Shown here: positions 1 to 64,000 of the stretch, piece by piece | Layout of the letters: each line of letters begins with the position of its first letter | Numbering within the stretch: position 1 is the stretch's first letter | Origin: Methylibium rhizosphaerae | GTDB lineage: Bacteria > Pseudomonadota > Gammaproteobacteria > Burkholderiales > Burkholderiaceae_C | Assembly: GCF_006386545.1 (NCBI RefSeq) | Contig: NZ_SWAR01000004.1 | Span: 62,001 to 126,000, forward strand | DNA: 64,000 nucleotides | Direction: 5' to 3' | Translations under genes and position numbers: made by a program | Notes under the pieces: model-generated | Databases searched by the model: none | The model's input: only the letters and a program-made list of their open reading frames with translations | Told to the model about the DNA's origin: nothing

Positions 1-2006
1 GGCGCCTCCAGACAGGCGAACACCTGCTGCAGCAACTCGGACGGTGCGAACGGCTTCTCGAGGCAGGCGCAGCCGGTCTCCTGGAGGAATTCGCGCGCGC
101 CGGTGGACAGGGTGTCGCCGGTGACGAACACGAAGCGCCGCGCCAGCGCCGGATGCCGCTCGCAGCACAGGCGCCACAGGCCCGGGCCGTCCATGCCCGG
201 CATGCGCAGGTCGCACACCACCGCATCGAAACGCGCCTCCTGCAGGAGCTCCAGCGCCACCTCGCCGGACTCGGCGGTGGCCACCTCGATCTGCTGGGTC
301 TCGAGCACCTCGCGGATCAGCTCGCACAGCTGCGGCTCGTCGTCCACCACCAGCACCCGCCACACCGCCATGTCGGTGTCGAGCGCCAGCAGCGGGGGCG
401 GCTCGGGCGCCAGCGCCTCGGTCGCCGCCACCGGAATGCTGAGCCGGAAGCTCGCACCGGTGTCGAACGGGCTGCGCTCCTCGAGCGCCAGCTCGCCGCC
501 GTGCTCGCGCGCGACCGAACGCGACACCGCGAGGCCGAGCCCCGTGCCGGCGCCTTCGGGCTTGGTCGTGTAGAACGGATCGAAGATGCGCGGCCGGTGC
601 TCCGGCGCGACACCCGGGCCGTTGTCGGCCACCCGCAGCCACACCCGCGGCGTGCGGTTCGGCCGCGTGGCCTCCACGCCAGTCTCCACCCTCAGCACGC
701 GCGGCGGTCCGCAGGTCGCCAGGGCCTGCTGCGCATTGACCAGCAGGTTGAGCACCACCTGGCCGACCTGGTCGGCATCGGCCACCACCTCGGGCAGGCC
801 TTCGGCCAGCCGCAGGTCCACCACGATGCCGCTGGTGCGCAGGTTGTACTGCAGCAGGTCCACCGCGCCGCGCACCATGTCGTTGACCTGCACCGGCGCG
901 CGGGCGCCGGGCTTCTGCCGCGCCATCGACAGGAAGGTGCGCACGATGCGCCCGCAGCGTTCGGCCGCCTCGCGGATGCTGGCCGCGTCGGCCTGCAGCA
1001 CCGGGTCGCGGCACTTCGATTCCAGCAGGCTGGCGCGCCCCATCACGATGGCCAGCGGGTTGTTCAGCTCGTGGGCCACGCCGGCGAGCAGGCTGCCCAT
1101 GGCGGTGAGCTTCTCGCTCTGCCGCAGGGCCTCGCGCTGGCGCTCGATTTCGCGCGCGGCCTGGCGGCGGTCGGTGAGGTCGCTCAGCGACGCGGTGAAA
1201 TGGTCCTGCCCTTCCACCTGAGTGCGCCACAGCACCATCTCCACCGGGAACTCGGTGCCGTCGGCCCGCAGCGCCTCGATCTCCATGCGCCTGCCCAGCA
1301 CGTGCGACTGGCCACCCGCGCCGATGCGCCCCATGCCGGCGATGTGCGCGGCGCGAAACCGCTCGGGGATGATGAGGTCGGACACCAGCTGCCCGATCAC
1401 CGCCTCGCGGGCGCGGCCGAACATCGTTTCGGCCGCCGGGTTGAACTCGACGACGCGGCCGGTCGCGTCGGTGGAGATGAGCGCGACCAGCGCATGGTCG
1501 ACGATGGAAGACTTGAGCTGCTCGGTGGCCTGCAGCTGCGCGAGCCGCGCCTGCAGTTCCAGCTCATGGTGCTTCAGCTCGGTGAGGTCGCGGTTGAAGG
1601 CCAGGACGGCGCTCACCGGCTGGCCGGGCGCCGCGTACGGCCGCACCGTTTCCTGCACGTAGCGGCGGCCCCGCGCCGGGTAGTCGCGCCAGCCCTCCCA
1701 GCGCATCGACTCGCCGGCCATGATGCGGTCGATCACCGGGCGGTACAGCGCGAAGGCCTCCTCGCCCACCACCTCCGCCACCGTGCGGCCGAGCACCTGG
1801 CCGGCCTCCAGGCCCATGAAGCTCAGGAACTCATGGTTGACATAGACGTAGCGGAAGGCGGTGTTCACCGCCACCACGCGGCCGGGCACGCTGTCGAGCA
1901 CCGCCTTGAGCATGCCCAGGTCGGGCGCGGGCAGCTCGGTGGTGTCGCCCACGCCCGGCGCCACCGGATGCAGGAAGGACGGGATGCCTGGCGCGGGCCC
2001 GCTCAT
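1..2006 (-). CDS. Hybrid sensor histidine kinase (PAS-PAS-HisKA-HATPase-REC), partial
   Basis: Membrane-free sensor kinase that should autophosphorylate and signal through the regulator gene just upstream. The frame shows two PAS-like domains (about residues 30-140 and 160-280), a HisKA helix with the phospho-acceptor H312 in AHELNNPLA, a GHKL ATPase with a DNGPGV G1 box and a GTGLGL G2 box, then a C-terminal receiver with VVDDEP and the Asp in CDLRMPG. The left edge of the window cuts the receiver near its end, after the conserved Lys in EKPF. The start ATG overlaps the stop of the response-regulator gene by four bases (ATGA), so the two are translationally coupled. No transmembrane helix is seen, so it is probably cytoplasmic. 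The signal is unknown. Confidence 0.93.
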   Translation of the reverse strand, partial: MSGPAPGIPSFLHPVAPGVGDTTELPAPDLGMLKAVLDSVPGRVVAVNTAFRYVYVNHEFLSFMGLEAGQVLGRTVAEVVGEEAFALYRPVIDRIMAGESMRWEGWRDYPARGRRYVQETVRPYAAPGQPVSAVLAFNRDLTELKHHELELQARLAQLQATEQLKSSIVDHALVALISTDATGRVVEFNPAAETMFGRAREAVIGQLVSDLIIPERFRAAHIAGMGRIGAGGQSHVLGRRMEIEALRADGTEFPVEMVLWRTQVEGQDHFTASLSDLTDRRQAAREIERQREALRQSEKLTAMGSLLAGVAHELNNPLAIVMGRASLLESKCRDPVLQADAASIREAAERCGRIVRTFLSMARQKPGARAPVQVNDMVRGAVDLLQYNLRTSGIVVDLRLAEGLPEVVADADQVGQVVLNLLVNAQQALATCGPPRVLRVETGVEATRPNRTPRVWLRVADNGPGVAPEHRPRIFDPFYTTKPEGAGTGLGLAVSRSVAREHGGELALEERSPFDTGASFRLSIPVAATEALAPEPPPLLALDTDMAVWRVLVVDDEPQLCELIREVLETQQIEVATAESGEVALELLQEARFDAVVCDLRMPGMDGPGLWRLCCERHPALARRFVFVTGDTLSTGAREFLQETGCACLEKPFAPSELLQQVFACLEA

Positions 2007-2728
2007 TGCGGCACGAACACGTAGCCCACGCCGCGCACCGTCTTCAGCACTTCGGGCTTGTCGGGGTTGCGTTCGATCTTGCGGCGCAGCCGCATCACCC
2101 GCAGGTCGATCGAGCGGTCGAACACGTCCCAGCCGCGGTTGTGCGCCTGCTCCATGATCTGGTCGCGGTTGAGCGGGCGGTTCGGGTGCTGGGCGAACAG
2201 CGCCAGCAGGTCGAATTCGGCCGCGGTGATGGCGATGTCCAGCCCGTCGGGGCCGAGCAGGCGGCGCTGCTCGAGGTCGAGCGCGCAGGCGCCGAAGGCC
2301 ACGCGCCGGGCGGTGTCGGCCGGCGCGGCGGCCACTGCGGTGCCGGCGGCCGCCACCGACAGCCGGCGCAGCACCGCGCGCACCCGCGCCAGCAGCTCGC
2401 GCAGCTCGAAAGGCTTGGGCAGGTAGTCGTCGGCGCCGACCTCCAGGCCGACCACGCGGTCGACCGAGTCGCCGGCGGTGGTGAGCATCAGCAGGCCCAT
2501 CGCCGGGTGGCGCTCGCGCAGCCAGCGCGCCAGCGACAACCCGTTTTCACCGGGCATGTTGATGTCGAGCACCGCCACGGACGGCACGCCGCGGGCCACG
2601 CACTCGCGGGCCTGCTCGGCGCTTTCGGCCGTGTGCACCGCAAAGCCCTGCGCTCCGAAGTATTCGGCGAGCAGCGCCCGCAGCTCGGGTTCGTCGTCCA
2701 CCACCAGCAAGCTGGCCTGTCCCACCAT
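2003..2728 (-). CDS. OmpR-family response regulator
   Basis: DNA-binding regulator of 241 residues, partner of the hybrid kinase that follows in the same operon. The receiver has the acidic pair D11-D12, the phospho-acceptor D55 in VLDINMPG and the conserved Lys in YLPKPF (about K105). The C-terminal part is a winged-helix OmpR/PhoB effector with RVMRLRRKIERNP and RGVGYVF near the end. I chose the ATG at 2728 because GAGGGGG lies just upstream and the receiver begins immediately. A longer frame to 2815 adds 29 residues without domain homology. The stop overlaps the kinase start. Confidence 0.95.
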   Translation of the reverse strand: MVGQASLLVVDDEPELRALLAEYFGAQGFAVHTAESAEQARECVARGVPSVAVLDINMPGENGLSLARWLRERHPAMGLLMLTTAGDSVDRVVGLEVGADDYLPKPFELRELLARVRAVLRRLSVAAAGTAVAAAPADTARRVAFGACALDLEQRRLLGPDGLDIAITAAEFDLLALFAQHPNRPLNRDQIMEQAHNRGWDVFDRSIDLRVMRLRRKIERNPDKPEVLKTVRGVGYVFVPQ

Positions 2729-2814
2729 GGCGCCCCCCTCGTCGAGCCCGACAAGCGCCCGATCATGCCAGCGTCTGGCCGGCATGTGCCCGAGCGGCAC
2801 GGGCGCCGGCAGCA

Positions 2815-3033
2815 TCAGGCCAGCTCCAGCAGGTCTTCGGCAAAGGCCTCGCTGCGGAAGACCACCGGGCGGGTGTCGTCCCAGGCCGGCATCGCCTCGG
2901 CCGGCAGCGACCGCCGCGCAGCCGCGGCGTCACCTCGCCAGGCCGCGCGCAGCACCGCGAGCACGAGGTCCTTGCCGGCGGCGCGCTGCAGCAACGAGGA
3001 CGTGGAGGAGGAGCGGGCGTCGAGCAGGTTCAT
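2815..3033 (-). CDS. Small hypothetical protein (72 aa)
   Basis: A short frame upstream of the response-regulator gene on the same strand, starting at ATG 3033 with GAGG about eight bases upstream. The protein is Ala/Arg/Leu rich with no signal peptide, membrane segment or known motif, and ends in an acidic stretch (EAFAEDLLELA). It may be the first gene of the two-component operon, since the gap to the regulator start is 86 bases. An upstream ATG at 3072 would add 13 residues. The function is unknown, and it could be non-coding because long open frames arise by chance at this GC content. Confidence 0.4.
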   Translation of the reverse strand: MNLLDARSSSTSSLLQRAAGKDLVLAVLRAAWRGDAAAARRSLPAEAMPAWDDTRPVVFRSEAFAEDLLELA

Positions 3034-3194
3034 GGCAGCGGCCTCGGTGTCTGGTGTGGAAGTAGCCGGCATGGTGCGCGCCGGCCGTATCACCGAGGTT
3101 TCCCGCCGCGGCGGTTTTCGTTTCAATTGTTTGCGGACCGGCCGCCCACGGCCGCTAGCACTCGGGCGCCTCGGCTGCCATTGAACCGTGGCAC

Positions 3195-3217
3195 GCCGGT
3201 TGCACACTAAAACCGGC
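3195..3217. other. Inverted repeat upstream of AAA ATPase gene
   Basis: GCCGGTT (3195-3201) and AACCGGC (3211-3217) form a perfect 7-bp inverted repeat with a 9-base spacer in the divergent gap between the small minus-strand frame and the AAA ATPase gene. It could be an operator or a short hairpin in the leader. No T-run follows, so it is not a terminator. Confidence 0.4.
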
Positions 3218-3306
3218 AAAAGGTCCTCTTGTTCTGGTGCTCAGGCACCGAGGACTTTGCTTCAATGGGCCATGACGTCTGGCTGGGTGTTTTTCGGAGG
3301 TTCAGG

Positions 3307-4308
3307 ATGAGCACCACGACCGATCTTGTTCCCGTGCAGCGTGCCGGCGGCAGCATACCGATCGCGCTGATGCGCAGCGTCTTCCGCGTGGGCGACGTCG
3401 AGCGCCGGCTCGAGAAGCTGCCCAACAAGGAACACGAGAACCTGCGCGCCACCTACGAGCGCATGCTCGAGAAGGGGCCCGAGCGCTTCCAGGTCAAGCC
3501 CTCCGGGCTGCCGGCCATGGAGCATCTGTACGACGAGCTGCCCAACTTCCACGAGGTGCTCGACGACGTGAAGCGGCAGCTCGCGCTGTGCCAGGACAGC
3601 CGCGACGCGCTGGAGATCACTCCGATGCTGCTGCTGGGCCCGCCCGGCGTGGGCAAGACGCACTTCGCGCGCGAGATCGCGCAGCTGCTGGGCACCGGCA
3701 TGGGTTTCGTTTCCATGAGCTCGCTCACCGCCGGCTGGGTGCTGTCGGGCGCTTCGAGCCAATGGAAGGGCGCGCGTCCGGGCAAGGTGTTCGAGACACT
3801 GGTCGACGGGCAATATGCCAACCCGGTGATGGTGGTCGACGAGATCGACAAGACGAGCGGCGAACAGACCTACGACCCGCTCGGCTCGCTGTACAGCCTG
3901 CTCGAGCACGACACCGCCGGTGCCTTCATCGACGAATTCGCCGAGGTGCCGATCGACGCGAGCCAGGTGATCTGGGTGGCCACGGCCAACGACGCGCGCG
4001 CGATCCCCGACCCCATCCTCAACCGGGTGAACGTCTACGAAGTGCAGATGCCCGATGCCGATGCGGCCCGTCGCATCGCCGCCAAGCTGTACCGCAGCAT
4101 TCGCGCCGACCACGACTGGGGCAGCCGCTTCGCGCCCGAACCCGAGGCGGCGGTGCTCGACCGCCTGGCCGACCTGGCGCCGCGCGAAATGCGCCGCGCC
4201 TGGGTGGCGGCCTTCGGCAATGCCAAGCTCGCGGGGCGTGACACCGTGATGGTGCAGGACCTGCCGGCCCCCGGCGGCAAGCGCTCGCCGATCGGTTTCG
4301 TGCAGTAA
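3307..4308 (+). CDS. Lon-like AAA family ATPase without protease domain
   Basis: Cytoplasmic ATPase of 333 residues. A Walker A motif GPPGVGKT lies at about 111-118 and Walker B VMVVDEID at about 174-181 (D178, E179), followed by a sensor-1-like VATANDA and an Arg-rich helical lid. The arrangement and the phrase [14 protein letters not shown] recall the ATPase module of Lon proteases, but the frame ends after the AAA lid and there is no Ser-Lys protease domain. The start at 3307 is supported by CGGAGG six bases upstream; a start at 3229 would add residues without any ribosome site. It may unfold or remodel a partner protein, but the substrate is unknown and no protease gene is adjacent. Confidence 0.88.
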
Positions 4309-4321
4309 GGCGCTGCGTTTC

Positions 4322-4343
4322 GACATGGCGCTTGAGCCATGTC
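4322..4343. other. Perfect hairpin between AAA ATPase and chemoreceptor genes
   Basis: GACATGGC (4322-4329) and GCCATGTC (4336-4343) are a perfect 8-bp inverted repeat with loop GCTTGA, 14 bases after the ATPase stop. It is not followed by a T-run, so intrinsic termination is doubtful. It could protect the upstream 3' end or be an operator. Confidence 0.45.
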
Positions 4344-4418
4344 AAGAATCCCCCCAAGGAGGGGTCAAGGACGCCTGGCCTGCGCCGATGTTGCGGACAT
4401 CCTTCAGGGAGAACCCGA

Positions 4419-5981
4419 ATGTCCGTGATCCGGAACCTCAACATCGGCCCGCGCCTGGGCCTGGGCTTCGGCCTGCTGCTGGTGCTGCTGGCGGTCGCCT
4501 TGGGCCTGTCCGTGACGCGCATGGCGCAACTGGGCGACACCATCGGCCTCATCGTCGGCGAAGAATGGGCGAAGGCCGGCGCCGCCGCCACCATCGACAC
4601 CACGACGCGTGCGAATGCCCGGCGCACCATGGAACTCTTCTTCGTGCGTGACGCGGCGCATGCCGCCAGCGTGCGGGAGCGCATCAGCCACAACAAGAAG
4701 ATCATCGACGAGGCTCTCGCCACGCTCGACCGCCTGGTGCACCGTGAAGACGCCAAGGCGGTGCTGGCCGAGCTGAAGATCAAGCGACGCGCCTACGTAG
4801 CGTCCTTCACCCGGGTGGACCAGTTGCTGGCCGCGGGCCACCGCGACGACGCCGAGCACCTGCTGCAGCAGGAAACGCTGCCGGCCATCGACGCGCTGCA
4901 GGTGCATGTGGCCGCACTCGTGTCGCTGCAGAACAAGGTGGCCATGGAGGCGGGTGCCGCCGCGCAGGCCAGCGTGGAGCGCACCAGCACCATGCTGTGG
5001 GCGATCGGCGCGGCCCTGCTGGCGCTCGGCACCGCCGCCGCATGGTGGTTGTCGCGCAGCATCACCCGCCCGCTGGAGGCGGCGGTCAAGGTGGCCGAAA
5101 CCGTGGCCGCCGGCGACCTGGGCTCGTGCATCGAGGTCACTTCGCGCGACGAGACCGGCCGGCTGATGCAGGCGCTGCAGGCCATGAATGCGAGCCTGGC
5201 CCGGGTGGTGGCGCAGGTGCGCGACGGCAGCGAGAACATCGCCACCGGCTCGACGCAGATCGCCAGCGGCACCACCGACCTGTCGCAGCGCACCGAGGAA
5301 CAGGCGGCCAACCTGCAGCAGACCGCCGCCTCGATGGAGCAGCTGGCCAGCACGGTGGCGCAAAGCGCACAGGCGGCCCACGCAGCCAGCCGCATGGCGG
5401 TGCAGGCCAGCGAAGCGGTCGCGCAGGGCGGCGAAGCGGTGAGCCGGGTCGTCGGCACGATGGAGGAGATCACCGCCGCCAGCCGCCGCATCGGCGACAT
5501 CATCGGCGTGATCGACAACATCGCCTTCCAGACCAACATCCTGGCGCTCAATGCCGCGGTGGAGGCGGCGCGCGCCGGCGAGCAGGGCCGCGGCTTCGCG
5601 GTGGTGGCATCGGAGGTACGCAACCTTGCCCGGCGCAGCGCAGAAGCAGCGCGCGAGATCAAGGGCCTCATCGGCACCAGCGTCGAGAAGGTCGAGGCCG
5701 GCAGCGTGCAGGTGAGCGAGGCCGGCCGTGCGATGCAGGGCATCGTGTCGCAGGTGCGGCAGGTGAGCGAGCTCATCACCCAGATCAGCAGCACGGCGGC
5801 CGAGCAGACACAGGGCATCGAGCAGGTCAACCAGGCGGTGTCGCAGCTCGACCAGGTGACCCAGCAGAACGCCTCGCTGGTGGAAGAAAGCGCCGCCGCG
5901 TCCGAAAGCCTGAAGGAGCAGGCCGGCCGGCTGGTCGAGTCGGTGCGGGCGTTCCGCCTGGGCGGCCTGCAGGCCGCCTGA
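4419..5981 (+). CDS. Methyl-accepting chemotaxis protein
   Basis: Inner-membrane chemoreceptor of 520 residues feeding the CheA/CheW pathway. A first membrane helix (about 12-33) precedes a periplasmic four-helix-bundle-type sensor region. A second helix (about 190-210) leads to a HAMP domain ([15 protein letters not shown]) and a long coiled-coil signalling domain. The hairpin tip [19 protein letters not shown] with [15 protein letters not shown] after it is the near-invariant MCP core, around residues 370-405. The tail ends [11 protein letters not shown] and lacks the NWETF-type CheR/CheB docking peptide. The start at 4419 follows CAGGGAGA. No che or flagellar gene is near, so it is an orphan receptor; the ligand is unknown. 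Confidence 0.96.
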
Positions 5982-6004
5982 GCCAGGCATCTATCATTCG
6001 GCGC

Positions 6005-6946
6005 ATGCCCGCCACCCTGGACGGCCAGCTGGTCGTCGCCATCTCGTCACGCGCCCTGTTCGACTTCGAGGAGGAGAACCTCCTCTTCGAGTCGGCCGAC
6101 GACCGCGCCTACATGCAGCTGCAGCTCGACCGGCTCGACCAGCCGGCACGCCCGGGCGTCGCCTTCTCGCTGGTTCGCAAGCTGCTGGCCTTCAACACGC
6201 CCGACCAGCCGCCGCGGGTCGAGGTGGTGATCCTGTCGCGCAACGACCCGGTGTCGGGCATGCGGGTGTTCCGCTCGGCGCAGCATTTCGGCCTGCCGAT
6301 CCAGCGCGGCGTGTTCACCCGCGGCGCGTCGCCCTACCGCTACCTGAAGCCGCTGCACGCCAACCTGTTCCTGTCGGCCAACGAAGCCGACGTGCGCTCG
6401 GCGCTCGAAGCCGGCGTGCCGGCCGCGCGGGTGGCGCCCAACGCGGCGCGTGCATCGGCCGAGCATCCGAACGAAGTGCGCATCGCCTTCGACGGCGACG
6501 CGGTGCTGTTCTCCGACGAGTCCGAGCGCATCTTCCAGAGCGGCGGGCTCGACGCCTTCCAGCGCAACGAGGCCGACCTCGCCGCCAAGCCGCTGGCCGC
6601 CGGCCCGTTCAAGCCGCTGCTCGAGGCGCTGCAGAAGCTGCAGCAGGCCGGCACCGAGCGCATGCACATCCGCACCGCGCTGGTCACCGCCCGCAGCGCG
6701 CCGGCGCATGAGCGCGCCATCCGCACGCTGATGGACTGGCACATCGAGGTCGACGAGGCGATGTTCCTGGGCGGCCTGCCCAAGGGTGAGTTCCTGCGCG
6801 AGTTCGAGCCGGACTTCTTCTTCGACGACCAGACCCGCCACGTGGAGCACGCGGCCAACCATGTGCCGGCCGGGCATGTGGCCGCGGGCGTGACCAACCT
6901 GCTCGACGCCGCGGCGGCCGCCGCGACCGCGGCCCCGGTCAGGTAG
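6005..6946 (+). CDS. Cytosolic 5'-nucleotidase (NT5C1-like)
   Basis: Protein of 313 residues resembling the bacterial relatives of cytosolic 5'-nucleotidase 1, which hydrolyse nucleoside 5'-monophosphates. Supporting features are the N-terminal VVAISSRALFDFEEE, the VVILSRNDP segment, FTRGASPYRYL, the acidic IAFDGDAVLFSDE block (a DGD/D catalytic and metal site) and the late acidic FFFDDQTRHVE motif. There is no signal peptide, so it should act in the cytoplasm, probably in purine nucleotide turnover. It starts 24 bases after the chemoreceptor stop with no strong ribosome site. It is convergent with the Crp-like gene, with only 24 bases between them. Confidence 0.85.
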   Translation: MPATLDGQLVVAISSRALFDFEEENLLFESADDRAYMQLQLDRLDQPARPGVAFSLVRKLLAFNTPDQPPRVEVVILSRNDPVSGMRVFRSAQHFGLPIQRGVFTRGASPYRYLKPLHANLFLSANEADVRSALEAGVPAARVAPNAARASAEHPNEVRIAFDGDAVLFSDESERIFQSGGLDAFQRNEADLAAKPLAAGPFKPLLEALQKLQQAGTERMHIRTALVTARSAPAHERAIRTLMDWHIEVDEAMFLGGLPKGEFLREFEPDFFFDDQTRHVEHAANHVPAGHVAAGVTNLLDAAAAAATAAPVR

Positions 6947-6970
6947 CCGCCGGCTGCGCGGCCGGCTGGA

Positions 6971-7726
6971 TCATCGCCGCGCTTCCCTGGCCGACACCAC
7001 CTTGCGGCGCAAGCCCTCCAGGTCGAGCACCCGCAACCCGCCGTATTCGATGCGGATGAGCCCGCCCTGCTGCAGCACATGCAGCGCCTCGTTCACCCGC
7101 TGGCGCGACAGGCCCACCAGGTAGGCCAGCTCCTGCTGGGTGATGCGCAGCATCTGGCCCACGCCCGGATACAGCGTCGGATGGAACAGCGCCGCCAGGC
7201 TGCGGGCCACCCGCGAGTCCGGGTCGTTCATGCGGTCGATCTCGCGCGCCGCGATGAACTGGCCCAGCCGTTCGTTGAGCTGGTTGAGCACGAAGCGGTT
7301 GAACGGGATGCTGGTCTCCAGCAGCCAGTGGAAGGTGTCGATCGGCAGGCCCGCCACCACGCTCTTGCGCAGCGCCAGCACGTTGTAGCGGTAGGCCTCG
7401 CGCTTGAGCAGCGTGCCCTCGCCGAACCAGCCGCCCGGCGGCAGGCCGGCGAAGGTGACGCTGGCGCCGTCGGTGCTGTCGTTGCTCATCTTGAGCAGGC
7501 CGTCGACCACGCCGAACCAGAAGTTGGCCTGCCGGCCGATCTTGCAGACGATCTCGCCGACCTCGGCGTCGGCCACCTGCAGCTCGTTGACGACCCGCTC
7601 GCGGCCCTCGCCTTCGAGCACCGCGAGCCACGGCACCATGGCGAGCTCCGCGTCGGTGGCCGGACGGGCGCGCTGCCGCAGCGGCGGCACGCGAAGGACG
7701 TTGGCGGTGGAGTCGATGACGGGCAT
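6971..7726 (-). CDS. Crp/Fnr-family transcriptional regulator
   Basis: Regulator of 251 residues with an N-terminal cyclic-nucleotide-binding-type beta roll (about 40-150) and a C-terminal winged helix in which QQELAYLVGLSRQRVNEAL is the helix-turn-helix. The PGGWFGEG segment sits where CRP has its phosphate cassette but lacks the R-S residues, so cAMP binding is unlikely. There are no clustered Cys residues for an FNR-type Fe-S cluster. ATG 7726 is chosen over an in-frame TTG at 7762. It is transcribed away from the acyl-CoA ligase/ABC operon, and the 18-bp palindrome between them is the obvious candidate operator, so it probably controls that operon and itself. Confidence 0.9.
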   Translation of the reverse strand: MPVIDSTANVLRVPPLRQRARPATDAELAMVPWLAVLEGEGRERVVNELQVADAEVGEIVCKIGRQANFWFGVVDGLLKMSNDSTDGASVTFAGLPPGGWFGEGTLLKREAYRYNVLALRKSVVAGLPIDTFHWLLETSIPFNRFVLNQLNERLGQFIAAREIDRMNDPDSRVARSLAALFHPTLYPGVGQMLRITQQELAYLVGLSRQRVNEALHVLQQGGLIRIEYGGLRVLDLEGLRRKVVSAREARR

Positions 7727-7807
7727 GCGGTTCGAACGCTCGCGGGCCGAATGACGCTGCAATGACAGTCGCGCCCCGGGAAAGCCCCCCTCGGGGTGTC
7801 CCTAGGA

Positions 7808-7825
7808 TTGTCGGCACAACGACAA
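7808..7825. promoter_or_regulatory. Palindromic operator, likely Crp/Fnr-type
   Basis: TTGTCG (7808-7813) and CGACAA (7820-7825) form a perfect inverted repeat with a 6-base spacer, the half-site geometry of Crp/Fnr dimers (TGT-N-ACA core). It lies between the Crp-like gene (82 bases from its start) and the ligase/ABC operon (89 bases from its start). Assignment to this regulator is inferred from position and symmetry. Confidence 0.6.
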
Positions 7826-7913
7826 CCGGGCGTCAAACATCTCTCTAAGCTGTGGACCAACAACAAGCACAGGCACCGACCTGCTGCCGGCGAAGCACAC
7901 AGCCAAAGGAGAC

Positions 7914-9863
7914 GTGGTGGAAGCGACCTTCCCACGATTGCTGCTGCGGCATGCAGCACAGCGCCCCGACGCGCCCGCACTGCGCGAGAAGGAGTTCGGC
8001 ATCTGGCAGACCTTTACCTGGGGCGCGCTGGCCGAGCTGGTGCGCCACATGGCCTGCGGCCTGGCGGCCGCCGGCCTGCAGCGCGGGCAGCACCTGGTGG
8101 TGGTGGGCGAGAACCGGCCCAGGCTGTATGCCGGCATGCTGGCCGCGCAGTCGCTGGGCGCCATCCCGGTGCCGCTGTACCAGGACGCGGTGGCCGCCGA
8201 GTTCGTGTTCCCGCTCAACAACGCCGAGGTCGCCTACGCGATCGTCGAAGACCAGGAGCAGGTGGACAAGCTGCTCGAGGTGCGTGGCGACTGCCCCGGA
8301 CTCGCGCACATCTGGTTCGATGATCCGCGCGGCCTGCGCAACTACAAGGAGCCCGGGCTGGCGTCGATCGACGCCCTGGTCGACGACGGCCGGCGGCATG
8401 AGGCGCAGCACCCGCAGTTCTACCTGCAGGAAGTGGCCAAGGCCATGCCGGGCGACGTGGCTGCGATGTTCTTCACCTCGGGCACCACCGGCAACCCCAA
8501 GGGCGTGGTGCACACCCATGCCAGCCTGCTCGACCGCGCGCAGGCCGGAACCCGCTTCGACAAGCTGAGCGCCGCCGAGGAGGTGCTGGCCTACCTGCCG
8601 CCCGCCTGGATCGGCCAGAACTGCTTCTCGTATGCGCAGTGGCTGGTGTGCGGCTATGTCGTCAACTGCCCGGAGTCGTCGAGCACGGTGAGCATCGACC
8701 TCAAGGAGATCGGCCCGACCTACTACTTCGCGCCGCCGCGCATCTTCGAGGGCCTGCTCACCAGCGTGATGATCCGCATGGAAGACGCCGGCGCCCCCAA
8801 GCGCTGGCTGTTCAACCGCTTCATGGACGTGGCCCGGCGGGTGGGCCCGGCGCGCATGGACCGCAAGCCGGTGGGCGCGCTCGACAACCTGCTCTACGCG
8901 CTGGGCAACGTGCTCATCTATGGCCCGCTGCGCAACACGCTGGGCCTGTCGCGGGTGCGCGTGGCCTACACCGCCGGCGAAGCGATCGGCCCGGACCTCT
9001 TCACCTTCTACCGCGCCATCGGCATCAACCTGAAGCAGCTGTACGGCTCCACCGAGACCGCGGTGTTCGTCTGCCTGCAGCCCGACCATGAAGTGAAGGC
9101 CGACACGGTGGGCGTGCCGATCGAGGGGGTGGAGATCAGGGTGGACGACAGCGGCGAGGTGCTGATCCGCTCGGGCGGCCTGCTCAAGGAGTACTACAAG
9201 AACCCGCAGGCCACGGCCGACGTCAAGACGGCCGAAGGCTGGTACCGCAGCGGCGATGCCGGCTTCCTCGATGCCTCGGGCCACCTGAAGATCATCGATC
9301 GCGCCAAGGACGTGGGCCGCATCCGCGGCGGCGGCAACGACGGCGCGATGTTCGCGCCCAAGTACGTCGAGAACAAGCTGAAGTTCTTCCCGTACATCAA
9401 GGAGGCGGTGGCCTTCGGCGACCAGCGCGAGAAGGTGTGCGCCTTCATCAACATCGACTTCGAGGCGGTGGGCAACTGGGCCGAGAAGCGCAACCTGCCC
9501 TATGCCGGCTATACCGACCTGGCCGGCAAGCCCGAGGTCTACGAGCTGGTGCGCGACTGCGTGGCCAAGGTCAACGCCGACCTCGCCGCCGACGAACGGC
9601 TCGCGGGCAGCCAGGTGAGCCGCTTCCTGGTGCTGCACAAGGAACTCGATGCCGACGACGGCGAGCTCACCCGCACCCGCAAGGTCCGCCGCGGCTACAT
9701 CGGCGAGAAGTACGCGGTGCTGGTGGACGCGCTGTACGGCGGCAAGGCCTCGCAATACATCGAGACCCAGGTGAAGTTCGAGGACGGCCGCACCGGCATG
9801 GTGTCGGCCGAGCTGCGCATCGCCGATGCGCCCACCCATCCCGCCGTGAGGAGGGCTGCATGA
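7914..9863 (+). CDS. AMP-dependent long-chain-type acyl-CoA synthetase
   Basis: Adenylate-forming ligase of 649 residues that activates a carboxylic acid to its CoA thioester with ATP. The phosphate loop TSGTTGNPKG lies near residue 188-197; YGSTETAVF and the hinge motif WYRSGDAGFLDASGH follow, and RTRKVRRGYI sits at the C-terminal catalytic position. It resembles FadD-like ligases in Burkholderiales encoded with branched-chain-type ABC transporters. Start GTG 7914 (or GTG 7917) follows AAAGGAGA. It opens an operon of eight genes whose stop overlaps the next start as ATGA, which couples activation to uptake of the substrate. The substrate is unknown; an aromatic, branched or long-chain acid is plausible. 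Confidence 0.92.
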   Translation: MVEATFPRLLLRHAAQRPDAPALREKEFGIWQTFTWGALAELVRHMACGLAAAGLQRGQHLVVVGENRPRLYAGMLAAQSLGAIPVPLYQDAVAAEFVFPLNNAEVAYAIVEDQEQVDKLLEVRGDCPGLAHIWFDDPRGLRNYKEPGLASIDALVDDGRRHEAQHPQFYLQEVAKAMPGDVAAMFFTSGTTGNPKGVVHTHASLLDRAQAGTRFDKLSAAEEVLAYLPPAWIGQNCFSYAQWLVCGYVVNCPESSSTVSIDLKEIGPTYYFAPPRIFEGLLTSVMIRMEDAGAPKRWLFNRFMDVARRVGPARMDRKPVGALDNLLYALGNVLIYGPLRNTLGLSRVRVAYTAGEAIGPDLFTFYRAIGINLKQLYGSTETAVFVCLQPDHEVKADTVGVPIEGVEIRVDDSGEVLIRSGGLLKEYYKNPQATADVKTAEGWYRSGDAGFLDASGHLKIIDRAKDVGRIRGGGNDGAMFAPKYVENKLKFFPYIKEAVAFGDQREKVCAFINIDFEAVGNWAEKRNLPYAGYTDLAGKPEVYELVRDCVAKVNADLAADERLAGSQVSRFLVLHKELDADDGELTRTRKVRRGYIGEKYAVLVDALYGGKASQYIETQVKFEDGRTGMVSAELRIADAPTHPAVRRAA

Positions 9864-10732
9864 TGGCCGCCACCACCGCACTGCGCTCCGCCGGGGCCGA
9901 CATGCCGCTGCACGAGGCGGTGGACGCGGCCAACGACTCGCGCCCCAGCGCCGTACGCCGCGCCGGCGACGTGATCCTCGACGTGCAGAACATCTCGCTG
10001 TCGTTCGGCGGGGTCAAGGCGCTCACCGACATCAGCTTCAACGTCCGCGAGCACGAGATCCGCGCCATCATCGGCCCCAACGGCGCCGGCAAGAGCTCCA
10101 TGCTCAACTGCATCAACGGCGTGTACACGCCGCAGCAGGGTTCCATCACCTTCCGCGGCCGGACGTTCAAGCACATGAACTCGCGCCAGGTGGCCGAGAT
10201 GGGCGTGGCCCGCACCTTCCAGAACCTGGCGCTGTTCAAGGGCATGAGCGTGCTCGACAACATCATGACCGGGCGCAACCTGCACATGAAGCGCAACCTG
10301 TTCTGGCAGGCCCTGCGCCTGGGCCCGGCCGAGCGCGAGGAGATCGCGCAGCGCGAGTTCGTCGAACGCATCATCGACTTCCTGGAGATCCAGGCCCACC
10401 GCAAGACGCCGGTGGGCCGGCTGCCCTACGGCCTGCAGAAGCGGGTCGACCTCGGCCGCGCGCTGGCGATGCAGCCGCAGGTGCTGCTGCTCGACGAGCC
10501 GATGGCCGGCATGAACGTCGAGGAAAAGCAGGACATGTGCCGCTTCATCCTCGACGTGAACGACGAGTTCGGCACCACCATCGTGCTGATCGAGCACGAC
10601 ATGGGCGTGGTGATGGACATCTCCGACCGGGTGGTGGTGCTCGACTACGGCAGGAAGATCGGCGACGGCACCCCGGACGAGGTGCGCAGCAATCCGGAGG
10701 TCATCAAGGCCTACCTGGGCACGAGCCACTGA
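9860..10732 (+). CDS. Branched-chain-type ABC transporter ATPase (LivG-like)
   Basis: ATP-hydrolysing subunit of 290 residues for a Liv/HAAT-family importer. Walker A GPNGAGKS, the short signature LPYGLQKRVDLGRAL typical of LivG proteins, Walker B VLLLDEPMAGM and switch His in LIEHDMG are all present. An N-terminal extension of about 35 residues before the ABC core is longer than usual. The start overlaps the ligase stop, and GAGGAGG lies six bases upstream. It pairs with the LivF-like ATPase at 14269. Confidence 0.95.
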   Translation: MMAATTALRSAGADMPLHEAVDAANDSRPSAVRRAGDVILDVQNISLSFGGVKALTDISFNVREHEIRAIIGPNGAGKSSMLNCINGVYTPQQGSITFRGRTFKHMNSRQVAEMGVARTFQNLALFKGMSVLDNIMTGRNLHMKRNLFWQALRLGPAEREEIAQREFVERIIDFLEIQAHRKTPVGRLPYGLQKRVDLGRALAMQPQVLLLDEPMAGMNVEEKQDMCRFILDVNDEFGTTIVLIEHDMGVVMDISDRVVVLDYGRKIGDGTPDEVRSNPEVIKAYLGTSH

Positions 10733-10752
10733 AGGGCGAAGGACGCAACGAA

Positions 10753-11682
10753 ATGGGCTTCTTCCTCGAAACTCTCATCGGCGGCCTGATGGCGGGCATG
10801 CTGTATTCGCTGATCGCGCTCGGCTTCGTGCTGATCTTCAAGGCCAGCGGCGTCTTCAACTTCGCGCAGGGTGCGATGGTGCTGTTCGCCGCACTGGCGA
10901 TGGCGCGCTTCGCCGAGTGGCTGCCCGGCTGGACCGGCATCGAGAGCAGGCTGTTCGCCAACGTGGCCGCCTTCGTGCTCGCGATGGTGGTGATGGTGGT
11001 GGTGGCCTGGCTGATCGAGCGGCTGTGCCTGTCGAAGCTGGTCAACCAGGAGGGCATCACGCTGCTGATGGCCACGCTGGGCATCACCTACTTCCTCGAC
11101 GGCTTCGGCCAGACCCTGTTCGGCTCCAACATCTACAAGATCGACGTCGGCATGCCCAAGGACCCGGTGATCCTGGCCGAGAACGTGTTCCAGGGCGGCA
11201 TCCTCATCAGCAAGGAAGACCTCTACGCCGCGCTGATCGCCGCGGCCCTGGTGCTGGTGCTCACGCTGTTCTTCCAGAAGACCGCCACCGGCCGCGCGCT
11301 GCGTGCGGTGGCCGACGATCACCAGGCGGCGCAGTCCATCGGCATCCCGCTCAACCGCATCTGGGTCATCGTGTGGAGCGTGGCGGGTTTCGTGGCGCTG
11401 GTGGCCGGCATCATCTGGGGCAGCAAGCTGGGCGTGCAGTTCTCGCTGTCGCTGGTGGCACTGAAGGCGCTGCCGGTGGTGATCCTCGGCGGCCTGACCT
11501 CGGTGCCCGGCGCCATCATCGGCGGCCTGATCATCGGCGTGGGCGAGAAGCTCTCCGAGATCTACATCGGCCCCATGCTGGGCGGCGGCATCGAGATCTG
11601 GTTCGCCTACGTGCTGGCATTGCTGTTCCTGCTCGTGAGGCCCCAAGGGCTGTTCGGCGAAAAGATCATCGACCGGGTGTGA
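10753..11682 (+). CDS. Branched-chain-type ABC permease (LivH-like)
   Basis: Inner-membrane permease of 309 residues with about eight hydrophobic helices. The N-terminal SLIALGFVLIFKASGVFNFAQG and the loop GRALRAVADDHQAAQSIGI (the coupling loop that contacts the ATPase) are characteristic of LivH. It starts 20 bases after the LivG-like stop. Together with the next gene it forms the transmembrane heterodimer of the importer. Confidence 0.95.
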   Translation: MGFFLETLIGGLMAGMLYSLIALGFVLIFKASGVFNFAQGAMVLFAALAMARFAEWLPGWTGIESRLFANVAAFVLAMVVMVVVAWLIERLCLSKLVNQEGITLLMATLGITYFLDGFGQTLFGSNIYKIDVGMPKDPVILAENVFQGGILISKEDLYAALIAAALVLVLTLFFQKTATGRALRAVADDHQAAQSIGIPLNRIWVIVWSVAGFVALVAGIIWGSKLGVQFSLSLVALKALPVVILGGLTSVPGAIIGGLIIGVGEKLSEIYIGPMLGGGIEIWFAYVLALLFLLVRPQGLFGEKIIDRV

Positions 11683-11695
11683 GAGGGAGAACAGC

Positions 11696-12772
11696 ATGCT
11701 CTACCGCGAAAACGGCCAGTTCAAGACCAGCTACCGCGCCGACCAGCAGATCTTCCCGATCCTGCAGGACCGCATCGCCATCCTCGGCCTGCTCATCATC
11801 GCCTTCGTCGTGGTGCCGCTGTCGGCGCCCGAGTACGCGTTCCGCGCCATCCTGATCCCGTTCCTGATCCTTTCGCTCGCCGCGCTGGGCCTCAACATCC
11901 TGGTGGGCTACTGCGGGCAGATCTCGCTGGGCACCGGAGCCTTCATGGCGGTGGGCGCCTATGCGGCCTACAACTTCCAGATCCGCATCGAGGGCATGCC
12001 GCTCATCGCCTCGCTGCTGCTGGGCGGCCTGTGCGCCACCGGCGTGGGCGTGCTGTTCGGCATCCCGTCGCTGCGCATCAAGGGGCTGTACCTCGCGGTG
12101 GCCACCCTGGCCGCGCAGTTCTTCGTGGACTGGGCCTTCCTGCGCATCAAGTGGTTCACCAACGACTCGCCGTCGGGCTCGGTCAACGTGTCCAACCTGC
12201 AGGTGGCCGGCATCCCGATCGAAAGCCCGGTGGCCAAGTACCTGTTCTGCCTGGTCTTCGTGGCGGTGTTCGCGCTGCTGGCCAAGAACCTGGTGCGCAG
12301 CGCCATCGGCCGCGAATGGATGGCCATGCGCGACATGGACGTGGCCGCCGCCGTCATCGGCATCCGGCCGGTGTACGCCAAGCTGACCGCATTCGCGGTG
12401 AGCTCCTTCATCGTGGGCGTGGCCGGTGCGCTGTGGGGCTTCGTCTACCTGGGCTCCTGGGAGCCGGCGGCGTTCTCGATCGACCGATCGTTCCAGCTGC
12501 TGTTCATGGTCATCATCGGCGGGCTGGGTTCGATCATGGGCAGCTTCTTCGGCGCCGCCTTCATCGTCATCCTGCCGATCTTCCTGGACCAGGCCCTGCC
12601 CGCGCTCGGCGCGATGGTGGGCCTCAACTTCGACACCGCCACGGTGAGCCATGCGGTGCTCATGATCTTCGGTGCGCTGATCGTGTTCTTCCTGATCGTC
12701 GAGCCGCACGGCCTGGCGCGGCTGTGGTCGATCGGCAAGGAGAAGCTGCGCCTCTGGCCGTTCCCGCATTGA
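11696..12772 (+). CDS. Branched-chain-type ABC permease (LivM-like)
   Basis: Inner-membrane permease of 358 residues. After a 25-residue hydrophilic N-terminus come about nine hydrophobic segments, with LGLNILVGYCGQISLGTGAF and the coupling loop GREWMAMRDMDVAAAVIGI, both typical of LivM. GAGAGGGAGA precedes the ATG. It completes the permease pair and is followed by the binding-protein gene after 63 bases. Confidence 0.95.
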   Translation: MLYRENGQFKTSYRADQQIFPILQDRIAILGLLIIAFVVVPLSAPEYAFRAILIPFLILSLAALGLNILVGYCGQISLGTGAFMAVGAYAAYNFQIRIEGMPLIASLLLGGLCATGVGVLFGIPSLRIKGLYLAVATLAAQFFVDWAFLRIKWFTNDSPSGSVNVSNLQVAGIPIESPVAKYLFCLVFVAVFALLAKNLVRSAIGREWMAMRDMDVAAAVIGIRPVYAKLTAFAVSSFIVGVAGALWGFVYLGSWEPAAFSIDRSFQLLFMVIIGGLGSIMGSFFGAAFIVILPIFLDQALPALGAMVGLNFDTATVSHAVLMIFGALIVFFLIVEPHGLARLWSIGKEKLRLWPFPH

Positions 12773-12835
12773 TTCCGTGTTGATGACCCGCACCGAAGAG
12801 TGCATTCGAAAACCCCCGAAGAAGGAGACAGGCAA

Positions 12836-14173
12836 ATGAAACTCAAGTCACTCGCCCTGGCGGCCGCCACCGTGGCCGCCTTCGCAGGCGGCACGCTCGG
12901 CACGACGGGCGCGCTGGCCCAGGCGAAGGAACAGTTCTTCCCCGTGCTGTCCTACCGCACCGGCCCGTATGCACCCAACGGCGTGCCCTGGGCCAACGGC
13001 TACGTCGACTACCTCAAGCTGGTCAATGCCAAGGGCGGCATCAACGGCGTGAAGATCGTCTTCGAGGAATGCGAGACCGGCTATGACACCGGCAAGAGCG
13101 TCGAATGCTATGAGCGCCTGAAGGGCAAGAACGGCGGCGCCTCGCTGTTCCAGCCGCTGTCCACCGGCGCCACCTTCGCACTCACCGAAAAGGCCCCGGG
13201 CGACAAGATCCCGCTCATCACCGCCGGCTACGGCCGCAGCGAAAGCCAGGACGGCGGCGTGTTCAAGTGGAACTTCCCGCTCATCGGCACCTATTGGGTG
13301 GCCGCGGATGCGCTGGTGCAGCAGATCGGCAAGAAGGAAGGCGGCCTCGGCAAGCTGTCGGGCAAGAAGATCGCGCTGGTCTACCACGACAGCCCCTACG
13401 GCAAAGAGCCGATCCCGCTGCTGCAGGAACGCGCCAAGCTGCACGGCTTCGAGCTGCAGCTGCTGCCGGTCACCGCCCCGGGCGTGGAGCAGAAGTCCAC
13501 CTGGCTCCAGGTGCGCCAGAGCCGGCCTGACTACGTGCTGCTGTGGGGCTGGGGCGTGATGAACTCCACCGCCATCAAGGAGGCCCAGGCCACCGGCTAT
13601 CCGCGCGAGAAGATGTACGGCGTGTGGTGGGCGGGTGCCGAGCCTGACGTGCGCGACGTGGGCGACGGCGCCAAGGGCTACAACGCCGTGACCATGCAGC
13701 ACGGCGCTGAGCCGAACTCCAGGTTCGCGCAGGACGTGCTGGCCCTGCTGCACGGCAAGGGCCAGGGCACCGGCCCCAAGGAAGAGGTCGGCTCGGTGCT
13801 CTACATGCGCGGCGCCATCTCCGCGATGCTGGGTGTGGAGGGCGTGCGGCGCGCGCAGGAGCGTTTCGGCAAGGGCAAGGTCATGACCGGCGAGCAGGTG
13901 CGCTGGGGCCTGGAGAACCTGGCGCTCGACCAGAAGAAGCTCGACGCCCTGGGCTTCGCCGGCGTGATGCGCCCGGTGAGCACCAGTTGCGCCGATCACC
14001 TGGGCGCCAACTGGGCCCGGGTGCACACCTGGGACGGCGCGAAGTGGAACTTCACCTCCGACTGGCTGCAGGCCGACGAGCAGATCATCAAGCCGATGGT
14101 CAAGGCGACGGCCGACAGGTACGCGGCGGAGAAGAAGCTCTCGCGCCGCACACCCGAGGACTGCCAGACATAG
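12836..14173 (+). CDS. Periplasmic ABC substrate-binding protein (Liv/amide type)
   Basis: Binding protein of 445 residues that captures the substrate in the periplasm. A Sec signal peptide covers about residues 1-31 with cleavage near ALAQA. The mature protein has the type I periplasmic fold of the LivJ/AmiC class (YVDYLKLVNAKGGINGVKI, ECETGYDTGKSVECYERL, VEQKSTWLQVRQSRPDYVLLWGW). It is longer than classical LivJ (about 345 residues), as in the subgroup linked to acyl-CoA ligases. GAAGGAGA precedes the ATG. A strong hairpin follows the gene and may raise its mRNA level above that of the downstream genes. Confidence 0.93.
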   Translation: MKLKSLALAAATVAAFAGGTLGTTGALAQAKEQFFPVLSYRTGPYAPNGVPWANGYVDYLKLVNAKGGINGVKIVFEECETGYDTGKSVECYERLKGKNGGASLFQPLSTGATFALTEKAPGDKIPLITAGYGRSESQDGGVFKWNFPLIGTYWVAADALVQQIGKKEGGLGKLSGKKIALVYHDSPYGKEPIPLLQERAKLHGFELQLLPVTAPGVEQKSTWLQVRQSRPDYVLLWGWGVMNSTAIKEAQATGYPREKMYGVWWAGAEPDVRDVGDGAKGYNAVTMQHGAEPNSRFAQDVLALLHGKGQGTGPKEEVGSVLYMRGAISAMLGVEGVRRAQERFGKGKVMTGEQVRWGLENLALDQKKLDALGFAGVMRPVSTSCADHLGANWARVHTWDGAKWNFTSDWLQADEQIIKPMVKATADRYAAEKKLSRRTPEDCQT

Positions 14174-14186
14174 CCCACCCCGCAGC

Positions 14187-14218
14187 GCCGGCGCGCCCCC
14201 TCGAGGGTCCGCGCCGGC
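14187..14218. other. Strong intra-operon hairpin after the binding-protein gene
   Basis: GCCGGCGCG (14187-14195) pairs with CGCGCCGGC (14210-14218), and the loop itself contains the palindrome CCCTCGAGGG. It starts 13 bases after the stop codon and has no T-run. Such hairpins often protect the abundant binding-protein segment of ABC operon mRNAs; that role is inferred here. Confidence 0.6.
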
Positions 14219-14268
14219 AGACCGGCGACGCCGGATCCGCGGCCCGTACTTGAATCCAGCGAGTTTGT

Positions 14269-15075
14269 ATGTCCAACGTTCTGCTCAACGTCAACGGCAT
14301 CGAGGTCATCTACAACCACGTGATCCTCGTGCTCAAGGGCGTGTCGCTGCAGGTGCCCGAGGGCCGCATCGTGGCGCTCCTGGGTGGCAACGGCGCGGGC
14401 AAGACCACCACGCTGCGGGCGGTGAGCAACCTGCTCGCGGGCGAACGCGGCGAGGTCACCAAGGGCAGCATCGAGCTGCGCGGCGAGCGCATCGAGAAGC
14501 TCTCGACCGCGGACATGGTGGACCGCGGCGTCATCCAGGTGATGGAGGGGCGGCACTGCTTCGCCCACCTCACCATCGAGGAGAACCTGATGACCGGCGC
14601 CTACACCCGCCGCGACGGCAAGGCCGCGGTGGCGCAGACGCTGGAGAAGGTCTACACCTACTTCCCGCGGCTGAAGACGCGCCGCGCTTCGCAGGCGGCC
14701 TACACCTCGGGCGGCGAGCAGCAGATGTGCGCCATCGGCCGCGCGCTGATGGCCAACCCGAAGATGGTGCTGCTCGACGAACCGTCGATGGGCCTGGCGC
14801 CGCAGATCGTCGAGGAGGTGTTCGAGATCGTGAAGGACCTGAACACCCGCGAGAAGGTCACCTTCCTGCTGGCCGAGCAGAACACCAGCATCGCGCTGCG
14901 CTATGCCGACTACGGCTACATCCTCGAGAACGGCCGGGTCGTGATGGACGGCGAGGCCAAGGCGCTGCGCGAGAACGAGGACGTGAAGGAGTTCTACCTC
15001 GGCATGGGCGGAGGCGACCGCAAGAGCTTCCGCGACGTGAAGAGCTACAAGCGCAGGAAGCGCTGGCTGGCCTGA
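14269..15075 (+). CDS. Branched-chain-type ABC transporter ATPase (LivF-like)
   Basis: Second ATPase subunit, 268 residues. Walker A GGNGAGKT, signature SGGEQQMCAIGRAL, Walker B MVLLDEPSMGL and the switch segment AEQNTSIAL match LivF. It is about 30 residues longer than typical LivF, with a basic C-terminal tail (KSFRDVKSYKRRKRWLA). Translation start 14269 has only a weak ribosome site, consistent with lower expression than the preceding binding protein. Confidence 0.94.
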   Translation: MSNVLLNVNGIEVIYNHVILVLKGVSLQVPEGRIVALLGGNGAGKTTTLRAVSNLLAGERGEVTKGSIELRGERIEKLSTADMVDRGVIQVMEGRHCFAHLTIEENLMTGAYTRRDGKAAVAQTLEKVYTYFPRLKTRRASQAAYTSGGEQQMCAIGRALMANPKMVLLDEPSMGLAPQIVEEVFEIVKDLNTREKVTFLLAEQNTSIALRYADYGYILENGRVVMDGEAKALRENEDVKEFYLGMGGGDRKSFRDVKSYKRRKRWLA

Positions 15076-15099
15076 ACCCGCGCACCCAGGGAGAACACC

Positions 15100-15390
15100 A
15101 TGGACGACTTCTTCGCCCCACCCCCTTTCAAGCCCGACGAGGCGCTGGTGCAGCTCAAGCGCTCGCTGCGCGACCTGCGCGCGCTGGCCGAGCGCGGCGC
15201 CGGCTTCGAGCTGAAGGGCCAGCCGGTCGTCGAGCTGGCGGTCGACGGCGCGGCGATCCGCGCCCGCATCGCCCGGCGCCCGGCCCGCAGCCCCGAGTGG
15301 GAGGCCCGCGTGCTGAAGAACAGCGCCGACGTGCGGCAGTTCACCGCCGACATGAAGAAGCGCCTCGAGCAATGGAGCGGCGACGAATGA
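15100..15390 (+). CDS. Small hypothetical protein of the ligase/ABC operon (96 aa)
   Basis: An unrecognised 96-residue protein between the LivF-like ATPase and the PaaK-like ligase. It begins MDDFFAPPPFKPDEALVQLK, is rich in Arg/Glu/Ala, probably mostly helical, and has no signal peptide or Cys motif. AGGGAGA precedes the ATG, and its TGA overlaps the ligase ATG (ATGA), so the two proteins are made together and may interact. The tail VRQFTADMKKRLEQWSGDE is amphipathic. Function unknown; an accessory subunit or regulator of the ligase is a guess. Confidence 0.75.
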   Translation: MDDFFAPPPFKPDEALVQLKRSLRDLRALAERGAGFELKGQPVVELAVDGAAIRARIARRPARSPEWEARVLKNSADVRQFTADMKKRLEQWSGDE

Positions 15391-16661
15391 CCACCCCTCA
15401 CGCCCCGTACTACGACGCGCTCGAAACGCGCGACCCGGCCGAGCGCGAGGCCGCGCTCATGGCCGCGCTGCCGGCCCAGGTGGCCCATGCGCAGGCCGGC
15501 ACGGCCGCCTTCGGCGAGATCCTGCAGGGCGTGGATGCGCGCGGCACGAGCTCGCGCGCCGCGCTGGCGAAGCTGCCGGTCACGCGAAAGCATGAGCTGC
15601 TCGAGCGCCAGCAGGCGCAACGCGGCACCGACGTCTTCGGCGGCTTCTCGGCCGTGGGCTGGCGCGGGCTGCAGCGGCCCGGCGGCGCCCGGCGGGTCTA
15701 CCAGTCGCCCGGCCCGGTGTACGAACCCGAGGGCGCCGCCGCGGACTACTGGCGCATGGCGCGTGCGCTCTATGCCGCCGGCTTTCGCGCAGGCGACCTG
15801 GTGCACAACAGCTTCAGCTACCACCTCACGCCGGCCGGCTCGATGATGGAAACCGGCGCGCATGCGATCGGCTGCACCGTGTTCCCCGGCGGCGTGGGCA
15901 ATACCGAGCTGCAGCTGCAGGCGATGACCGAACTCAAGCCGCACGGCTACATCGGCACGCCCAGCTTCCTCAAGATCACCCTCGAAAAGGCCAGCGAGCA
16001 GGGGCTCGCGCTGCCGTCTCTCAAGAAGGCGCTGTGCAGCGGCGAGGCGTTTCCGCCGAGCCTGCGCGAGGTGTTCCGCGAACGCGGCGTCGACGGCTTC
16101 CAGTGCTACGGCACCGCCGACCTGGGCCTCATCGCCTATGAAACCGCCGCCCGCGAAGGGCTGGTGCTCGACGAGCAGGTCATCGTGGAGATCGTGCGCC
16201 CGGGCACCGGCGACCCGGTGCCCGACGGCGAGGTCGGCGAGGTGGTGGTGACCACGCTCAACCCCGACTACCCGCTGATCCGCTTCGGCACCGGCGACCT
16301 GTCGGCCATGCTGGCGGGCACCTGCCCGACCGGCCGCACCGCGCCGCGCATCAAGGGCTGGATGGGACGCGCCGACCAGACCACCAAGGTGCGCGGCATG
16401 TTCGTGCACCCGGGCCAGGTGGATGCGGCCGTCAAGCGGCACCCCGAGGTGCGCCGCGCCCGCCTGGTGGTGAGCGGCGAGATGGCCAACGACCAGATGC
16501 TGCTGCGGGTCGAGGTGGCCGGTGCTCCCGAGGGCCTGGCAGCGCGCCTGGCCGAGAGCCTGCGCGACGTCACCAAGCTGCGCGCCGAGGTGGAGCTGGT
16601 GGCGCCGGGCAGCCTGCCCAACGACGGCAAGGTGATCGAGGACGTGCGGTCGTACCGGTGA
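15387..16661 (+). CDS. PaaK-like AMP-binding enzyme with degenerate P-loop
   Basis: Protein of 424 residues related to phenylacetate-CoA ligase. The middle and C-terminal parts keep recognisable adenylate-forming motifs: PHGYIGTPSFLK, CSGEAFPPSLR, CYGTADLG (usually YGTTE/YGMTE), RFGTGDLS, and KVRGMFVHPGQV. Where the family normally has the Ser/Thr/Gly P-loop (SSGTTGxPT), this protein has YQSPGPVYEPEG (about 105-116), so pyrophosphate contacts must differ or ATP chemistry may be lost. It is the last gene of the ABC/ligase operon and overlaps the preceding small gene. It may be a specialised ligase, a CoA-transfer step, or a binding/regulatory relative. Confidence 0.85.
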   Translation: MTTPHAPYYDALETRDPAEREAALMAALPAQVAHAQAGTAAFGEILQGVDARGTSSRAALAKLPVTRKHELLERQQAQRGTDVFGGFSAVGWRGLQRPGGARRVYQSPGPVYEPEGAAADYWRMARALYAAGFRAGDLVHNSFSYHLTPAGSMMETGAHAIGCTVFPGGVGNTELQLQAMTELKPHGYIGTPSFLKITLEKASEQGLALPSLKKALCSGEAFPPSLREVFRERGVDGFQCYGTADLGLIAYETAAREGLVLDEQVIVEIVRPGTGDPVPDGEVGEVVVTTLNPDYPLIRFGTGDLSAMLAGTCPTGRTAPRIKGWMGRADQTTKVRGMFVHPGQVDAAVKRHPEVRRARLVVSGEMANDQMLLRVEVAGAPEGLAARLAESLRDVTKLRAEVELVAPGSLPNDGKVIEDVRSYR

Positions 16662-16688
16662 GCGGTCCGCGCGGCCGGCCGACGCAGG

Positions 16689-18122
16689 CTACTCGGAAGC
16701 CCGCCGGTCGATGCCCCGGGTCGCGTACATCTCGCGCTTGTCGGCGTACATGCGGGCATCGGCCCGGTGGATCACCGTCTCGAGCCGCTCGCCTTCGCGG
16801 CTGGCCGCCACGCCGATCGAGAACGACAGCGGGCGCCGCGTGTGTTCGAGGTTGTGCTCGGCCAGCGCGTCGCGCAGGCGCCGGGCCAGCACCATGCCTT
16901 CGTGTTCGCTGCTGCCGGGCATGAGCAGCGCGAACTCGTCGCCGCCGGTGCGCGCAGCGGTGAACGGGCCCTGCACGAAGGCGCCGATCACGCCGCCCGC
17001 GCGGCGCAGCAGCTCGTCGCCGGCGGCATGGCCATGGCTGTCGTTGGCCGACTTCAGGCCGTCCAGGTCCATCACCAGCACCGTCACCGGCCACACGCAT
17101 TGCTGCTCGAGACGCTGGATCTCACCGCTGAAGAAGGCGCGGTTGCACAGGCCGGTCAGCGAGTCGTGGGTGCTGAAGTAGGCAAGGTCGGCCTCGGCGC
17201 GCTTGCGGGCGGTGATGTCGATGAGCGAGACAAGCGTCTGGTCCCAGTGCTGCTCGTGGCCGGGCAGCACCGAGAACTGCAGGTACACATGCATCGCCCG
17301 GTCGTCGAGCGCATGCACCAGCGCCTCGCGCTGGTGGCGCAGCCGGCCTTGCCAAAGGTCCACCAGCAGCTCGCCGAAGACCGAGCGCATCTCGTCGCGG
17401 AACACGCTGCCCAGCCGGCCGAGCAGCGAGGCCTTGTCTTCGGCCCCGAACATCGCGAGCGTACGGCGGTTCACGTCGACCACCCGCACCGCCTTCATGC
17501 AGCGCACGGCGAAGCCCGGCTGCATGGCCATCACCGTCCGCGGGTCGGCGCCTGCGCCATGCGCCAGCCGCGCGTCCTCGATGAGCTGGAACACGCCGCT
17601 GAAGTCCATCGCCCACAGCGAAACCGGCGAGTGCTCGAACAGGCTGCGCGCATGCTGCTCGGCACGCACCCGGTCGCTCACGTCTTCGAGCGCGACCAGC
17701 ACGCGGTCCCAGCGCTCTTCGTGGCCGGGCAGGATGCTGGCGTTGAACAGCATCACCAGCCGCTCGCCCGACAGCGTGTAGTTCACCGTTTGCGTGGAAA
17801 GCCGCAGCCGGCCGTCCCACAGCTGGCCGAGCTCCTCGACATAGGCGCTCAGCATGTCGTCGCGCAGCACGCGGTGCAGGTTGTCGGACAGGTGCTGCAG
17901 GTCGCGGGCGCCGTACAGGGCCAGGGTGCGCTGGTTGACGCGCAGCACCTTGAGGTTGCGGGTGCACTCGGCAATGCGCTCGGGGTGGGCGCACAAATGC
18001 GCGCGCAGGTCGACCACGCCCTCGGCACGCCAACGGTCGAACAGCACCTTCAGCCCGCTGTAGTCTTCCAGCCATAGCGATACCGGCGCCAGCTCGAACA
18101 TGTCGGCATACAGGTCGACCAT
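16689..18122 (-). CDS. Diguanylate cyclase with two tandem PAS-like sensor modules
   Basis: Cytoplasmic c-di-GMP synthase of 477 residues. Two PAS-like modules (about 9-157 and 162-310) are clear duplicates of each other, then a GGDEF domain (about 318-477) carries the intact motif GGDEF at 393-397 and the substrate-binding DLDGLKSAND segment. The product-inhibition I-site RxxD expected at 384-387 is QGPF, so feedback inhibition is not expected. The start ATG 18122 has GGGGAAGG upstream; a longer frame to 18308 overlaps the divergent promoter. It is convergent with the PaaK-like gene and divergent from the molybdenum hydroxylase operon. Signal unknown. Confidence 0.92.
   Translation of the reverse strand: MVDLYADMFELAPVSLWLEDYSGLKVLFDRWRAEGVVDLRAHLCAHPERIAECTRNLKVLRVNQRTLALYGARDLQHLSDNLHRVLRDDMLSAYVEELGQLWDGRLRLSTQTVNYTLSGERLVMLFNASILPGHEERWDRVLVALEDVSDRVRAEQHARSLFEHSPVSLWAMDFSGVFQLIEDARLAHGAGADPRTVMAMQPGFAVRCMKAVRVVDVNRRTLAMFGAEDKASLLGRLGSVFRDEMRSVFGELLVDLWQGRLRHQREALVHALDDRAMHVYLQFSVLPGHEQHWDQTLVSLIDITARKRAEADLAYFSTHDSLTGLCNRAFFSGEIQRLEQQCVWPVTVLVMDLDGLKSANDSHGHAAGDELLRRAGGVIGAFVQGPFTAARTGGDEFALLMPGSSEHEGMVLARRLRDALAEHNLEHTRRPLSFSIGVAASREGERLETVIHRADARMYADKREMYATRGIDRRASE
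17193..18098 (-). repeat. Internal tandem duplication in the diguanylate cyclase gene
   Basis: Residues 9-157 and 162-310 align with an offset of 153-155: APVSLW/SPVSLW, NQRTLALYGA/NRRTLAMFGA, LPGHEERWD/LPGHEQHWD, DVSDRVRAE/DITARKRAE. The modules appear to have arisen by gene-internal duplication and then diverged. Confidence 0.8.
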
Positions 18123-18301
18123 CGCTGCCTTCCCCTGTGGTTCTTCGCGGAATTCTCGCGGATAGCCCGCGGACGACAGCGTGCTGCCTTGCACGGTTTG
18201 CCGCTTGATGTGGCGTTGGCCCGCTGCTAGGCTCCTCGCCCACCTGCATGTGCGTTCATGCGTGCGGCAGGTCACAACACAAGCAAAGGGGAGGGTCGTC
18301 C

Positions 18302-21007
18302 GTGGCAAGCACGTTCGAGCTGTCCAGGCGCGAGTTCATCGGCTCGATCGGCGCTGCCGGTCTGACGGTGGTGTTCAACCGGCTGGCGCTGGCCGCCCCG
18401 CCCGACAGTGCGGCCGGCGGCTGGAGCGGCCCGCCCGGCCGGGCGCGCTATCGCATCGAGGGCGTTCCCAAGGTCACCGGCCAGAAGATCTACGCACGCG
18501 ACTTCCGCTCGCGCGACATGCCCGGCTGGCCGGTGCAGGAGCGCATGGCGATGATCCTGCGCGCCGACCGGGTGGACCGCAGCTTCAGCAGCATCGACCT
18601 GTCGATGCTGCCGCCGCCGCTGCAGCCTCAGCGGGTGGTCCTGCAGGCCGACCTGCAGGCCGACGACATCACCGCGCCGAGCGCCGCCACCCCGCCCGCC
18701 GGCTGGCCGGCCGGCCTGCTGGCCACCGCCGGCCAGCGTGCCACCTACCTGGGGCAGCCGGTGGCCATCCTGCTGTTCAAGGACTTCGACAGCTGGCGGC
18801 GGGCCAAGCGGCTGCTGCAGTTCAACCCGCAGGTGGTGGTGTACGGCGCCGACGTGCCCGCGCCGCCGATGCCGGCGCCCTACCCGCCCACCACCTACCT
18901 GACCCGGTTCGCGGACGCGGCGGGCGAGCAGTTCTCGCAGGTGAAGGACGGCTACAGCAACCCCCATGCGCAGCCGCCCACCAAGGTGGACGAGCAGGCA
19001 CGCCAGTGGCGAGAGCGCATCGCCGCCGAGTTCAGCCGGCCGGGCGTGCGCAGCTTCGGCGGCGAGTATTCGACGCAGGTGCTCGACCCGATGTTCATGG
19101 AGCCCGAGGCCGGCCTCGCCTGGTTCGACCGCTCCGGCACCGGCACGATGAACCTCGTGCTCGGCACCCAGGCCACCAACGGCGACCTGGGCACCACGCT
19201 CGGTCTCTTTGCCGCCACGGGCTGCCCCTTCAAGGTGAGCACCGTGGTGCTGAACTCCTGCTACCCGGGCGGCGGCTTCGGCGGGCGCGACGTGTCGGCC
19301 TTTCCGCCGCTGCTGGCCCTGGCCGCCGCCTATGCCGACGGGCCGGTGCGCATCGCCCAGGACCGCTACGAGCAATTCCAGTCGGGGCTCAAGCAGCTCG
19401 ACTCCAGCGTGCGGCAACACCTCGCGGTCGATGCCGCCGGCCGCTTCGTGGCGCTCGAGAGCCGGCTCGAGCTGCGTGCCGGCGGCAACAACAACTACAG
19501 CCAGTGGGTCGCGGAGCTGGCCGGCTATTGCGGCGCCGGCGGCTACGACATCCGCAAGGCCGCCGTCGACGCGGTGGCCCGGCCCACCACCGGCGTGGTG
19601 GCCGGCTCGATGCGCGGCTTCGGCGGGCCGCAGGCCAGCTTTGCGCTCGAATGCCTGGTCGACGAAGTGGCGCAGGCTCTGCGGGTCGACGCGATCTCGC
19701 TGCGCGAGCGCAACGTGCTGCACCAGGGCCAGCACACGGTGACCGGCGCGCCGTTGTCGCAGGAGATGAAGCTGGCGGAGATCTGCCGCCGCGCGCGTGC
19801 GCACTCGCTGTGGCGCGACCGGTCGCGCGAGAAGGCCCGACGCCGGCGCGGCAGCGGCCGGCTCTATGGCGTGGGCTTCGCGCTGGCCAACCAGGCCTAC
19901 GGCACCGGCACCGACGGCGTGATGGCCGAGGTGCAGATCGCCGCCGACGGCCGGCTCATGGTGCGCAGCAACTGCGTCGACATGGGCAACGGCTCGGCCA
20001 CCACGCTGGCCTTGTGCACCGCCGGCTTCGCCGGCAGCAATGCCGCGTCGGTGGGCATGGGCGAAGCGGCCTACTTCGTGCAGCCGCTCGGCTTCGACCC
20101 CGGCATCCAGGGGCCGGCCTGGGACAACCCGCGCTGGACAGCGTCGTTCTCGATGTCTTCGAGCGCCTGCCTCACCGCCTTTCACCAGGCGCACGTGGCC
20201 GAGCAGGCGACCCGCGTGCTGTTCGAGACCGCGCTGCTGCCCGCCGCCGCGCGACTGTGGGGCATGGACGCGGCCGCGCTGCGCGGCCGCACCCATTGGC
20301 GCGACACCCGGCTGGCCGCCCCCGGCCTGGCGCCGCTGCCGCTGTCGGCCCTGGCCGCGCAGGTCTACGAGAGCGCCCTGCCCGCCGCGGCCATGACGCA
20401 CGCGGTGTACCAGGCGCGCTGGGTGAGCGCCGACTACCGGGTCGGCAGCTGGGAGGGCACCCTGCCCATCGACGGGCTGTCCACGCGGCCGGCCGGCAGC
20501 AGCAGTTGGCAACGCCACGACCGCACCCGCACGCAGCCACCGCCCCCGGGTGCCAACCTCTACGGTCGCAGCCTCTACGCACCTTCGGGCGCGCTGGCGG
20601 CGGTGGAGATCGATCCGCGCGAAGGCACGGTGAAGGTAGTGGAGGTGCAGTCCTTCCTCGACGCCGGCCGGGTGCTGCAGCCCGACCTGCTGGAAGGCCA
20701 GTCGCAGGGCGGCGTCGCCATGGGCATCGGCTATGCGCTGCTCGAGGACATCCCGCTGCTGGACGCCGGCGGCGGCAACGGCCGGTGGAACCTCGACCGT
20801 TACCACGTGGCCCTCGCGGGCGACGTACCGCTCGGGCGCATGCGCCTGGCGGTGCTGCCCAGCCGCGAAACCACCGGCAAGGGCATTGCGGAAGCGGTGC
20901 TGTGCCCCATCGCCCCGGCGATCGCCAATGCGGTCGCCTTCGCCACCGGGCACCGTTTCCGTTCGTTGCCCATCACCGCGCAAGAGGTCCGGGAGGCCCT
21001 GAAATGA
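18302..21007 (+). CDS. Tat-exported molybdenum hydroxylase large subunit (xanthine dehydrogenase family)
   Basis: Molybdopterin-binding subunit of 901 residues, related to IorB/aldehyde oxidase-type hydroxylases that add water-derived oxygen to an aldehyde or N-heterocycle. The N-terminus LSRREFIGSIGAAGL is a twin-arginine signal (R9-R10), so the folded, cofactor-loaded protein should act in the periplasm. Molybdenum-site features include YPGGGFGGRD, GSMRGFGGPQASFALE and the catalytic Glu in GKGIAEAV (about E864). I chose GTG 18302 because AAGGGGAGGG lies just upstream and the Tat motif then starts at residue 8. Its stop overlaps the Fe-S subunit gene (ATGA). The substrate is unknown. Confidence 0.93.
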   Translation: MASTFELSRREFIGSIGAAGLTVVFNRLALAAPPDSAAGGWSGPPGRARYRIEGVPKVTGQKIYARDFRSRDMPGWPVQERMAMILRADRVDRSFSSIDLSMLPPPLQPQRVVLQADLQADDITAPSAATPPAGWPAGLLATAGQRATYLGQPVAILLFKDFDSWRRAKRLLQFNPQVVVYGADVPAPPMPAPYPPTTYLTRFADAAGEQFSQVKDGYSNPHAQPPTKVDEQARQWRERIAAEFSRPGVRSFGGEYSTQVLDPMFMEPEAGLAWFDRSGTGTMNLVLGTQATNGDLGTTLGLFAATGCPFKVSTVVLNSCYPGGGFGGRDVSAFPPLLALAAAYADGPVRIAQDRYEQFQSGLKQLDSSVRQHLAVDAAGRFVALESRLELRAGGNNNYSQWVAELAGYCGAGGYDIRKAAVDAVARPTTGVVAGSMRGFGGPQASFALECLVDEVAQALRVDAISLRERNVLHQGQHTVTGAPLSQEMKLAEICRRARAHSLWRDRSREKARRRRGSGRLYGVGFALANQAYGTGTDGVMAEVQIAADGRLMVRSNCVDMGNGSATTLALCTAGFAGSNAASVGMGEAAYFVQPLGFDPGIQGPAWDNPRWTASFSMSSSACLTAFHQAHVAEQATRVLFETALLPAAARLWGMDAAALRGRTHWRDTRLAAPGLAPLPLSALAAQVYESALPAAAMTHAVYQARWVSADYRVGSWEGTLPIDGLSTRPAGSSSWQRHDRTRTQPPPPGANLYGRSLYAPSGALAAVEIDPREGTVKVVEVQSFLDAGRVLQPDLLEGQSQGGVAMGIGYALLEDIPLLDAGGGNGRWNLDRYHVALAGDVPLGRMRLAVLPSRETTGKGIAEAVLCPIAPAIANAVAFATGHRFRSLPITAQEVREALK

Positions 21008-21534
21008 CGGACGACGACAAGCGGGTCGCGGTGACGATCCGCATCAACGGCCGGCCGGTCCGGCGCGAGGTGCCCGCCGACCTCGCGCTCATCGACCTGC
21101 TCCAGGAAGACCTCGGGCTCACCGGCACCAAGTTGTGCTGCGGCATCGGTGTCTGCCGTGCCTGCACGGTGGCGGTGGCGCAGCAGCCCGGCGCCCTGCC
21201 CCAGCCGCTGCTGGCCTGCTCGACGCCGGCCGCGCTGCTCGACGGGCAGGATGTCACCACCGTCGAGGGGCTGGCCGAGGCGGGGCAGCTGTCGCGCCTG
21301 CAGCAGGCCTTCCTCGACCACTTCGCCTTCCAGTGCGGCTACTGCACGCCGGGCTTCCTGATGGCCGCCACGATGCTGCTGCAACGGCTGCAGGCAGCGC
21401 CGGTGGCGCGCGAGCGGCTCGATGCCGCGATCGCCGACGCCTGCGGCGCGCATGTGTGCCGCTGCACCGGCTACGAGCGCTATTACGCCGCCATCCGCTC
21501 GGTGGTGCTGTCGCAGGAGGGGCTGGTCCGATGA
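21004..21534 (+). CDS. 2Fe-2S subunit of molybdenum hydroxylase
   Basis: Electron-transfer subunit of 176 residues with two 2Fe-2S centres. The plant-ferredoxin-type cluster is C46-x4-C51-x2-C54 with C72, and the second is C111-x2-C114 with C142-x-C144 (CRCTGY). It has no signal peptide, so if the complex is periplasmic this subunit probably leaves with the Tat signal of the large subunit. Starts and stops overlap both neighbours by four bases, forming a tight three-gene unit. It passes electrons from the molybdenum site towards the cytochrome encoded next. Confidence 0.95.
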   Translation: MTDDDKRVAVTIRINGRPVRREVPADLALIDLLQEDLGLTGTKLCCGIGVCRACTVAVAQQPGALPQPLLACSTPAALLDGQDVTTVEGLAEAGQLSRLQQAFLDHFAFQCGYCTPGFLMAATMLLQRLQAAPVARERLDAAIADACGAHVCRCTGYERYYAAIRSVVLSQEGLVR

Positions 21535-22526
21535 AACGCCTGTTCATCCTGCTGGGCGCGGCCCTGCCGCTGCTGGCCGCTTCGGGCGGGCTGCAGGCGC
21601 AGTCGCTGGTCGAATACGGCCGGGCCTGCGCCATCCAGGTGGCGCCCATCCCGCCCTTCGACTGCGCCGCCGGCGTGCTCGTGCCCATCACCGTGGACGG
21701 CGGGCGCACGCCCGAGCGCTACACCAGCGGCATGAGCTGCGACCGTCCTTCGCTGCTGCGTCCCGAAGGCGACGAGAAGACCGACGGCCAGTGCGTGCCC
21801 AACTCGCGCGCACTGGTGCTGCGCGACGACGACCGTGCACAGATCAGCGCCTTCTGCCGGCAGAAGATCATCCGCCCGGCCGGCACCCACCTGTACGACG
21901 AGATCGACATCGTGGCGCACAACGTGCGCACCGGCAGCACCTGCTGGTTCCAGGCCAGCGCGCCGCTGCCGCTGCGCGCCGACCGCGGGGTGGACGGGCG
22001 CCGCGTGCCGCCGCCGCACCTGGCCAGACCGCTGCCCGGCTACCCGGCCGCGCAGCACTTCTGGAACGCGCCGAAGCAGGTGGCCGACGCGATGTGCGTG
22101 CGCTGCCACGACAGCGGCCCGTTCATGTACAGCCCCTTCATCGCCCAGACCGGCGCGCTGCCGGGCGACCCGTTCGGGCCCTACAAGAACGACGTCGGCG
22201 AGGCCTTTCGCCGCTGGCCCCAGCCGTTCGGCGTCAGCACCCGCGGCAACACCTGCACCACCTGCCATCGCATCGGCAACATGAACAGCTGCCAGGTGGC
22301 CATGTACGAAGCGACCGGCGCCCTGCGCAGCCCCGGCCTCGACGAATGGGGCACGAAATTCCCGCAATCGCACTGGATGCCACCCGGCGCGCTGCACAGC
22401 CACGCGCAGTGGAACACCGCCTATGCCGACAGCGTGAAGCAGCTGGCGGCCTGCTGCCAGAACCCGCAGGCGCCCGGCTGCCTGGTCGAACGCTATGCGC
22501 CCCGGGAGCCTGGATCGCGCAGGTAA
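21531..22526 (+). CDS. Secreted diheme cytochrome c, likely electron acceptor of the hydroxylase
   Basis: Protein of 331 residues with a Sec signal peptide (about 1-23, cleavage near LQAQS). Two heme c motifs are present, CVRCH at 189-193 and CTTCH at 242-246, far apart. The N-terminal half (residues 24-180) has several Cys (33, 45, 70, 88, 109, 128) that could form disulfides and no family I recognise. The gene overlaps the Fe-S subunit stop (ATGA), so it most likely carries electrons from the periplasmic molybdenum hydroxylase to the respiratory chain, as in nicotinate- or alcohol/aldehyde-type dehydrogenases with cytochrome subunits. Confidence 0.85.
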   Translation: MKRLFILLGAALPLLAASGGLQAQSLVEYGRACAIQVAPIPPFDCAAGVLVPITVDGGRTPERYTSGMSCDRPSLLRPEGDEKTDGQCVPNSRALVLRDDDRAQISAFCRQKIIRPAGTHLYDEIDIVAHNVRTGSTCWFQASAPLPLRADRGVDGRRVPPPHLARPLPGYPAAQHFWNAPKQVADAMCVRCHDSGPFMYSPFIAQTGALPGDPFGPYKNDVGEAFRRWPQPFGVSTRGNTCTTCHRIGNMNSCQVAMYEATGALRSPGLDEWGTKFPQSHWMPPGALHSHAQWNTAYADSVKQLAACCQNPQAPGCLVERYAPREPGSRR

Positions 22527-22539
22527 CACCGCGCGGTGT
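22526..22539. other. 14-bp perfect palindrome after the cytochrome gene
   Basis: ACACCGCGCGGTGT begins on the last base of the cytochrome stop codon. It lies upstream of the Bug-type gene and could be an operator or part of a weak hairpin. No T-run follows. Confidence 0.35.
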
Positions 22540-22677
22540 GGATGTCGGCACAAACCCCAGCGGCTGGTTACGTAGTTCCCGCGATGGCTTTGCGGGGGCG
22601 CACGCCTAGCATTCGGGCTTCCGGGGCCATGCTGTGAAGGGATGGGGCCCCAAATCCGTGACAACAGGAGATCCGAC

Positions 22678-23652
22678 ATGAAACGCCTGATGCTGGCCGC
22701 AGTGGCCGCCCTTGCCGTGACGGGCGCCATGGCGCAGAACTATCCCGGTGACAAGCCGGTGACCATCGTCGTGCCGTTCACCGCCGGCGGCCCCACCGAC
22801 AAGGTGGCCCGCGACCTGGCCGAAGCCCTGCGCAAGCCGCTGGGTGCCACCATCGTGATCGAGAACGTCGGCGGCGCCGGCGGCACGCTGGGCGCCACCA
22901 AGGTGGCCAAGGCCGCGCCGGACGGCTACACGCTGCTGCTGCATCACATCGGCATGGCGACCTCGCCGTCGCTGTATCGCACGCTGCAGTACAAGACGCT
23001 CGAAGACTTCGAGTACCTCGGCCTCATCAACGAAGTGCCGATGACGCTGATCGGCCGCCCCACGCTGCCGGCCAACAACTACGCCGAGCTGCTGAAGTGG
23101 ATCGACGCCAACAAGGGCAAGATCAACCTGGCCAACGCCGGCCTGGGCGCTGCCTCGCACCTGTGCGGCCTGCTGTATCAGAGCACGCTGAAGGTCGACA
23201 TGACCACCGTGCCGTACAAGGGCACCGCACCGGCGATGACCGACCTCATCGGCGGCCAGGTCGACATCATGTGCGACCAGACCACCAACACCACGTCGCA
23301 GATCGAAGCCGGCAAGGTGAAGGCCTTCGCGGTGACCACGCCCAAGCGGCTGACCACGCCTGCGCTGTCGAAGCTGCCCACGCTGGACGAGTCCGGGATG
23401 AAGGGCTTCAACGTCAGCATCTGGCACGGCCTGTATGCACCGAAGGGCACGCCCAAGGCCGTGCTCGACAAGGTGAACGCCGCGCTGAAGGTCGCGCTGA
23501 AAGATGCCGACTTCCTGAAGCGTGAAGAGGCGCTGGGCGCGGTGGTCGTGACCGATGCGCGTACCAATCCGGCCGACCACAAGAAGTGGGTCGATGCCGA
23601 GATCAACAAGTGGTCGCCGGTGATCAAGGCCGCCGGCCAGTACGCCGACTGA
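22678..23652 (+). CDS. Bug-family tripartite tricarboxylate transporter binding protein
   Basis: Periplasmic binding protein of 324 residues (BugT/TctC family). A Sec signal peptide covers residues 1-19 (cleavage near GAMAQ). The mature protein shows the family signatures YPGDKPVTIVVPFTAGGPTD, NVGGAGGTLG and APDGYTLLLHH, VPYKGTAPAMTDLIGGQVDIM and the IWHGLYAPKGTPKAVLDKVNAAL segment. ACAGGAGA precedes the ATG. No TctA/TctB membrane subunits are adjacent; orphan Bug proteins are abundant in Burkholderiales and may use distant membrane partners. Its position after the hydroxylase operon suggests a related organic acid ligand, by inference only. Confidence 0.94.
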   Translation: MKRLMLAAVAALAVTGAMAQNYPGDKPVTIVVPFTAGGPTDKVARDLAEALRKPLGATIVIENVGGAGGTLGATKVAKAAPDGYTLLLHHIGMATSPSLYRTLQYKTLEDFEYLGLINEVPMTLIGRPTLPANNYAELLKWIDANKGKINLANAGLGAASHLCGLLYQSTLKVDMTTVPYKGTAPAMTDLIGGQVDIMCDQTTNTTSQIEAGKVKAFAVTTPKRLTTPALSKLPTLDESGMKGFNVSIWHGLYAPKGTPKAVLDKVNAALKVALKDADFLKREEALGAVVVTDARTNPADHKKWVDAEINKWSPVIKAAGQYAD

Positions 23653-23673
23653 TCGATCTGCGGCGACACGAGA

Positions 23674-23702
23674 AGCCACCCTGCCGGGTGGCTTTTTCTT
23701 TT
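23674..23702 (+). terminator. Intrinsic terminator after the Bug gene
   Basis: AGCCACCC (23674-23681), loop TGCC, GGGTGGCT (23686-23693), then a T-rich run broken by one C. It ends the plus-strand unit and faces the dtd gene. Confidence 0.88.
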
Positions 23703-23713
23703 GGAGCGCGAGA

Positions 23714-24151
23714 TCAGACCTTGATCGGAATGGTGACCGGCCCGTCGTTGACCAGGTGCACCTGCATGTCGGCGCCGAACTCGCCGGTCTCGACCACCAC
23801 ATGCTGCTCGCGCGCCAGCGCCACCACCCGCTCGTACAGGCGGCGCCCTTCGGCCGGCGGCGCGGCATTGGTGAAGCTGGGCCGGTTGCCGCCGGAAGTG
23901 TCGGCCGCGAGCGTGAACTGCGAAACGATCAGCAGGCCGCCGGCGACGTCCTGCACGCTGAGGTTCATCTTGCCGGCTGCGTCGCTGAAGATGCGCAGCT
24001 TCAACAGCTTGGCGACCAGCCGGGCGGCACGGGCATCGTCGTCGCCCGCTTCGGCGCACACCAGCACGAGCAGCCCCCGGCCGATGCTGCCGTGCACGCG
24101 ACCTGCGATTTCCACGCGCGCCTGCGCCACGCGCTGCACCAGGGCCAGCAT
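23714..24151 (-). CDS. dtd: D-aminoacyl-tRNA deacylase
   Basis: Enzyme of 145 residues that hydrolyses D-amino acids (for example D-Tyr) from mischarged tRNA. Family motifs are [15 protein letters not shown] at the N-terminus, the [17 protein letters not shown] active-site segment and the cross-subunit Gly-cisPro motif in [12 protein letters not shown]. The start shares one base with the stop of the CDF transporter gene (TGATG), so they are coupled. It lies downstream of tyrS in the same transcription unit, which fits its role in correcting D-Tyr-tRNA. Confidence 0.96.
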
Positions 24152-25068
24152 CAGGGTGTCTCCAGGTGAGTCGGGCCGGGCTCTTCGGCGAGCGGCTCCA
24201 TGTCCAGCGGCACGAGTTCGATGGTCACGCGCAGGCCGGGCATGGCGTCGATCAGCGCGCGGGCGAGTTCCTCGCGCTCCTTCATGGCCCGGCCCACGCT
24301 CCAGGCGGCCGGCACGTGCAGGTGCAGCTCGCAAAAGCGCTGCTGCGCGGCGCGGCGCGTCTTCACGTCGTCGACCCGCAAGCCAGCCGCGTCGGCGCGC
24401 TGCTGGCGATAGCGCTGCAAGGTCGCCTCGATGGTCTGCTGCTGCTCGGGCCCGAGGGCATGGTCCATCAACCCGTCGGCCGAGCGGCGCAGCAGCGACG
24501 CTCCCTCGCGGGTGATGTTGAGTGCCACGCCGATGGCCAGCAGCGGGTCCAGCCACAGCCAGCCGGTGAGAGGCACCAGCAGCACGCCGGCCACCACGCC
24601 GATCGAGGTGTACACGTCGGTCATCAGGTGGCGGGCGTCGGCCTCGAGCGCGATCGAGCGCAGCCGCACGGCCGCGCGTCGCATGAGCACGGCCAGCACG
24701 CCGTTGAGCACCGAGCTCGCCACCGACAGCGCCGTCCCCGCGCCGAGCTGCTCCAGCGGCTGCGGATCCATCAGCCGCGGCACGGCGGTCCAGATGATGG
24801 CGAGCGACGCGATGAAGATCAGCAGGCCTTCGAGCCCGCTCGAGAAGTACTCCGCCTTGGCATGGCCGAACGGATGGCTTTCGTCGGCCGGGCGAGCCGC
24901 CACGGTGACCATCCACAACGCGAACAGCGCCGCCGCCAGGTTGACGAACGACTCCATCGCGTCGGACAGCAGGCCGACCGAACCGGTGATCCACCAGGCG
25001 AGCGTCTTGAGGCCGATGGTCGCCAGCGCGACGGCGACCGAAAGCTTCAGGTAGCCGTGGGCCTGCAT
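24151..25068 (-). CDS. Cation diffusion facilitator family transporter
   Basis: Inner-membrane divalent-metal/proton antiporter of 305 residues. Six hydrophobic segments are followed by a cytoplasmic C-terminal domain of about 95 residues. The TM2 site is in [11 protein letters not shown] and the TM5 site is HLMTD (HxxxD). The [22 protein letters not shown] segment is a hallmark of the family. Metal choice (Zn, Fe, Mn, Co) cannot be read from this. The start lies 14 bases after the tyrS stop, and the stop overlaps the dtd start. Confidence 0.94.
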
Positions 25069-25082
25069 CCCGGGCGCGTTTC

Positions 25083-26357
25083 CTAGGCGAGCGTGACGCG
25101 CGCGAACTTGCGCTTGCCGACCTGGACCACCATCGTGCCCGCGCCGACCTTGAGCGCCTTGTCGCTCACGGTGGCGCCGTCGATCTTGACGCCGCCCTGG
25201 TCGACCATGCGCAAGCCTTCGCTGGTGGACGGCACGAGCCCGGCCTGCTTGAGCAGGGCGCCGATGCCCAGCGGCGCGCCGCTGAGCGACACCTCGGGGA
25301 TGTCGTCCGGGATGCCGCCCTTGGCTCGGTTGTTGAAGTCGGCCTCGGCCGCGTCGGCCGCCTGCGCGGTGTGGAAGCGGGCGGTGATTTCCTTGGCCAG
25401 CAGCACCTTGGCGTCCTTCGGGTTGCGGCCGCCCTCCACCTCTGCCTTCAGCCTGGCGACCTCGGCGGGCGAGCGGAAGCTCAGCAGGTCGAAATAGCGC
25501 CACATCAGCGAGTCGCTGATCGACAGCAGCTTGGCGAACATGGTGTTCGGCTCTTCGGTGATGCCGATGTAGTTGCCCTTGGACTTGGACATCTTCTCGA
25601 CGCCGTCGAGCCCTTCGAGCAGCGGCATGGTCAGGATGCACTGCGGCTCCTGGCCGTATTCGGCCTGCAGGTGCCGGCCCATCAGGAGGTTGAACTTCTG
25701 GTCGGTGCCGCCGAGCTCGAGGTCGCTGTTGAGGGCCACCGAGTCGTAGCCTTGCATCAGCGGATAGAGGAACTCGTGGACCGAGATCGGCACGCCGCCC
25801 TTGAAGCGGTCGTGGAAGTCGTTGCGCTCGAGCATGCGAGCCACCGTGTAGCGCGAGGCGAGCTGGATCATGCCGCGTGCGCCCAGTGCGTCGCTCCATT
25901 CGGAGTTGTAGCGAAGCTCGGTCTTCGCCGGGTCGAGCACCTTGTAGGCCTGGGCGCGGTAGGTCTCGGCATTCGCCTCGATCTGCTCGCGCGTCAGCGG
26001 CGGGCGGGTCGTGTTGCGGCCGGAAGGGTCGCCGATCATCGACGTGAAGTCGCCGATGAGGAATATCACCGTATGGCCCAGGTCCTGGAGCTGGCGCATC
26101 TTGTTGAGCACCACGGTGTGGCCGATGTGGATGTCGGGCGCGGTCGGGTCGAGGCCCAGCTTGATGCGCAATGGCACGCCGGTTGCATAAGAGCGCGCAA
26201 GCTTGTTCAGCCAGTCTTCCTGGGGTAACAGTTCGTCGCAGTTCCGCAGGCTGATCGCCAGCGCCTCCCTCACTTGGTCTGTGATCGGGTACTTGGAAGC
26301 AGATGCTGCCGATTCGGTACTGTTGGCCGCGGGAAGGGGCTGAGAAGAAGGCGTCAT
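25083..26357 (-). CDS. tyrS: Tyrosyl-tRNA synthetase
   Basis: Class I synthetase of 424 residues (TyrRS, the long bacterial form of about 400-425). HIGH-type motif HIGHT follows APDI, the KMSKS loop is complete (EKMSKSKGN), the tyrosine pocket region includes [12 protein letters not shown] and GGTDQKFN, and a C-terminal S4-like RNA-binding domain ends the protein ([23 protein letters not shown]). A 22-residue Ser/Ala-rich N-terminal extension precedes the catalytic core, so a later start is possible. It is divergent from the M23 peptidase gene. Confidence 0.97.
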
Positions 26358-26406
26358 TGGGGCCTGGCACGGGTTATTACAGGCGAGGCATCGGCAGGCG
26401 GCTGGC

Positions 26407-26412
26407 TATACT
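26407..26412 (+). promoter_or_regulatory. Possible -10 element for the M23 peptidase gene
   Basis: TATACT lies in the 202-base gap between tyrS and the peptidase gene. No good -35 hexamer sits 16-18 bases upstream, so this is only a candidate. The rest of the gap holds no gene that I can support. Confidence 0.25.
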
Positions 26413-26559
26413 CCGCGGCCAATGCGAAGAGGCTGGGATTCTAGTGGCCAACGGCCACGCAGACACCCGGCGGAGCATGCATAAACAGGGGCGCGCCCTG
26501 AGGGACCGCAGCAATCGCGGACGGCCAGCGCCCACAACACTTCTTGTGGGAATCGTTGG

Positions 26560-27927
26560 GTGAATCCTTTGAATTTCGTGGCGCGTAGCGTTTCGCGCGC
26601 CGAAGACCTGCTGAAACGCCATCCGCGCCGATTGACAGCCGCCGTCGTGACGGCGCTGCTCGGCACGGCGGTCACCGCCTTCGGCGTGGCGCCCATGGCG
26701 CCGGACGCCGCCGACCTTCCGCGGCGCCTGGTGACCGAAAGCGTCACTCCGGCTGACCTATCCGAGCAGCTCGAGGCGCTCGAGCTGCACGAGCTGGAGC
26801 TCTACCGCACCGACCTCACCCGCAGCAGCGACACGGCCGACAGCCTGTTGCGCCGTCTGGGCGTGGACGACCCGGAAGCGGCCGCCTTCCTGCGCACCGA
26901 TGTCACCGCCCGCCGCCTGCTCGAAGGCCGCGCGGGCAAGATGGTGCAGGTGCAAACCGAGAACGGCCGGCTGGCCGAGCTGGTCGCCCGCTCTCCGGCG
27001 GCCGACGCCAGCCAGTTCAACACCCATTTCACGCGCCTCACCGTCGGCCGCGACGCCGCCGGCCTGCATGCCAAGGCCGAGCAGATGCCGCTGCAGGCCG
27101 AAGTTCGACTCGGCTCGGGCACCATCCTGAGCTCGCTGTTCGCAGCCGCCGACGAGTCGCGCATCCCCGACTCGGTGACGGTGCAGATGGCCGAGTTGTT
27201 CTCGGCCGACATCGACTTCCGCCGGGAGCTGCGCCGCGGCGACACCTTCAGCGTGCTCTACGAGGCGCTCACCGCCGACGGCGAGCCGATCACCTGGAAC
27301 CAGGCGGCCGGCCGAGTGCTGGCAGCCCAGTTCGTGAACGGCGGCAAGAGCTTCGATGCGGTGTGGTTCCAGGAACCGGGCAGCAAGGGCGGCTATTTCG
27401 GCCTCGACGGCCGCAGCAAGCAGCGCTTCTTCCTCGCGTCGCCGATGGCCTTCTCCCGCGTGACCTCGGGCTTCGCGATGCGCCTGCATCCGATCCACAA
27501 GACCTGGCGGGCACACCTGGGCGTGGACTACGGCGCCCCAACCGGCACGCCGGTGCGGTCCGTGGGCGACGGCGTGGTCGACTTCGCCGGCGTGCAGAAC
27601 GGCTACGGCAACGTGGTGGTGGTGCAGCACCCGGGCAACCGGCAGACGCTGTATGCCCACCTGTCGCGCATCAACGTCCGCAAGGGCCAGCGTGTGAGCC
27701 AGAGCGACACGGTGGGCCTGGTGGGCGCCACCGGCTGGGCCACCGGCCCGCACCTGCACTTCGAGTTCAAGGTGGGCGGCAAGCAGGTCGACCCGATGAC
27801 CATCGCACGCAGCTCCGAAGCCGTGACCATTTCTGCCGGCGCCCGCGCGCGTTTCACCGAAACGGCCGCCGCGGCCCGTGCCCAGCTGACGGCCGCTCCC
27901 GCCGTCGCATCGGCCCGCATCGAGTGA
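26560..27927 (+). CDS. M23 family metallopeptidase (peptidoglycan endopeptidase)
   Basis: Envelope protease of 455 residues that should cut peptidoglycan cross-links. An N-terminal basic stretch and one hydrophobic helix (about 27-45) anchor it to the inner membrane. A long periplasmic region (about 50-310) follows, then a LytM/M23 domain with the zinc motif HLGVDYGAPTGTP (HxxxD) and HLHFEF (HxH). The start is GTG 26560, with a weak ribosome site. The gene lies near anmK and bactofilin; M23 peptidase/bactofilin pairs are known to act together in cell-shape control, which supports a morphogenetic role. An intrinsic terminator follows. Confidence 0.94.
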   Translation: MNPLNFVARSVSRAEDLLKRHPRRLTAAVVTALLGTAVTAFGVAPMAPDAADLPRRLVTESVTPADLSEQLEALELHELELYRTDLTRSSDTADSLLRRLGVDDPEAAAFLRTDVTARRLLEGRAGKMVQVQTENGRLAELVARSPAADASQFNTHFTRLTVGRDAAGLHAKAEQMPLQAEVRLGSGTILSSLFAAADESRIPDSVTVQMAELFSADIDFRRELRRGDTFSVLYEALTADGEPITWNQAAGRVLAAQFVNGGKSFDAVWFQEPGSKGGYFGLDGRSKQRFFLASPMAFSRVTSGFAMRLHPIHKTWRAHLGVDYGAPTGTPVRSVGDGVVDFAGVQNGYGNVVVVQHPGNRQTLYAHLSRINVRKGQRVSQSDTVGLVGATGWATGPHLHFEFKVGGKQVDPMTIARSSEAVTISAGARARFTETAAAARAQLTAAPAVASARIE

Positions 27928-27951
27928 GCCGGCCGCCCGTCAAGCTTCACC

Positions 27952-27976
27952 AAAGCCCGCCTCGGCGGGCTTTTTT
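27952..27976 (+). terminator. Intrinsic terminator after the M23 peptidase gene
   Basis: AAAGCCCGC, loop CTCG, GCGGGCTTT followed by further T residues (six Ts in total). It lies 24 bases after the stop codon and just before anmK. Confidence 0.9.
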
Positions 27977-28003
27977 GCGACCGGGACCGACTAGCATCGC
28001 GCG

Positions 28004-29128
28004 ATGGATCAAGAGCTCTACATCGGCCTGATGTCCGGCACCTCGCTGGACGGCGCCGACGGCGTGCTGGCGGGCTTCGACCCGCACGGCGCCCTCACCG
28101 TGGTGGCCCATGCGTACCGCGCCTTCGACGGCGACTTCCGCCAGGAGCTGCTGGCGCTCAACACGCCCGGCGAGGCGGCGGCCAGCGGCGGCGAGCTGCA
28201 CCGGGCGGCCCTCGCCGCCAACCGGCTGGCGAAGGTTTATGCCGACGTCGTGCGAGAGCTGCTGGCGCACAGCGGCGGCCGAAAGGTGGTCGCCATCGGC
28301 GCACACGGGCAGACGGTGCGTCACCGGCCGGGCGAGTTCGATGGCATCGGCTACACGCTGCAGCTCAATGCGCCGGCACTACTGGCCGAGCTGAGCGGCC
28401 TCGACGTGGTGGCCGACTTCCGCAGCCGCGATGTCGCCGCCGGCGGCCAGGGCGCACCGCTGGTGCCGGCGTTCCACCAGGCCCAGTTCGGGCGTGCAAC
28501 CGAAACGGTGGCCGTACTCAACGTCGGCGGCATCAGCAACCTGACGGTGCTGCCGGCCGGCGGCGATGCCTGGGGTTTCGATTGCGGGCCGGGCAATGCG
28601 CTGATGGACCACTGGTGCGCGCAGCACCTGGGCCAGCCCTACGACGCCAACGGCACCTGGGCCGCATCAGGCCGCCCGGTGCAGGCGCTGCTGGACGCGG
28701 CCCTGCGCGACCCGTACTTAGCGCTGTTGCCGCCGAAGAGCACCGGACGAGACCGCTTCAACCCGCCGTGGCTGACAGCCCTGCTGCAATCGCAGCCGCC
28801 GGTAGCCCCGGCCGACGTGCAGGCCACCTTGTGCGAGCTGACCGCACGCTGCTGCGCCGATGACGTGCGCCGCCATGCCGCGGCGGCGCGGGAACTGGTC
28901 GTCTGCGGCGGCGGCGCCTTGAACGGCGAACTGATGCGCCGCCTGGGCCACCAGTTGCCCGGCGTGAGCGTCGTCCCGTCCGACGCCCGCGGGCTGCCGC
29001 CCTTGCAGGTGGAGGCAGCGGCCTTCGCCTGGCTGGCCCGCGCCCACGTTCGGCGCCTGGCGGGCAACCTGCCACGAGCAACGGGGGCCCGCGGACCGCG
29101 GGTCCTGGGCGCGCTCTACCCGGCCTGA
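28004..29128 (+). CDS. anmK: Anhydro-N-acetylmuramic acid kinase
   Basis: Cell-wall recycling kinase of 374 residues that converts 1,6-anhydroMurNAc to MurNAc-6-phosphate using ATP. The family start YIGLMSGTSLDGADGVL, the GAHGQTVRHRP segment, the NVGGISNLT block, FDCGPGNALMD and the phosphate-binding CGGGALNGELMRRL are all present, and the length matches the family. It stands between two intrinsic terminators, so it is probably transcribed alone. It processes muropeptide products of the kind released by envelope hydrolases such as the upstream peptidase. Confidence 0.97.
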   Translation: MDQELYIGLMSGTSLDGADGVLAGFDPHGALTVVAHAYRAFDGDFRQELLALNTPGEAAASGGELHRAALAANRLAKVYADVVRELLAHSGGRKVVAIGAHGQTVRHRPGEFDGIGYTLQLNAPALLAELSGLDVVADFRSRDVAAGGQGAPLVPAFHQAQFGRATETVAVLNVGGISNLTVLPAGGDAWGFDCGPGNALMDHWCAQHLGQPYDANGTWAASGRPVQALLDAALRDPYLALLPPKSTGRDRFNPPWLTALLQSQPPVAPADVQATLCELTARCCADDVRRHAAAARELVVCGGGALNGELMRRLGHQLPGVSVVPSDARGLPPLQVEAAAFAWLARAHVRRLAGNLPRATGARGPRVLGALYPA

Positions 29129-29134
29129 AAACAC

Positions 29135-29158
29135 AAAAGCCGCCCGAAGGCGGCTTTT
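29135..29158. terminator. Bidirectional terminator between anmK and erpA
   Basis: AAAAGCCGCC, loop CGAA, GGCGGCTTTT. The A-run and T-run make it usable from both sides, ending anmK on the plus strand and erpA on the minus strand. Confidence 0.9.
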
Positions 29159-29177
29159 CAGCGAGACGGCGGACCGT

Positions 29178-29549
29178 TCAGACCGAGAAGCTGGACCCGC
29201 AGCCGCAGGTCGTGGTGGCGTTCGGGTTCTTGATCACGAATTGCGCGCCTTCGAGGTCGTCCTTGTAGTCGATCTCGGCGCCGGCGAGGTACTGCAGGCT
29301 CATCGCGTCGATCAGCAGCGTCACGCCGTTCTTTTCCATCTGCGTGTCGTCGTCGTTGACGATTTCATCGAAGGTGAAGCCGTACTGAAAGCCCGAGCAG
29401 CCGCCGCCCTGGACGAACACGCGCAGCTTCAGGTCGGGGTTGCCTTCCTCGTCGACCAGCTCCTTCACCTTGCTCGCGGCGCTATCAGTGAAGACCAGCG
29501 GCGGCGGGGGGATGTCATTGGCAACGGGATGTTCTGCGACTGCGTTCAT
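29178..29549 (-). CDS. erpA: Iron-sulfur cluster insertion protein ErpA
   Basis: A-type carrier of 123 residues that delivers 4Fe-4S or 2Fe-2S clusters to apoproteins. The three cluster-binding Cys are C51 in [11 protein letters not shown] and C115 and C117 in the C-terminal CGCG. The N-terminal 18 residues are Pro-rich and variable, as in other Burkholderiales ErpA. It is transcribed after the bactofilin gene, with a gap of 34 bases. Confidence 0.97.
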
Positions 29550-29583
29550 GGGGACTGCTCCTGGGGCGTCTCAACGAGGAAGA

Positions 29584-29985
29584 TCAAGCGTTATTGGACG
29601 CCAGTTTGATAACTGCGGGTTGCTCTTCGGCCTTCAAGGGATGAAGCGGGTGCAATCCGCCTTCGATGGTGGCGCCCTGGTGCATTTCGAGCGCCTCGTA
29701 CCGGACATCGCCCTGGATCCTCGCCTTGGGCTGCAGCTCCAGCAGCTCCGTGGCTTCGACCGGGCCCTGCACGGTGCCGTTGATGATGACATGGCCGGCC
29801 TTGACCTTGCCGCACACCCTGGCTTTTTCGCTGATGACGAGGATGCTGCGCTCGCCGCTGGCGGTCACGTCGCCTACCACTTCGCCGTCGATCCGCAGCC
29901 CCGCCGAGAAGAGCAGCTCGCCCTTGATGACGGTGCCCTCACCGACGAGCGTGTGAATCGGCGGTTGCTTCTTGATACCGAACAT
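29584..29985 (-). CDS. Bactofilin
   Basis: Polymer-forming cytoskeletal protein of 133 residues. The short N-terminus MFGIKKQPP precedes a right-handed beta-helix core made of repeated hydrophobic turns (VIKGELLFSAGLRIDGEVVGDV, KVKAGHVIINGTVQGPVEAT, ARIQGDVRYEALEMHQGATIEGG), the DUF583 signature. Such proteins assemble nucleotide-free filaments at the membrane and often guide peptidoglycan enzymes. The M23 peptidase gene two genes away is the likely partner. ATG 29985 follows TTGGAGA. Confidence 0.95.
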   Translation of the reverse strand: MFGIKKQPPIHTLVGEGTVIKGELLFSAGLRIDGEVVGDVTASGERSILVISEKARVCGKVKAGHVIINGTVQGPVEATELLELQPKARIQGDVRYEALEMHQGATIEGGLHPLHPLKAEEQPAVIKLASNNA

Positions 29986-30066
29986 GATGAATCTCCAACG
30001 ATTGGCGGCACGACTGCTCTGACGGCAATCTGCACCACGCGCAATAAATGTCACTCCGGGGTACTG

Positions 30067-30777
30067 CTACAGCCGCAGCACCTGCGTCGCCCGCACGCTG
30101 CCGCCGCCGTCCAGCACCTTCACCTGCACCTGCTTGACCACGGCGTCGGCGGGGTAGTCGACCACGCCTTCGACACGCTGGTACTGCCGGAACTTCAGCG
30201 ATCGTGCGCCTCCCGGCATGGGGAAGGTCCACGACCGGCCCTCCAGCTGGCCACTGAGCACCAGCTCATAGCGGCCATTGAATTCCGGCACCGACTTGCC
30301 TTGCTGCATCACCAGCAGTTGGTAACGCATCTGGCCCGCCTGTGACGGCTGGGCTTGCAAGCCTCGTACCGTGACCTCTCCGGTCGCACCCGCCGGTAAC
30401 AACCGTTCGAAGAATCCGAGGTCCGCCCGCAATGCCATGTTGTCGGCTTCGAGCGTGCGAACCTGAGCGGCGAGCCTCTCCTGCGCGACCCGCTCGGCCT
30501 TCAAGAGGCTGTCGGCGGTGTTGGCGATCGACTGCGCATGGTCGCGTTCGCTGCGCAGCTGCTCCACCTCCTGCGCGAGCCGCGTCACCTCCGCCCTCGA
30601 GCCCCGGTCCAGGCCGGCAATGTCCTTGCCGAATTCGAAGGCCCACAAGGCCAGCGCCGCCGAAAAACCCAGCATCAGTGCAAATGCAGCCCAGCGCAGC
30701 GGCCACGGCAGGTGGCTGCGCACGATCATGCGCGGGGCACTGATCGACAGGCGGCGGCGTATCAGCTTCCAGCGCAT
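30067..30777 (-). CDS. Membrane-anchored coiled-coil protein (DUF6776-like)
   Basis: Protein of 236 residues with a basic N-terminus, one membrane helix (about 28-48), a coiled-coil of about 65 residues (VTRLAQEVEQLRSERDHAQS to NMALRADLGFFERLL) and a C-terminal beta-rich domain (VTVRGLQAQP to the C-terminus). The order matches a conserved Burkholderiales protein encoded beside bactofilin and argC. The coiled coil and domain are probably periplasmic. It may anchor or position the bactofilin/peptidase system; that is inferred from context only. Confidence 0.8.
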   Translation of the reverse strand: MRWKLIRRRLSISAPRMIVRSHLPWPLRWAAFALMLGFSAALALWAFEFGKDIAGLDRGSRAEVTRLAQEVEQLRSERDHAQSIANTADSLLKAERVAQERLAAQVRTLEADNMALRADLGFFERLLPAGATGEVTVRGLQAQPSQAGQMRYQLLVMQQGKSVPEFNGRYELVLSGQLEGRSWTFPMPGGARSLKFRQYQRVEGVVDYPADAVVKQVQVKVLDGGGSVRATQVLRL

Positions 30778-30796
30778 GCAGCAGCGGCGCCGCGGC

Positions 30797-31834
30797 TCAC
30801 GGCAGCACCGGCACCTGGGTCAGCCCCAGGTGCTCGGGTAGCCCGCACATCAGGTTCATGCATTGCACCGCTTGGCCGGAGGCGCCCTTGGTTAGGTTGT
30901 CCTCGACCACCAGCACCATCACGGTGTCCGGCTGCGGCTTGTGCACCGCGATGCGGACGGTGTTGCTGGCCCGCACGCTGCGGGTTTCGGGCGCCGACCC
31001 GGCCGGCAGCACGTCGACGAACCGTTCGCCCTTGTAGAAGTCCTCGAACAGAGCCTGGAGGTCGGCCGACTGGCCATCGGCATTGAGGCGCCCCCACAGC
31101 GTGGAATGGATGCCGCGGATGATGGGCAGCAGGTGCGGCATGAAGATGCAGTTCACCTTGGCGTCGCCTGCGATCGCGCGCAACTGCTGGTTGATCTCGG
31201 GGCCGTGGCGATGGCCCTTGACGCCATAGGCCTTGAAGTTGTCGCTGGCCTCGGCCAGGAGCGTGTGGACCTCGGCCTTGCGTCCGGCACCGGACACGCC
31301 GGAGGCACAGTTGGCGATCAGGTGGCTCGCGTCCATCAGCCTGTGCTTGAGCAGCGGCGCGAAACCCAGTTGCACCGAGGTGGGGTAGCACCCGGGGTTG
31401 CCGATGATGCGCGCCTTGCGGACCGCTTCACGGTTCAGCTCAGGCAGGCCGTAGACGGCTTCGGCCAGCAGGTCGGGGCAGCTGTGCGGCATGCCGTACC
31501 AGCGCTCGAACTCGGCCACGTCCTTGAGGCGGAAGTCGGCGGCGAGATCGATGATCTTCACGCCGGCGGCCAGCAGCTCACGAGCCTGGGCCATGGCCAC
31601 GCCGTGCGGCGTGGCGAAGAAGACGACGTCGCACTCGCTCAGCTTGGCGTCGTCCGGCGTCACGAAGGCGAGGTCAACGTGGCCACGCAGGCTCGGGTAC
31701 ATGTCGGCCACCGGGAGTCCGGCCTCCTTTCGGGAGGTGATGGCCTGCAGCTGCACTTCCGGATGCTGCGACAGCAGTCGCAGCAACTCGACACCGGTGT
31801 AGCCGGTACCACCGACGATGCCCACCTTGATCAT
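30797..31834 (-). CDS. argC: N-acetyl-gamma-glutamyl-phosphate reductase
   Basis: Third enzyme of arginine synthesis, 345 residues, reducing N-acetylglutamyl phosphate with NADPH. The N-terminal Rossmann motif [16 protein letters not shown], the active-site Cys C149 in [10 protein letters not shown] and the His in KGHRHGPEI are present. ATG 31834 has AGAGG upstream; the longer open frame to 32050 would overlap rpsI. It is separated from rpsI by a terminator, so it has its own promoter. Confidence 0.97.
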
Positions 31835-31888
31835 GACGTGCCTCTGACCTTGTACGGAAAAAGAGAAAACTGATTGTAGGGAGCGCAA

Positions 31889-31914
31889 ATGAAAAGGCCA
31901 CCGTGAGGTGGCCT
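31889..31914 (-). terminator. Intrinsic terminator of the rplM-rpsI operon
   Basis: On the minus strand AGGCCACC, loop TCAC, GGTGGCCT, then TTTC. It lies 60 bases after rpsI and 55 bases before argC. Confidence 0.8.
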
Positions 31915-31973
31915 CTTGAGGGCTGCAGTCCGCTGCGTATGCAACGAAATGCAGCGGTGTCGGTACAGCTCGA

Positions 31974-32366
31974 TCAGCGCTTGCTGAACTGCTTGCGACG
32001 GCGAGCGCCGTGCAGACCGACCTTCTTGCGCTCCACTTCGCGCGCGTCACGCGTCACGAAGCCGGCGCGGCTCAGTTCGGGCTTGAGCGCTGCGTCGTAG
32101 TCGATCAGCGCGCGGGTCACGCCATGGCGCACCGCACCGGCCTGGCCGGATTCGCCGCCGCCGTGCACGTTGACCTTGATGTCGAAGGCCTCGGCGTTGT
32201 TCGTGAGCAGCAGCGGCTGCTTGACGATCATGATCGAGGTCTGGCGGCCGAAGTATTGCTCCACCGGCTTGCCGTTGACCGTGATCTGGCCCGTGCCCTT
32301 CTTGATGAACACACGCGCCACCGACGACTTGCGGCGGCCGGTGCCGTAATTCCAATTGCCGATCAT
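31974..32366 (-). CDS. rpsI: 30S ribosomal protein S9
   Basis: Ribosomal protein of 130 residues. It begins with [16 protein letters not shown] and ends with the basic tail RRRKQFSKR, whose terminal SKR reaches the P-site tRNA. It lies nine bases after rplM, the usual L13-S9 operon. Confidence 0.99.
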
Positions 32367-32375
32367 CGCGACTCC

Positions 32376-32804
32376 TTAGATTTCCAGCGCCTTCGGCTGC
32401 TGGGCGGTGTGGGGGTGCGAAGCGCCGGCATACACCTTCAGCTTCTTGATCATCGCGTAGCCCAGGGGACCCTTCGGGAGCATGCCCTTGACGGCCTTCT
32501 CCAGAGCGCGGCCGGGATGCTTGGCCTGCATGTCCTTGAACTTGGTGCCATAGATGCCGCCGGGGAAGCCCGAGTGGCGGTAGTACACCTTCTGCTCGGC
32601 CTTGTTGCCCGTCACGCGGATCTTGTCGGCGTTGACGATGACGATGAAATCGCCGGTATCGATGTGAGGCGTGTAGATGGCTTTGTGCTTGCCACGCAGA
32701 CGGAGGGCCACTTCGCTGGCAACCCTGCCGAGAACCTTGTCGGTCGCGTCAATCACAAACCACTCGTGCTTCACATCAGCGGGTTTTGCGCTGAAGGTTT
32801 TCAT
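32376..32804 (-). CDS. rplM: 50S ribosomal protein L13
   Basis: Ribosomal protein of 142 residues with the conserved [17 protein letters not shown] start, [18 protein letters not shown] and [18 protein letters not shown] segments. It is the first gene of the rplM-rpsI operon and is preceded by a recognisable promoter and a leader of about 120 bases. Confidence 0.99.
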
Positions 32805-32883
32805 GAAGTACTCGAATGGAGGTTTGGCTCTGGCCGGCGGTCGGTGCCTCTTCTTGCAAGCGAGGCCTCTTAGGCAGGCTCGA

Positions 32884-32899
32884 ACCGCCCGAAGGCGGT
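32884..32899 (-). other. Hairpin in the rplM leader
   Basis: On the minus strand ACCGCC, loop TTCG, GGCGGT sits between the rplM promoter and start codon. A UUCG tetraloop makes a very stable RNA hairpin. In E. coli L13 controls its own operon through the mRNA leader; whether this hairpin does the same is inference. Confidence 0.5.
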
Positions 32900-32933
32900 C
32901 TTTCCCCGTGAGCCGAGTCGAGGAAAGCCGAGC

Positions 32934-32962
32934 ATGATACCGAAAATCAATGACTTGGCCAA
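32934..32962 (-). promoter_or_regulatory. Sigma-70-type promoter of rplM-rpsI
   Basis: On the minus strand TTGGCC (32962-32957), a 17-base spacer, then TATCAT (32939-32934). The -10 matches TATAAT at five of six positions. The start point would be near 32927. Confidence 0.65.
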
Positions 32963-32983
32963 CCGCCCCACCGGAAATCCACC

Positions 32984-33011
32984 TTGCGGCATGCCCCTCG
33001 GCCCCTATACT
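32984..33011 (+). promoter_or_regulatory. Candidate promoter of the GNAT gene
   Basis: TTGCGG (32984-32989), a 16-base spacer, then TATACT (33006-33011), 26 bases before the start codon. The -35 is weak. Confidence 0.45.
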
Positions 33012-33037
33012 AAGTAGAAACCCTTACACCCACCCCC

Positions 33038-33769
33038 ATGCAACCGCCCAAGGACCAGCACCAGAAGGCAGGCGCCACCCCTGGCGGCTCGCCGGCTGAC
33101 AACCGGGACGTCCCATCGCGTCTGGCTGCGTTGTTCCAGTGGGTGCCGATCCGTTCGCTGGCGCCTCGCCACCGCCCGCGCATCGCCGACCATCTCCTGG
33201 CTCTCGAGCCGCATGACCGCTACCTGCGCTTCGGTTATCCCGCCAGCGACGAGCAGGTCCGCAAATATGCCGACACGCTGAACTTCGAACGCGACGAGGT
33301 GTTCGGCATCTTCAACCGCCGGCTCCAGCTCATCGCGATGGCCCACCTGGCCTATACGCAGGAGCCGCCACTGCCCAACCACCCGGCCATGGCGGAGTTC
33401 GGCGTCTCGGTGGCGAGTTCGGCGCGAGGCAAGGGGTACGGGGCCCGGCTGTTCGACCATGCCGTGATGCATGCGCGCAACCGCGACATCGACACGCTGT
33501 TCATCCATGCGCTGAGCGAAAACACCGCCATGCTCAAGATCGCCCGCAAGGCCGGGGCGAAGGTCGAGCGCGACGGCACCGAGTCACAGGCCTTCCTGAA
33601 GCTGCCCGAAGACACCCTGGCCACCCAGATGAGCGAGGTGATCGAAGAGCACGCAGCGGAGATGAACTACCGGCTCAAGGTCCATGCCCGCCGTTTCGAC
33701 GCCTTGCTCGATGCGGTGGCTGAAGTGAAGGCCGCCATCGGCGCCAAATCTCGCGCCGGCCTGGAGTGA
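33038..33769 (+). CDS. GNAT family N-acetyltransferase
   Basis: Protein of 243 residues with a central GNAT fold (about 35-185). The acetyl-CoA pyrophosphate loop is in VSVASSARGKGYGARLFDHA (R/Q-x-x-G-x-G/A pattern), preceded by the beta strand LIAMAHLAY and followed by TLFIHALSENTAMLKIARKAGA. A C-terminal helical region (about 190-243) is additional. Substrate unknown; it resembles stand-alone Burkholderiales GNAT proteins. Confidence 0.88.
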   Translation: MQPPKDQHQKAGATPGGSPADNRDVPSRLAALFQWVPIRSLAPRHRPRIADHLLALEPHDRYLRFGYPASDEQVRKYADTLNFERDEVFGIFNRRLQLIAMAHLAYTQEPPLPNHPAMAEFGVSVASSARGKGYGARLFDHAVMHARNRDIDTLFIHALSENTAMLKIARKAGAKVERDGTESQAFLKLPEDTLATQMSEVIEEHAAEMNYRLKVHARRFDALLDAVAEVKAAIGAKSRAGLE

Positions 33770-33913
33770 GCGCACGCCGCCCTGCGATCCGCCCAGACCT
33801 GCCACCCACCTCGGGGATACCTGCCCCAAGGGGCGGTCTATAGGATCGTTTCAGCTTCGACTCTGACCTGAGGGGTGCCGCCGGCGCCCTGTTGGCCGCC
33901 CCTCGCAATTGGT

Positions 33914-34735
33914 ATGACACAGGGCAACGCGTGGATTCTTGGCGCCGTGCTGGCGTCTTGCCTGCTGCTGGCACTGGCCGCCTGGTGGCGCAAGCGCTCG
34001 CGCAGCCCGGCGCCGCTGCCCGCCGAATGGTCCCTCACCGCCCGGCCCCTGTTCACTGCCGACGAGCGCGCGGTCTACCGCCAGCTGCGTGAGGCGCTGC
34101 CGCACCACATCATCCTGGCCAAGCTGCCGCTGGTGCGTTTCTGCCAGCCGCTCGATGCCCAGAAGGTGCGCTACTGGTACGACCTGCTGGGCTCCATCCA
34201 TGTGAGCTTCGTCGTGTGCAGCGCCAACGGCCGCGTGCTGGCGGCGGTGGACCTCGAAACCGAGCGCCCCAGCTCCCGCCGCGCCGCGCTGATCAAGCAG
34301 AACGTGCTGAATGCCTGCCGCGTGCGGCACTTGAAGTGCCACGCCAACCAGCTGCCGTCGATGGCGGAGCTGCAGCTGCTGGTGCCGCACCAAGGCGCAG
34401 CGGCCCGGCCCGCGCCGCCGGCGGCCGGCTACACCATCAGCGAGGCTCGCACCACGCTCGCCCACACGGTGCGCGCCCGCCGCGCGGAGCGCTCTGCGCT
34501 TTGGCAGGACTCTTCGTTCGCGCAGGACTCGTTCTTCATGCCGGACAGCCGCATCGACACCAACTTCATGCAGAGCGACTTCCACAGCGTGCCACCGGCG
34601 CTGGCCCCGGAAGCCGAGCGCCGGCCCGCGCCAGCAAGAGCCTCCGCGGCGGCGGCCCAGCCGCATGAGCGCGACCTGCAGATCGGCGGCGTGGTGATCG
34701 ACTCGCTGGCCGCGGCCCACGGCGGCAGCCCCTGA
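33914..34735 (+). CDS. DUF2726 domain protein with membrane anchor
   Basis: Protein of 273 residues. An N-terminal hydrophobic helix (about 6-23) with a basic follow-up (WWRKRSR) suggests a single-pass inner-membrane anchor with a cytoplasmic domain. Residues 40-165 match the DUF2726 pattern (FTADERAVYRQLREALPHHIILAKLPL, SIHVSFVVCSANGRVLAAVDLE), a fold related to nuclease-like proteins. The rest is low complexity with several Asp/Ser/Phe clusters. The ATG at 33914 has a poor ribosome site, and an upstream GTG at 33875 is possible. Function unknown. Confidence 0.8.
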   Translation: MTQGNAWILGAVLASCLLLALAAWWRKRSRSPAPLPAEWSLTARPLFTADERAVYRQLREALPHHIILAKLPLVRFCQPLDAQKVRYWYDLLGSIHVSFVVCSANGRVLAAVDLETERPSSRRAALIKQNVLNACRVRHLKCHANQLPSMAELQLLVPHQGAAARPAPPAAGYTISEARTTLAHTVRARRAERSALWQDSSFAQDSFFMPDSRIDTNFMQSDFHSVPPALAPEAERRPAPARASAAAAQPHERDLQIGGVVIDSLAAAHGGSP

Positions 34736-34776
34736 TACCGGCCCGGGCGCCTGCCCGCACCACGTACGATGCGTGG

Positions 34777-35808
34777 ATGCAAAACGACACTGCCCCAGGC
34801 GCTCTGCCCTTTGCCCAGCTGACACCCGATGCGGTGCTCGACGCGCTCGACAGCGTCGGGCTGCGTGGCGATGGCCGCCTGCTGCAGCTCAATTCCTATG
34901 AGAACCGGGTGGTGCAGGTGCACCTCGAGGACGGCCGCATCATCGTGGCCAAGTTCTACCGACCGCAGCGCTGGAGCGATGCGCAGATCCTCGAGGAACA
35001 TGCCTTCGCGCTCGAACTGGCCGCGGCGGAAGTCCCCGTGGTGGCACCGCTCGTCCTCGAGCGCACCGACACGAGCGGCCCTCTGCTTCTGGGCGACCCG
35101 CCCACGCTGGCCCGCCAGGGCGAGATGCGCTGGGCGGCCAGCCCGCGCTGCGGCGGCCGAGCCCCGGAACTGGACGACGACGAGGTGCTCACCTGGGTCG
35201 GACGCTTCATCGGCCGGCTGCATGCCGTGGCGCGGCAGCGCTCCTTCGAACATCGCCCGCGCTGGGACGGGGTCGCCCCCGCGCGAGCCGCGTTCGACTG
35301 GCTGCTGGCCAGCGAAATGATCCCGCCCGACGCGCTGCCCGCATGGCAGCGCACCGCCGAGCAGGCCATGGCTGCCATCGCCCGGCACTTCGACGCGGTG
35401 CCCGGCCTGCGCCAGCAGCGCCTGCATGGCGACGTGCACGTGGGCAACCTGCTGTGGACGCCCGATGCCGGCCCGCACTTCGTCGATCTCGACGATGCCT
35501 GCACCGGCCCCGCCGTGCAGGACCTGTGGATGCTGCTGCCCGGCGAGCGCTCGGTGAGCGGCCGTGCGCTGGCCTGCCTCCTCGAGGGCTACACCACCTT
35601 CTGCGACTTCGACGAACGCGAGCTGTCGCTGATCGAGCCGCTGCGCACGGTGCGGCTCATCCACTACAGCGGCTGGCTGGCGCGGCGCTGGAGCGACCCG
35701 GCGTTCCCCGCCGCCTTTCCCTGGTTCGGCAGCTCGGCCTACTGGGCCGAGCAGACCACCCGGCTGCGCCAGCAGCTCGAGGCAATGGAAGACCAGCCGA
35801 CCGGCTAG
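34777..35808 (+). CDS. srkA: Stress response kinase A (YihE/SrkA-like)
   Basis: Ser/Thr-type kinase of 343 residues (APH/choline-kinase fold) that limits death signalling under envelope stress in enterobacteria. It has [25 protein letters not shown] (ATP-site Lys), the catalytic loop [12 protein letters not shown] and the metal-binding [18 protein letters not shown]. Length agrees with SrkA (about 330). It is convergent with htpG, and the two stop codons overlap within GCTAGC. Confidence 0.93.
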
Positions 35809-37673
35809 CCCGCCAGCAGGGTGTTGACGCGCCGTACGTAGGCCGCCGGGTCTTCCAGGTGCCCGCCCTCGGCCAGCAGCGCCTGGTCGAACAGGATGTT
35901 CGCCAGATCTTCGAAGCGCTCGCTGCCGTCCAGCTTCTTCACCAGCGCATGCTCGGGGTTCACCTCGAGGATGGGCTTCGCGTTCGGGGCCTCCTGGCCG
36001 GCCTGCTTGAGCAGGCGGGCCAGATGGCCGCTCATGTCGCCCTCTTCCACCACCAGGCAGGCCGGCGAATCGACCAGCCGCGTGGTCACGCGCACGTCCT
36101 TGGCCTTGCCGGCCAGCGCCGTCTTCAGGCGCTCGAGCACCGGCTTGAAGCTTTCGGCTGCCGCCTCGGCCTGCTTCTTCTCTTCTTCGTCCTGCAGCTT
36201 GCCGAGGTCCACCGCGCCCTTGGCCACGCTCTGCAGCGGCTTGCCCTCGAACTCGTACAAGTGCGAGAGGAGCCACTCGTCCACCCGGTCGGTCAGCAGC
36301 AGCACCTCGATGCCCTTCTTGCGGAAGATCTCGAGCTGCGGGCTGCTCTTGGCGGCGGCCAGCGTGTCGGCGGTGATCACGTAGACGGCCTCCTGGCCTT
36401 CCTTCATGCGGCTCGCATAGTCGGCCAGCGACACGCCCTCGTCGGCATGCGTGGACGAAAACCGCAGCAGCTTGGCCAGCCGTTCCCGGTTGGCGAAGTC
36501 CTCGCCCATGCCTTCCTTCAGCACCGCGCCGAACTCGCGCCAGAACTCTGAGTACTTGTCCTTCTGGTTCTCCGCGATGTCTTCCAGCATCGACAGCACC
36601 CGCTTGGTCGAACCTTCGCGGATGGCCTTCACGTCACGGCTTTCCTGCAGCAGCTCTCGGCTCACGTTGAGCGGCAGGTCGGCGCTGTCGATCACGCCCT
36701 TGATGAAGCGCAGATAGGTCGGCATCAGCGCCTCGGCGTCGTCCATGATGAACACGCGCTTGACGTACAGCTTCACGCCGCCGCGCTTGTCGCGGTTCCA
36801 CAGGTCATAGGGCGCCTTGGCCGGGATGTAGAGCAGCTGGGTGTATTCGCTGCGGCCTTCGACCCGGTTGTGGGTGTAGGCCAGGGGCGGCGTGCTGTCG
36901 TAGGACAGCTGCTGGTAGAAGGCCTGGTACTCGGCGTCGGTGATGTCGGCCTTGCTGCGCGTCCACAGGGCGGCCGCCTTGTTGATGGTCTCCCACTCGT
37001 CCTTCGTCACCTGCTCCTGCTTTTCCTGGTCCCACTCCTCCTTGCGCATCAGGATCGGCAGCGAAATGTGGTCGGAATACTTGCCAACGATGGACTTGAT
37101 CTTCCAGCCGCTCAGGAATTCCTCGGCGTCGTCGCGCAGGTGCAGGGTCACGTCGGTGCCCCGCTTGTCACGGTGGATGGTCTCGACCTCGAAATCGCCG
37201 GTGCCCTCGCTCACCCAGCGCACGCCCTCTTCCGGCGTCAGGCCGGCCCGGCGCGATTCGACGGTGATGCGGTCGGCCACGATGTAGCCGCTGTAGAAGC
37301 CCACGCCGAACTGGCCGATCAGCTGGGCGTCCCTGGCCTGCTCGCCGGAAAGCTTGCCCATGAACTCGCGCGTGCCGCTCTTGGCGATGGTGCCCAGGTG
37401 CTCGATCGCCTCCTGGGCCGACATGCCGATGCCGTTGTCGCTGATCGTGATGGTCTTGGCGGCCTTGTCGAACGAGATGCGCACCTCGAGGTTGGGCGCA
37501 TCCTCGAACAGCGCGTTGTCGTTCAGCGCTTCGAAACGCAGCTTGTCGCAGGCGTCCGACGCGTTGGAGATCAGCTCGCGCAGGAAGATCTCCTTGTTCG
37601 AATACAGCGAGTGGGTCACGAGGTGCAGCAGCTGCTTGACCTCGGCCTGGAACGAAAGCTTCTGTTTTTCCAT
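35805..37673 (-). CDS. htpG: Molecular chaperone HtpG (Hsp90)
   Basis: Hsp90 homologue of 622 residues, the normal HtpG length. The N-terminal ATPase domain shows [14 protein letters not shown], the DNGIGMS Bergerat motif and [15 protein letters not shown]. Middle and dimerisation domains follow, with the client/ATP-coupling Arg region in [17 protein letters not shown]. It is cytoplasmic. A sigma-32-type promoter lies about 45-75 bases upstream of the start, so heat-shock induction is expected. Confidence 0.98.
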
Positions 37674-37718
37674 GGTCGTCTAAGGGTTGAGATGGCCTCC
37701 AGCGGCCCGGCGCGCGGG

Positions 37719-37747
37719 AGATTGGGGGCGATTCTGACCCTTTCAAG
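37719..37747 (-). promoter_or_regulatory. Sigma-32 heat-shock promoter of htpG
   Basis: On the minus strand CTTGAAA (37747-37741), a spacer of 12-13 bases, then CCCCCAATCT (37728-37719). The -35 is identical to the sigma-32 consensus, and the -10 resembles CCCCATnT. The start point should lie near 37712, about 40 bases before the ATG. Confidence 0.85.
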
Positions 37748-37757
37748 GCAGTGCACC

Positions 37758-40700
37758 TCAATTCACCACATAGACGACGGCCGAGCGGGCCGGCAGCGTG
37801 AAGCGGCCGGTGGCCGGCTCGTAGGCCGCGCTCGTCTTCACGCGTGTGTCGGCCGCCGATGCCGAGTCCTGCACCGGGTGCAGCACATAGGCCTTGCCCT
37901 TTTCCGCGTCGATGGTCACCTGCTGCGCGGTCTTGTCGACGTTGACGAAATACATCAGCTCCTTGAAGCCGGCCCCGGCGTAGCCGTTGCCGTCGAGGTG
38001 GCCCACGATCACCACCGGGTTCTGCGTCGAGCCGGTGTTGTGGAACCGGAGCCGGGCCTTGATGTCGTCGGCCGTGCGCAGGCGCAGCAGTGTCGTGCTC
38101 GAACGGATCTTCAGCAGGTCGCGGAACATGTCGCGGGCCAGGGCGATGTCGGCGGCCGCCGGCTTGATGCCGCCGTTGGCCAGCAGCGGCTTGATCACCG
38201 GGTAGTTGTCGCCGTTGTCCCCGGCCGGCGGCGCGCCGGTGCCGAAGTAGTTGTCGCCGTAGGTCCAGTCGATACGGTTGAACCAGTCGCCCGAGTTGTA
38301 GCTGTTGCGGTCCAGGCTCTTCGAGCGCAGCGTGTCGATGCCGGCGTGGAAGTAGCTCACGCCCTGGCTGAACACGTTGAGCGCGGCCCCCAGCATCTGC
38401 ACCCGCGCACGGTCGGCGGTGCTGGTGGTCATGGGCAGCTTGTAGACGTTGATGTCGAACAGCGTCTGGTTGTCGTGGTTCTCCACGTAGTTGACCACCT
38501 CGCCCGGCTGCGTCACGTAGCCGGCCGGCTGGCCGCCGTAGTCGAGCTGCTGCAGCTGCCGGGTCGCATCCCAGTGGGTGACGAGCGGGTAGTCGCGAAT
38601 GGACCCGGCCAGCCCCACCTTCACCATGTCGGCCGCCCACATCAGGTCGGTGCGGCTGCGGTTCGCGCCGCTGCCGTTGTCGTCGTAGAACAGGCCGTTG
38701 ATGAAGCCCTGGTTGCTCACCAGACTGGTGCCGCCGTCGAACGGGCCGCCGCCGCGGATGTGGTCGCGCGCCCGGTCGCTGAAGGTGCCGATGCCCGAGC
38801 CGTTGAGCGACAGCTGCGAGGCCTGCACGAAGCGCGCGCCGTCGGCCACCTCGCCGAAGTTCCAGCCCTCGCCGATGAGCTGCACCTCGCGTCCGGCCGC
38901 GGCGGTGAGCTTCGCCTTCATGTCTTCCATCACCGCCCGCGGCTGGTGCGCCATGAGGTCGAACCGGAAGCTGTCGACCTTGTACTGCGTGGCCCAGGTG
39001 AGCGCCGAGTCGATCATGAGCTTGCCCATCATCGCGTTCTCGGTGGCGGTGTTGTCGCAGCAGGTCGACTTCTCCACCGCGCCCATCGCGTTCAGGCGGT
39101 GGTAGTAGCCCGGCACGATGCGATCGAGCACCGACTTCTCGGTCTGGCCGGAGGCGCTGGTGTGGTTGTAGACCACGTCCATGCCCACCCGCAGGCCGGC
39201 GGCGTGCAGCGCCATCACCATCTGGCGGAACTCGACGATGCGCTTCGCGCCGTCGGCCGCATCGGTGGCATAGCTGCCTTCGGGCGCGGTGTAGTGGTAG
39301 GGGTCGTAGCCCCAGTTGAAGCAGTCCGCATCGCGCACCGCGCCGATGGCCGCCTGCTGCGTCTCGTCGGCCGGGCCGCCGGTCACGCTGGGCGTCACGC
39401 AGCCCGACTCCGGCACGGTGGCGATGTCGAACACCGGCAGCAGGTGCACATCGGTCAGGCCGGACTGGGCCAGCGCCTTCAGGTGCTTCATGCCGTTGGA
39501 CGAGCCCTCGGTGAAGGCCAGGTACTTGCCGCGATGGGCCGCCGGCACCGACGCGTCGTTGATCGAGAAGTCGCGCACGTGCAGCTCGTAGATGGTCATG
39601 TCGACCTGCGACGCCACCGTGGCAGGCACCGGCGTGTTGTCCCAGCCCGCGGGCTTCAGGTTCGCCGCCGACAGGTCGGCGATGAAGCTGCGCCGGGAGT
39701 CGGTGGTGAGGCTCACCGAGTACGGGTCGGTCACGAAGTTGCGCACGAGGCCGACACCCCGCACGAACACCTCGACGGCGAAGCGGTAGTACTTGCCCGA
39801 CAGGTCGCCGCTGCGCGCGGCGCTCCACACGCCGGTGGCCGCATCGAAGGCCATCTCGTCGTAGGTCACCGCAGGGCCGGTGCCCGAGTCATAGGTGTAG
39901 ACGGTGACCTTCTGGGCGGTGGGGGCCCACAGCTTGAAGCGCGTGGAGCCGCCGGCGATCGACACGCCGAGGTCGTTCACCGCGGTGGCTGCGGCATACA
40001 GGTCGTCCAGGGCACCCGCCACCTGGGCGGTGGTGGCGTTGCGCACCTTGCCGGCGGCGTCTTCCTGCACCAGCAGCAGCTGCGACTTGTGCAGGCTGCC
40101 CAGTTGCGCCACGTCGGCGTCCTTCACCGTCAGCACGACGCCCGCCTCCACATACCTGAAGCGCTCGGCCGCCGCACCAGGCACGCTGCCGCTGAAGACG
40201 TCCAGCGTGACCGAGCCGTCTGCGCCGCTCACGGCCGCATCCTTGGCGGCGGCGATCTGGCCCCGGGCCGAGTGATAGAGCTTGAAGACGCCCGAGCCGT
40301 CCACACGCGGCCACTTGATGAGCCGCTTGTCGAGCCAGTAGGCCTTCGCATCGGTCGTCGACACCGCACGCGTGTCGGGCGCCGAGGTGTAGACCGTCGC
40401 ATCGCCCTGCACCAGCCACACGTCGCCCACCTGGCCGGCCACCGCACTCAGCGCGGCATAGTCGACCTTGATGTTGTCGTCGCGGCCGTCCTTGTCGTTC
40501 TCGTTCGGCGCCATGCCGTGGATGATGAATTCGAGCGCCTTGCGGTTGGCCGGATCGTCCTTCGGGTTGAGCACCGGGATCTCGAACACCACCTCGCCGG
40601 CGCCCGTGCTCGGGTTGTTGAAGTCAGTGAAGGCCACCGGCGCATTCCACACGCCGATGGTCACGCCGGCCTTGAGGCCGGCGACGTCGATGCCGCTGCC

Positions 40701-41297
40701 GTCCCAGATGTGCACGCCCCAGTTCGCATAGGCCGCGTCGTAGCGCTTGTAGTGCACCCGCACCGCCCGGATGTCCGGCGCACCGGCCGAGATGGGATTC
40801 GTGAGGTAGGTGGTCGCATCGCCCTCGATGCGCCAGATCTCGTTCCTGCCGGCCACCAGCACATGGCGCTGGTCGGCGCCGCCGTGGTCCTTGGTGTCGC
40901 CGTTGTGGAAGAGGTAGCCCACCTCGCCCGTGGCGGCCTGCAGCGGCACCTCGTAGATGGCGCCGAAGGCATCGCTGCCGCTCGGGTTCCAGCCGACGTT
41001 CCAGCCGGGGTCCTTGCCGGCGCCCCAGCTGTGCACCTGCCAGCCGGCGGTGTTGCCATCGAGCCGGCGGTAGTGGATGGTCAGCGAGGTCGCGCCACCG
41101 CCGCCGCCCGGCGACGAGGCGGCCGGCACGGCCGCCAGCACGGTGGCGAATTCGGTGCTGTTGCCCACGTCCAGCGGGTTCGGGGCCGGAGCCGAACTAC
41201 CGTCGCCGCCACCGCAAGCGGACACCAGCGCCACACCTGCCAGAGCGCATGCCGAAGCAAACGCCCTGGCCCATGAAACGACGATCGAACTGTTCAC
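37758..41297 (-). CDS. Pullulanase-type GH13 lipoprotein
   Basis: Debranching enzyme of 1179 residues cleaving alpha-1,6 links in pullulan or glycogen-type glucans. GTG 41297 follows GAGGAG. The signal peptide ends in a lipobox (LVSAC) followed by GGGDGSS, so it is a lipoprotein, probably on the outer membrane. Two CBM41-like modules (about 70-170 and 175-310), a CBM48/E-set region (about 440-560) and the GH13 domain follow. Catalytic residues are D780 in FRFDLM, E810 in GEGWN and D942 in ENHDN. A C-terminal beta domain ends the protein. It probably feeds maltooligosaccharides to the periplasm together with the amylase at 44235. Confidence 0.95.
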
Positions 41298-41670
41298 CTT
41301 GACTCCTCTTTGGCCAGCTTTCGCCGCATCGTATGGAGTCAAACTACACACACATCACAGGGCGTTCCCTAGGTTGAGGCATGTTCTTGCTGTAGTTTCA
41401 GCGGCCTCACGGCGAACTACGGTAATGAAACTACTTTGCCGCCGCCGCTGCTACATCCGCGGAGCGCCGGCACCTTCCTGCAGTCCTACAAGCGCCCGAC
41501 GCCGATGCCGACGAGCCACCTCCGGGGAGGCCCCTATCCTGCGTTGACCTTCGGTCACGCGCCGGCACAAACAGTCACAAGCCGCCGCCCTCGTCGCCAC
41601 GCTCCATCCCATCTAGAGTTGGCGACCTCTCCCACCCAACCAGAAGCCCGGCACACGGGCCCGCCGATGC
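41298..41670. other. Intergenic region between pullulanase and antiporter genes
   Basis: About 370 bases with no credible gene. It holds the pullulanase ribosome site, four ACTAC-type elements (41341-41439) and an inverted-repeat-rich stretch. No clear sigma-70 promoter was found for either flanking gene. The GC content drops visibly near 41341-41440. Confidence 0.6.
41341..41439. promoter_or_regulatory. Cluster of ACTAC elements upstream of pullulanase
   Basis: AAACTACA (41341-41348) and TGTAGTTT (41391-41398) are a perfect 8-bp inverted pair. GAACTACG (41414-41421) and AAACTACT (41428-41435) follow. On the pullulanase strand GCAAAGTAG (41439-41431) repeats a 9-mer found upstream of the amylase gene. 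This suggests binding sites for a shared regulator. Confidence 0.45.
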
Positions 41671-42945
41671 ATGAGCGTTTCATTCCATAGCCAGACCCTG
41701 CTGTCCTACGTCGCCTCGGCGGCATCGTCCGCCCCGCTGTACACGCTCGAAGGTCTGCGCAGTGCCGATCCGGTGCTGGGGCTGGCGCTGCTGATGATCG
41801 TGGCGCTGGTGGCGGGTGAGCTGGTGCACCGGCTCACCCGGCTGCCGCGCGCCGTGGGCCAGATGCTGGTGGGCGCCCTGGCCAGCCCGCTGGCCATGCG
41901 CCTCCTCGACCGCACCGACCTCGACCCATGGAAGCCGCTGATCGACCTGGCCGTGGGCATGCTGGTGTTCGAGCTGGGCAGCCGCATCCGCCCGCGCTGG
42001 CTGATCGACAACCCGTGGCTCACCCTCAGCTGCATCTGCGAGGCGGCGTTCGCCGGCCTCGCGGTGACCTGGGCCCTGATGCTGCTGGGCGCCCCCGCCT
42101 ATTCGGCGGTGCTGGCAGGGGCCGTGGCCATGTCCACCTCGCCGGTCATCACGATGACGGTGATCCACGAGGCACAGCCGCGCGGCCAGGTCACCGAGCG
42201 GGTGCTGATGATGGCCGCGCTCAACAGCGTGCTGGCGGTGCTGGCACTGAAGGCCTGGCGCGTCGTCGTGTCGGCCGATGCGGCCGCCCCCGGGGTGGAC
42301 TGGCAGCCCGCTTTGGTGAATGCCGTCTACGTGCTGGCCGGCTCCTTCCTGCTCGGGGCGGCGGCCGGCATCGCGCTCACCTACCTCGCGCGCTGGGTGC
42401 CGCGCAGCACCACCAGCCTTGCCGTGCTGCAGATCGCGCTGGTGGTGCTGGCCGCCATGCTGGCCGCGCAATGGATGCTGTCGCCGCTGCTGGCCCTGCT
42501 GCTGGCCGGCGTGGTGGCACGCGCGCGCATGAGCCACCACCTCACCGTCGAGCCCCAGCTCGGCAGCGCCGGCGCGGCCCTCACGGTGCTGCTGTTCCTG
42601 TCGATCGGCGTGCTGTCCACGCTCGACGACCTGGTGCGGCTGTGGCCGTGGGTGCTCGCCATCCTGCTGGCACGCCTGCTCGGCAAGGCGGCGGCCGTCT
42701 TCGCACTGGCGCGCCCCAGCGGCCTGGGCTGGCACCAGGCGGCCGCGCTGACGCTGGCGCTGCAACCCATGACCAACGTGGCGGTGCTGCTGGCCGCCAC
42801 CACCTTCGGCTGGCCGGGCGAAACGCCGGCGCCTGACGCCGCGATGCTGCAGTCGCTGCTGATCGCCACCACGCTGATGCAGCTGAGCGGCCCCTGGTGG
42901 ACGCAGCTCGGCCTGAGCACCATCGCCCGGGAAACCAAGGGCTGA
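41671..42945 (+). CDS. Cation:proton antiporter (CPA2-like membrane protein)
   Basis: Inner-membrane protein of 424 residues with about twelve hydrophobic segments, resembling the sodium/hydrogen exchanger domain of CPA2 antiporters. GQMLVGALASPLAMRLLDRTD, IDLAVGMLVFELGSRI and the discontinuous helix LAGAVAMSTSPVITMTVIHE match the transport core. It lacks a C-terminal RCK/TrkA-N domain. The ribosome site is weak. Ion and role are unknown; it has no obvious link to the flanking glycosidases. Confidence 0.85.
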   Translation: MSVSFHSQTLLSYVASAASSAPLYTLEGLRSADPVLGLALLMIVALVAGELVHRLTRLPRAVGQMLVGALASPLAMRLLDRTDLDPWKPLIDLAVGMLVFELGSRIRPRWLIDNPWLTLSCICEAAFAGLAVTWALMLLGAPAYSAVLAGAVAMSTSPVITMTVIHEAQPRGQVTERVLMMAALNSVLAVLALKAWRVVVSADAAAPGVDWQPALVNAVYVLAGSFLLGAAAGIALTYLARWVPRSTTSLAVLQIALVVLAAMLAAQWMLSPLLALLLAGVVARARMSHHLTVEPQLGSAGAALTVLLFLSIGVLSTLDDLVRLWPWVLAILLARLLGKAAAVFALARPSGLGWHQAAALTLALQPMTNVAVLLAATTFGWPGETPAPDAAMLQSLLIATTLMQLSGPWWTQLGLSTIARETKG

Positions 42946-42978
42946 GCCCGCCGCCCGCCGGCCACTTCAGGAGCACAC

Positions 42979-44091
42979 ATGCCGCTGCAAGACTTCGCCA
43001 CCTCAGAAGCGCTGACCATGGGCGTCGAGCTCGAGCTGCAGCTCGTCAGCACCCATGATTTCGACCTCGTGCCGCAGGCCGAGGACCTGCTGCGCGAAAC
43101 CGCCAGGCACACCGGCGCCTGGGACATCAAGCCCGAGATCACGCGCAGCATGATCGAGATCGGCACCTCCATCCAGCGCGAACATGCGCCGCTGGTGGCC
43201 GAGCTGCGCGACATGCGCGACCAGCTCGCCCGCGCGGCCCGCAAGCTCAACATCGCCATCGCCGGCGGCGGCACGCACGCCTTCCAGCACTGGAGCGAGC
43301 AGCAGATCTTCCCGACCGAGCGCTTCCGCTACATCAGCGAGCTGTACGGATACCTGGCCAAGCAGTTCACCGTGTTCGGCCAGCACGTGCACATCGGCTG
43401 CCCCAACGGCGACGACGCGCTGTGGCTGCTGCATGCGCTGTCGCGCTACGTGCCGCACTTCATCGCGCTGTCGGCCTCCTCGCCCTTCGTGCAGGGGCAG
43501 GACACCGGCTTCGACTCGGCGCGGCTGAATTCGGTGTTCGCTTTCCCGCTGTCGGGCCGCGCGCCGTTCACCCGCAGCTGGGACGAGTTCAACGTCTTCT
43601 TCGACAAGATGACGGCCACCGGCGTCGTGCAGTCGATGAAGGACTTCTACTGGGACATCCGGCCAAAGCCGGAGTACGGAACCATCGAGCTGCGGGTGTG
43701 CGACACGCCGCTCACGGTGGAAAAGGCCGCGGCTCTGGCCTGCTACCTGCAGACCATCTGCCGCCACCTGCGCGAGGAGCAGCCCTTCGAGCCCACCGAG
43801 GACGACTACCTCGTCTACACCTTCAACCGGTTCCAGGCCTGCCGCTTCGGGCTCGACGGCGAGATCGTCGACCCCAAGACCAAGACGCGCCAGAAGCTGC
43901 GTGACGACATCCTGCGCACGCTCGCGCGCATCGACGGCCATGCGCTCGACCTCCGGGCCCTGGATGCGATGAACCTGATCCGCGACTCGCTGTTCGCCAG
44001 CAACGACGCCGGCTGGCTGCGCCAGCAGCGGCGCGAGCATCGCGCGCTGTCGGCCACCGTTGAGCAGGCGGCGATGCGGTGGATGGGCTGA
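42979..44091 (+). CDS. YbdK-family carboxylate-amine ligase (GCS2-like)
   Basis: ATP-dependent ligase of 370 residues, a distant relative of plant-type glutamate-cysteine ligase; E. coli YbdK has weak GCL activity. The start [13 protein letters not shown] with the metal-binding Glu pair, the [23 protein letters not shown] segment, [14 protein letters not shown] and IELRVCDTP are family signatures, and the length is typical. It begins 33 bases after the antiporter and may share its transcript. Confidence 0.94.
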
Positions 44092-44171
44092 CCGAGGAGC
44101 CGGACTACATACCCATCTCAGGACTTTCCCTCGGTTCCCGATAGTAACCATCGCTCTTGCACGCCAAGCTG

Positions 44172-44199
44172 TTGCGCAAAGCAAAGTAGGCAAACTACA
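44172..44199. promoter_or_regulatory. TTGCGCAA and ACTAC elements upstream of the amylase gene
   Basis: TTGCGCAA (44172-44179), a palindrome like the core of many LacI-family operators, is followed by GCAAAGTAG (44181-44189) and AAACTACA (44192-44199). The last two also occur upstream of the pullulanase gene. The cluster lies 35-60 bases before the amylase start. Confidence 0.45.
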
Positions 44200-44234
44200 T
44201 TTCCGCCGGTCATCCAGACCCACAGGAAATGTGC

Positions 44235-45845
<1,611 letters not shown>

Positions 45846-46186
45846 TGTCTGGGAAGGAAGAAGGTGTGAGCCACCACCGGATTGGCGGCGCTTGTCGGTA
45901 GCGCCTGCGTCCGGCGGTGTCCACGAAACCGGGGAGCTGGAACGGCAGCACCGTTGCTGGTGAAGGTGCTGCCGCCGTCGAATTGGCGCCCCTGTTGTGA
46001 CAGCTCTTGCGAGATGCCGAAGGGCCCGGGGCGCGACCCATCACGTTCGCCACCGTCTCGTCCGCCCGGTCTTGCGAACCCTGCACGAGTGGTGACGACG
46101 GACTCCATTCTGGCGGCCTGACGCCGCCCGTGAATCACCAAAACGAGGGAGCTTTCCCCCTCATTTCCGGGTGTTGAAGCCGCGGC
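45846..46186. other. Intergenic region after the amylase gene
   Basis: About 340 bases with no supported gene. Several short open frames exist on both strands, but none has a ribosome site or recognisable protein. A weak minus-strand terminator-like hairpin, GAGGG (46162-46158) with CCCTC (46149-46145) followed by GTTTT, could end the oxidoreductase transcript. Confidence 0.5.
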
Positions 46187-48418
46187 TCAATGCAGCGGCG
46201 CCAGCTCGACGGCCACCCCGCTCAGCACCGCGTTCCCCGAGAGCGGATCGCGCGCGTTCTCGCTCAGCAGGGCATTGAGGTTGACGCCCGGCCGCTCGGA
46301 CGCGACATGCATCACCGTGCCGGGCACGTCGTGTCCCCAGCCGTGCGGCAGGCTCACCACGCCGGGCATCATCGCGTCGCTCAGCTAGACGATCGCGTCC
46401 ACCGACTGGCCGTTGACGCCGGTGATGCGGGCCGGCGCGCCGTCCTGCAGGCCCCGCCTCTGCGCATCGGCCGGGTGCACGAGGGCCGTGCAGCGGAACG
46501 GCCCCTTCGCCAGCGTGGGCAGGTTGTGCAGCCAGCTGTTGTTGCAGCGCACCTGGCGGCGGCCGATGACCACCAGCTCGGGCGCCGGCTGCGCCAGCTC
46601 GGCCTCGACACGCGGCAGGTCCGCCATCACCAGCGCGGGCGCCAGCTCGACCTTGCCCGAGGGCGTGCGCAGCACTTCGGGAATGCGCGGCTGCATCGCA
46701 CCCAGGTCGATGCCGCCGGGCGCCGCCTTCACCTTCGCCAGCGTGAGCCCGTCGGGTCTGGCGCCGAACTGGTCGCCATAGGGCCCGGCACGCAGCGCGG
46801 CCTCGAGCAGGCGCTCGGGGCCCTTGTAGCGCGACACCGCCGCCATCACCGCGTCGGCATGCGCGCCGGCAGTCCTGGCCAGCTCGGCCTTCAGCAGCTC
46901 GTCGTCGAGCCAGGGCACGTCGACCTGCGCCCCGCGGCCCTGCAGGATGCCGGTGAGCCTGAGCAGGATCTCCCATTCGGCCGGCCGCCCGGGCGGCGCT
47001 TCGAAGACCGGCGCGCTGTAGCGCGCATGGTTGCGGTGCGAAAGCTGCGGGAAGGCCGCGTCGTAGTGGGACTCCTCGAACGGCGACAGGCCGGGCAGGA
47101 TCACGTCGGCATGGCGCGTGGTTTCGTTGAGGTAGATGTCCACGCACACCATGAAGTCCAGCTGCTCCAGCGCCGCCGCCAGCCGCCGGCCGTTGGGTGC
47201 CGACAGCACCGGATTGGCCGCCACCGTGAGCAGCGCGCGCATGCGGCCTTCACCGGGCGTTTCGATCTCTTCGGCCATGCACCCCGCCGGCAGTTCGCCG
47301 AAGACCTCGGGCGCACCGCTCACGCGGCTCCTGTGCCGCCCCACCACGATGCCGCGCCCGCTGCCGGGCCGTCCGACCGAGTTCTGCTGGAAGGCCGCGG
47401 CCTTGGGGAACATCGCACCGCCGGGCGCGTCGAGGTGGCCGGTCAGCACGTTGAGCACGTCGATCAGCCAGCTCGCCAGCGTGCCGAAGCTCTGGGTGCA
47501 GGTGCCGATGCGGCCGTACACCGCTGCCCGCTCCGCCCGCGCCAGGTCGCGCGCGAGCTGGCGGATGGTGGCGGCCTCGATGCCGCAGCGCGGCGCCATG
47601 CGTTCGGGCGCATGGCCGGTGGTCGCCTCGGCCACGGCCTCGAGCCCGGCCACGTGCGGCGCGAGGTGCTTGAGGTTCACCAGCCCTTCGTCGAACAGCG
47701 TGTGCACCATGCCCAGCAGCAGGTACACGTCACCGCCGGGCCGGATGAACAGGTGCCGGCTGGCCAGCTCTGCCGTCTCGGTGCGTCGCGGGTCCACCAC
47801 CACCAGCTGGCCGCCGCGTGCACGCAGCGCCTTGGCCTTGCCGCGGAAGTCGGGCACCGTCCACATGCTGCCGTTGCTCACCGCCGGGTTCGCGCCCAGC
47901 ATCAGCAGGAAGTCGCAGCGCTCGATGTCGGGCACCGCCACGCTCAGCCAGTGGCCGAACATCAGCCCGGAGGACAGCTGCTTGGGCATCTGGTCGAGCG
48001 TGGAGGCCGAGAAGTAGTTGCGGGTGCCCGCCGCGCGGATGAGCCGAGGCAGGTAGACCGAGATGCCCATCTTGTGCACGCTCGGGTTGCCGAGCACGAG
48101 GCCCAGCGCGTCGCGGCCGTGCTGCTCGATCAGCGGCATCAGCCGGCGCTCGATCTCGGCGAACGCCTCGTCCCAGGTGGCCTCGACCAGCCGGCCGTCG
48201 CGCCTGACCAGCGGCGTGCGCAGGCGGTCGGGGTCTTCGTGCAGGTCCTTCAGTGCCACGCCCTTGGGGCAGATGTAGCCGGCGCTGAACACGTCTTCCT
48301 CGTGGCCGCGGATGGAGATCACGCGGCCTTCGGCCACCTTCAGTTCCAGCCCGCAGCAGGCCTCGCACAGTGGGCAGATGCGGTGGACGGTGGTTGCGTT
48401 CGCGGCTGGCTGGGTCAT
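46187..48418 (-). pseudogene. Molybdopterin oxidoreductase with in-frame amber codon
   Basis: Formate-dehydrogenase/thiosulfate-reductase-like enzyme, about 743 codons. The N-terminus has a 4Fe-4S site (C-x2-C-x3-C in CPLCEACC, and YICPKG), then the molybdopterin domains (GANPAVSNGSMW, VVVDPRRTETAELA, VCVDIYLNETTRHADVILPG) and the dinucleotide-binding tail. Codon 678 is TAG (46387-46385). The same frame continues with LSDAMMPGVVSLPHGWGHD, the expected family C-terminus, to TGA at 46187. The break removes 65 residues of the cofactor-binding domain. The start ATG 48418 follows AAAGAGG. There is no signal peptide or active-site selenocysteine signal. It is either a recent pseudogene, a read-through gene or a sequencing error. 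Confidence 0.85.
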
Positions 48419-48524
48419 GGCTGGCCTCTTTCGAGCGTGGGAAGGTGCCAGCATGATCGGCCGGCCGTGCGAAGGCAATGATGTGTGGGGTCATGGCCGG
48501 CAGCTATCACCGGCGCGACAGGCC

Positions 48525-49256
48525 TCAGGTCGCCGGCTCGGGGTATTCCCCACCCAGCGCCGCCGTGATGCGCCGCGCGGCCAGCTTCACCGGCCCGGCA
48601 AAGCCGGCATCGAGGCGCGGCGCGGGCATGGTGAGCGTCACCGCCCCCAGCAGCTCGCCGCCGGCGCCGAACACCGGGGCCGACACGCCGGCCAGCTCGG
48701 GCAGGCGATCGCCCTGCAGCACCGCCACCTGGTCGCGGCGGATCTGTGCGTAACGCGCGCCGCGCGCACCGGCAAACGCCATCAGCACGCGCCCGCCGGC
48801 GCCGCGGTCCAGCGGCAGCAGGTCGCCCGGCCTGGTGTGGTCGCGCACCGGCTGCGGCGAATCGACCCGGTACAGGCACAACCGATGCTCGCCCTGGCGC
48901 ACATGGAAGGCGGCGCTCTCGCGGGTGCGGGCCACCAGGTCGCGCAGCACCGGCATCACCACCGCCTCGAGCGAAAACGCGGAGGCGTAGACGCCGTGCA
49001 GCCGCGCCACCTCGGGCCCCAGCGCATAGCGCCCGTCGGCCGAGCGCTGCACCAGGCCGGCGTGTTCGAGCGACGCGAGCAGGCGCAGCACCGTGCTCTT
49101 GTAGAGCCGGGTGCGCTCGGCCAGCTCGGCAAGCGACAGCACCGCCGCGCCGGGGCGGAATGCCGCCAGCAGCGACAGCGCACGGTCCACGGCCGCCGCC
49201 CCGCCGGGGGCGGCCTGCTGGTCGGCGACGGAAGGTTGGGCAGCTTTTCTCGGCAT
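48525..49256 (-). CDS. IclR-family transcriptional regulator
   Basis: Regulator of 243 residues. The N-terminal winged helix (AVDRALSLLAAF, LSLAELAERTRLYKSTVLRLLASL) and the effector domain (RESAAFHVRQGEHRLCLYRVDS, RPGDLLPLDRGAGGRVLMAF, SAPVFGAGGELLGAVTLTMP) are standard IclR. ATG 49256 is chosen by similarity of the start MPRKA; ATG 49307 would add 17 residues and overlap the promoter of the divergent gene. It is divergent from the lyase/CoA-transferase pair and most likely controls it through the site at 49315-49340. Confidence 0.93.
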   Translation of the reverse strand: MPRKAAQPSVADQQAAPGGAAAVDRALSLLAAFRPGAAVLSLAELAERTRLYKSTVLRLLASLEHAGLVQRSADGRYALGPEVARLHGVYASAFSLEAVVMPVLRDLVARTRESAAFHVRQGEHRLCLYRVDSPQPVRDHTRPGDLLPLDRGAGGRVLMAFAGARGARYAQIRRDQVAVLQGDRLPELAGVSAPVFGAGGELLGAVTLTMPAPRLDAGFAGPVKLAARRITAALGGEYPEPAT

Positions 49257-49281
49257 GGGCAAAAGGCGGCCGGCCTCCGGC

Positions 49282-49310
49282 TTGACACACCCGGCGGCGC
49301 CACCCATACT
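49282..49310 (+). promoter_or_regulatory. Promoter of the lyase/CoA-transferase operon
   Basis: TTGACA (49282-49287), 17-base spacer, CATACT (49305-49310). The -35 is perfect consensus. The start point would be near 49317, at the left edge of the presumed IclR operator. Confidence 0.65.
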
Positions 49311-49314
49311 TTTT

Positions 49315-49340
49315 TAGAACACTATTCCATCTTATAGAAC
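49315..49340. promoter_or_regulatory. Presumed IclR operator
   Basis: TAGAAC occurs at 49315-49320 and again at 49335-49340, 20 bases apart. Between them TTCCATCTTATAGAA (49325-49339) is a near palindrome with arms TTCCAT/ATAGAA. The stretch is A/T rich in a GC-rich context. Confidence 0.55.
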
Positions 49341-49356
49341 CATCTGGCAACGTCAA
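49329..49356 (-). promoter_or_regulatory. Candidate promoter of the IclR gene
   Basis: On the minus strand TTGACG (49356-49351), 16-base spacer, TAAGAT (49334-49329). It overlaps the operator and faces the plus-strand promoter, a layout that allows autoregulation. Confidence 0.45.
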
Positions 49357-49360
49357 CCTC

Positions 49361-50332
49361 ATGTCAACCGCCACCCCGCCCCGCCTGCTGGTCAGTGAAG
49401 TCGGCCCGCGCGACGGCCTGCAGAGCATTTCGCTCACCATGCCCACCGCGGAAAAAAAGGCCTGGATCAGCGCCCTGGCCGCAGCCGGCCTGCAGGAAAT
49501 CGAGGTCTGCTCCTTCGTGCCGCCGCGGCTGCTGCCGCAGATGGCCGACGCCGCCGAGGTGGTGGCACACGCGCTGTCGATTGCCGGCCTGCGGGTGGCG
49601 GCGCTGGTGCCCAACCTGCGCGGCGCTGCTTCCGCCTTCGAGGCCGGCGTCCACAAGATCACGCTGCCGGTGTCGGTGACCGAAGCGCATTCGCTGGCCA
49701 ACGTCCGCAAGACGCATGCGCAGATGATCGAAGAAGTGCGCCAGGTGGTGGCCCTGCGCAACGAACGCTACCGGCACGTCGAGATCGAAGCCGGCCTGTC
49801 GGTCGCCTTCGGCTGCACCATCTCGGGCAGCGTGAGCGACGACGAGACGCTGCGCATGGCCGCCACCATGGCCGAACTCGGCGTCGACGAGGTGGGCCTG
49901 TCCGACACCAGCGGCTGCGCACAACCGACCCAGGTGGGGCGCCTGTTCAGGCGGCTGCAGGCCGAGCTCGGTGCGCAGGCCGGCGGCGCGCACTTCCACA
50001 ACACCCGTGGCCAGGGCCTGGCCAACGTGGTGGCCGCGCTCGACGCCGGCGTGACCACCTTCGATGCCAGCCAGGGCGGCCTGGGCGGCTGCCCGTATGC
50101 GCCCGGCGCCACCGGCAACATCGTCACCGAGGACCTGGTCTACCTGCTCGAGGCGATGGGCCACGACACCGGCGTCGACCTGGAACGCCTGCTCGACGCG
50201 CGGCGCATCCTCGCCGAGGCACTGCCCGGCGAGCCGCTTTACGGCCACCTGCCGGACGCAGGCCTGCCCAGGGGCTTCGTGTATGCCGACGGCCGCACGC
50301 CCCGCGAGACGGCCGGAGCCGCCTGCACATGA
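49361..50332 (+). CDS. Hydroxymethylglutaryl-CoA lyase family protein
   Basis: TIM-barrel lyase of 323 residues that cleaves a 3-hydroxyacyl-CoA to acetyl-CoA plus a keto acid, as in HMG-CoA or citramalyl-CoA cleavage. It has VGPRDGLQ (metal-binding D18), EVCSFV, the metal ligands H221 and H223 in HFHNTRG, and the catalytic Cys C244 in GLGGCPYAPGATGN. Its TGA overlaps the ATG of the CoA-transferase gene, which would supply its CoA ester. The exact substrate (3-hydroxy-3-methylglutarate, citramalate or another) is unknown. Confidence 0.92.
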   Translation: MSTATPPRLLVSEVGPRDGLQSISLTMPTAEKKAWISALAAAGLQEIEVCSFVPPRLLPQMADAAEVVAHALSIAGLRVAALVPNLRGAASAFEAGVHKITLPVSVTEAHSLANVRKTHAQMIEEVRQVVALRNERYRHVEIEAGLSVAFGCTISGSVSDDETLRMAATMAELGVDEVGLSDTSGCAQPTQVGRLFRRLQAELGAQAGGAHFHNTRGQGLANVVAALDAGVTTFDASQGGLGGCPYAPGATGNIVTEDLVYLLEAMGHDTGVDLERLLDARRILAEALPGEPLYGHLPDAGLPRGFVYADGRTPRETAGAACT

Positions 50333-51588
50333 ATCTCGTCAACGACAGCGATACCGGCACCGGCACCCTGCCCTATGCCGGCACCCGGGTGGTCGAATTC
50401 ACCCACATGGTGATGGGCCCCACCTGCGGCATGATCCTCGCCGACCTGGGTGCCGAGGTCATCAAGGTCGAGCCGCTCACCGGCGACAACACCCGCCGGC
50501 TGCTCGGCTCCGGCGCCGGCTTCTTCCCGATGTTCAACCGCAACAAGAAGAGCCTCGCGGTCGACACGAAGGACCCGCGCGGCCGCGAAATCGTGCTGAA
50601 GCTGGCCGCCCGCGCCGACGTCTTCAGCGAAAACTTCAAGAGCGGCACGATGGCCCGGCTCGGCCTCGACTACCCGTCGCTGTCGAAGCTGAACGAGCGT
50701 CTCGTCTACGTCTCGCACAAGGGCTTCCTGCCCGGGCCCTACGAACACCGCACGGCCCTCGACGAGGTGGTGCAGATGATGGGCGGCCTGGCCTACATGA
50801 CCGGTCCCGAAGGCCGGCCGCTGCGCGCCGGCACGTCGGTCAACGACATCATGGGCGGCATGTTCGGCGCCATCGGCGCGATGGCGGCGCTGGCACAGCG
50901 CGAGCGCACTGGCCGCGGCCAGGAAGTACAGAGCGCGCTGTTCGAGAACAACGTCTTCCTGGTGGCCCAGCACATGATGCAGTTCGCGGTGACCGGCAAG
51001 GCCGCCGCGCCAATGCCCAGCCGCATCTCGGCCTGGGGCATCTACGACGTGTTCACCGTGAGGGACGGCGAGCAGATCTTCCTGGCGGTGGTGTCCGACA
51101 CCCAGTGGGCACTGTTCTGCGACGCCTTCGGCTGGAACGATCTCAAGGCCGACGCGCGCCTGGCCACCAACAACCAGCGGGTGCAGGCGCGCGACAGCCT
51201 GCTGCCGCTGCTGCGCGAGCGCCTGGCCCTGCGCAGCGCGTCCGAGATCTCGCAGGTCTTCGAAGCGCAGGGCTTGCCCTATGCACCGATCACCAGGCCG
51301 CAGGACCTGTTCGACGATCCCCACCTCATCGCAACCGGTGGCCTGGCACCTGTGTCGGTGCCGGCCGATGCCACCGGCGCGGGCCAGGCATTCGACACCC
51401 GCACACCGCTGTTGCCGCTGGCACTGGACGGGCAGCGGCTGCCGGTGCGCTCACCCCCGCCCGCGCTGGGGCAGCACACCGATGAGCTGCTGAAAGAGCT
51501 GGGCTATGGGGCGGAAGAAGCGTCGGATCTGCGGCGTGCCGGGGTGGTGGCGAATTGGGGTTCCGACCCGCGGCTCGCAGCTGCCTAG
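50329..51588 (+). CDS. CaiB/BaiF family (type III) CoA-transferase
   Basis: CoA-transferase of 419 residues moving CoA between carboxylic acids without ATP. GTRVVEFTHMVMGPTCGMILADLGAEVIKVE and NKKSLAVDTKDPRGREI are family signatures. The likely catalytic Asp is D173 in GTSVNDIMGG. It is coupled to the lyase gene (ATGA overlap), so the pair should activate and then cleave one organic acid. The stop codon interlocks with that of the convergent TetR gene (CTAG). Confidence 0.95.
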   Translation: MNLVNDSDTGTGTLPYAGTRVVEFTHMVMGPTCGMILADLGAEVIKVEPLTGDNTRRLLGSGAGFFPMFNRNKKSLAVDTKDPRGREIVLKLAARADVFSENFKSGTMARLGLDYPSLSKLNERLVYVSHKGFLPGPYEHRTALDEVVQMMGGLAYMTGPEGRPLRAGTSVNDIMGGMFGAIGAMAALAQRERTGRGQEVQSALFENNVFLVAQHMMQFAVTGKAAAPMPSRISAWGIYDVFTVRDGEQIFLAVVSDTQWALFCDAFGWNDLKADARLATNNQRVQARDSLLPLLRERLALRSASEISQVFEAQGLPYAPITRPQDLFDDPHLIATGGLAPVSVPADATGAGQAFDTRTPLLPLALDGQRLPVRSPPPALGQHTDELLKELGYGAEEASDLRRAGVVANWGSDPRLAAA

Positions 51589-52199
51589 GACAACTCCTCC
51601 AGCACCTTCGTCACCGCCCGCACCAGCCGGCTGGCCGGCGCGGTGAGTTCGGCCAGCCGGTCCACCCGATCTGCCTCGATGGCCTGCAGCACCAGTTCGT
51701 TGATGCCGCCCACGATGCCCATGGCCATGTCGGCCACCAGCGGGTCCGACCGCACGCGCTTCGGCTGGCCGGCATACACCACCTCGACGATGAGATCGGC
51801 CAGCGCCCGGTTCACCCGGCGCCGTGCGGCCAGCCCTTCGGTGCCCAGGCCGAGGATCTCGATGAACAGCGTGCGCAGCAGCACCGGGTTGCTGGCCAGC
51901 GTTTCGAAATAGGCCCGCAGCGTCTGCTCCACCTGGCCGTGCCAGTCCTGCCGCGGGTCGAGCGACTGCCTCAGCACCTTGATGGCCTGGTGGCTGGCAG
52001 CTTCGTACAGCGCGATGAGGCATTGCGCCTTGCCGCCGAAGTGTTCGTAGAAGGTGCGCTTGGACACCCGCGCGAGCGCGGCGATGTCGTTGATCGTGGT
52101 GTCCGCATAGCCCTTGCCGGCCACGGCGTGCGACATCGCCTCCAGCAGGCGCTGGCGGTGTTCGGGCAGGGGCTCCTGCGCTTCGGTGGGCTTGCTCAT
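51585..52199 (-). CDS. TetR-family transcriptional regulator
   Basis: Repressor of 204 residues with the N-terminal helix-turn-helix TTINDIAALARVSKRTFYEHF (about 35-55) and an all-helical ligand domain. It is divergent from the PF10118-type hydrolase gene. Two 18-bp palindromes of the same design lie in the 91-base gap, so it very likely represses both genes in response to a small ligand, perhaps a lipid or acyl compound. Confidence 0.94.
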   Translation of the reverse strand: MSKPTEAQEPLPEHRQRLLEAMSHAVAGKGYADTTINDIAALARVSKRTFYEHFGGKAQCLIALYEAASHQAIKVLRQSLDPRQDWHGQVEQTLRAYFETLASNPVLLRTLFIEILGLGTEGLAARRRVNRALADLIVEVVYAGQPKRVRSDPLVADMAMGIVGGINELVLQAIEADRVDRLAELTAPASRLVRAVTKVLEELS

Positions 52200-52216
52200 G
52201 ACCAGCTGGCTCTCAT

Positions 52217-52234
52217 TGGTACTTGACAGTACCA
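52217..52234. promoter_or_regulatory. TetR operator 1
   Basis: TGGTACT (52217-52223), spacer TGAC, AGTACCA (52228-52234): a perfect inverted repeat. It contains TTGACA (52223-52228), a consensus -35 for the divergent hydrolase gene; a weak -10 CACATT lies 18 bases further on. Confidence 0.75.
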
Positions 52235-52261
52235 CAGAGCCCGCGGCACATTGGCGCCCAT

Positions 52262-52279
52262 CGGTACCGTGCGGTACCA
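52262..52279. promoter_or_regulatory. TetR operator 2
   Basis: CGGTACC (52262-52268), spacer GTGC, GGTACCA (52273-52279), with the same arms and 4-base spacer as operator 1, 45 bases apart. It abuts the ribosome site AAGGAG of the hydrolase gene. Confidence 0.75.
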
Positions 52280-52290
52280 AGGAGATAACC

Positions 52291-53112
52291 GTGACCGACC
52301 TTGTCGTGCGCCGGCTGCTGATCGACCTGTCCGAAGCGTTCCCGCGCCGCTGGTTCGCGGGTGATGCCTTCCAGACGGCCTTGTTCAACGCGCTGTCGAT
52401 GAGCTTCCCGGTGGGCGAACAGTTCTTCATCGACTCGGTACGCAACGGCTTCAAGGCCTTGCCGCCCGAACAGCAGCCGCGCTTCCAGGATGAAGTGCAG
52501 GGTTTCGTCGGCCAGGAGGCGACCCACCGGCGCATCCACGGCCTGTTCAACGAACAGCTCGACCGGCAGGGCTTCGTCAATGCCTGGGGGCCGCGCGCGG
52601 CGCGCCGGGTCGCAAGGCTGCAAGGCACCGACCCGCGGCATGCGCTGGCCATCACCGCGGCCAACGAGCACTTCACCGCCATCTTTGCCGAATGGATGCT
52701 CGCCCAGCATGCCCGGCTGGCCGGCGTGCAGCCGCGCCTGGCCGCCATGTGGCTGTGGCATTCGGCCGAGGAATCCGAACACAAGAGCACCGCGTTCGAC
52801 CTGTACCTGGCACTGGGCGGCAACCATGCCTGGCGCGTGCGATGGATGCTCGCGGTGACCTTCTTCTTCACCTTCGACCTCATGCGCCAGACGGTGAACA
52901 ACCTGTGGCGCGACGGCGCGCTGTTCAGGTGGAGCACATGGCGCGGCGCCGCATCGTTCTTCTTCGGCCGCAGCGGGCTGGCCCGTCAGTGTTTCGGCCC
53001 CTGGCGCGCCTACTTCGCGCGCCACTTCCACCCGAGCCAGCAGCACAGCACGCGGGCTGCGCATTGGCTCGCGGCCCACGGAGATCTCTACACGGTGGTG
53101 AGCCAGCGGTAG
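52291..53112 (+). CDS. Metal-dependent hydrolase (PF10118-like)
   Basis: Protein of 273 residues, helical, with the metal-ligand-rich segments FVGQEATHRRIHGLFNEQL, AANEHFTAIFAEWML and WLWHSAEESEHKSTAFDLY. These E/H patterns (ExxxH, ExxH, EExEH) look like a diiron or dinuclear site, typical of the predicted metal-dependent hydrolase family PF10118. GTG 52291 follows AAGGAG. A hydrophobic stretch (MLAVTFFFTFDLM) may touch the membrane. It is under the divergent TetR regulator. The substrate is unknown. Confidence 0.85.
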   Translation: MTDLVVRRLLIDLSEAFPRRWFAGDAFQTALFNALSMSFPVGEQFFIDSVRNGFKALPPEQQPRFQDEVQGFVGQEATHRRIHGLFNEQLDRQGFVNAWGPRAARRVARLQGTDPRHALAITAANEHFTAIFAEWMLAQHARLAGVQPRLAAMWLWHSAEESEHKSTAFDLYLALGGNHAWRVRWMLAVTFFFTFDLMRQTVNNLWRDGALFRWSTWRGAASFFFGRSGLARQCFGPWRAYFARHFHPSQQHSTRAAHWLAAHGDLYTVVSQR

Positions 53113-53240
53113 TTGCTCGACGGGTCTTCCTTCCATGTCTTTTGCTGCAGCCCGCAGGAATGCAGCTTGCCGTTCCAGTTGCGCTGGCGCGCGTTCAGAA
53201 AGCGCCAGAACACACACTGAGGCGATAGAAAGGACAGACC

Positions 53241-54272
53241 ATGAACCCGTACAGCAACTATGGAAACGGCCGCCGCGGCGGCAGCCAGGACGACGAACGC
53301 CGCTACGGCATGGAGGGCCAGCGCGGCGACCGGTGGCAGGGCCGCCAGGAACAGGAGCGCTACGGACAGGGCGGCGGCCGCGAGCAGGAGTACGCGCGCG
53401 GCTACGGCGGACCGGAAGACTGGCGCGCCGGCGGCTGGGGCAGCGACGACCGCGACTGGGGCGGCGGCGGCTCCCAGCAGGGCGGCTCCGGCTACAGCGG
53501 CGACTACTACACCGGCCGTCGCGAGTTTCTCGATCCCGCCCGTGAAGGGCGTTCCGAGGGCGGCTATGGCGGCAGCCAAGGTGGCTACGGCGGCCAGGGC
53601 GGCGGCTTCGGCGGCAGCCAGGGCGGCTATGGCGGCTACGGCGGCGAACAGGGTGGCTATGGCGGTCAGCAGGGTCGTTACGGCGCGAGCCAGGGCGGCT
53701 ACGGCAGCACGCAGAGCGGCTATGGCAGCAGCCAGGGCAGCTTCGGCGGCAGCGGCCGCGAAGCCTATGGCGGCAGCCAGGGCGGCTACAGCGGCTATGG
53801 CGGCCCGAGAGGCGGCGGTTATGGCGGCGGCCAGCAAGGCGGCTGGGAAGAGCAGCAGCGCGGCGGGCGCGAATCGCAGTGGGGCCGCGAGCACGAAGGC
53901 GGTCGCCACCAGCATTTCGACCCCGACTACCACCAATGGCGCAGCGAGCAGATGCGCACGCTCGACAACGACTACAACGAATGGCGCCAGGAGCGCTACA
54001 AGAAGTTCTCCGACGAGTTCGACCAGTGGCGCAACCAGCGCCAGCAGCGCGGCGGCGGCGCCGGCATGAGCGGCCAGCAAGGCAGCAGCAGCGGCGCGGG
54101 CAGCCTGGGTGCTGCGGGGAGCACGAGCGGCGCAGGCAGCTCCGGCTCCTACAGCGGCAGCGACTCCGACACCGGCAAGTCGTCCACCAGCATCGGCGGC
54201 GGCAGCAGCGGCACCTCGGGGACGGGTTCGTCGTCGACGTCTTCCTCGTCGACCGGCCGCAAGTCCAGCTGA
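53241..54272 (+). CDS. Low-complexity Gly/Tyr/Ser/Gln-rich protein
   Basis: Hydrophilic protein of 343 residues with no signal peptide. Residues 1-107 are rich in Gly, Arg and Asp. Residues 108-203 are a degenerate repeat of GGYGGSQGGYGG type, like prion-like domains of eukaryotic RNA-binding proteins. Residues 229-264 hold three 15-residue repeats with aromatic spacing (DYHQWR, DYNEWR, EFDQWR; W233, W248, W263). The tail (270-343) is Ser/Gly/Thr rich. Proteins with a similar DYxxWR block are known as uncharacterised proteins in Burkholderiales. AGAAAGGA precedes the ATG, and a strong terminator follows, so it is monocistronic. Function unknown; stress or desiccation protection or condensate formation is speculation. 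Confidence 0.85.
   Translation: MNPYSNYGNGRRGGSQDDERRYGMEGQRGDRWQGRQEQERYGQGGGREQEYARGYGGPEDWRAGGWGSDDRDWGGGGSQQGGSGYSGDYYTGRREFLDPAREGRSEGGYGGSQGGYGGQGGGFGGSQGGYGGYGGEQGGYGGQQGRYGASQGGYGSTQSGYGSSQGSFGGSGREAYGGSQGGYSGYGGPRGGGYGGGQQGGWEEQQRGGRESQWGREHEGGRHQHFDPDYHQWRSEQMRTLDNDYNEWRQERYKKFSDEFDQWRNQRQQRGGGAGMSGQQGSSSGAGSLGAAGSTSGAGSSGSYSGSDSDTGKSSTSIGGGSSGTSGTGSSSTSSSSTGRKSS
53562..53850 (+). repeat. Degenerate tandem repeat encoding GGYGGSQ units
   Basis: Imperfect repeats built from GGCGGCTATGGCGGC and GGCAGCCAGGGC encode the Tyr/Gly/Ser/Gln tract. Units vary in length (about 12-30 bases), and synonymous changes are common, so it is an old repeat under protein-level selection rather than a fresh expansion. 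Confidence 0.75.
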
Positions 54273-54298
54273 AGCTCAAGCGAAGCAGCCAGCAAGAA

Positions 54299-54321
54299 GG
54301 GCGCCTCGCGGCGCCCTTTTT
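54299..54321 (+). terminator. Intrinsic terminator after the low-complexity gene
   Basis: GGGCGCC (54299-54305), loop TCGC, GGCGCCC (54310-54316), then TTTTT. Confidence 0.92.
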
Positions 54322-54344
54322 CCTTCCCGGTCGAGGCGCAGGCT

Positions 54345-55718
54345 TCAGCCCACGCCGCCCACCACTTCCACCGCCGGCTGCAGCGCGCCATCCGGCCGGC
54401 CGATCTGGATCACCCGCAGGCCGTGGCGCGACCAGTGCAGCGCATCGACCATGTTGCGGCCGTCGAACACCACCTGGTCGGTCAGCTGCTGCGCCACCTT
54501 CGAGGCGTCCACCTCGCCGAACTCCGGCCACTCGGTGCAGATGGCCAGCGCGTCGGCCTGCGAGAGTGCGGCGTCGGCACTGGCACACCAGGCGACGGCG
54601 CTGCTGTGGCCCAGCAGGGCCGCGGCCTTCGGCGCGGCCACCGGGTCGTAGGCGCGCACCTCGGCACCCGCGCCGATGAGCTGGCGCAGCAGCACCAGGC
54701 TCGGCGCCTCGCGCAGGTCGTCGGTGCCCGGTTTGAAGGCCAGGCCCCACACCGCGATGCGCTTGCCGCGCAGGCCCTCCGGCCCGCCGTAGAAGTGGCT
54801 GATCTTCTCGAACAGGCAGCGGCGCTGCCGCTCGTTGACCTGGTCCACCGCCTGCAGCAGCCGTGCGGGCAGGCCCAGGTCGGCGGCCATGCGGATCATG
54901 GCCTTCACGTCCTTCGGGAAACATGAACCGCCGTAGCCGATGCCCGCATGCAGGAAGTGCGGGCCGATGCGGCGGTCGAGCCCCACGCCCTTGGCCACCT
55001 GCTCCACGTCGGCGCCCATCAGCTCGGCCAGCGACGCCACCTCGTTGATGAGGCTGATGCGGGCGGCCAGCATGACGTTGGCGGTGTACTTGGTGAGCTC
55101 GGCGCTGCGCGTGTCCATCACCAGCAGCGGGTGGCCGCGCTCCACCAGCGGCGCATACAGCGCATGCATCAGCTCGGCATCGGCGCGATGCGACACGCCG
55201 ACGATGATGCGGTCAGGGTCGAGGAAGTCCTCCACCGCGCGGCCCTCGCGCAGGAACTCCGGATTGCTCACCACCGGCACCCGCCCGGCGATGCCGCGCT
55301 TGCGCAGCTGTTCCTGCAGCGCGGCCTCCAGCCGCTCGCAGGTGCCCACCGGCACGGTGGACTTCACCGCCACCACGGCCGGCTGCTGCAGCTGCTGGCC
55401 GATCGCATGCACCGCGTTCTTCACCGCACCCAGCTCGGCATCGCCGTTGTGGCCCTGCGGCGTGCCCACCGCGAGCATCACCACGTCGCAGCCCTGCAGC
55501 GCGAGCGACAGGTCCACCGTGAAGCCGAGCTGGCCGCGCGCCTGGTGCACCGCAATCAACGCGTCGATCTCCGGCTCGTAGAACGGCACCTCGTCCTGCA
55601 TCAGCAGCCGCACCCGCTGCGGGTCGATGTCGTAGCCGGTGACGCTGTGGCCCAGCTCGGCCAGGCAGGCCGCGGTGGACAACCCCACATAACCCAGCCC
55701 CAGTACGGCAACTTGCAT
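54345..55718 (-). CDS. ugd: UDP-glucose 6-dehydrogenase
   Basis: NAD-dependent enzyme of 457 residues oxidising UDP-glucose to UDP-glucuronate. The Rossmann motif VLGLGYVGLSTAACLAELGH, the STVPVGT and NPEFLREGRAV segments, the catalytic Cys C266 in GYGGSCFPKD and the C-terminal domain (WGLAFKPGTDDLREAPS) are complete. The ATG at 55718 lies 12 bases after the stop of the decarboxylase-like gene, so the two are co-transcribed. Its product is the substrate of that upstream-encoded enzyme. Confidence 0.97.
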   Translation of the reverse strand: MQVAVLGLGYVGLSTAACLAELGHSVTGYDIDPQRVRLLMQDEVPFYEPEIDALIAVHQARGQLGFTVDLSLALQGCDVVMLAVGTPQGHNGDAELGAVKNAVHAIGQQLQQPAVVAVKSTVPVGTCERLEAALQEQLRKRGIAGRVPVVSNPEFLREGRAVEDFLDPDRIIVGVSHRADAELMHALYAPLVERGHPLLVMDTRSAELTKYTANVMLAARISLINEVASLAELMGADVEQVAKGVGLDRRIGPHFLHAGIGYGGSCFPKDVKAMIRMAADLGLPARLLQAVDQVNERQRRCLFEKISHFYGGPEGLRGKRIAVWGLAFKPGTDDLREAPSLVLLRQLIGAGAEVRAYDPVAAPKAAALLGHSSAVAWCASADAALSQADALAICTEWPEFGEVDASKVAQQLTDQVVFDGRNMVDALHWSRHGLRVIQIGRPDGALQPAVEVVGGVG

Positions 55719-55729
55719 GGACAACCCGA

Positions 55730-56665
55730 TCAATGAAGGAGGTGGCGGAAGTAGTCGATGGTTTCTCGCAGGCCGTCCTCGAGACGGACCTTCGGCGCCC
55801 AGCCGAGCTGGCGGGTCGCATGTCGGATGTCGGGGCAGCGCATCTTCGGATCGTCGGCCGGCAGGGCCTGGAACACGATGCGCGAGCGGCTGCCGGTGAG
55901 CCTCAGCACCAGCTCCGCCAGCTCGAGCACCGGCCGGCAGTCCGGGTTGCCGAGGTTGAGCGGGCCTTCGATGTCGGCATCCATCAGCAGCAGCACGCCT
56001 TCGATCAGGTCGTCGACATAGCAGAAGCTGCGCGTCTGCTCGCCGCTGCCGTAGACGGTGATGTCTTCACCGCGCAGCGCCTGGCAGATGAAGTTGCTCA
56101 CCACCCGGCCGTCGCCGGGCGCCAGGCGCGGGCCGTAGGTGTTGAAGATGCGCGCGATGCGCACTGCCACCCCGCGCTGCAGGTGGTAGGCGAAACACAG
56201 CGTCTCGGCGCAGCGCTTGCCTTCGTCGTAGCAGGCGCGCGGGCCCAGCGGATTCACGTTGCCGCGGTAGTTCTCGCTTTGCGGCGTGACCTGCGGGTCG
56301 CCGTAGACCTCGCTGGTGGATGCCTGGAACAGGCGTGCGCCGCGGCGCTCGGCGAGTTCGAGCAGGTGGTGCACGCCCAGCACGCTGGTGAGCGTGGTGT
56401 GCACCGGGTCGCGCTGGTAGTGCAGCGGGCTGGCCGGGCAGGCCAGGTTGAAGATGCCGTCGACGTCCTCGTCGAGCGGCTGCACGACGTCGTGCTGCCG
56501 CAGGTGGAAATGCGGCTTGCGCAGCAGGTGGCCGAGGTTCGCCTGCGAGCCGGTGGAGAAGTTGTCGACGGCCAGCACGTCATGGCCCGCCGCCAGCAGG
56601 CGATCGCATAGGTGGCTGCCCAGAAAGCCGGCCCCGCCCGTGACGAGCACCCGTTTCGTCGGCAT
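55730..56665 (-). CDS. UDP-glucuronate decarboxylase-like SDR enzyme
   Basis: Extended short-chain dehydrogenase of 311 residues. NAD-binding [16 protein letters not shown], the [14 protein letters not shown] segment characteristic of UDP-xylose synthases, STSEVYGDP, catalytic YDEGKR (YxxxK) and the RIFNTYGPR motif point to UDP-glucuronate decarboxylase (UXS), giving UDP-xylose. Co-transcription with ugd supports this. Another NAD-dependent epimerase function remains possible. Confidence 0.9.
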
Positions 56666-56720
56666 GGAGTCTCCTCTTGTTGACGTCCTCCAACAGCAAG
56701 CGGCGTTCCCTGCGCCGGCC

Positions 56721-57539
56721 TCATGCGTTCTTGACCTCGTGCGCGCGCAGCTTCTCGCCCACCGCGAAGTTCAGTTCGCTCAGCACTTCCTGCCGCAAGC
56801 GGTTCTCGGCGCTGAACCACACCGTCAGTTCGAAGTTCATGGCCGCGCCGCCGAGCGACAGCAGCAGCACCGCGGGCTCCGGCTGCTTCACCACGTCGGG
56901 GTGCTCATGCGCCGCTTCGAGCAGCAGCCGGCGCACCAGCGCGATGTCGCTGCCGCCGGCCACGTGCACCGGCACGCGCAGGCGGATCTGGTAGTCCATG
57001 TAGACCAGGTTCACCACGTTGTCGGTGATGAACTTCTGGTTGGGCACCAGGATCGCGATGCTGTCGTTGGTGATGATGGTCGTGCGGCGCGCGCCGATCT
57101 CGTGGACGGTGCCCTCGACGCCGGCCACCTCGATGCGGTCGCCCACCTTGATGGGCCGCTCGAACATCACGATCAGCCCGCTGATGAAGTTGCTGATGAT
57201 GTTCTGCAGGCCGAAGCCGATGCCCACGCTCACCGCGCCGGCCACCACCGCGAAGGCGGTGAGCTTGATGCCCGCGTTCTGCAGGATCAACGCGATGCCG
57301 ATGATCAGCACGAGGTAATGGACCATCGAGCCGATGGACTGCCGCAGCCCGGCATCGACGTTCGCATGCTGCAGCACCTTCCTCACCGCCCAGCGGTTGA
57401 GCCAGGCGGCCATGTAGAACAGCACGATCAGCGCGATCACCAGCTTCACGAACGACCACAGCGTGAAGCTGGCGCCGCCGAGGGTGAACAAGTGGATGTC
57501 GAACCTCTGTAATTCGTCGCGTAGGAACTGCCAATCCAT
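56721..57539 (-). CDS. Small mechanosensitive channel (MscS family)
   Basis: Inner-membrane channel of 272 residues, the size of E. coli MscS (286). Three hydrophobic helices (about 22-45, 65-85, 90-115), the pore-lining helix [35 protein letters not shown] and the beta domain ([34 protein letters not shown]) are classical. It protects against hypo-osmotic shock. ATG 57539 has AAGAAGG upstream. It lies 55 bases upstream of the decarboxylase-like gene on the same strand. Confidence 0.96.
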
Positions 57540-57636
57540 CGGGGGCCTTCTTGCTGCGCAGGGTGTGGGAATCAGCAATACGGGCACGTGTTGTGCCGGA
57601 CGAAAGGGGTGCAGTCGAAGCAGGAAGGAAGACGCC

Positions 57637-58437
57637 ATGCGTTTGCGACGAGAACACATCACCACCGGGCTGGCCGTGGGCGCCGCGGTCATCGTGACCG
57701 CGCTGGCCACCGGCCTCTGGTCGTTCGGCGACCGCCCTGAAGAGAGGGCCGTGGCGCCCAACCCGCCCACCACCAGCGACAACCCGCAAGGGTCCGAGCA
57801 GGCACACGGCAAGGCCGAGGCGCTGGATCCTTCGTCCACGGCCACCGGCTCGGGCATCGGAGGCGGGCTCACCGGCCAGTCTCAGGCGAGTGCGGATGCT
57901 TCGCAGGCGAATGCCGGTGCATCGCAGCAGGGCACGCTCGGATCGTCGGGCACCAGCACGCCGCCGGCCAGCACGCTCGGCCTTGCCGACCAGAACTTCG
58001 TCACCTCGGCGGCCGCCGCCGGCGTCTACGAGGTCACCATTGCCCGCACCGCGCTGCAGAAGGCCACCGACGTGCAGGTGCGAGCGTTCGCCGACATGCT
58101 GGTGCAGCACCACACCGCGGCGAACGACCAGCTCAAGGTGCTGGCGGCCAAGAAGGGCCTGACCGTACCCGCGGAGGTTCCGGCCGGCAAGAGGCCGACG
58201 CTGGAGCGGCTCTCCATGGCGCAGGGCCCGCAGTTCGACCGCCAGTTCGTCGAAACGGTGGGCATTGCCGACCACAAGGACGACATCTCGATGTTCGAGC
58301 GGGCGGCCAAGGAAGCGCGCGATCCGGAGATCAAGGCATTCGCCGAACGCACACTGCCCACGCTGAAGGCGCACCTGGCTGCCGCGCAGAAGCTGCCGGT
58401 GTCGGCAACGCCGGCCAACGGTGCGGCCAGCCGCTGA
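57637..58437 (+). CDS. DUF4142 domain protein, membrane-anchored or secreted
   Basis: Protein of 266 residues. An N-terminal hydrophobic helix (about 10-28) without a clear signal-peptidase site is followed by a Ser/Ala/Gly/Gln linker (35-105) and a DUF4142 helical bundle (about 112-250), with ADQNFVTSAAAAGVYEVTIA and ADMLVQHHTAANDQLKVLAAKKG. DUF4142 is a ferritin-like fold of periplasmic proteins with unknown role, often stress induced. AGGAAGGAAG precedes the ATG. It stands alone, divergent from mscS. Confidence 0.88.
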   Translation: MRLRREHITTGLAVGAAVIVTALATGLWSFGDRPEERAVAPNPPTTSDNPQGSEQAHGKAEALDPSSTATGSGIGGGLTGQSQASADASQANAGASQQGTLGSSGTSTPPASTLGLADQNFVTSAAAAGVYEVTIARTALQKATDVQVRAFADMLVQHHTAANDQLKVLAAKKGLTVPAEVPAGKRPTLERLSMAQGPQFDRQFVETVGIADHKDDISMFERAAKEARDPEIKAFAERTLPTLKAHLAAAQKLPVSATPANGAASR

Positions 58438-58462
58438 GGCGCTCCGGCGCCGTTGCGCCCTG

Positions 58463-59425
58463 CTACTGCGCCACCGTCTTGAACACGGTCAGCCAGTCGG
58501 CCACGAACCGGTCGATGTTGTAGCGCTCCTGCGCCAGGGCGCGCGCGCCGCGTCCGAGGTGCTGGGCCTCGCCAGGGTCGCGCAGCAAGCGCTGCATCGA
58601 CTCGACCAGCGGCTCGATGCGCGTGTCCACATAGCCCGACTCGCCGTTGCGGATGACGCTCGCGAGTTCGGTGGTGGCCAGGCCCACGATGGGCAGGCCC
58701 ACCATCATGGCTTCGACGATCGCGAGGCCCAGGCTGGTGTAGCGGATCGGGTTGAAGAAGAAGCGGTGCTTCGCCATGAACGACGGCAGCTCGTGGTTGG
58801 CCACCTCGCCCTGCCCGCCCAGATGGCGCAGCCGTTCGGCGCCCATGCCCACCAGCGCGATGGGCACGCGCTGCACCACCTGCTCGTACACGTCGAGCCC
58901 GAGGCGGCGGCCGCGGCGGTCGAGGTTGTTGACGACCGACACGCCCTGCAGCACTTCGCCGGTGTATCGCGCGCCGGCATCGAGCAGCCGCACGCCATGC
59001 TCCACCACCCGCACCGGCGTGCAGCCGCTGTCCCACATCAGCGCGTTGAACGGGGTCACGTGCACCAGCAGCATGTTCGGGTCGTCGACCCAGTGGCGGG
59101 TGTTGGTCGGGTGCTCCTGCGGCGGGTCGTGCTCGAGATAGACCGCCGGCAGCCGCTGCTGCGCGGGCGACAGCAGCAGGTGCCGCTCGCGGTCCCAGGC
59201 GTCGCGCGACTGGTACAGCACCACGTCGAACTCGGTGTCGCGCACCGCGTCGGCCATCACCTCGAAGACGTTGCCGCCCCACGGCAGCGTGCCGCTGCGC
59301 CCGGCATGGTGCGGGCTGCGCGCCGCGTCGGTCACGAGGTGGAAGTCATGCGGCACCTGGGTCAGGTAGTACAGGTAGTTGCCGTGCACATGCCAGGTGA
59401 GCACGCGCAACCTTCTAGTGGACAT
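58463..59425 (-). CDS. Glycosyltransferase, GT4-like
   Basis: Cytoplasmic sugar transferase of 320 residues with a GT-B fold. It starts RRLRVLTWHVHGNYLYYL. The C-terminal nucleotide-sugar site is RYTSLGLAIVEAMMVGLPIVGLATTELAS, the E-x7-E-type motif of retaining GT4 enzymes (ease of sugar choice cannot be read). ATG 59425 with GGAG eight bases upstream lies inside the end of the GT9 gene before it. It is the last gene of the glycan operon. Confidence 0.9.
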   Translation of the reverse strand: MSTRRLRVLTWHVHGNYLYYLTQVPHDFHLVTDAARSPHHAGRSGTLPWGGNVFEVMADAVRDTEFDVVLYQSRDAWDRERHLLLSPAQQRLPAVYLEHDPPQEHPTNTRHWVDDPNMLLVHVTPFNALMWDSGCTPVRVVEHGVRLLDAGARYTGEVLQGVSVVNNLDRRGRRLGLDVYEQVVQRVPIALVGMGAERLRHLGGQGEVANHELPSFMAKHRFFFNPIRYTSLGLAIVEAMMVGLPIVGLATTELASVIRNGESGYVDTRIEPLVESMQRLLRDPGEAQHLGRGARALAQERYNIDRFVADWLTVFKTVAQ

Positions 59426-60536
59426 GGGTGACTCCGCAGGCAAGTTGGAGCAGCGCGGCTTGCGCCACCTGCTCGGGTGTGACGGCCCGTGCGCATTCGT
59501 GCGCGGTGGGGCAGATTTCGTGGGCGCAGGGCCGGCAGTGCAGGTCGTGCCACAGCACGTGGTGGCGGTCGCGGTCCAGCGGCGCCCAGCGCGACACGTC
59601 GGCGCCGCAGCTCACCACCACGCTGCGCGTGCCGAGCGCCGCGGCGATGTGCGACACCGAGGTGTCGTTGCACACCAGCAGGGCAGCGCCCTCGACGAGC
59701 GCGCCCAGCTCCCACAGGTTGGTGCGGCCCATCATGTCGATGCAGCGGTGGCTCATCGCGGCCTGCACTTCCGCGCCGATGCCGCGCTCGCCCTCGGTGC
59801 CGGTCAGCACCACCGCCCAGCCGTGGGCCGCCAGCCGGTCGGCCACTGCGGCAAACCGGCGGGCCGGCCAGCGACGCGAGCGCAGCTGCGCCCCCGGATG
59901 CAGGCAGACGTAGCCGCCCCGCGGCGCCTGCCCGTCGGGCCAGCGCTGCGAGAGACTCGTCCGGTCGGCATCGCACAAGGGGAACTCGAGTGCGCTGCCG
60001 GTGCGCGGCAGGCCCAGCGCATCGAGCACCTGCTGCAGCCGTTCGATCTCGTGGCCGGCCTGCGGCCAGGGGGCAAACAGCGCCGGCTCGGGGCAGTAGC
60101 GCCCGGGCGTCACGAAACCGGCCAGGTGGCGCGCGCCGCAACACGCGGCAATCGGGTTGCTCAGCTCGCCGCTGCCATGCAGCTGCACCAGCAGGTCGAA
60201 GCGTCGCTGCTGCGCGTCCTTCAGGAACTGCGGCAGCGCCTGCAGCTGCGGTGTCGCCTCGGGCAGGCCGGGGAAGCCGGGAAAGGCCAGGAAGTCGTCC
60301 ACGCCAGGCAGGCGGCGGGCCAGCTCCCGCGCCCAGGGCAGGCCGATGAGCGTGAGCCTCGCCTGCGGATACGCCGCGCGCAGCGCCCGCAGGGTCGGCA
60401 CGGCACACAGCATGTCGCCCAGCATCAGCGCACGAAAGACGCCCAGTCGGGACACCTCGCCGGCATCCAGGGCCGGCGCCGCCGTGCGCATGAAGCCCGG
60501 CGTGGCGGCGCGCTGGAGGGAGGCGGCGGCCGGCAC
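59415..60536 (-). CDS. Glycosyltransferase family 9 (heptosyltransferase-like)
   Basis: GT-B enzyme of 373 residues resembling WaaC/WaaF-type heptosyltransferases. It has FRALMLGDMLCAVPTLRALRAAYP near the start, CLHPGAQLRSRRWPARRFAAVA for nucleotide-sugar binding and LLVCNDTSVSHIAAALGTRSV near the end. Cys-rich DLHCRPCAHEICPTAHECARAV near the C-terminus also occurs in the other GT9 of this operon. The start is GTG 60536 or possibly ATG 60491. The gap from the GT2 stop is six bases. Confidence 0.9.
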   Translation of the reverse strand: MPAAASLQRAATPGFMRTAAPALDAGEVSRLGVFRALMLGDMLCAVPTLRALRAAYPQARLTLIGLPWARELARRLPGVDDFLAFPGFPGLPEATPQLQALPQFLKDAQQRRFDLLVQLHGSGELSNPIAACCGARHLAGFVTPGRYCPEPALFAPWPQAGHEIERLQQVLDALGLPRTGSALEFPLCDADRTSLSQRWPDGQAPRGGYVCLHPGAQLRSRRWPARRFAAVADRLAAHGWAVVLTGTEGERGIGAEVQAAMSHRCIDMMGRTNLWELGALVEGAALLVCNDTSVSHIAAALGTRSVVVSCGADVSRWAPLDRDRHHVLWHDLHCRPCAHEICPTAHECARAVTPEQVAQAALLQLACGVTHVH

Positions 60537-60542
60537 GTGCGC

Positions 60543-61523
60543 CTACAGGTACAGCACGCGGAAGCGGATCGACCCCGCCAGCCGCCAGTAGACCGAAAGG
60601 AACGGAATGGCCGCCGAGGTGATCACCATTTCGGCCACGTGCGCCGGCGCATGGGAGGTGCCCTTCAGCCGCTCGTGCGCGAAGTCGACGATGCCGGCCA
60701 GCGCGGCCAGCAGCAGCAGCGCGGCCCACATGCCCGCGCCGGCCAGCGCCGCCACGCCGGCCCCCAGCGTGGCGGCCACGATGAAGTAGTAGCGCCAGGG
60801 CGGGCGGCGCCGCACCACCTGGCGGAAGCGCTGCGGATGCAGCTTGTAGAGCAGCGCATCGAAATACGCATTGGCCTGCTGCGACAGGCTCACGCCCCAG
60901 GGTGCCTTGCGCGCCGGGTGCACCACCACCGCCTGCGGCGCCTGGGCCACCGGCCCCACCAGCTCGGTGAGGCGGAAGTACAGGTCGGTGTCTTCGCGCC
61001 AGGCGCGGCGGAAGCGCTCGTCGAAGCCATGGATGGCTTCGAGCGCATCGCGTCGCACCAGGCAGTTGGCCGTCACGAATCCGGCTCGCTCCAGGCCCTT
61101 GGTGTTCTTCTCATGGTCGGTGGGTGCCTCCGGCAGGGGCACCACCACCCGGCCCCACACCGCCGCCAGGTCGTCGCGGGCCATCGCCTGCAGGCCGTTC
61201 CACAGCCAGTCGCGGTCGGGCACGGTGTCGTCGTCGGTGAAGGCGACGATGGGCGCCATCGCGAAACGCCAGCCGCGGTTGCGTGCACCCGCAGGGCCCT
61301 GCGTGTCGGGGGCGGTCAGGTAGTGCAGCGCCGGCACGCCGCGGGTGATGGAGGCCAGGCCTTCGACAAGGTAGCGGGTCTCCGGCGTGGGGGCGTCGTC
61401 CACCACGATGATCTCGTAGGCGGTGGGCACCAGGCTCTGCGCCAGCAGTGCCTCGAGGCAGCGCCGCAGCAGGTCCGGGCGCTTGTAGGTGGGCACCACC
61501 ACCGACACCTGCAGCTTCAGCAT
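60543..61523 (-). CDS. Glycosyltransferase family 2 with C-terminal membrane segments
   Basis: Protein of 326 residues. The GT-A domain shows VSVVVPTYKRPDLLRRCLEALL, EIIVVDDAP, GPAGARNRGW and the DxD-type motif FTDDDTVPD. About two hydrophobic helices near the C-terminus (IVAATLGAGVAALAGAGMWAAL and the LAALAGIV segment) place it at the inner membrane. GGAGAAGAG precedes ATG 61523, which lies seven bases inside the carbamoyltransferase gene. Sugar and acceptor unknown. Confidence 0.93.
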   Translation of the reverse strand: MLKLQVSVVVPTYKRPDLLRRCLEALLAQSLVPTAYEIIVVDDAPTPETRYLVEGLASITRGVPALHYLTAPDTQGPAGARNRGWRFAMAPIVAFTDDDTVPDRDWLWNGLQAMARDDLAAVWGRVVVPLPEAPTDHEKNTKGLERAGFVTANCLVRRDALEAIHGFDERFRRAWREDTDLYFRLTELVGPVAQAPQAVVVHPARKAPWGVSLSQQANAYFDALLYKLHPQRFRQVVRRRPPWRYYFIVAATLGAGVAALAGAGMWAALLLLAALAGIVDFAHERLKGTSHAPAHVAEMVITSAAIPFLSVYWRLAGSIRFRVLYL

Positions 61524-63268
61524 CGGCTCTTCTCCAGCAGGAAGCTGCCGATCACGAGCGCATCGAGCGGCGTGCTCCAGAACGCGTTGAGCGCGTCGCG
61601 CGGCGAGTTGACGATGGGTTCGCCGCGCACGTTGAACGAGGTGTTCACCAGCACCGGCACACCGGTGGCGCGGCCGAAGGCCTTGAGCAGGTCGTAGTAG
61701 CGCGGGTTGGTGTCGCGCCGCACCGTCTGCACGCGTGCGGTGCGGTCGGCATGGCACACCGCCGGGATGCGCTGCGCCTTGTCGGGCGGCACGTCGTAGA
61801 TGAAGAGCATGAAGGGTGCGCTGCCGCCGTTGGCCTGCGCCGGGCTGAACCATTCGGCGAGGTCGTCCTCAGGCACCACCGGCGCTACCGGTCGGAAATC
61901 CTCGCGGTCCTTGAGCTCGTTGAGCCGCGCCTGCATGTCGGGCGACAGCGGCGAGGCCAGGATGGAGCGCGCACCCAGGGCCCGCGGGCCGAACTCCATG
62001 CGGCCCTGGAACCAGCCGATGATGCGGTCCTGCGTGAGCAGCTTCGCGGTTTCTTCGGCCACGTCGTCGAGCCGGCGGTACGGCAGCTTCGACCACTTGA
62101 GCAGCGCCTCGATCTCGTCGTCGCCGTAGCCCGGCCCCCAGTAGGCATGCTGCATGTTCCAGTGCCGCAGGCGGCCGGTCTCGGCACGCTGGTGCTGCAT
62201 GTCGATCCACAGCGCGGCGCCCAGCGCCGTGCCGGCATCGCCGGCGGCCGGCTGGACCCACACCTGCTCGAAGATGCCGGCATCGCGCAGCCTGGAGTTC
62301 ATCACGCAGTTGAGGGCCACGCCGCCGGCCATTGCGAGGTGGCGTTCTCCGCTCACCTCGCGCAGCCAGCCGGCCAGCTGCAGCACCGTTTCCTCGAGCA
62401 CCGCCTGCAGCGAGGCCGCGAGGTCGAAATGCGCCTGGGTGAGCGCTGCGCCCTTATGGCGCGCCGGCCCGAACAGCTCCACCGGGTCGAACGCTTCGAT
62501 CTCGTAGCGGCCGGCATGGCTCACCTTCACCAGGCGGCGGAACTTCTCCAGGTACGAAGGACGCCCCAGCGCAGCCAGCGCCATCACCTTGTATTCGTCG
62601 CTCGAATGCAGGAAGCCCAGGTGGCTGGTGATGCGCTCGTACAGCAGCCCCAGCGACGTGGGCATCAGCACTTCACCAAGGGGGTGGTAATGGCCGTCGC
62701 GCCAGCGTCCGTAGGTGGTGGTGGCGTCCTCGCCGCGGCCGTCGAGCGTCATCACCGCGCAATGCTCGAAGGGCGCGGCCAGGAAGGCGCTGGCCTGGTG
62801 GCAGATGTGGTGCTCGACGAAGCTCCAGCGATACGGCCCCGGAAACGACACCCCGGCGAAGCGAGCCTTCAGGTGGTGCGGCGCGCCGCCGGCCAGCTGC
62901 CTCGGTGCATTGACGATGTAGCTGGCGAACAGCGGGTCCCATGGGTTTTCCCAGCCGCCTTCGGCGCGCCGCGCGGCAGAAGGCTCCAGCGGCAGCTCGA
63001 TGGTGGAGCCCACGCTGCGGTCGCGCAGGAAGCGCCACGGGTCGTAGCTGTAGGCCACGTTGTCCACCTCGCCCAGCAGGATGCCGGCCTCGCGCAGGCA
63101 GTAGTCGATGGCATGGAAGGGCAGCTCCCAGGCGGTGAACGGCAGCGGCCGCTTGGCGTGCTTGATGCCGGTGAAGCGTTCTTCCTCGGCCGCTGCAATG
63201 AGTTGCCCGTCCTTCACCAGCGCGGCCGCGCTGTCGTGGAAAGCGGCATTGATGCCCAGCGTGATCAT
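61517..63268 (-). CDS. NodU/CmcH-family carbamoyltransferase
   Basis: Enzyme of 583 residues that transfers the carbamoyl group of carbamoyl phosphate to a sugar or other hydroxyl, with ATP. The N-terminal Kae1-like domain begins LGINAAFHDSAAALVKDGQLIAAAEEERF and has the metal-binding HHICHQASAF segment and TLDGRGED. The C-terminal YrdC-like domain has GRMEFGPRALGARSILASP and TSFNVRGEPIVNSP. It decorates the glycan made by the surrounding transferases. It overlaps both neighbours (ATGA with the GT9 gene before it). Confidence 0.95.
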   Translation of the reverse strand: MITLGINAAFHDSAAALVKDGQLIAAAEEERFTGIKHAKRPLPFTAWELPFHAIDYCLREAGILLGEVDNVAYSYDPWRFLRDRSVGSTIELPLEPSAARRAEGGWENPWDPLFASYIVNAPRQLAGGAPHHLKARFAGVSFPGPYRWSFVEHHICHQASAFLAAPFEHCAVMTLDGRGEDATTTYGRWRDGHYHPLGEVLMPTSLGLLYERITSHLGFLHSSDEYKVMALAALGRPSYLEKFRRLVKVSHAGRYEIEAFDPVELFGPARHKGAALTQAHFDLAASLQAVLEETVLQLAGWLREVSGERHLAMAGGVALNCVMNSRLRDAGIFEQVWVQPAAGDAGTALGAALWIDMQHQRAETGRLRHWNMQHAYWGPGYGDDEIEALLKWSKLPYRRLDDVAEETAKLLTQDRIIGWFQGRMEFGPRALGARSILASPLSPDMQARLNELKDREDFRPVAPVVPEDDLAEWFSPAQANGGSAPFMLFIYDVPPDKAQRIPAVCHADRTARVQTVRRDTNPRYYDLLKAFGRATGVPVLVNTSFNVRGEPIVNSPRDALNAFWSTPLDALVIGSFLLEKSRC

Positions 63269-64000
63269 GATGCGAGCGCCGCTTGCGCGGTGGCCATGGC
63301 AAACACGGCACTGGCGGTGTTGCCCTCATGCAGCACACCGCCGTGTTCGTCTTCCTGCTCCGGCTCCCAGTGCTGCGGCTCGGGCTGCAGCTCGATCAGC
63401 TCGTGTGCCGCCTGCGCCACCTCCTCTGGCGTGACCAGCCGCAGGCAGTTGTGGTGGCCCTCAGGGCACACGCTCTTCAGGCAATTGCGGCAGGGCACGT
63501 CGCGGTTGAGCACCCGCGATGGCACGCGCCAAGGCGTGTGCTGCGGGTTCGTGAGGGCGTACAGGTCGACCACCGGCGTGCCCACCGCGGCGGCGATGTG
63601 CACCGGCCCGCTGTTGCTGGACACCAGCAGCTTCGAGTGCGCGATGAGCGCGGCCAGCTCGCCCAGCGACAGCTGTCCCGCCAGCGAGATGCCCGGCCGC
63701 TGCATGCGCGCCTGCGCCGCGAGCACGAGGTCTGCCTCGTCGGCGGTGCCGGTGAACAGCACATGGCAGTTGATGTCGTTCGCGATCAGGTCGGCGGCTG
63801 CGCCGAACTGGCCGGCCGGGTAGCGGCGCGACGGCGCGGTGGCGCCCGGATGAACCACGACCCACGGACGCTTCGGCGTCACGCCCCGCGTCTCGAGCTT
63901 GGCGCACAGGCTCACCAGGTCTTCGCTGCGGTAGTCGAAGCTCATGCGGTCGTCGTCGGTGCACAGGCCCACCGCCCCCACCAGCGCCAGCTGGCGCTCG
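63265..64000 (-). CDS. Glycosyltransferase family 9, partial
   Basis: C-terminal 244 residues of a GT9 protein whose start lies beyond the right edge. WVVVHPGATAPSRRYPAGQFGAAADLI and LLVSSNSGPVHIAAAVGTPVVDLYALTNPQHTPW are the nucleotide-sugar-binding motifs of heptosyltransferase-like enzymes. A Cys cluster (VPCRNCLKSVCPEGHHNCL) follows, like that of the GT9 at 59415. The stop overlaps the carbamoyltransferase start (ATGA). Confidence 0.92.
   Translation of the reverse strand, partial: ERQLALVGAVGLCTDDDRMSFDYRSEDLVSLCAKLETRGVTPKRPWVVVHPGATAPSRRYPAGQFGAAADLIANDINCHVLFTGTADEADLVLAAQARMQRPGISLAGQLSLGELAALIAHSKLLVSSNSGPVHIAAAVGTPVVDLYALTNPQHTPWRVPSRVLNRDVPCRNCLKSVCPEGHHNCLRLVTPEEVAQAAHELIELQPEPQHWEPEQEDEHGGVLHEGNTASAVFAMATAQAALAS

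Follow-up and report, generated by a model that had tools for sequence, protein, structure and literature searches.

A PaaK-fold protein family with an exchanged P-loop, encoded beside a LIV-type importer and an acyl-CoA synthetase

A protein of the PaaK fold encoded by Methylibium rhizosphaerae belongs to a family in which, judging from alignments, the P-loop for the β- and γ-phosphates of ATP is replaced in every member collected, while the main family retains the residues expected to serve the adenosine part of the nucleotide and the hinge. The gene for this protein travels with a canonical acyl-CoA synthetase and a transporter. We give a rough probability of 45% to the reading that this PaaK-like protein is a non-adenylating ANL accessory, which would bind the adenylate or the CoA product of the partner synthetase and would link import to activation. 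The window, that is, the whole stretch of DNA analysed, comprises 64,000 nucleotides (positions 62,001 to 126,000 of contig NZ_SWAR01000004.1), and its relevant features are collected in table 1. The fold and the parts of the operon are of known kinds; what is new is a PaaK branch with a uniformly exchanged P-loop that is tied to an importer. A literature search, with subscription papers mostly outside its reach, found no published description of a P-loop-less PaaK or of the operon. Should the protein indeed prove to be an ATP-free partner, it would reveal the means by which an acyl-CoA synthetase is coupled to an importer.

Table 1. Features of the window, with positions counted from its first nucleotide
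Feature	Position	Strand	Basis
Crp/Fnr regulator, divergent, adjoining the operon	6971..7762	-	PF00027 and PF13545 above cut-off
FAA1/FadD11-type AMP-binding acyl-CoA synthetase, P-loop TSGTTGNPKG complete, 649 residues	7914..9863	+	PF00501, 216.8 bits
livG-type ABC ATPase, start overlapping the synthetase stop	9860..10732	+	translation, chosen start; homologues in 51/51 loci
livH-type permease	10753..11682	+	translation, chosen start; synteny
livM-type permease	11696..12772	+	PF02653, 109.3 bits
Periplasmic substrate-binding protein (SBP)	12836..14173	+	PF13458, 178.3 bits (scanned from 12800)
livF-type ABC ATPase	14269..15075	+	PF00005, 91.2 bits
96-residue protein, helix-5 strands-helix model, lineage-restricted neighbour	15100..15390	+	translation, predicted model; no Pfam family above cut-off
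PaaK-fold protein without ATP P-loop (SPGP family), 424 residues	15387..16661	+	translation, Pfam, NCBIfam, homologues, fold comparison
SPGPVYEPE loop, residues 107-115, in place of SSGTTGKPT	15705..15731	+	homologue alignment
A5-like motif YGTADLG, residues 241-247; Asp where PaaK has Glu	16107..16127	+	alignment
A7-like motif FGTGDLS, residues 300-306; ribose Asp304 retained	16284..16304	+	alignment
A8-like motif GRADQTTK, residues 327-334	16365..16388	+	alignment
A10-like NDGK, residues 412-415	16620..16631	+	alignment

A run of genes on the forward strand (7914-16661) encodes the synthetase, the livG, livH and livM types, the SBP, the livF type, the 96-residue protein and finally the PaaK-like protein. 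The importer set is complete for the LIV/HAAT type, with livM, the SBP (Peripla_BP_6) and livF recognized by Pfam, and livG and livH by translation and synteny. The stop of the small ORF (15100-15390) and the start of the PaaK-like gene (15387) overlap in the sequence ATGA. The loop region of the PaaK-like protein (residues 105-116) reads YQSPGPVYEPEG, and the P-loop region of the canonical synthetase (7914-9863) reads FFTSGTTGNPKGVV. The original prediction had described a PaaK-like protein that lacks the SSGTTGxP loop and retains the motifs YGTAD and GTGDLS, and this description stands: both motifs are present (residues 241-247 and 300-306), and a loop of the type SPG-x-Φ-Y-E-P takes the place of the P-loop in this sequence and in 139/139 homologues. 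The 6.17 Mb source genome holds one second PaaK-like match, a weak one (32% over 120 residues).

The homologues comprise 30 close loci, the window's own included, 20 distant loci, 80 named loci, 20 second-best PaaK matches and 8 annotated plasmid loci, which gave 158 sequences and, after one identical row had been dropped, 157 distinct ones. The named loci were found via the peptides GW[ML]GRADQ and [IV]RF[GA]TGDLS and the others by overall similarity, the SPG loop playing no part in the selection. Among these 157 sequences, only two loop states occur, SPG-type in 139 and SSGTTG in 18, and a third state is absent. The second-best matches had been fetched as presumed ordinary PaaKs; 18 of the 20 are ordinary, all from genomes of the window's own order and all with SSGTTG, and the other two (L136 and L150) carry the SPG loop. 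Together with L181 and L184 they were set apart as divergent after inspection of their motifs, so that the 139 loop-bearing rows consist of a main family of 135 and these four. A tree of 98 rows, built by a quick method with the loop columns excluded and with ordinary PaaK as the only outgroup, contains one branch that separates 80 loop-bearing rows from 18 ordinary ones; the program flagged four long rows as being of unsure placement (C_L136, C_L150, X_L178 and X_L183).

The exchanged loop was compared with SSGTTGKP position by position. Positions 1 (Ser) and 3 (Gly) are unchanged in 139/139 sequences, whereas Ser at position 2 has become Pro, Thr at position 5 an aliphatic residue and the Lys or Arg of position 7 a Glu or Asp, again in 139/139, the last being a strict swap of a basic for an acidic residue. 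Position 4 is Pro in 101/135 main-family rows and still Thr in 33/135; the Pro of position 8 is retained in 133/139 (129/135 in the main family). The resulting pattern is SPG-x-aliphatic-aromatic-acidic, in which the aromatic residue is Tyr or Phe except for two His, one Cys and one Ala among the 139, and the segment that follows is about five residues shorter than in ordinary PaaK. Local degeneration of the loop in the window protein was considered and discarded, since the SPG loop is conserved family-wide; likewise, a hidden P-loop elsewhere in the protein was ruled out by a motif search, which found no SSGTTG-type motif anywhere in the 139 loop-bearing sequences.

The exchange extends beyond the loop. 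Compared with the 18 ordinary PaaKs, 23 columns without variation in that group are fixed otherwise in 97% or more of the 135 rows of the main family, seven of them as a gap; examples are a Gly that has become His146 in 135/135 and a Glu that has become Asp245 in 131/135; in 38 columns, ordinary PaaKs and the main family have the same residue in common. Asp304 (A7) and Arg328 (A8) are retained in 139/139 sequences and Asp330 in all 135 main-family rows. The A10 position is Lys in 118 of these rows, the window protein included, Arg in 11 and neither in six. In five of the six (L156, L161, L162, L163 and L168), residue 412 is Lys or Arg instead, and L087 has neither residue at the A10 position or three residues earlier.

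According to the parts of PMC8388817 available, Ser94, Thr96 and Thr97 of PaaK1 contact the ATP phosphates together with loop amides, and the ribose is contacted by the A7 and A8 positions, which are Asp304 and Arg328 here. The three PaaK1 residues would correspond to loop positions 2, 4 and 5. In another ligase, again from the available parts of PMC8388817, P-loop substitutions cost between 4-fold and all of the activity, and a table in the same paper puts the cost of substituting the loop Lys at only 4-fold. As far as these parts go, the exchange of Lys for an acidic residue need not by itself stop catalysis, because backbone amides can bind phosphate without help from side chains and the loop Lys is worth only that factor.

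Profiles place the protein within the AMP-binding family and outside the recognized PaaKs. PF00501 (AMP-binding) is matched at 47.6 bits against a cut-off of 29.9, over no more than positions 221-375 of the 384 in the profile, and by 21/21 members of set A1 at E ≤ 0.001; the C-terminal domain AMP-binding_C_2 lies above the Pfam cut-off. Both NCBIfam PaaK equivalogs are missed by a wide interval (TIGR02155, 129 vs 646.3 bits; NF041878, 140.2 vs 700 bits). An AlphaFold model predicted from 52 sequences has a pLDDT of 83.4 and a pTM of 0.78, with loop residues 104-118 below 50. A monomer model of this kind cannot settle the role of the loop, because the P-loop of PaaK is completed by dimerisation, as stated in the available parts of PMC8388817.

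Foldseek matches the model to 2y27_A (E 3.1e-36, TM 0.68), with an rmsd of 12.2 over both domains; the best matches, with a TM by query length of 0.66-0.69, are BT_0428, HCL, PaaK1 in complex with ATP and the adenylate complex of PaaK2. The likeness to PaaK1 and PaaK2 of Burkholderia cenocepacia (2y27, 2y4n and 2y4o) covers the whole length of the fold (27-29% identity, TM 0.65-0.68) and includes the A7 and A8 core residues. The PaaK-like protein differs from this pair in having SPGxΦYEP instead of SSGTTGKP, with some five following residues missing, in having Asp for the A5 Glu and the fixed His146 for a Gly, and in standing outside the NCBIfam equivalogs. The top PDB sequence match, the putative acyl-CoA ligase BT_0428 (4r1l), differs from it at the loop, SSSGTTGNP. 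The 2-hydroxyisobutyryl-CoA ligase HCL of Aquincola (6hdw), a member of the PaaK family with adenylate and CoA states according to PDB titles, aligns over nearly the whole length, but has the loop TSGTTGRP and a chain longer by 75 residues. AjiA1 and NatL2 (6wuq and 6siw) also match in fold, AjiA1 being a weak sequence match (E 4.3e-5) and NatL2 having been solved, by PDB titles, with an ATP analogue and with AMP; in the available parts of PMC8388817, they are atypical PaaK-family members without domain alternation. Unlike the protein studied here, they are biosynthetic and have no transporter link.

These comparisons bear on whether the protein could be a normal ATP-dependent CoA ligase, in which the rebuilt loop would bind phosphates in another way and the two ligases of the operon would differ in substrates or working concentrations. 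Such an enzyme fits with a nucleotide site whose other motifs are all recognizable, with the A10 Lys of 118/135 members, with the fold shared with the ATP complex of PaaK1 and with the annotation of plasmid members as AMP-binding protein or phenylacetate-CoA ligase. It fits poorly with the exchanges seen in 139/139 sequences (an acidic residue for the Lys, Pro at position 2, an aliphatic residue at position 5), with the replacement of the A10 Lys in 17/135, and with the five PDB relatives found by the family profile at E ≤ 1e-10, all of which have a GTTG loop (SSGTTGNP, SSGTTGKP in two, TSGTTGRP and SFGTTGEP). On balance, we consider a normal ligase unlikely.

The original prediction placed the PaaK-like gene in an uptake operon with a complete canonical synthetase, and this proves to be a property of the family: the order synthetase-livG-livH-livM-SBP-livF-PaaK-like is found in 51/51 Burkholderiales loci, among the 80 named ones, that reach far enough upstream. 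In 74/74 loci with at least 1 kb of upstream sequence, livF lies immediately 5′ of the PaaK-like gene, at a gap of 0-700 bp in 73 and with an overlap of 13 bp in L094. Across 399 genomes of the order (thresholds of E ≤ 1e-80 for the PaaK-like protein and E ≤ 1e-100 for the synthetase, kinship not corrected), both genes occur in 124, the PaaK-like gene only in four, the synthetase only in six and neither in 265. The synthetase was recovered with its N-terminus at 77/108 loci and keeps (T/S)SGTT in 77/77, in the strict form (T/S)SGTTGxPK in 66, as TSGTTS.PK in nine and as TSGTTGRSK in two; the ATP-using partner therefore retains what the PaaK-like protein has lost.

In 16 of 20 distant genomes, all six operon genes lie upstream on the same strand, and in six of these livG precedes the synthetase; the operon genes are on the other strand in one genome, and none lies within about 10 kb in three. 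The order livG-synthetase-livH-livM-SBP-livF-PaaK-like is that of L156, L157, L160, L164, L170 and L173, whose synthetase motif is TSGTTS.PK rather than TSGTTG.PK. A Crp/Fnr homologue is found upstream of the synthetase on the opposite strand in 48/80 named loci, and a TctC-type binding protein downstream of the PaaK-like gene in 64/80, often as the next gene, with two of the 64 at only 37% identity and several not adjacent. In the window, a PAS-GGDEF gene and one for a molybdopterin oxidoreductase lie between the PaaK-like gene and the TctC-type protein (22642-23652, forward strand), and a 5′-nucleotidase lies upstream, as it does in 5/80 named loci, most of the 80 ending before that point.

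Since the loop exchange and the shared operon with a complete synthetase are both family-wide, it is reasonable to infer that two ligase-like proteins divide the labour between them, as the original prediction had proposed. Under the reading as a non-adenylating accessory, the PaaK-like gene would be the last component of a module made of a LIV-type importer and an acyl-CoA synthetase and would represent the PaaK branch of the ANL fold. Its product would be unable to form an adenylate from ATP, would bind, on the cytosolic side, the partner synthetase's acyl-adenylate or its acyl-CoA and AMP, and would finish or channel the thioester step or report the product level, by which uptake and activation could keep pace. 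Several points speak against this reading: most members keep the A10 Lys, which an ATP-free protein does not obviously need; the exchange of the loop Lys need not by itself stop catalysis; four members have lost the A8 Asp; and, among the distant genomes, three have no operon genes within about 10 kb and one has them on the other strand.

A more specific version of this division would be a split ANL system, in which the synthetase makes the acyl-adenylate with ATP and the PaaK-like protein, itself unable to use ATP, would receive the adenylate and form the CoA thioester at the importer, its acidic SPGPxYEP loop taking the place of pyrophosphate. We think it quite improbable; if true, a single enzyme class would have its two half reactions shared out between two proteins. 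Alternatively, the PaaK-like protein might be purely a pseudoenzyme that binds no adenylate in catalysis and serves the importer or the synthetase as a structural or regulatory subunit, as could be argued from its close association with livF and from L136, L181 and L184, which keep the loop without the A8 Asp and the A10 Lys. Hinge and adenosine-site residues are nevertheless near 100% conserved in the main family, beyond what a mere scaffold needs, and a pseudoenzyme seems doubtful to us. The SPG-loop family may not share one function, because four of its members have lost the A8 Asp (L136, L150, L181 and L184), the first and the last two also the A10 Lys. The divergent genes with both losses lie at 501-1724 (L136), 13911-15107 (L181) and 7703-8899 (L184), and those of L181 and L184 close a run of beta-oxidation genes.

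The 96-residue protein was the other half of the original prediction, which coupled it to the PaaK-like protein, and here the comparison of genomes gave no support: it showed the lack of co-occurrence that the original prediction had itself named as refuting. The ORF has GGGAGA upstream of it, and its product is predicted to adopt a small alpha+beta fold (pLDDT 85); it matches no Pfam family above cut-off, and fold comparison gave nothing convincing (best E 0.25). The source genome has no second good copy (best E 0.018). Two of the 30 close loci carry the small protein, the window's own and one other, and a homologue stands beside the PaaK-like gene in 11/80 named loci; of the other 69, L065 and L123 are uninformative because they start at the end of a contig. 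In L054, likewise one of the 69 and from a Rhodoferax MAG, a 91-residue ORF (9648-9923) in the gap between livF and the PaaK-like gene is a divergent homologue (hhalign probability 91), and an ORF of L226 (600-872) resembles it.

With a profile of 12 members (A3), a single copy of the small gene was found in each of 58 out of 200 genomes from the window's own family. Both genes occur together in 48 of these genomes, the small gene only in 10, the PaaK-like gene only in 120 and neither in 22, so that 48 co-occurrences are observed against 48.7 expected (Fisher p 0.83, kinship not corrected). The small gene adjoins the PaaK-like gene in 47 of the 58, as determined from 29 of 30 fetched loci, from coordinates in 15 and from the neighbourhood in three, one of which is a weak homologue (G863). 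The 11 cases elsewhere are 10 genomes without a PaaK-like gene at E ≤ 1e-80, and G821, whose PaaK-like gene is on another contig.

If the 96-residue protein were a dedicated partner, providing the absent ATP-binding function or standing in for it, the stop-start overlap in the window and adjacency in 47/58 small-gene genomes would fit. At odds with such a role are the chance-level co-occurrence, the presence of the small gene at just 11 of 80 loci with the same loop, and the 10 genomes in which it is intact without a PaaK-like gene; co-occurrence and survival together rule such a partner out for practical purposes, and we hold it to be very improbable. The SPGP loop and the small protein are thus not always found together, and the 96-residue protein is real, but an independent neighbour and not a required partner; adjacency is frequent because the neighbourhood is shared. 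In L217 and L225, which have no PaaK-like gene, and also in G821 (L223), the small gene lies between a 5′-nucleotidase and a TctC-type protein, which are the flanks of the operon in the window. Among the other genomes without a PaaK-like gene, it lies beside TctC only in L218, L219 and L220 and beside the nucleotidase only in L222, and neither was found beside it in L215, L216, L221 and L224. We read the small-only genomes as having lost the operon while the small gene stayed intact, with a missed operon possible in G843 (L221), which is 86% complete, and in G827, which has 6% contamination. At the same loci, pN/pS (medians of pairs, uncorrected and saturated) is 0.73 in the small gene as against 0.45 in the PaaK-like gene, a weak sign that the small gene evolves faster.

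The PaaK-like family is present in 168/200 genomes of the window's own family, in 128/399 of the order and, in a sample of the phylum, in 67/398; the 67 include 12 from the window's own family. Annotated plasmid-borne members carry database names that imply an ATP chemistry against which the sequence argues. The available parts of PMC5876002 list, among mutants of Castellaniella in monoterpene growth, one whose insertion lies 10 bp before a phenylacetate-CoA ligase gene, which may or may not belong to the SPG-loop family.

In the window, the operon has no catabolic cluster next to it, and its neighbours in Paracoccus and Aminobacter differ from those in the lineages that follow. Nine of 30 plasmid matches were inspected (six annotated main-family members, two of the divergent branch and one unannotated), which is not a count of associations. 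Near the plasmid-borne operon of Methylibium PM1, on what we take to be the MTBE plasmid, lie a Rieske oxygenase and a reductase, and in Azospirillum genes of the isovaleryl-CoA and methylcrotonyl-CoA types lie beside it. In Xanthobacter Py2 and Roseovarius THAF8, the operon is adjoined by a B12-dependent acyl-CoA mutase and a MeaB-type ATPase, and the mutase subunits and the ATPase stand directly beside it in L178 (10256-15104) and L180 (2745-5795). These neighbours point to short branched acids as substrates in the four lineages, a weak lead; the closest solved relative of the mutase is 2-hydroxyisobutyryl-CoA mutase.
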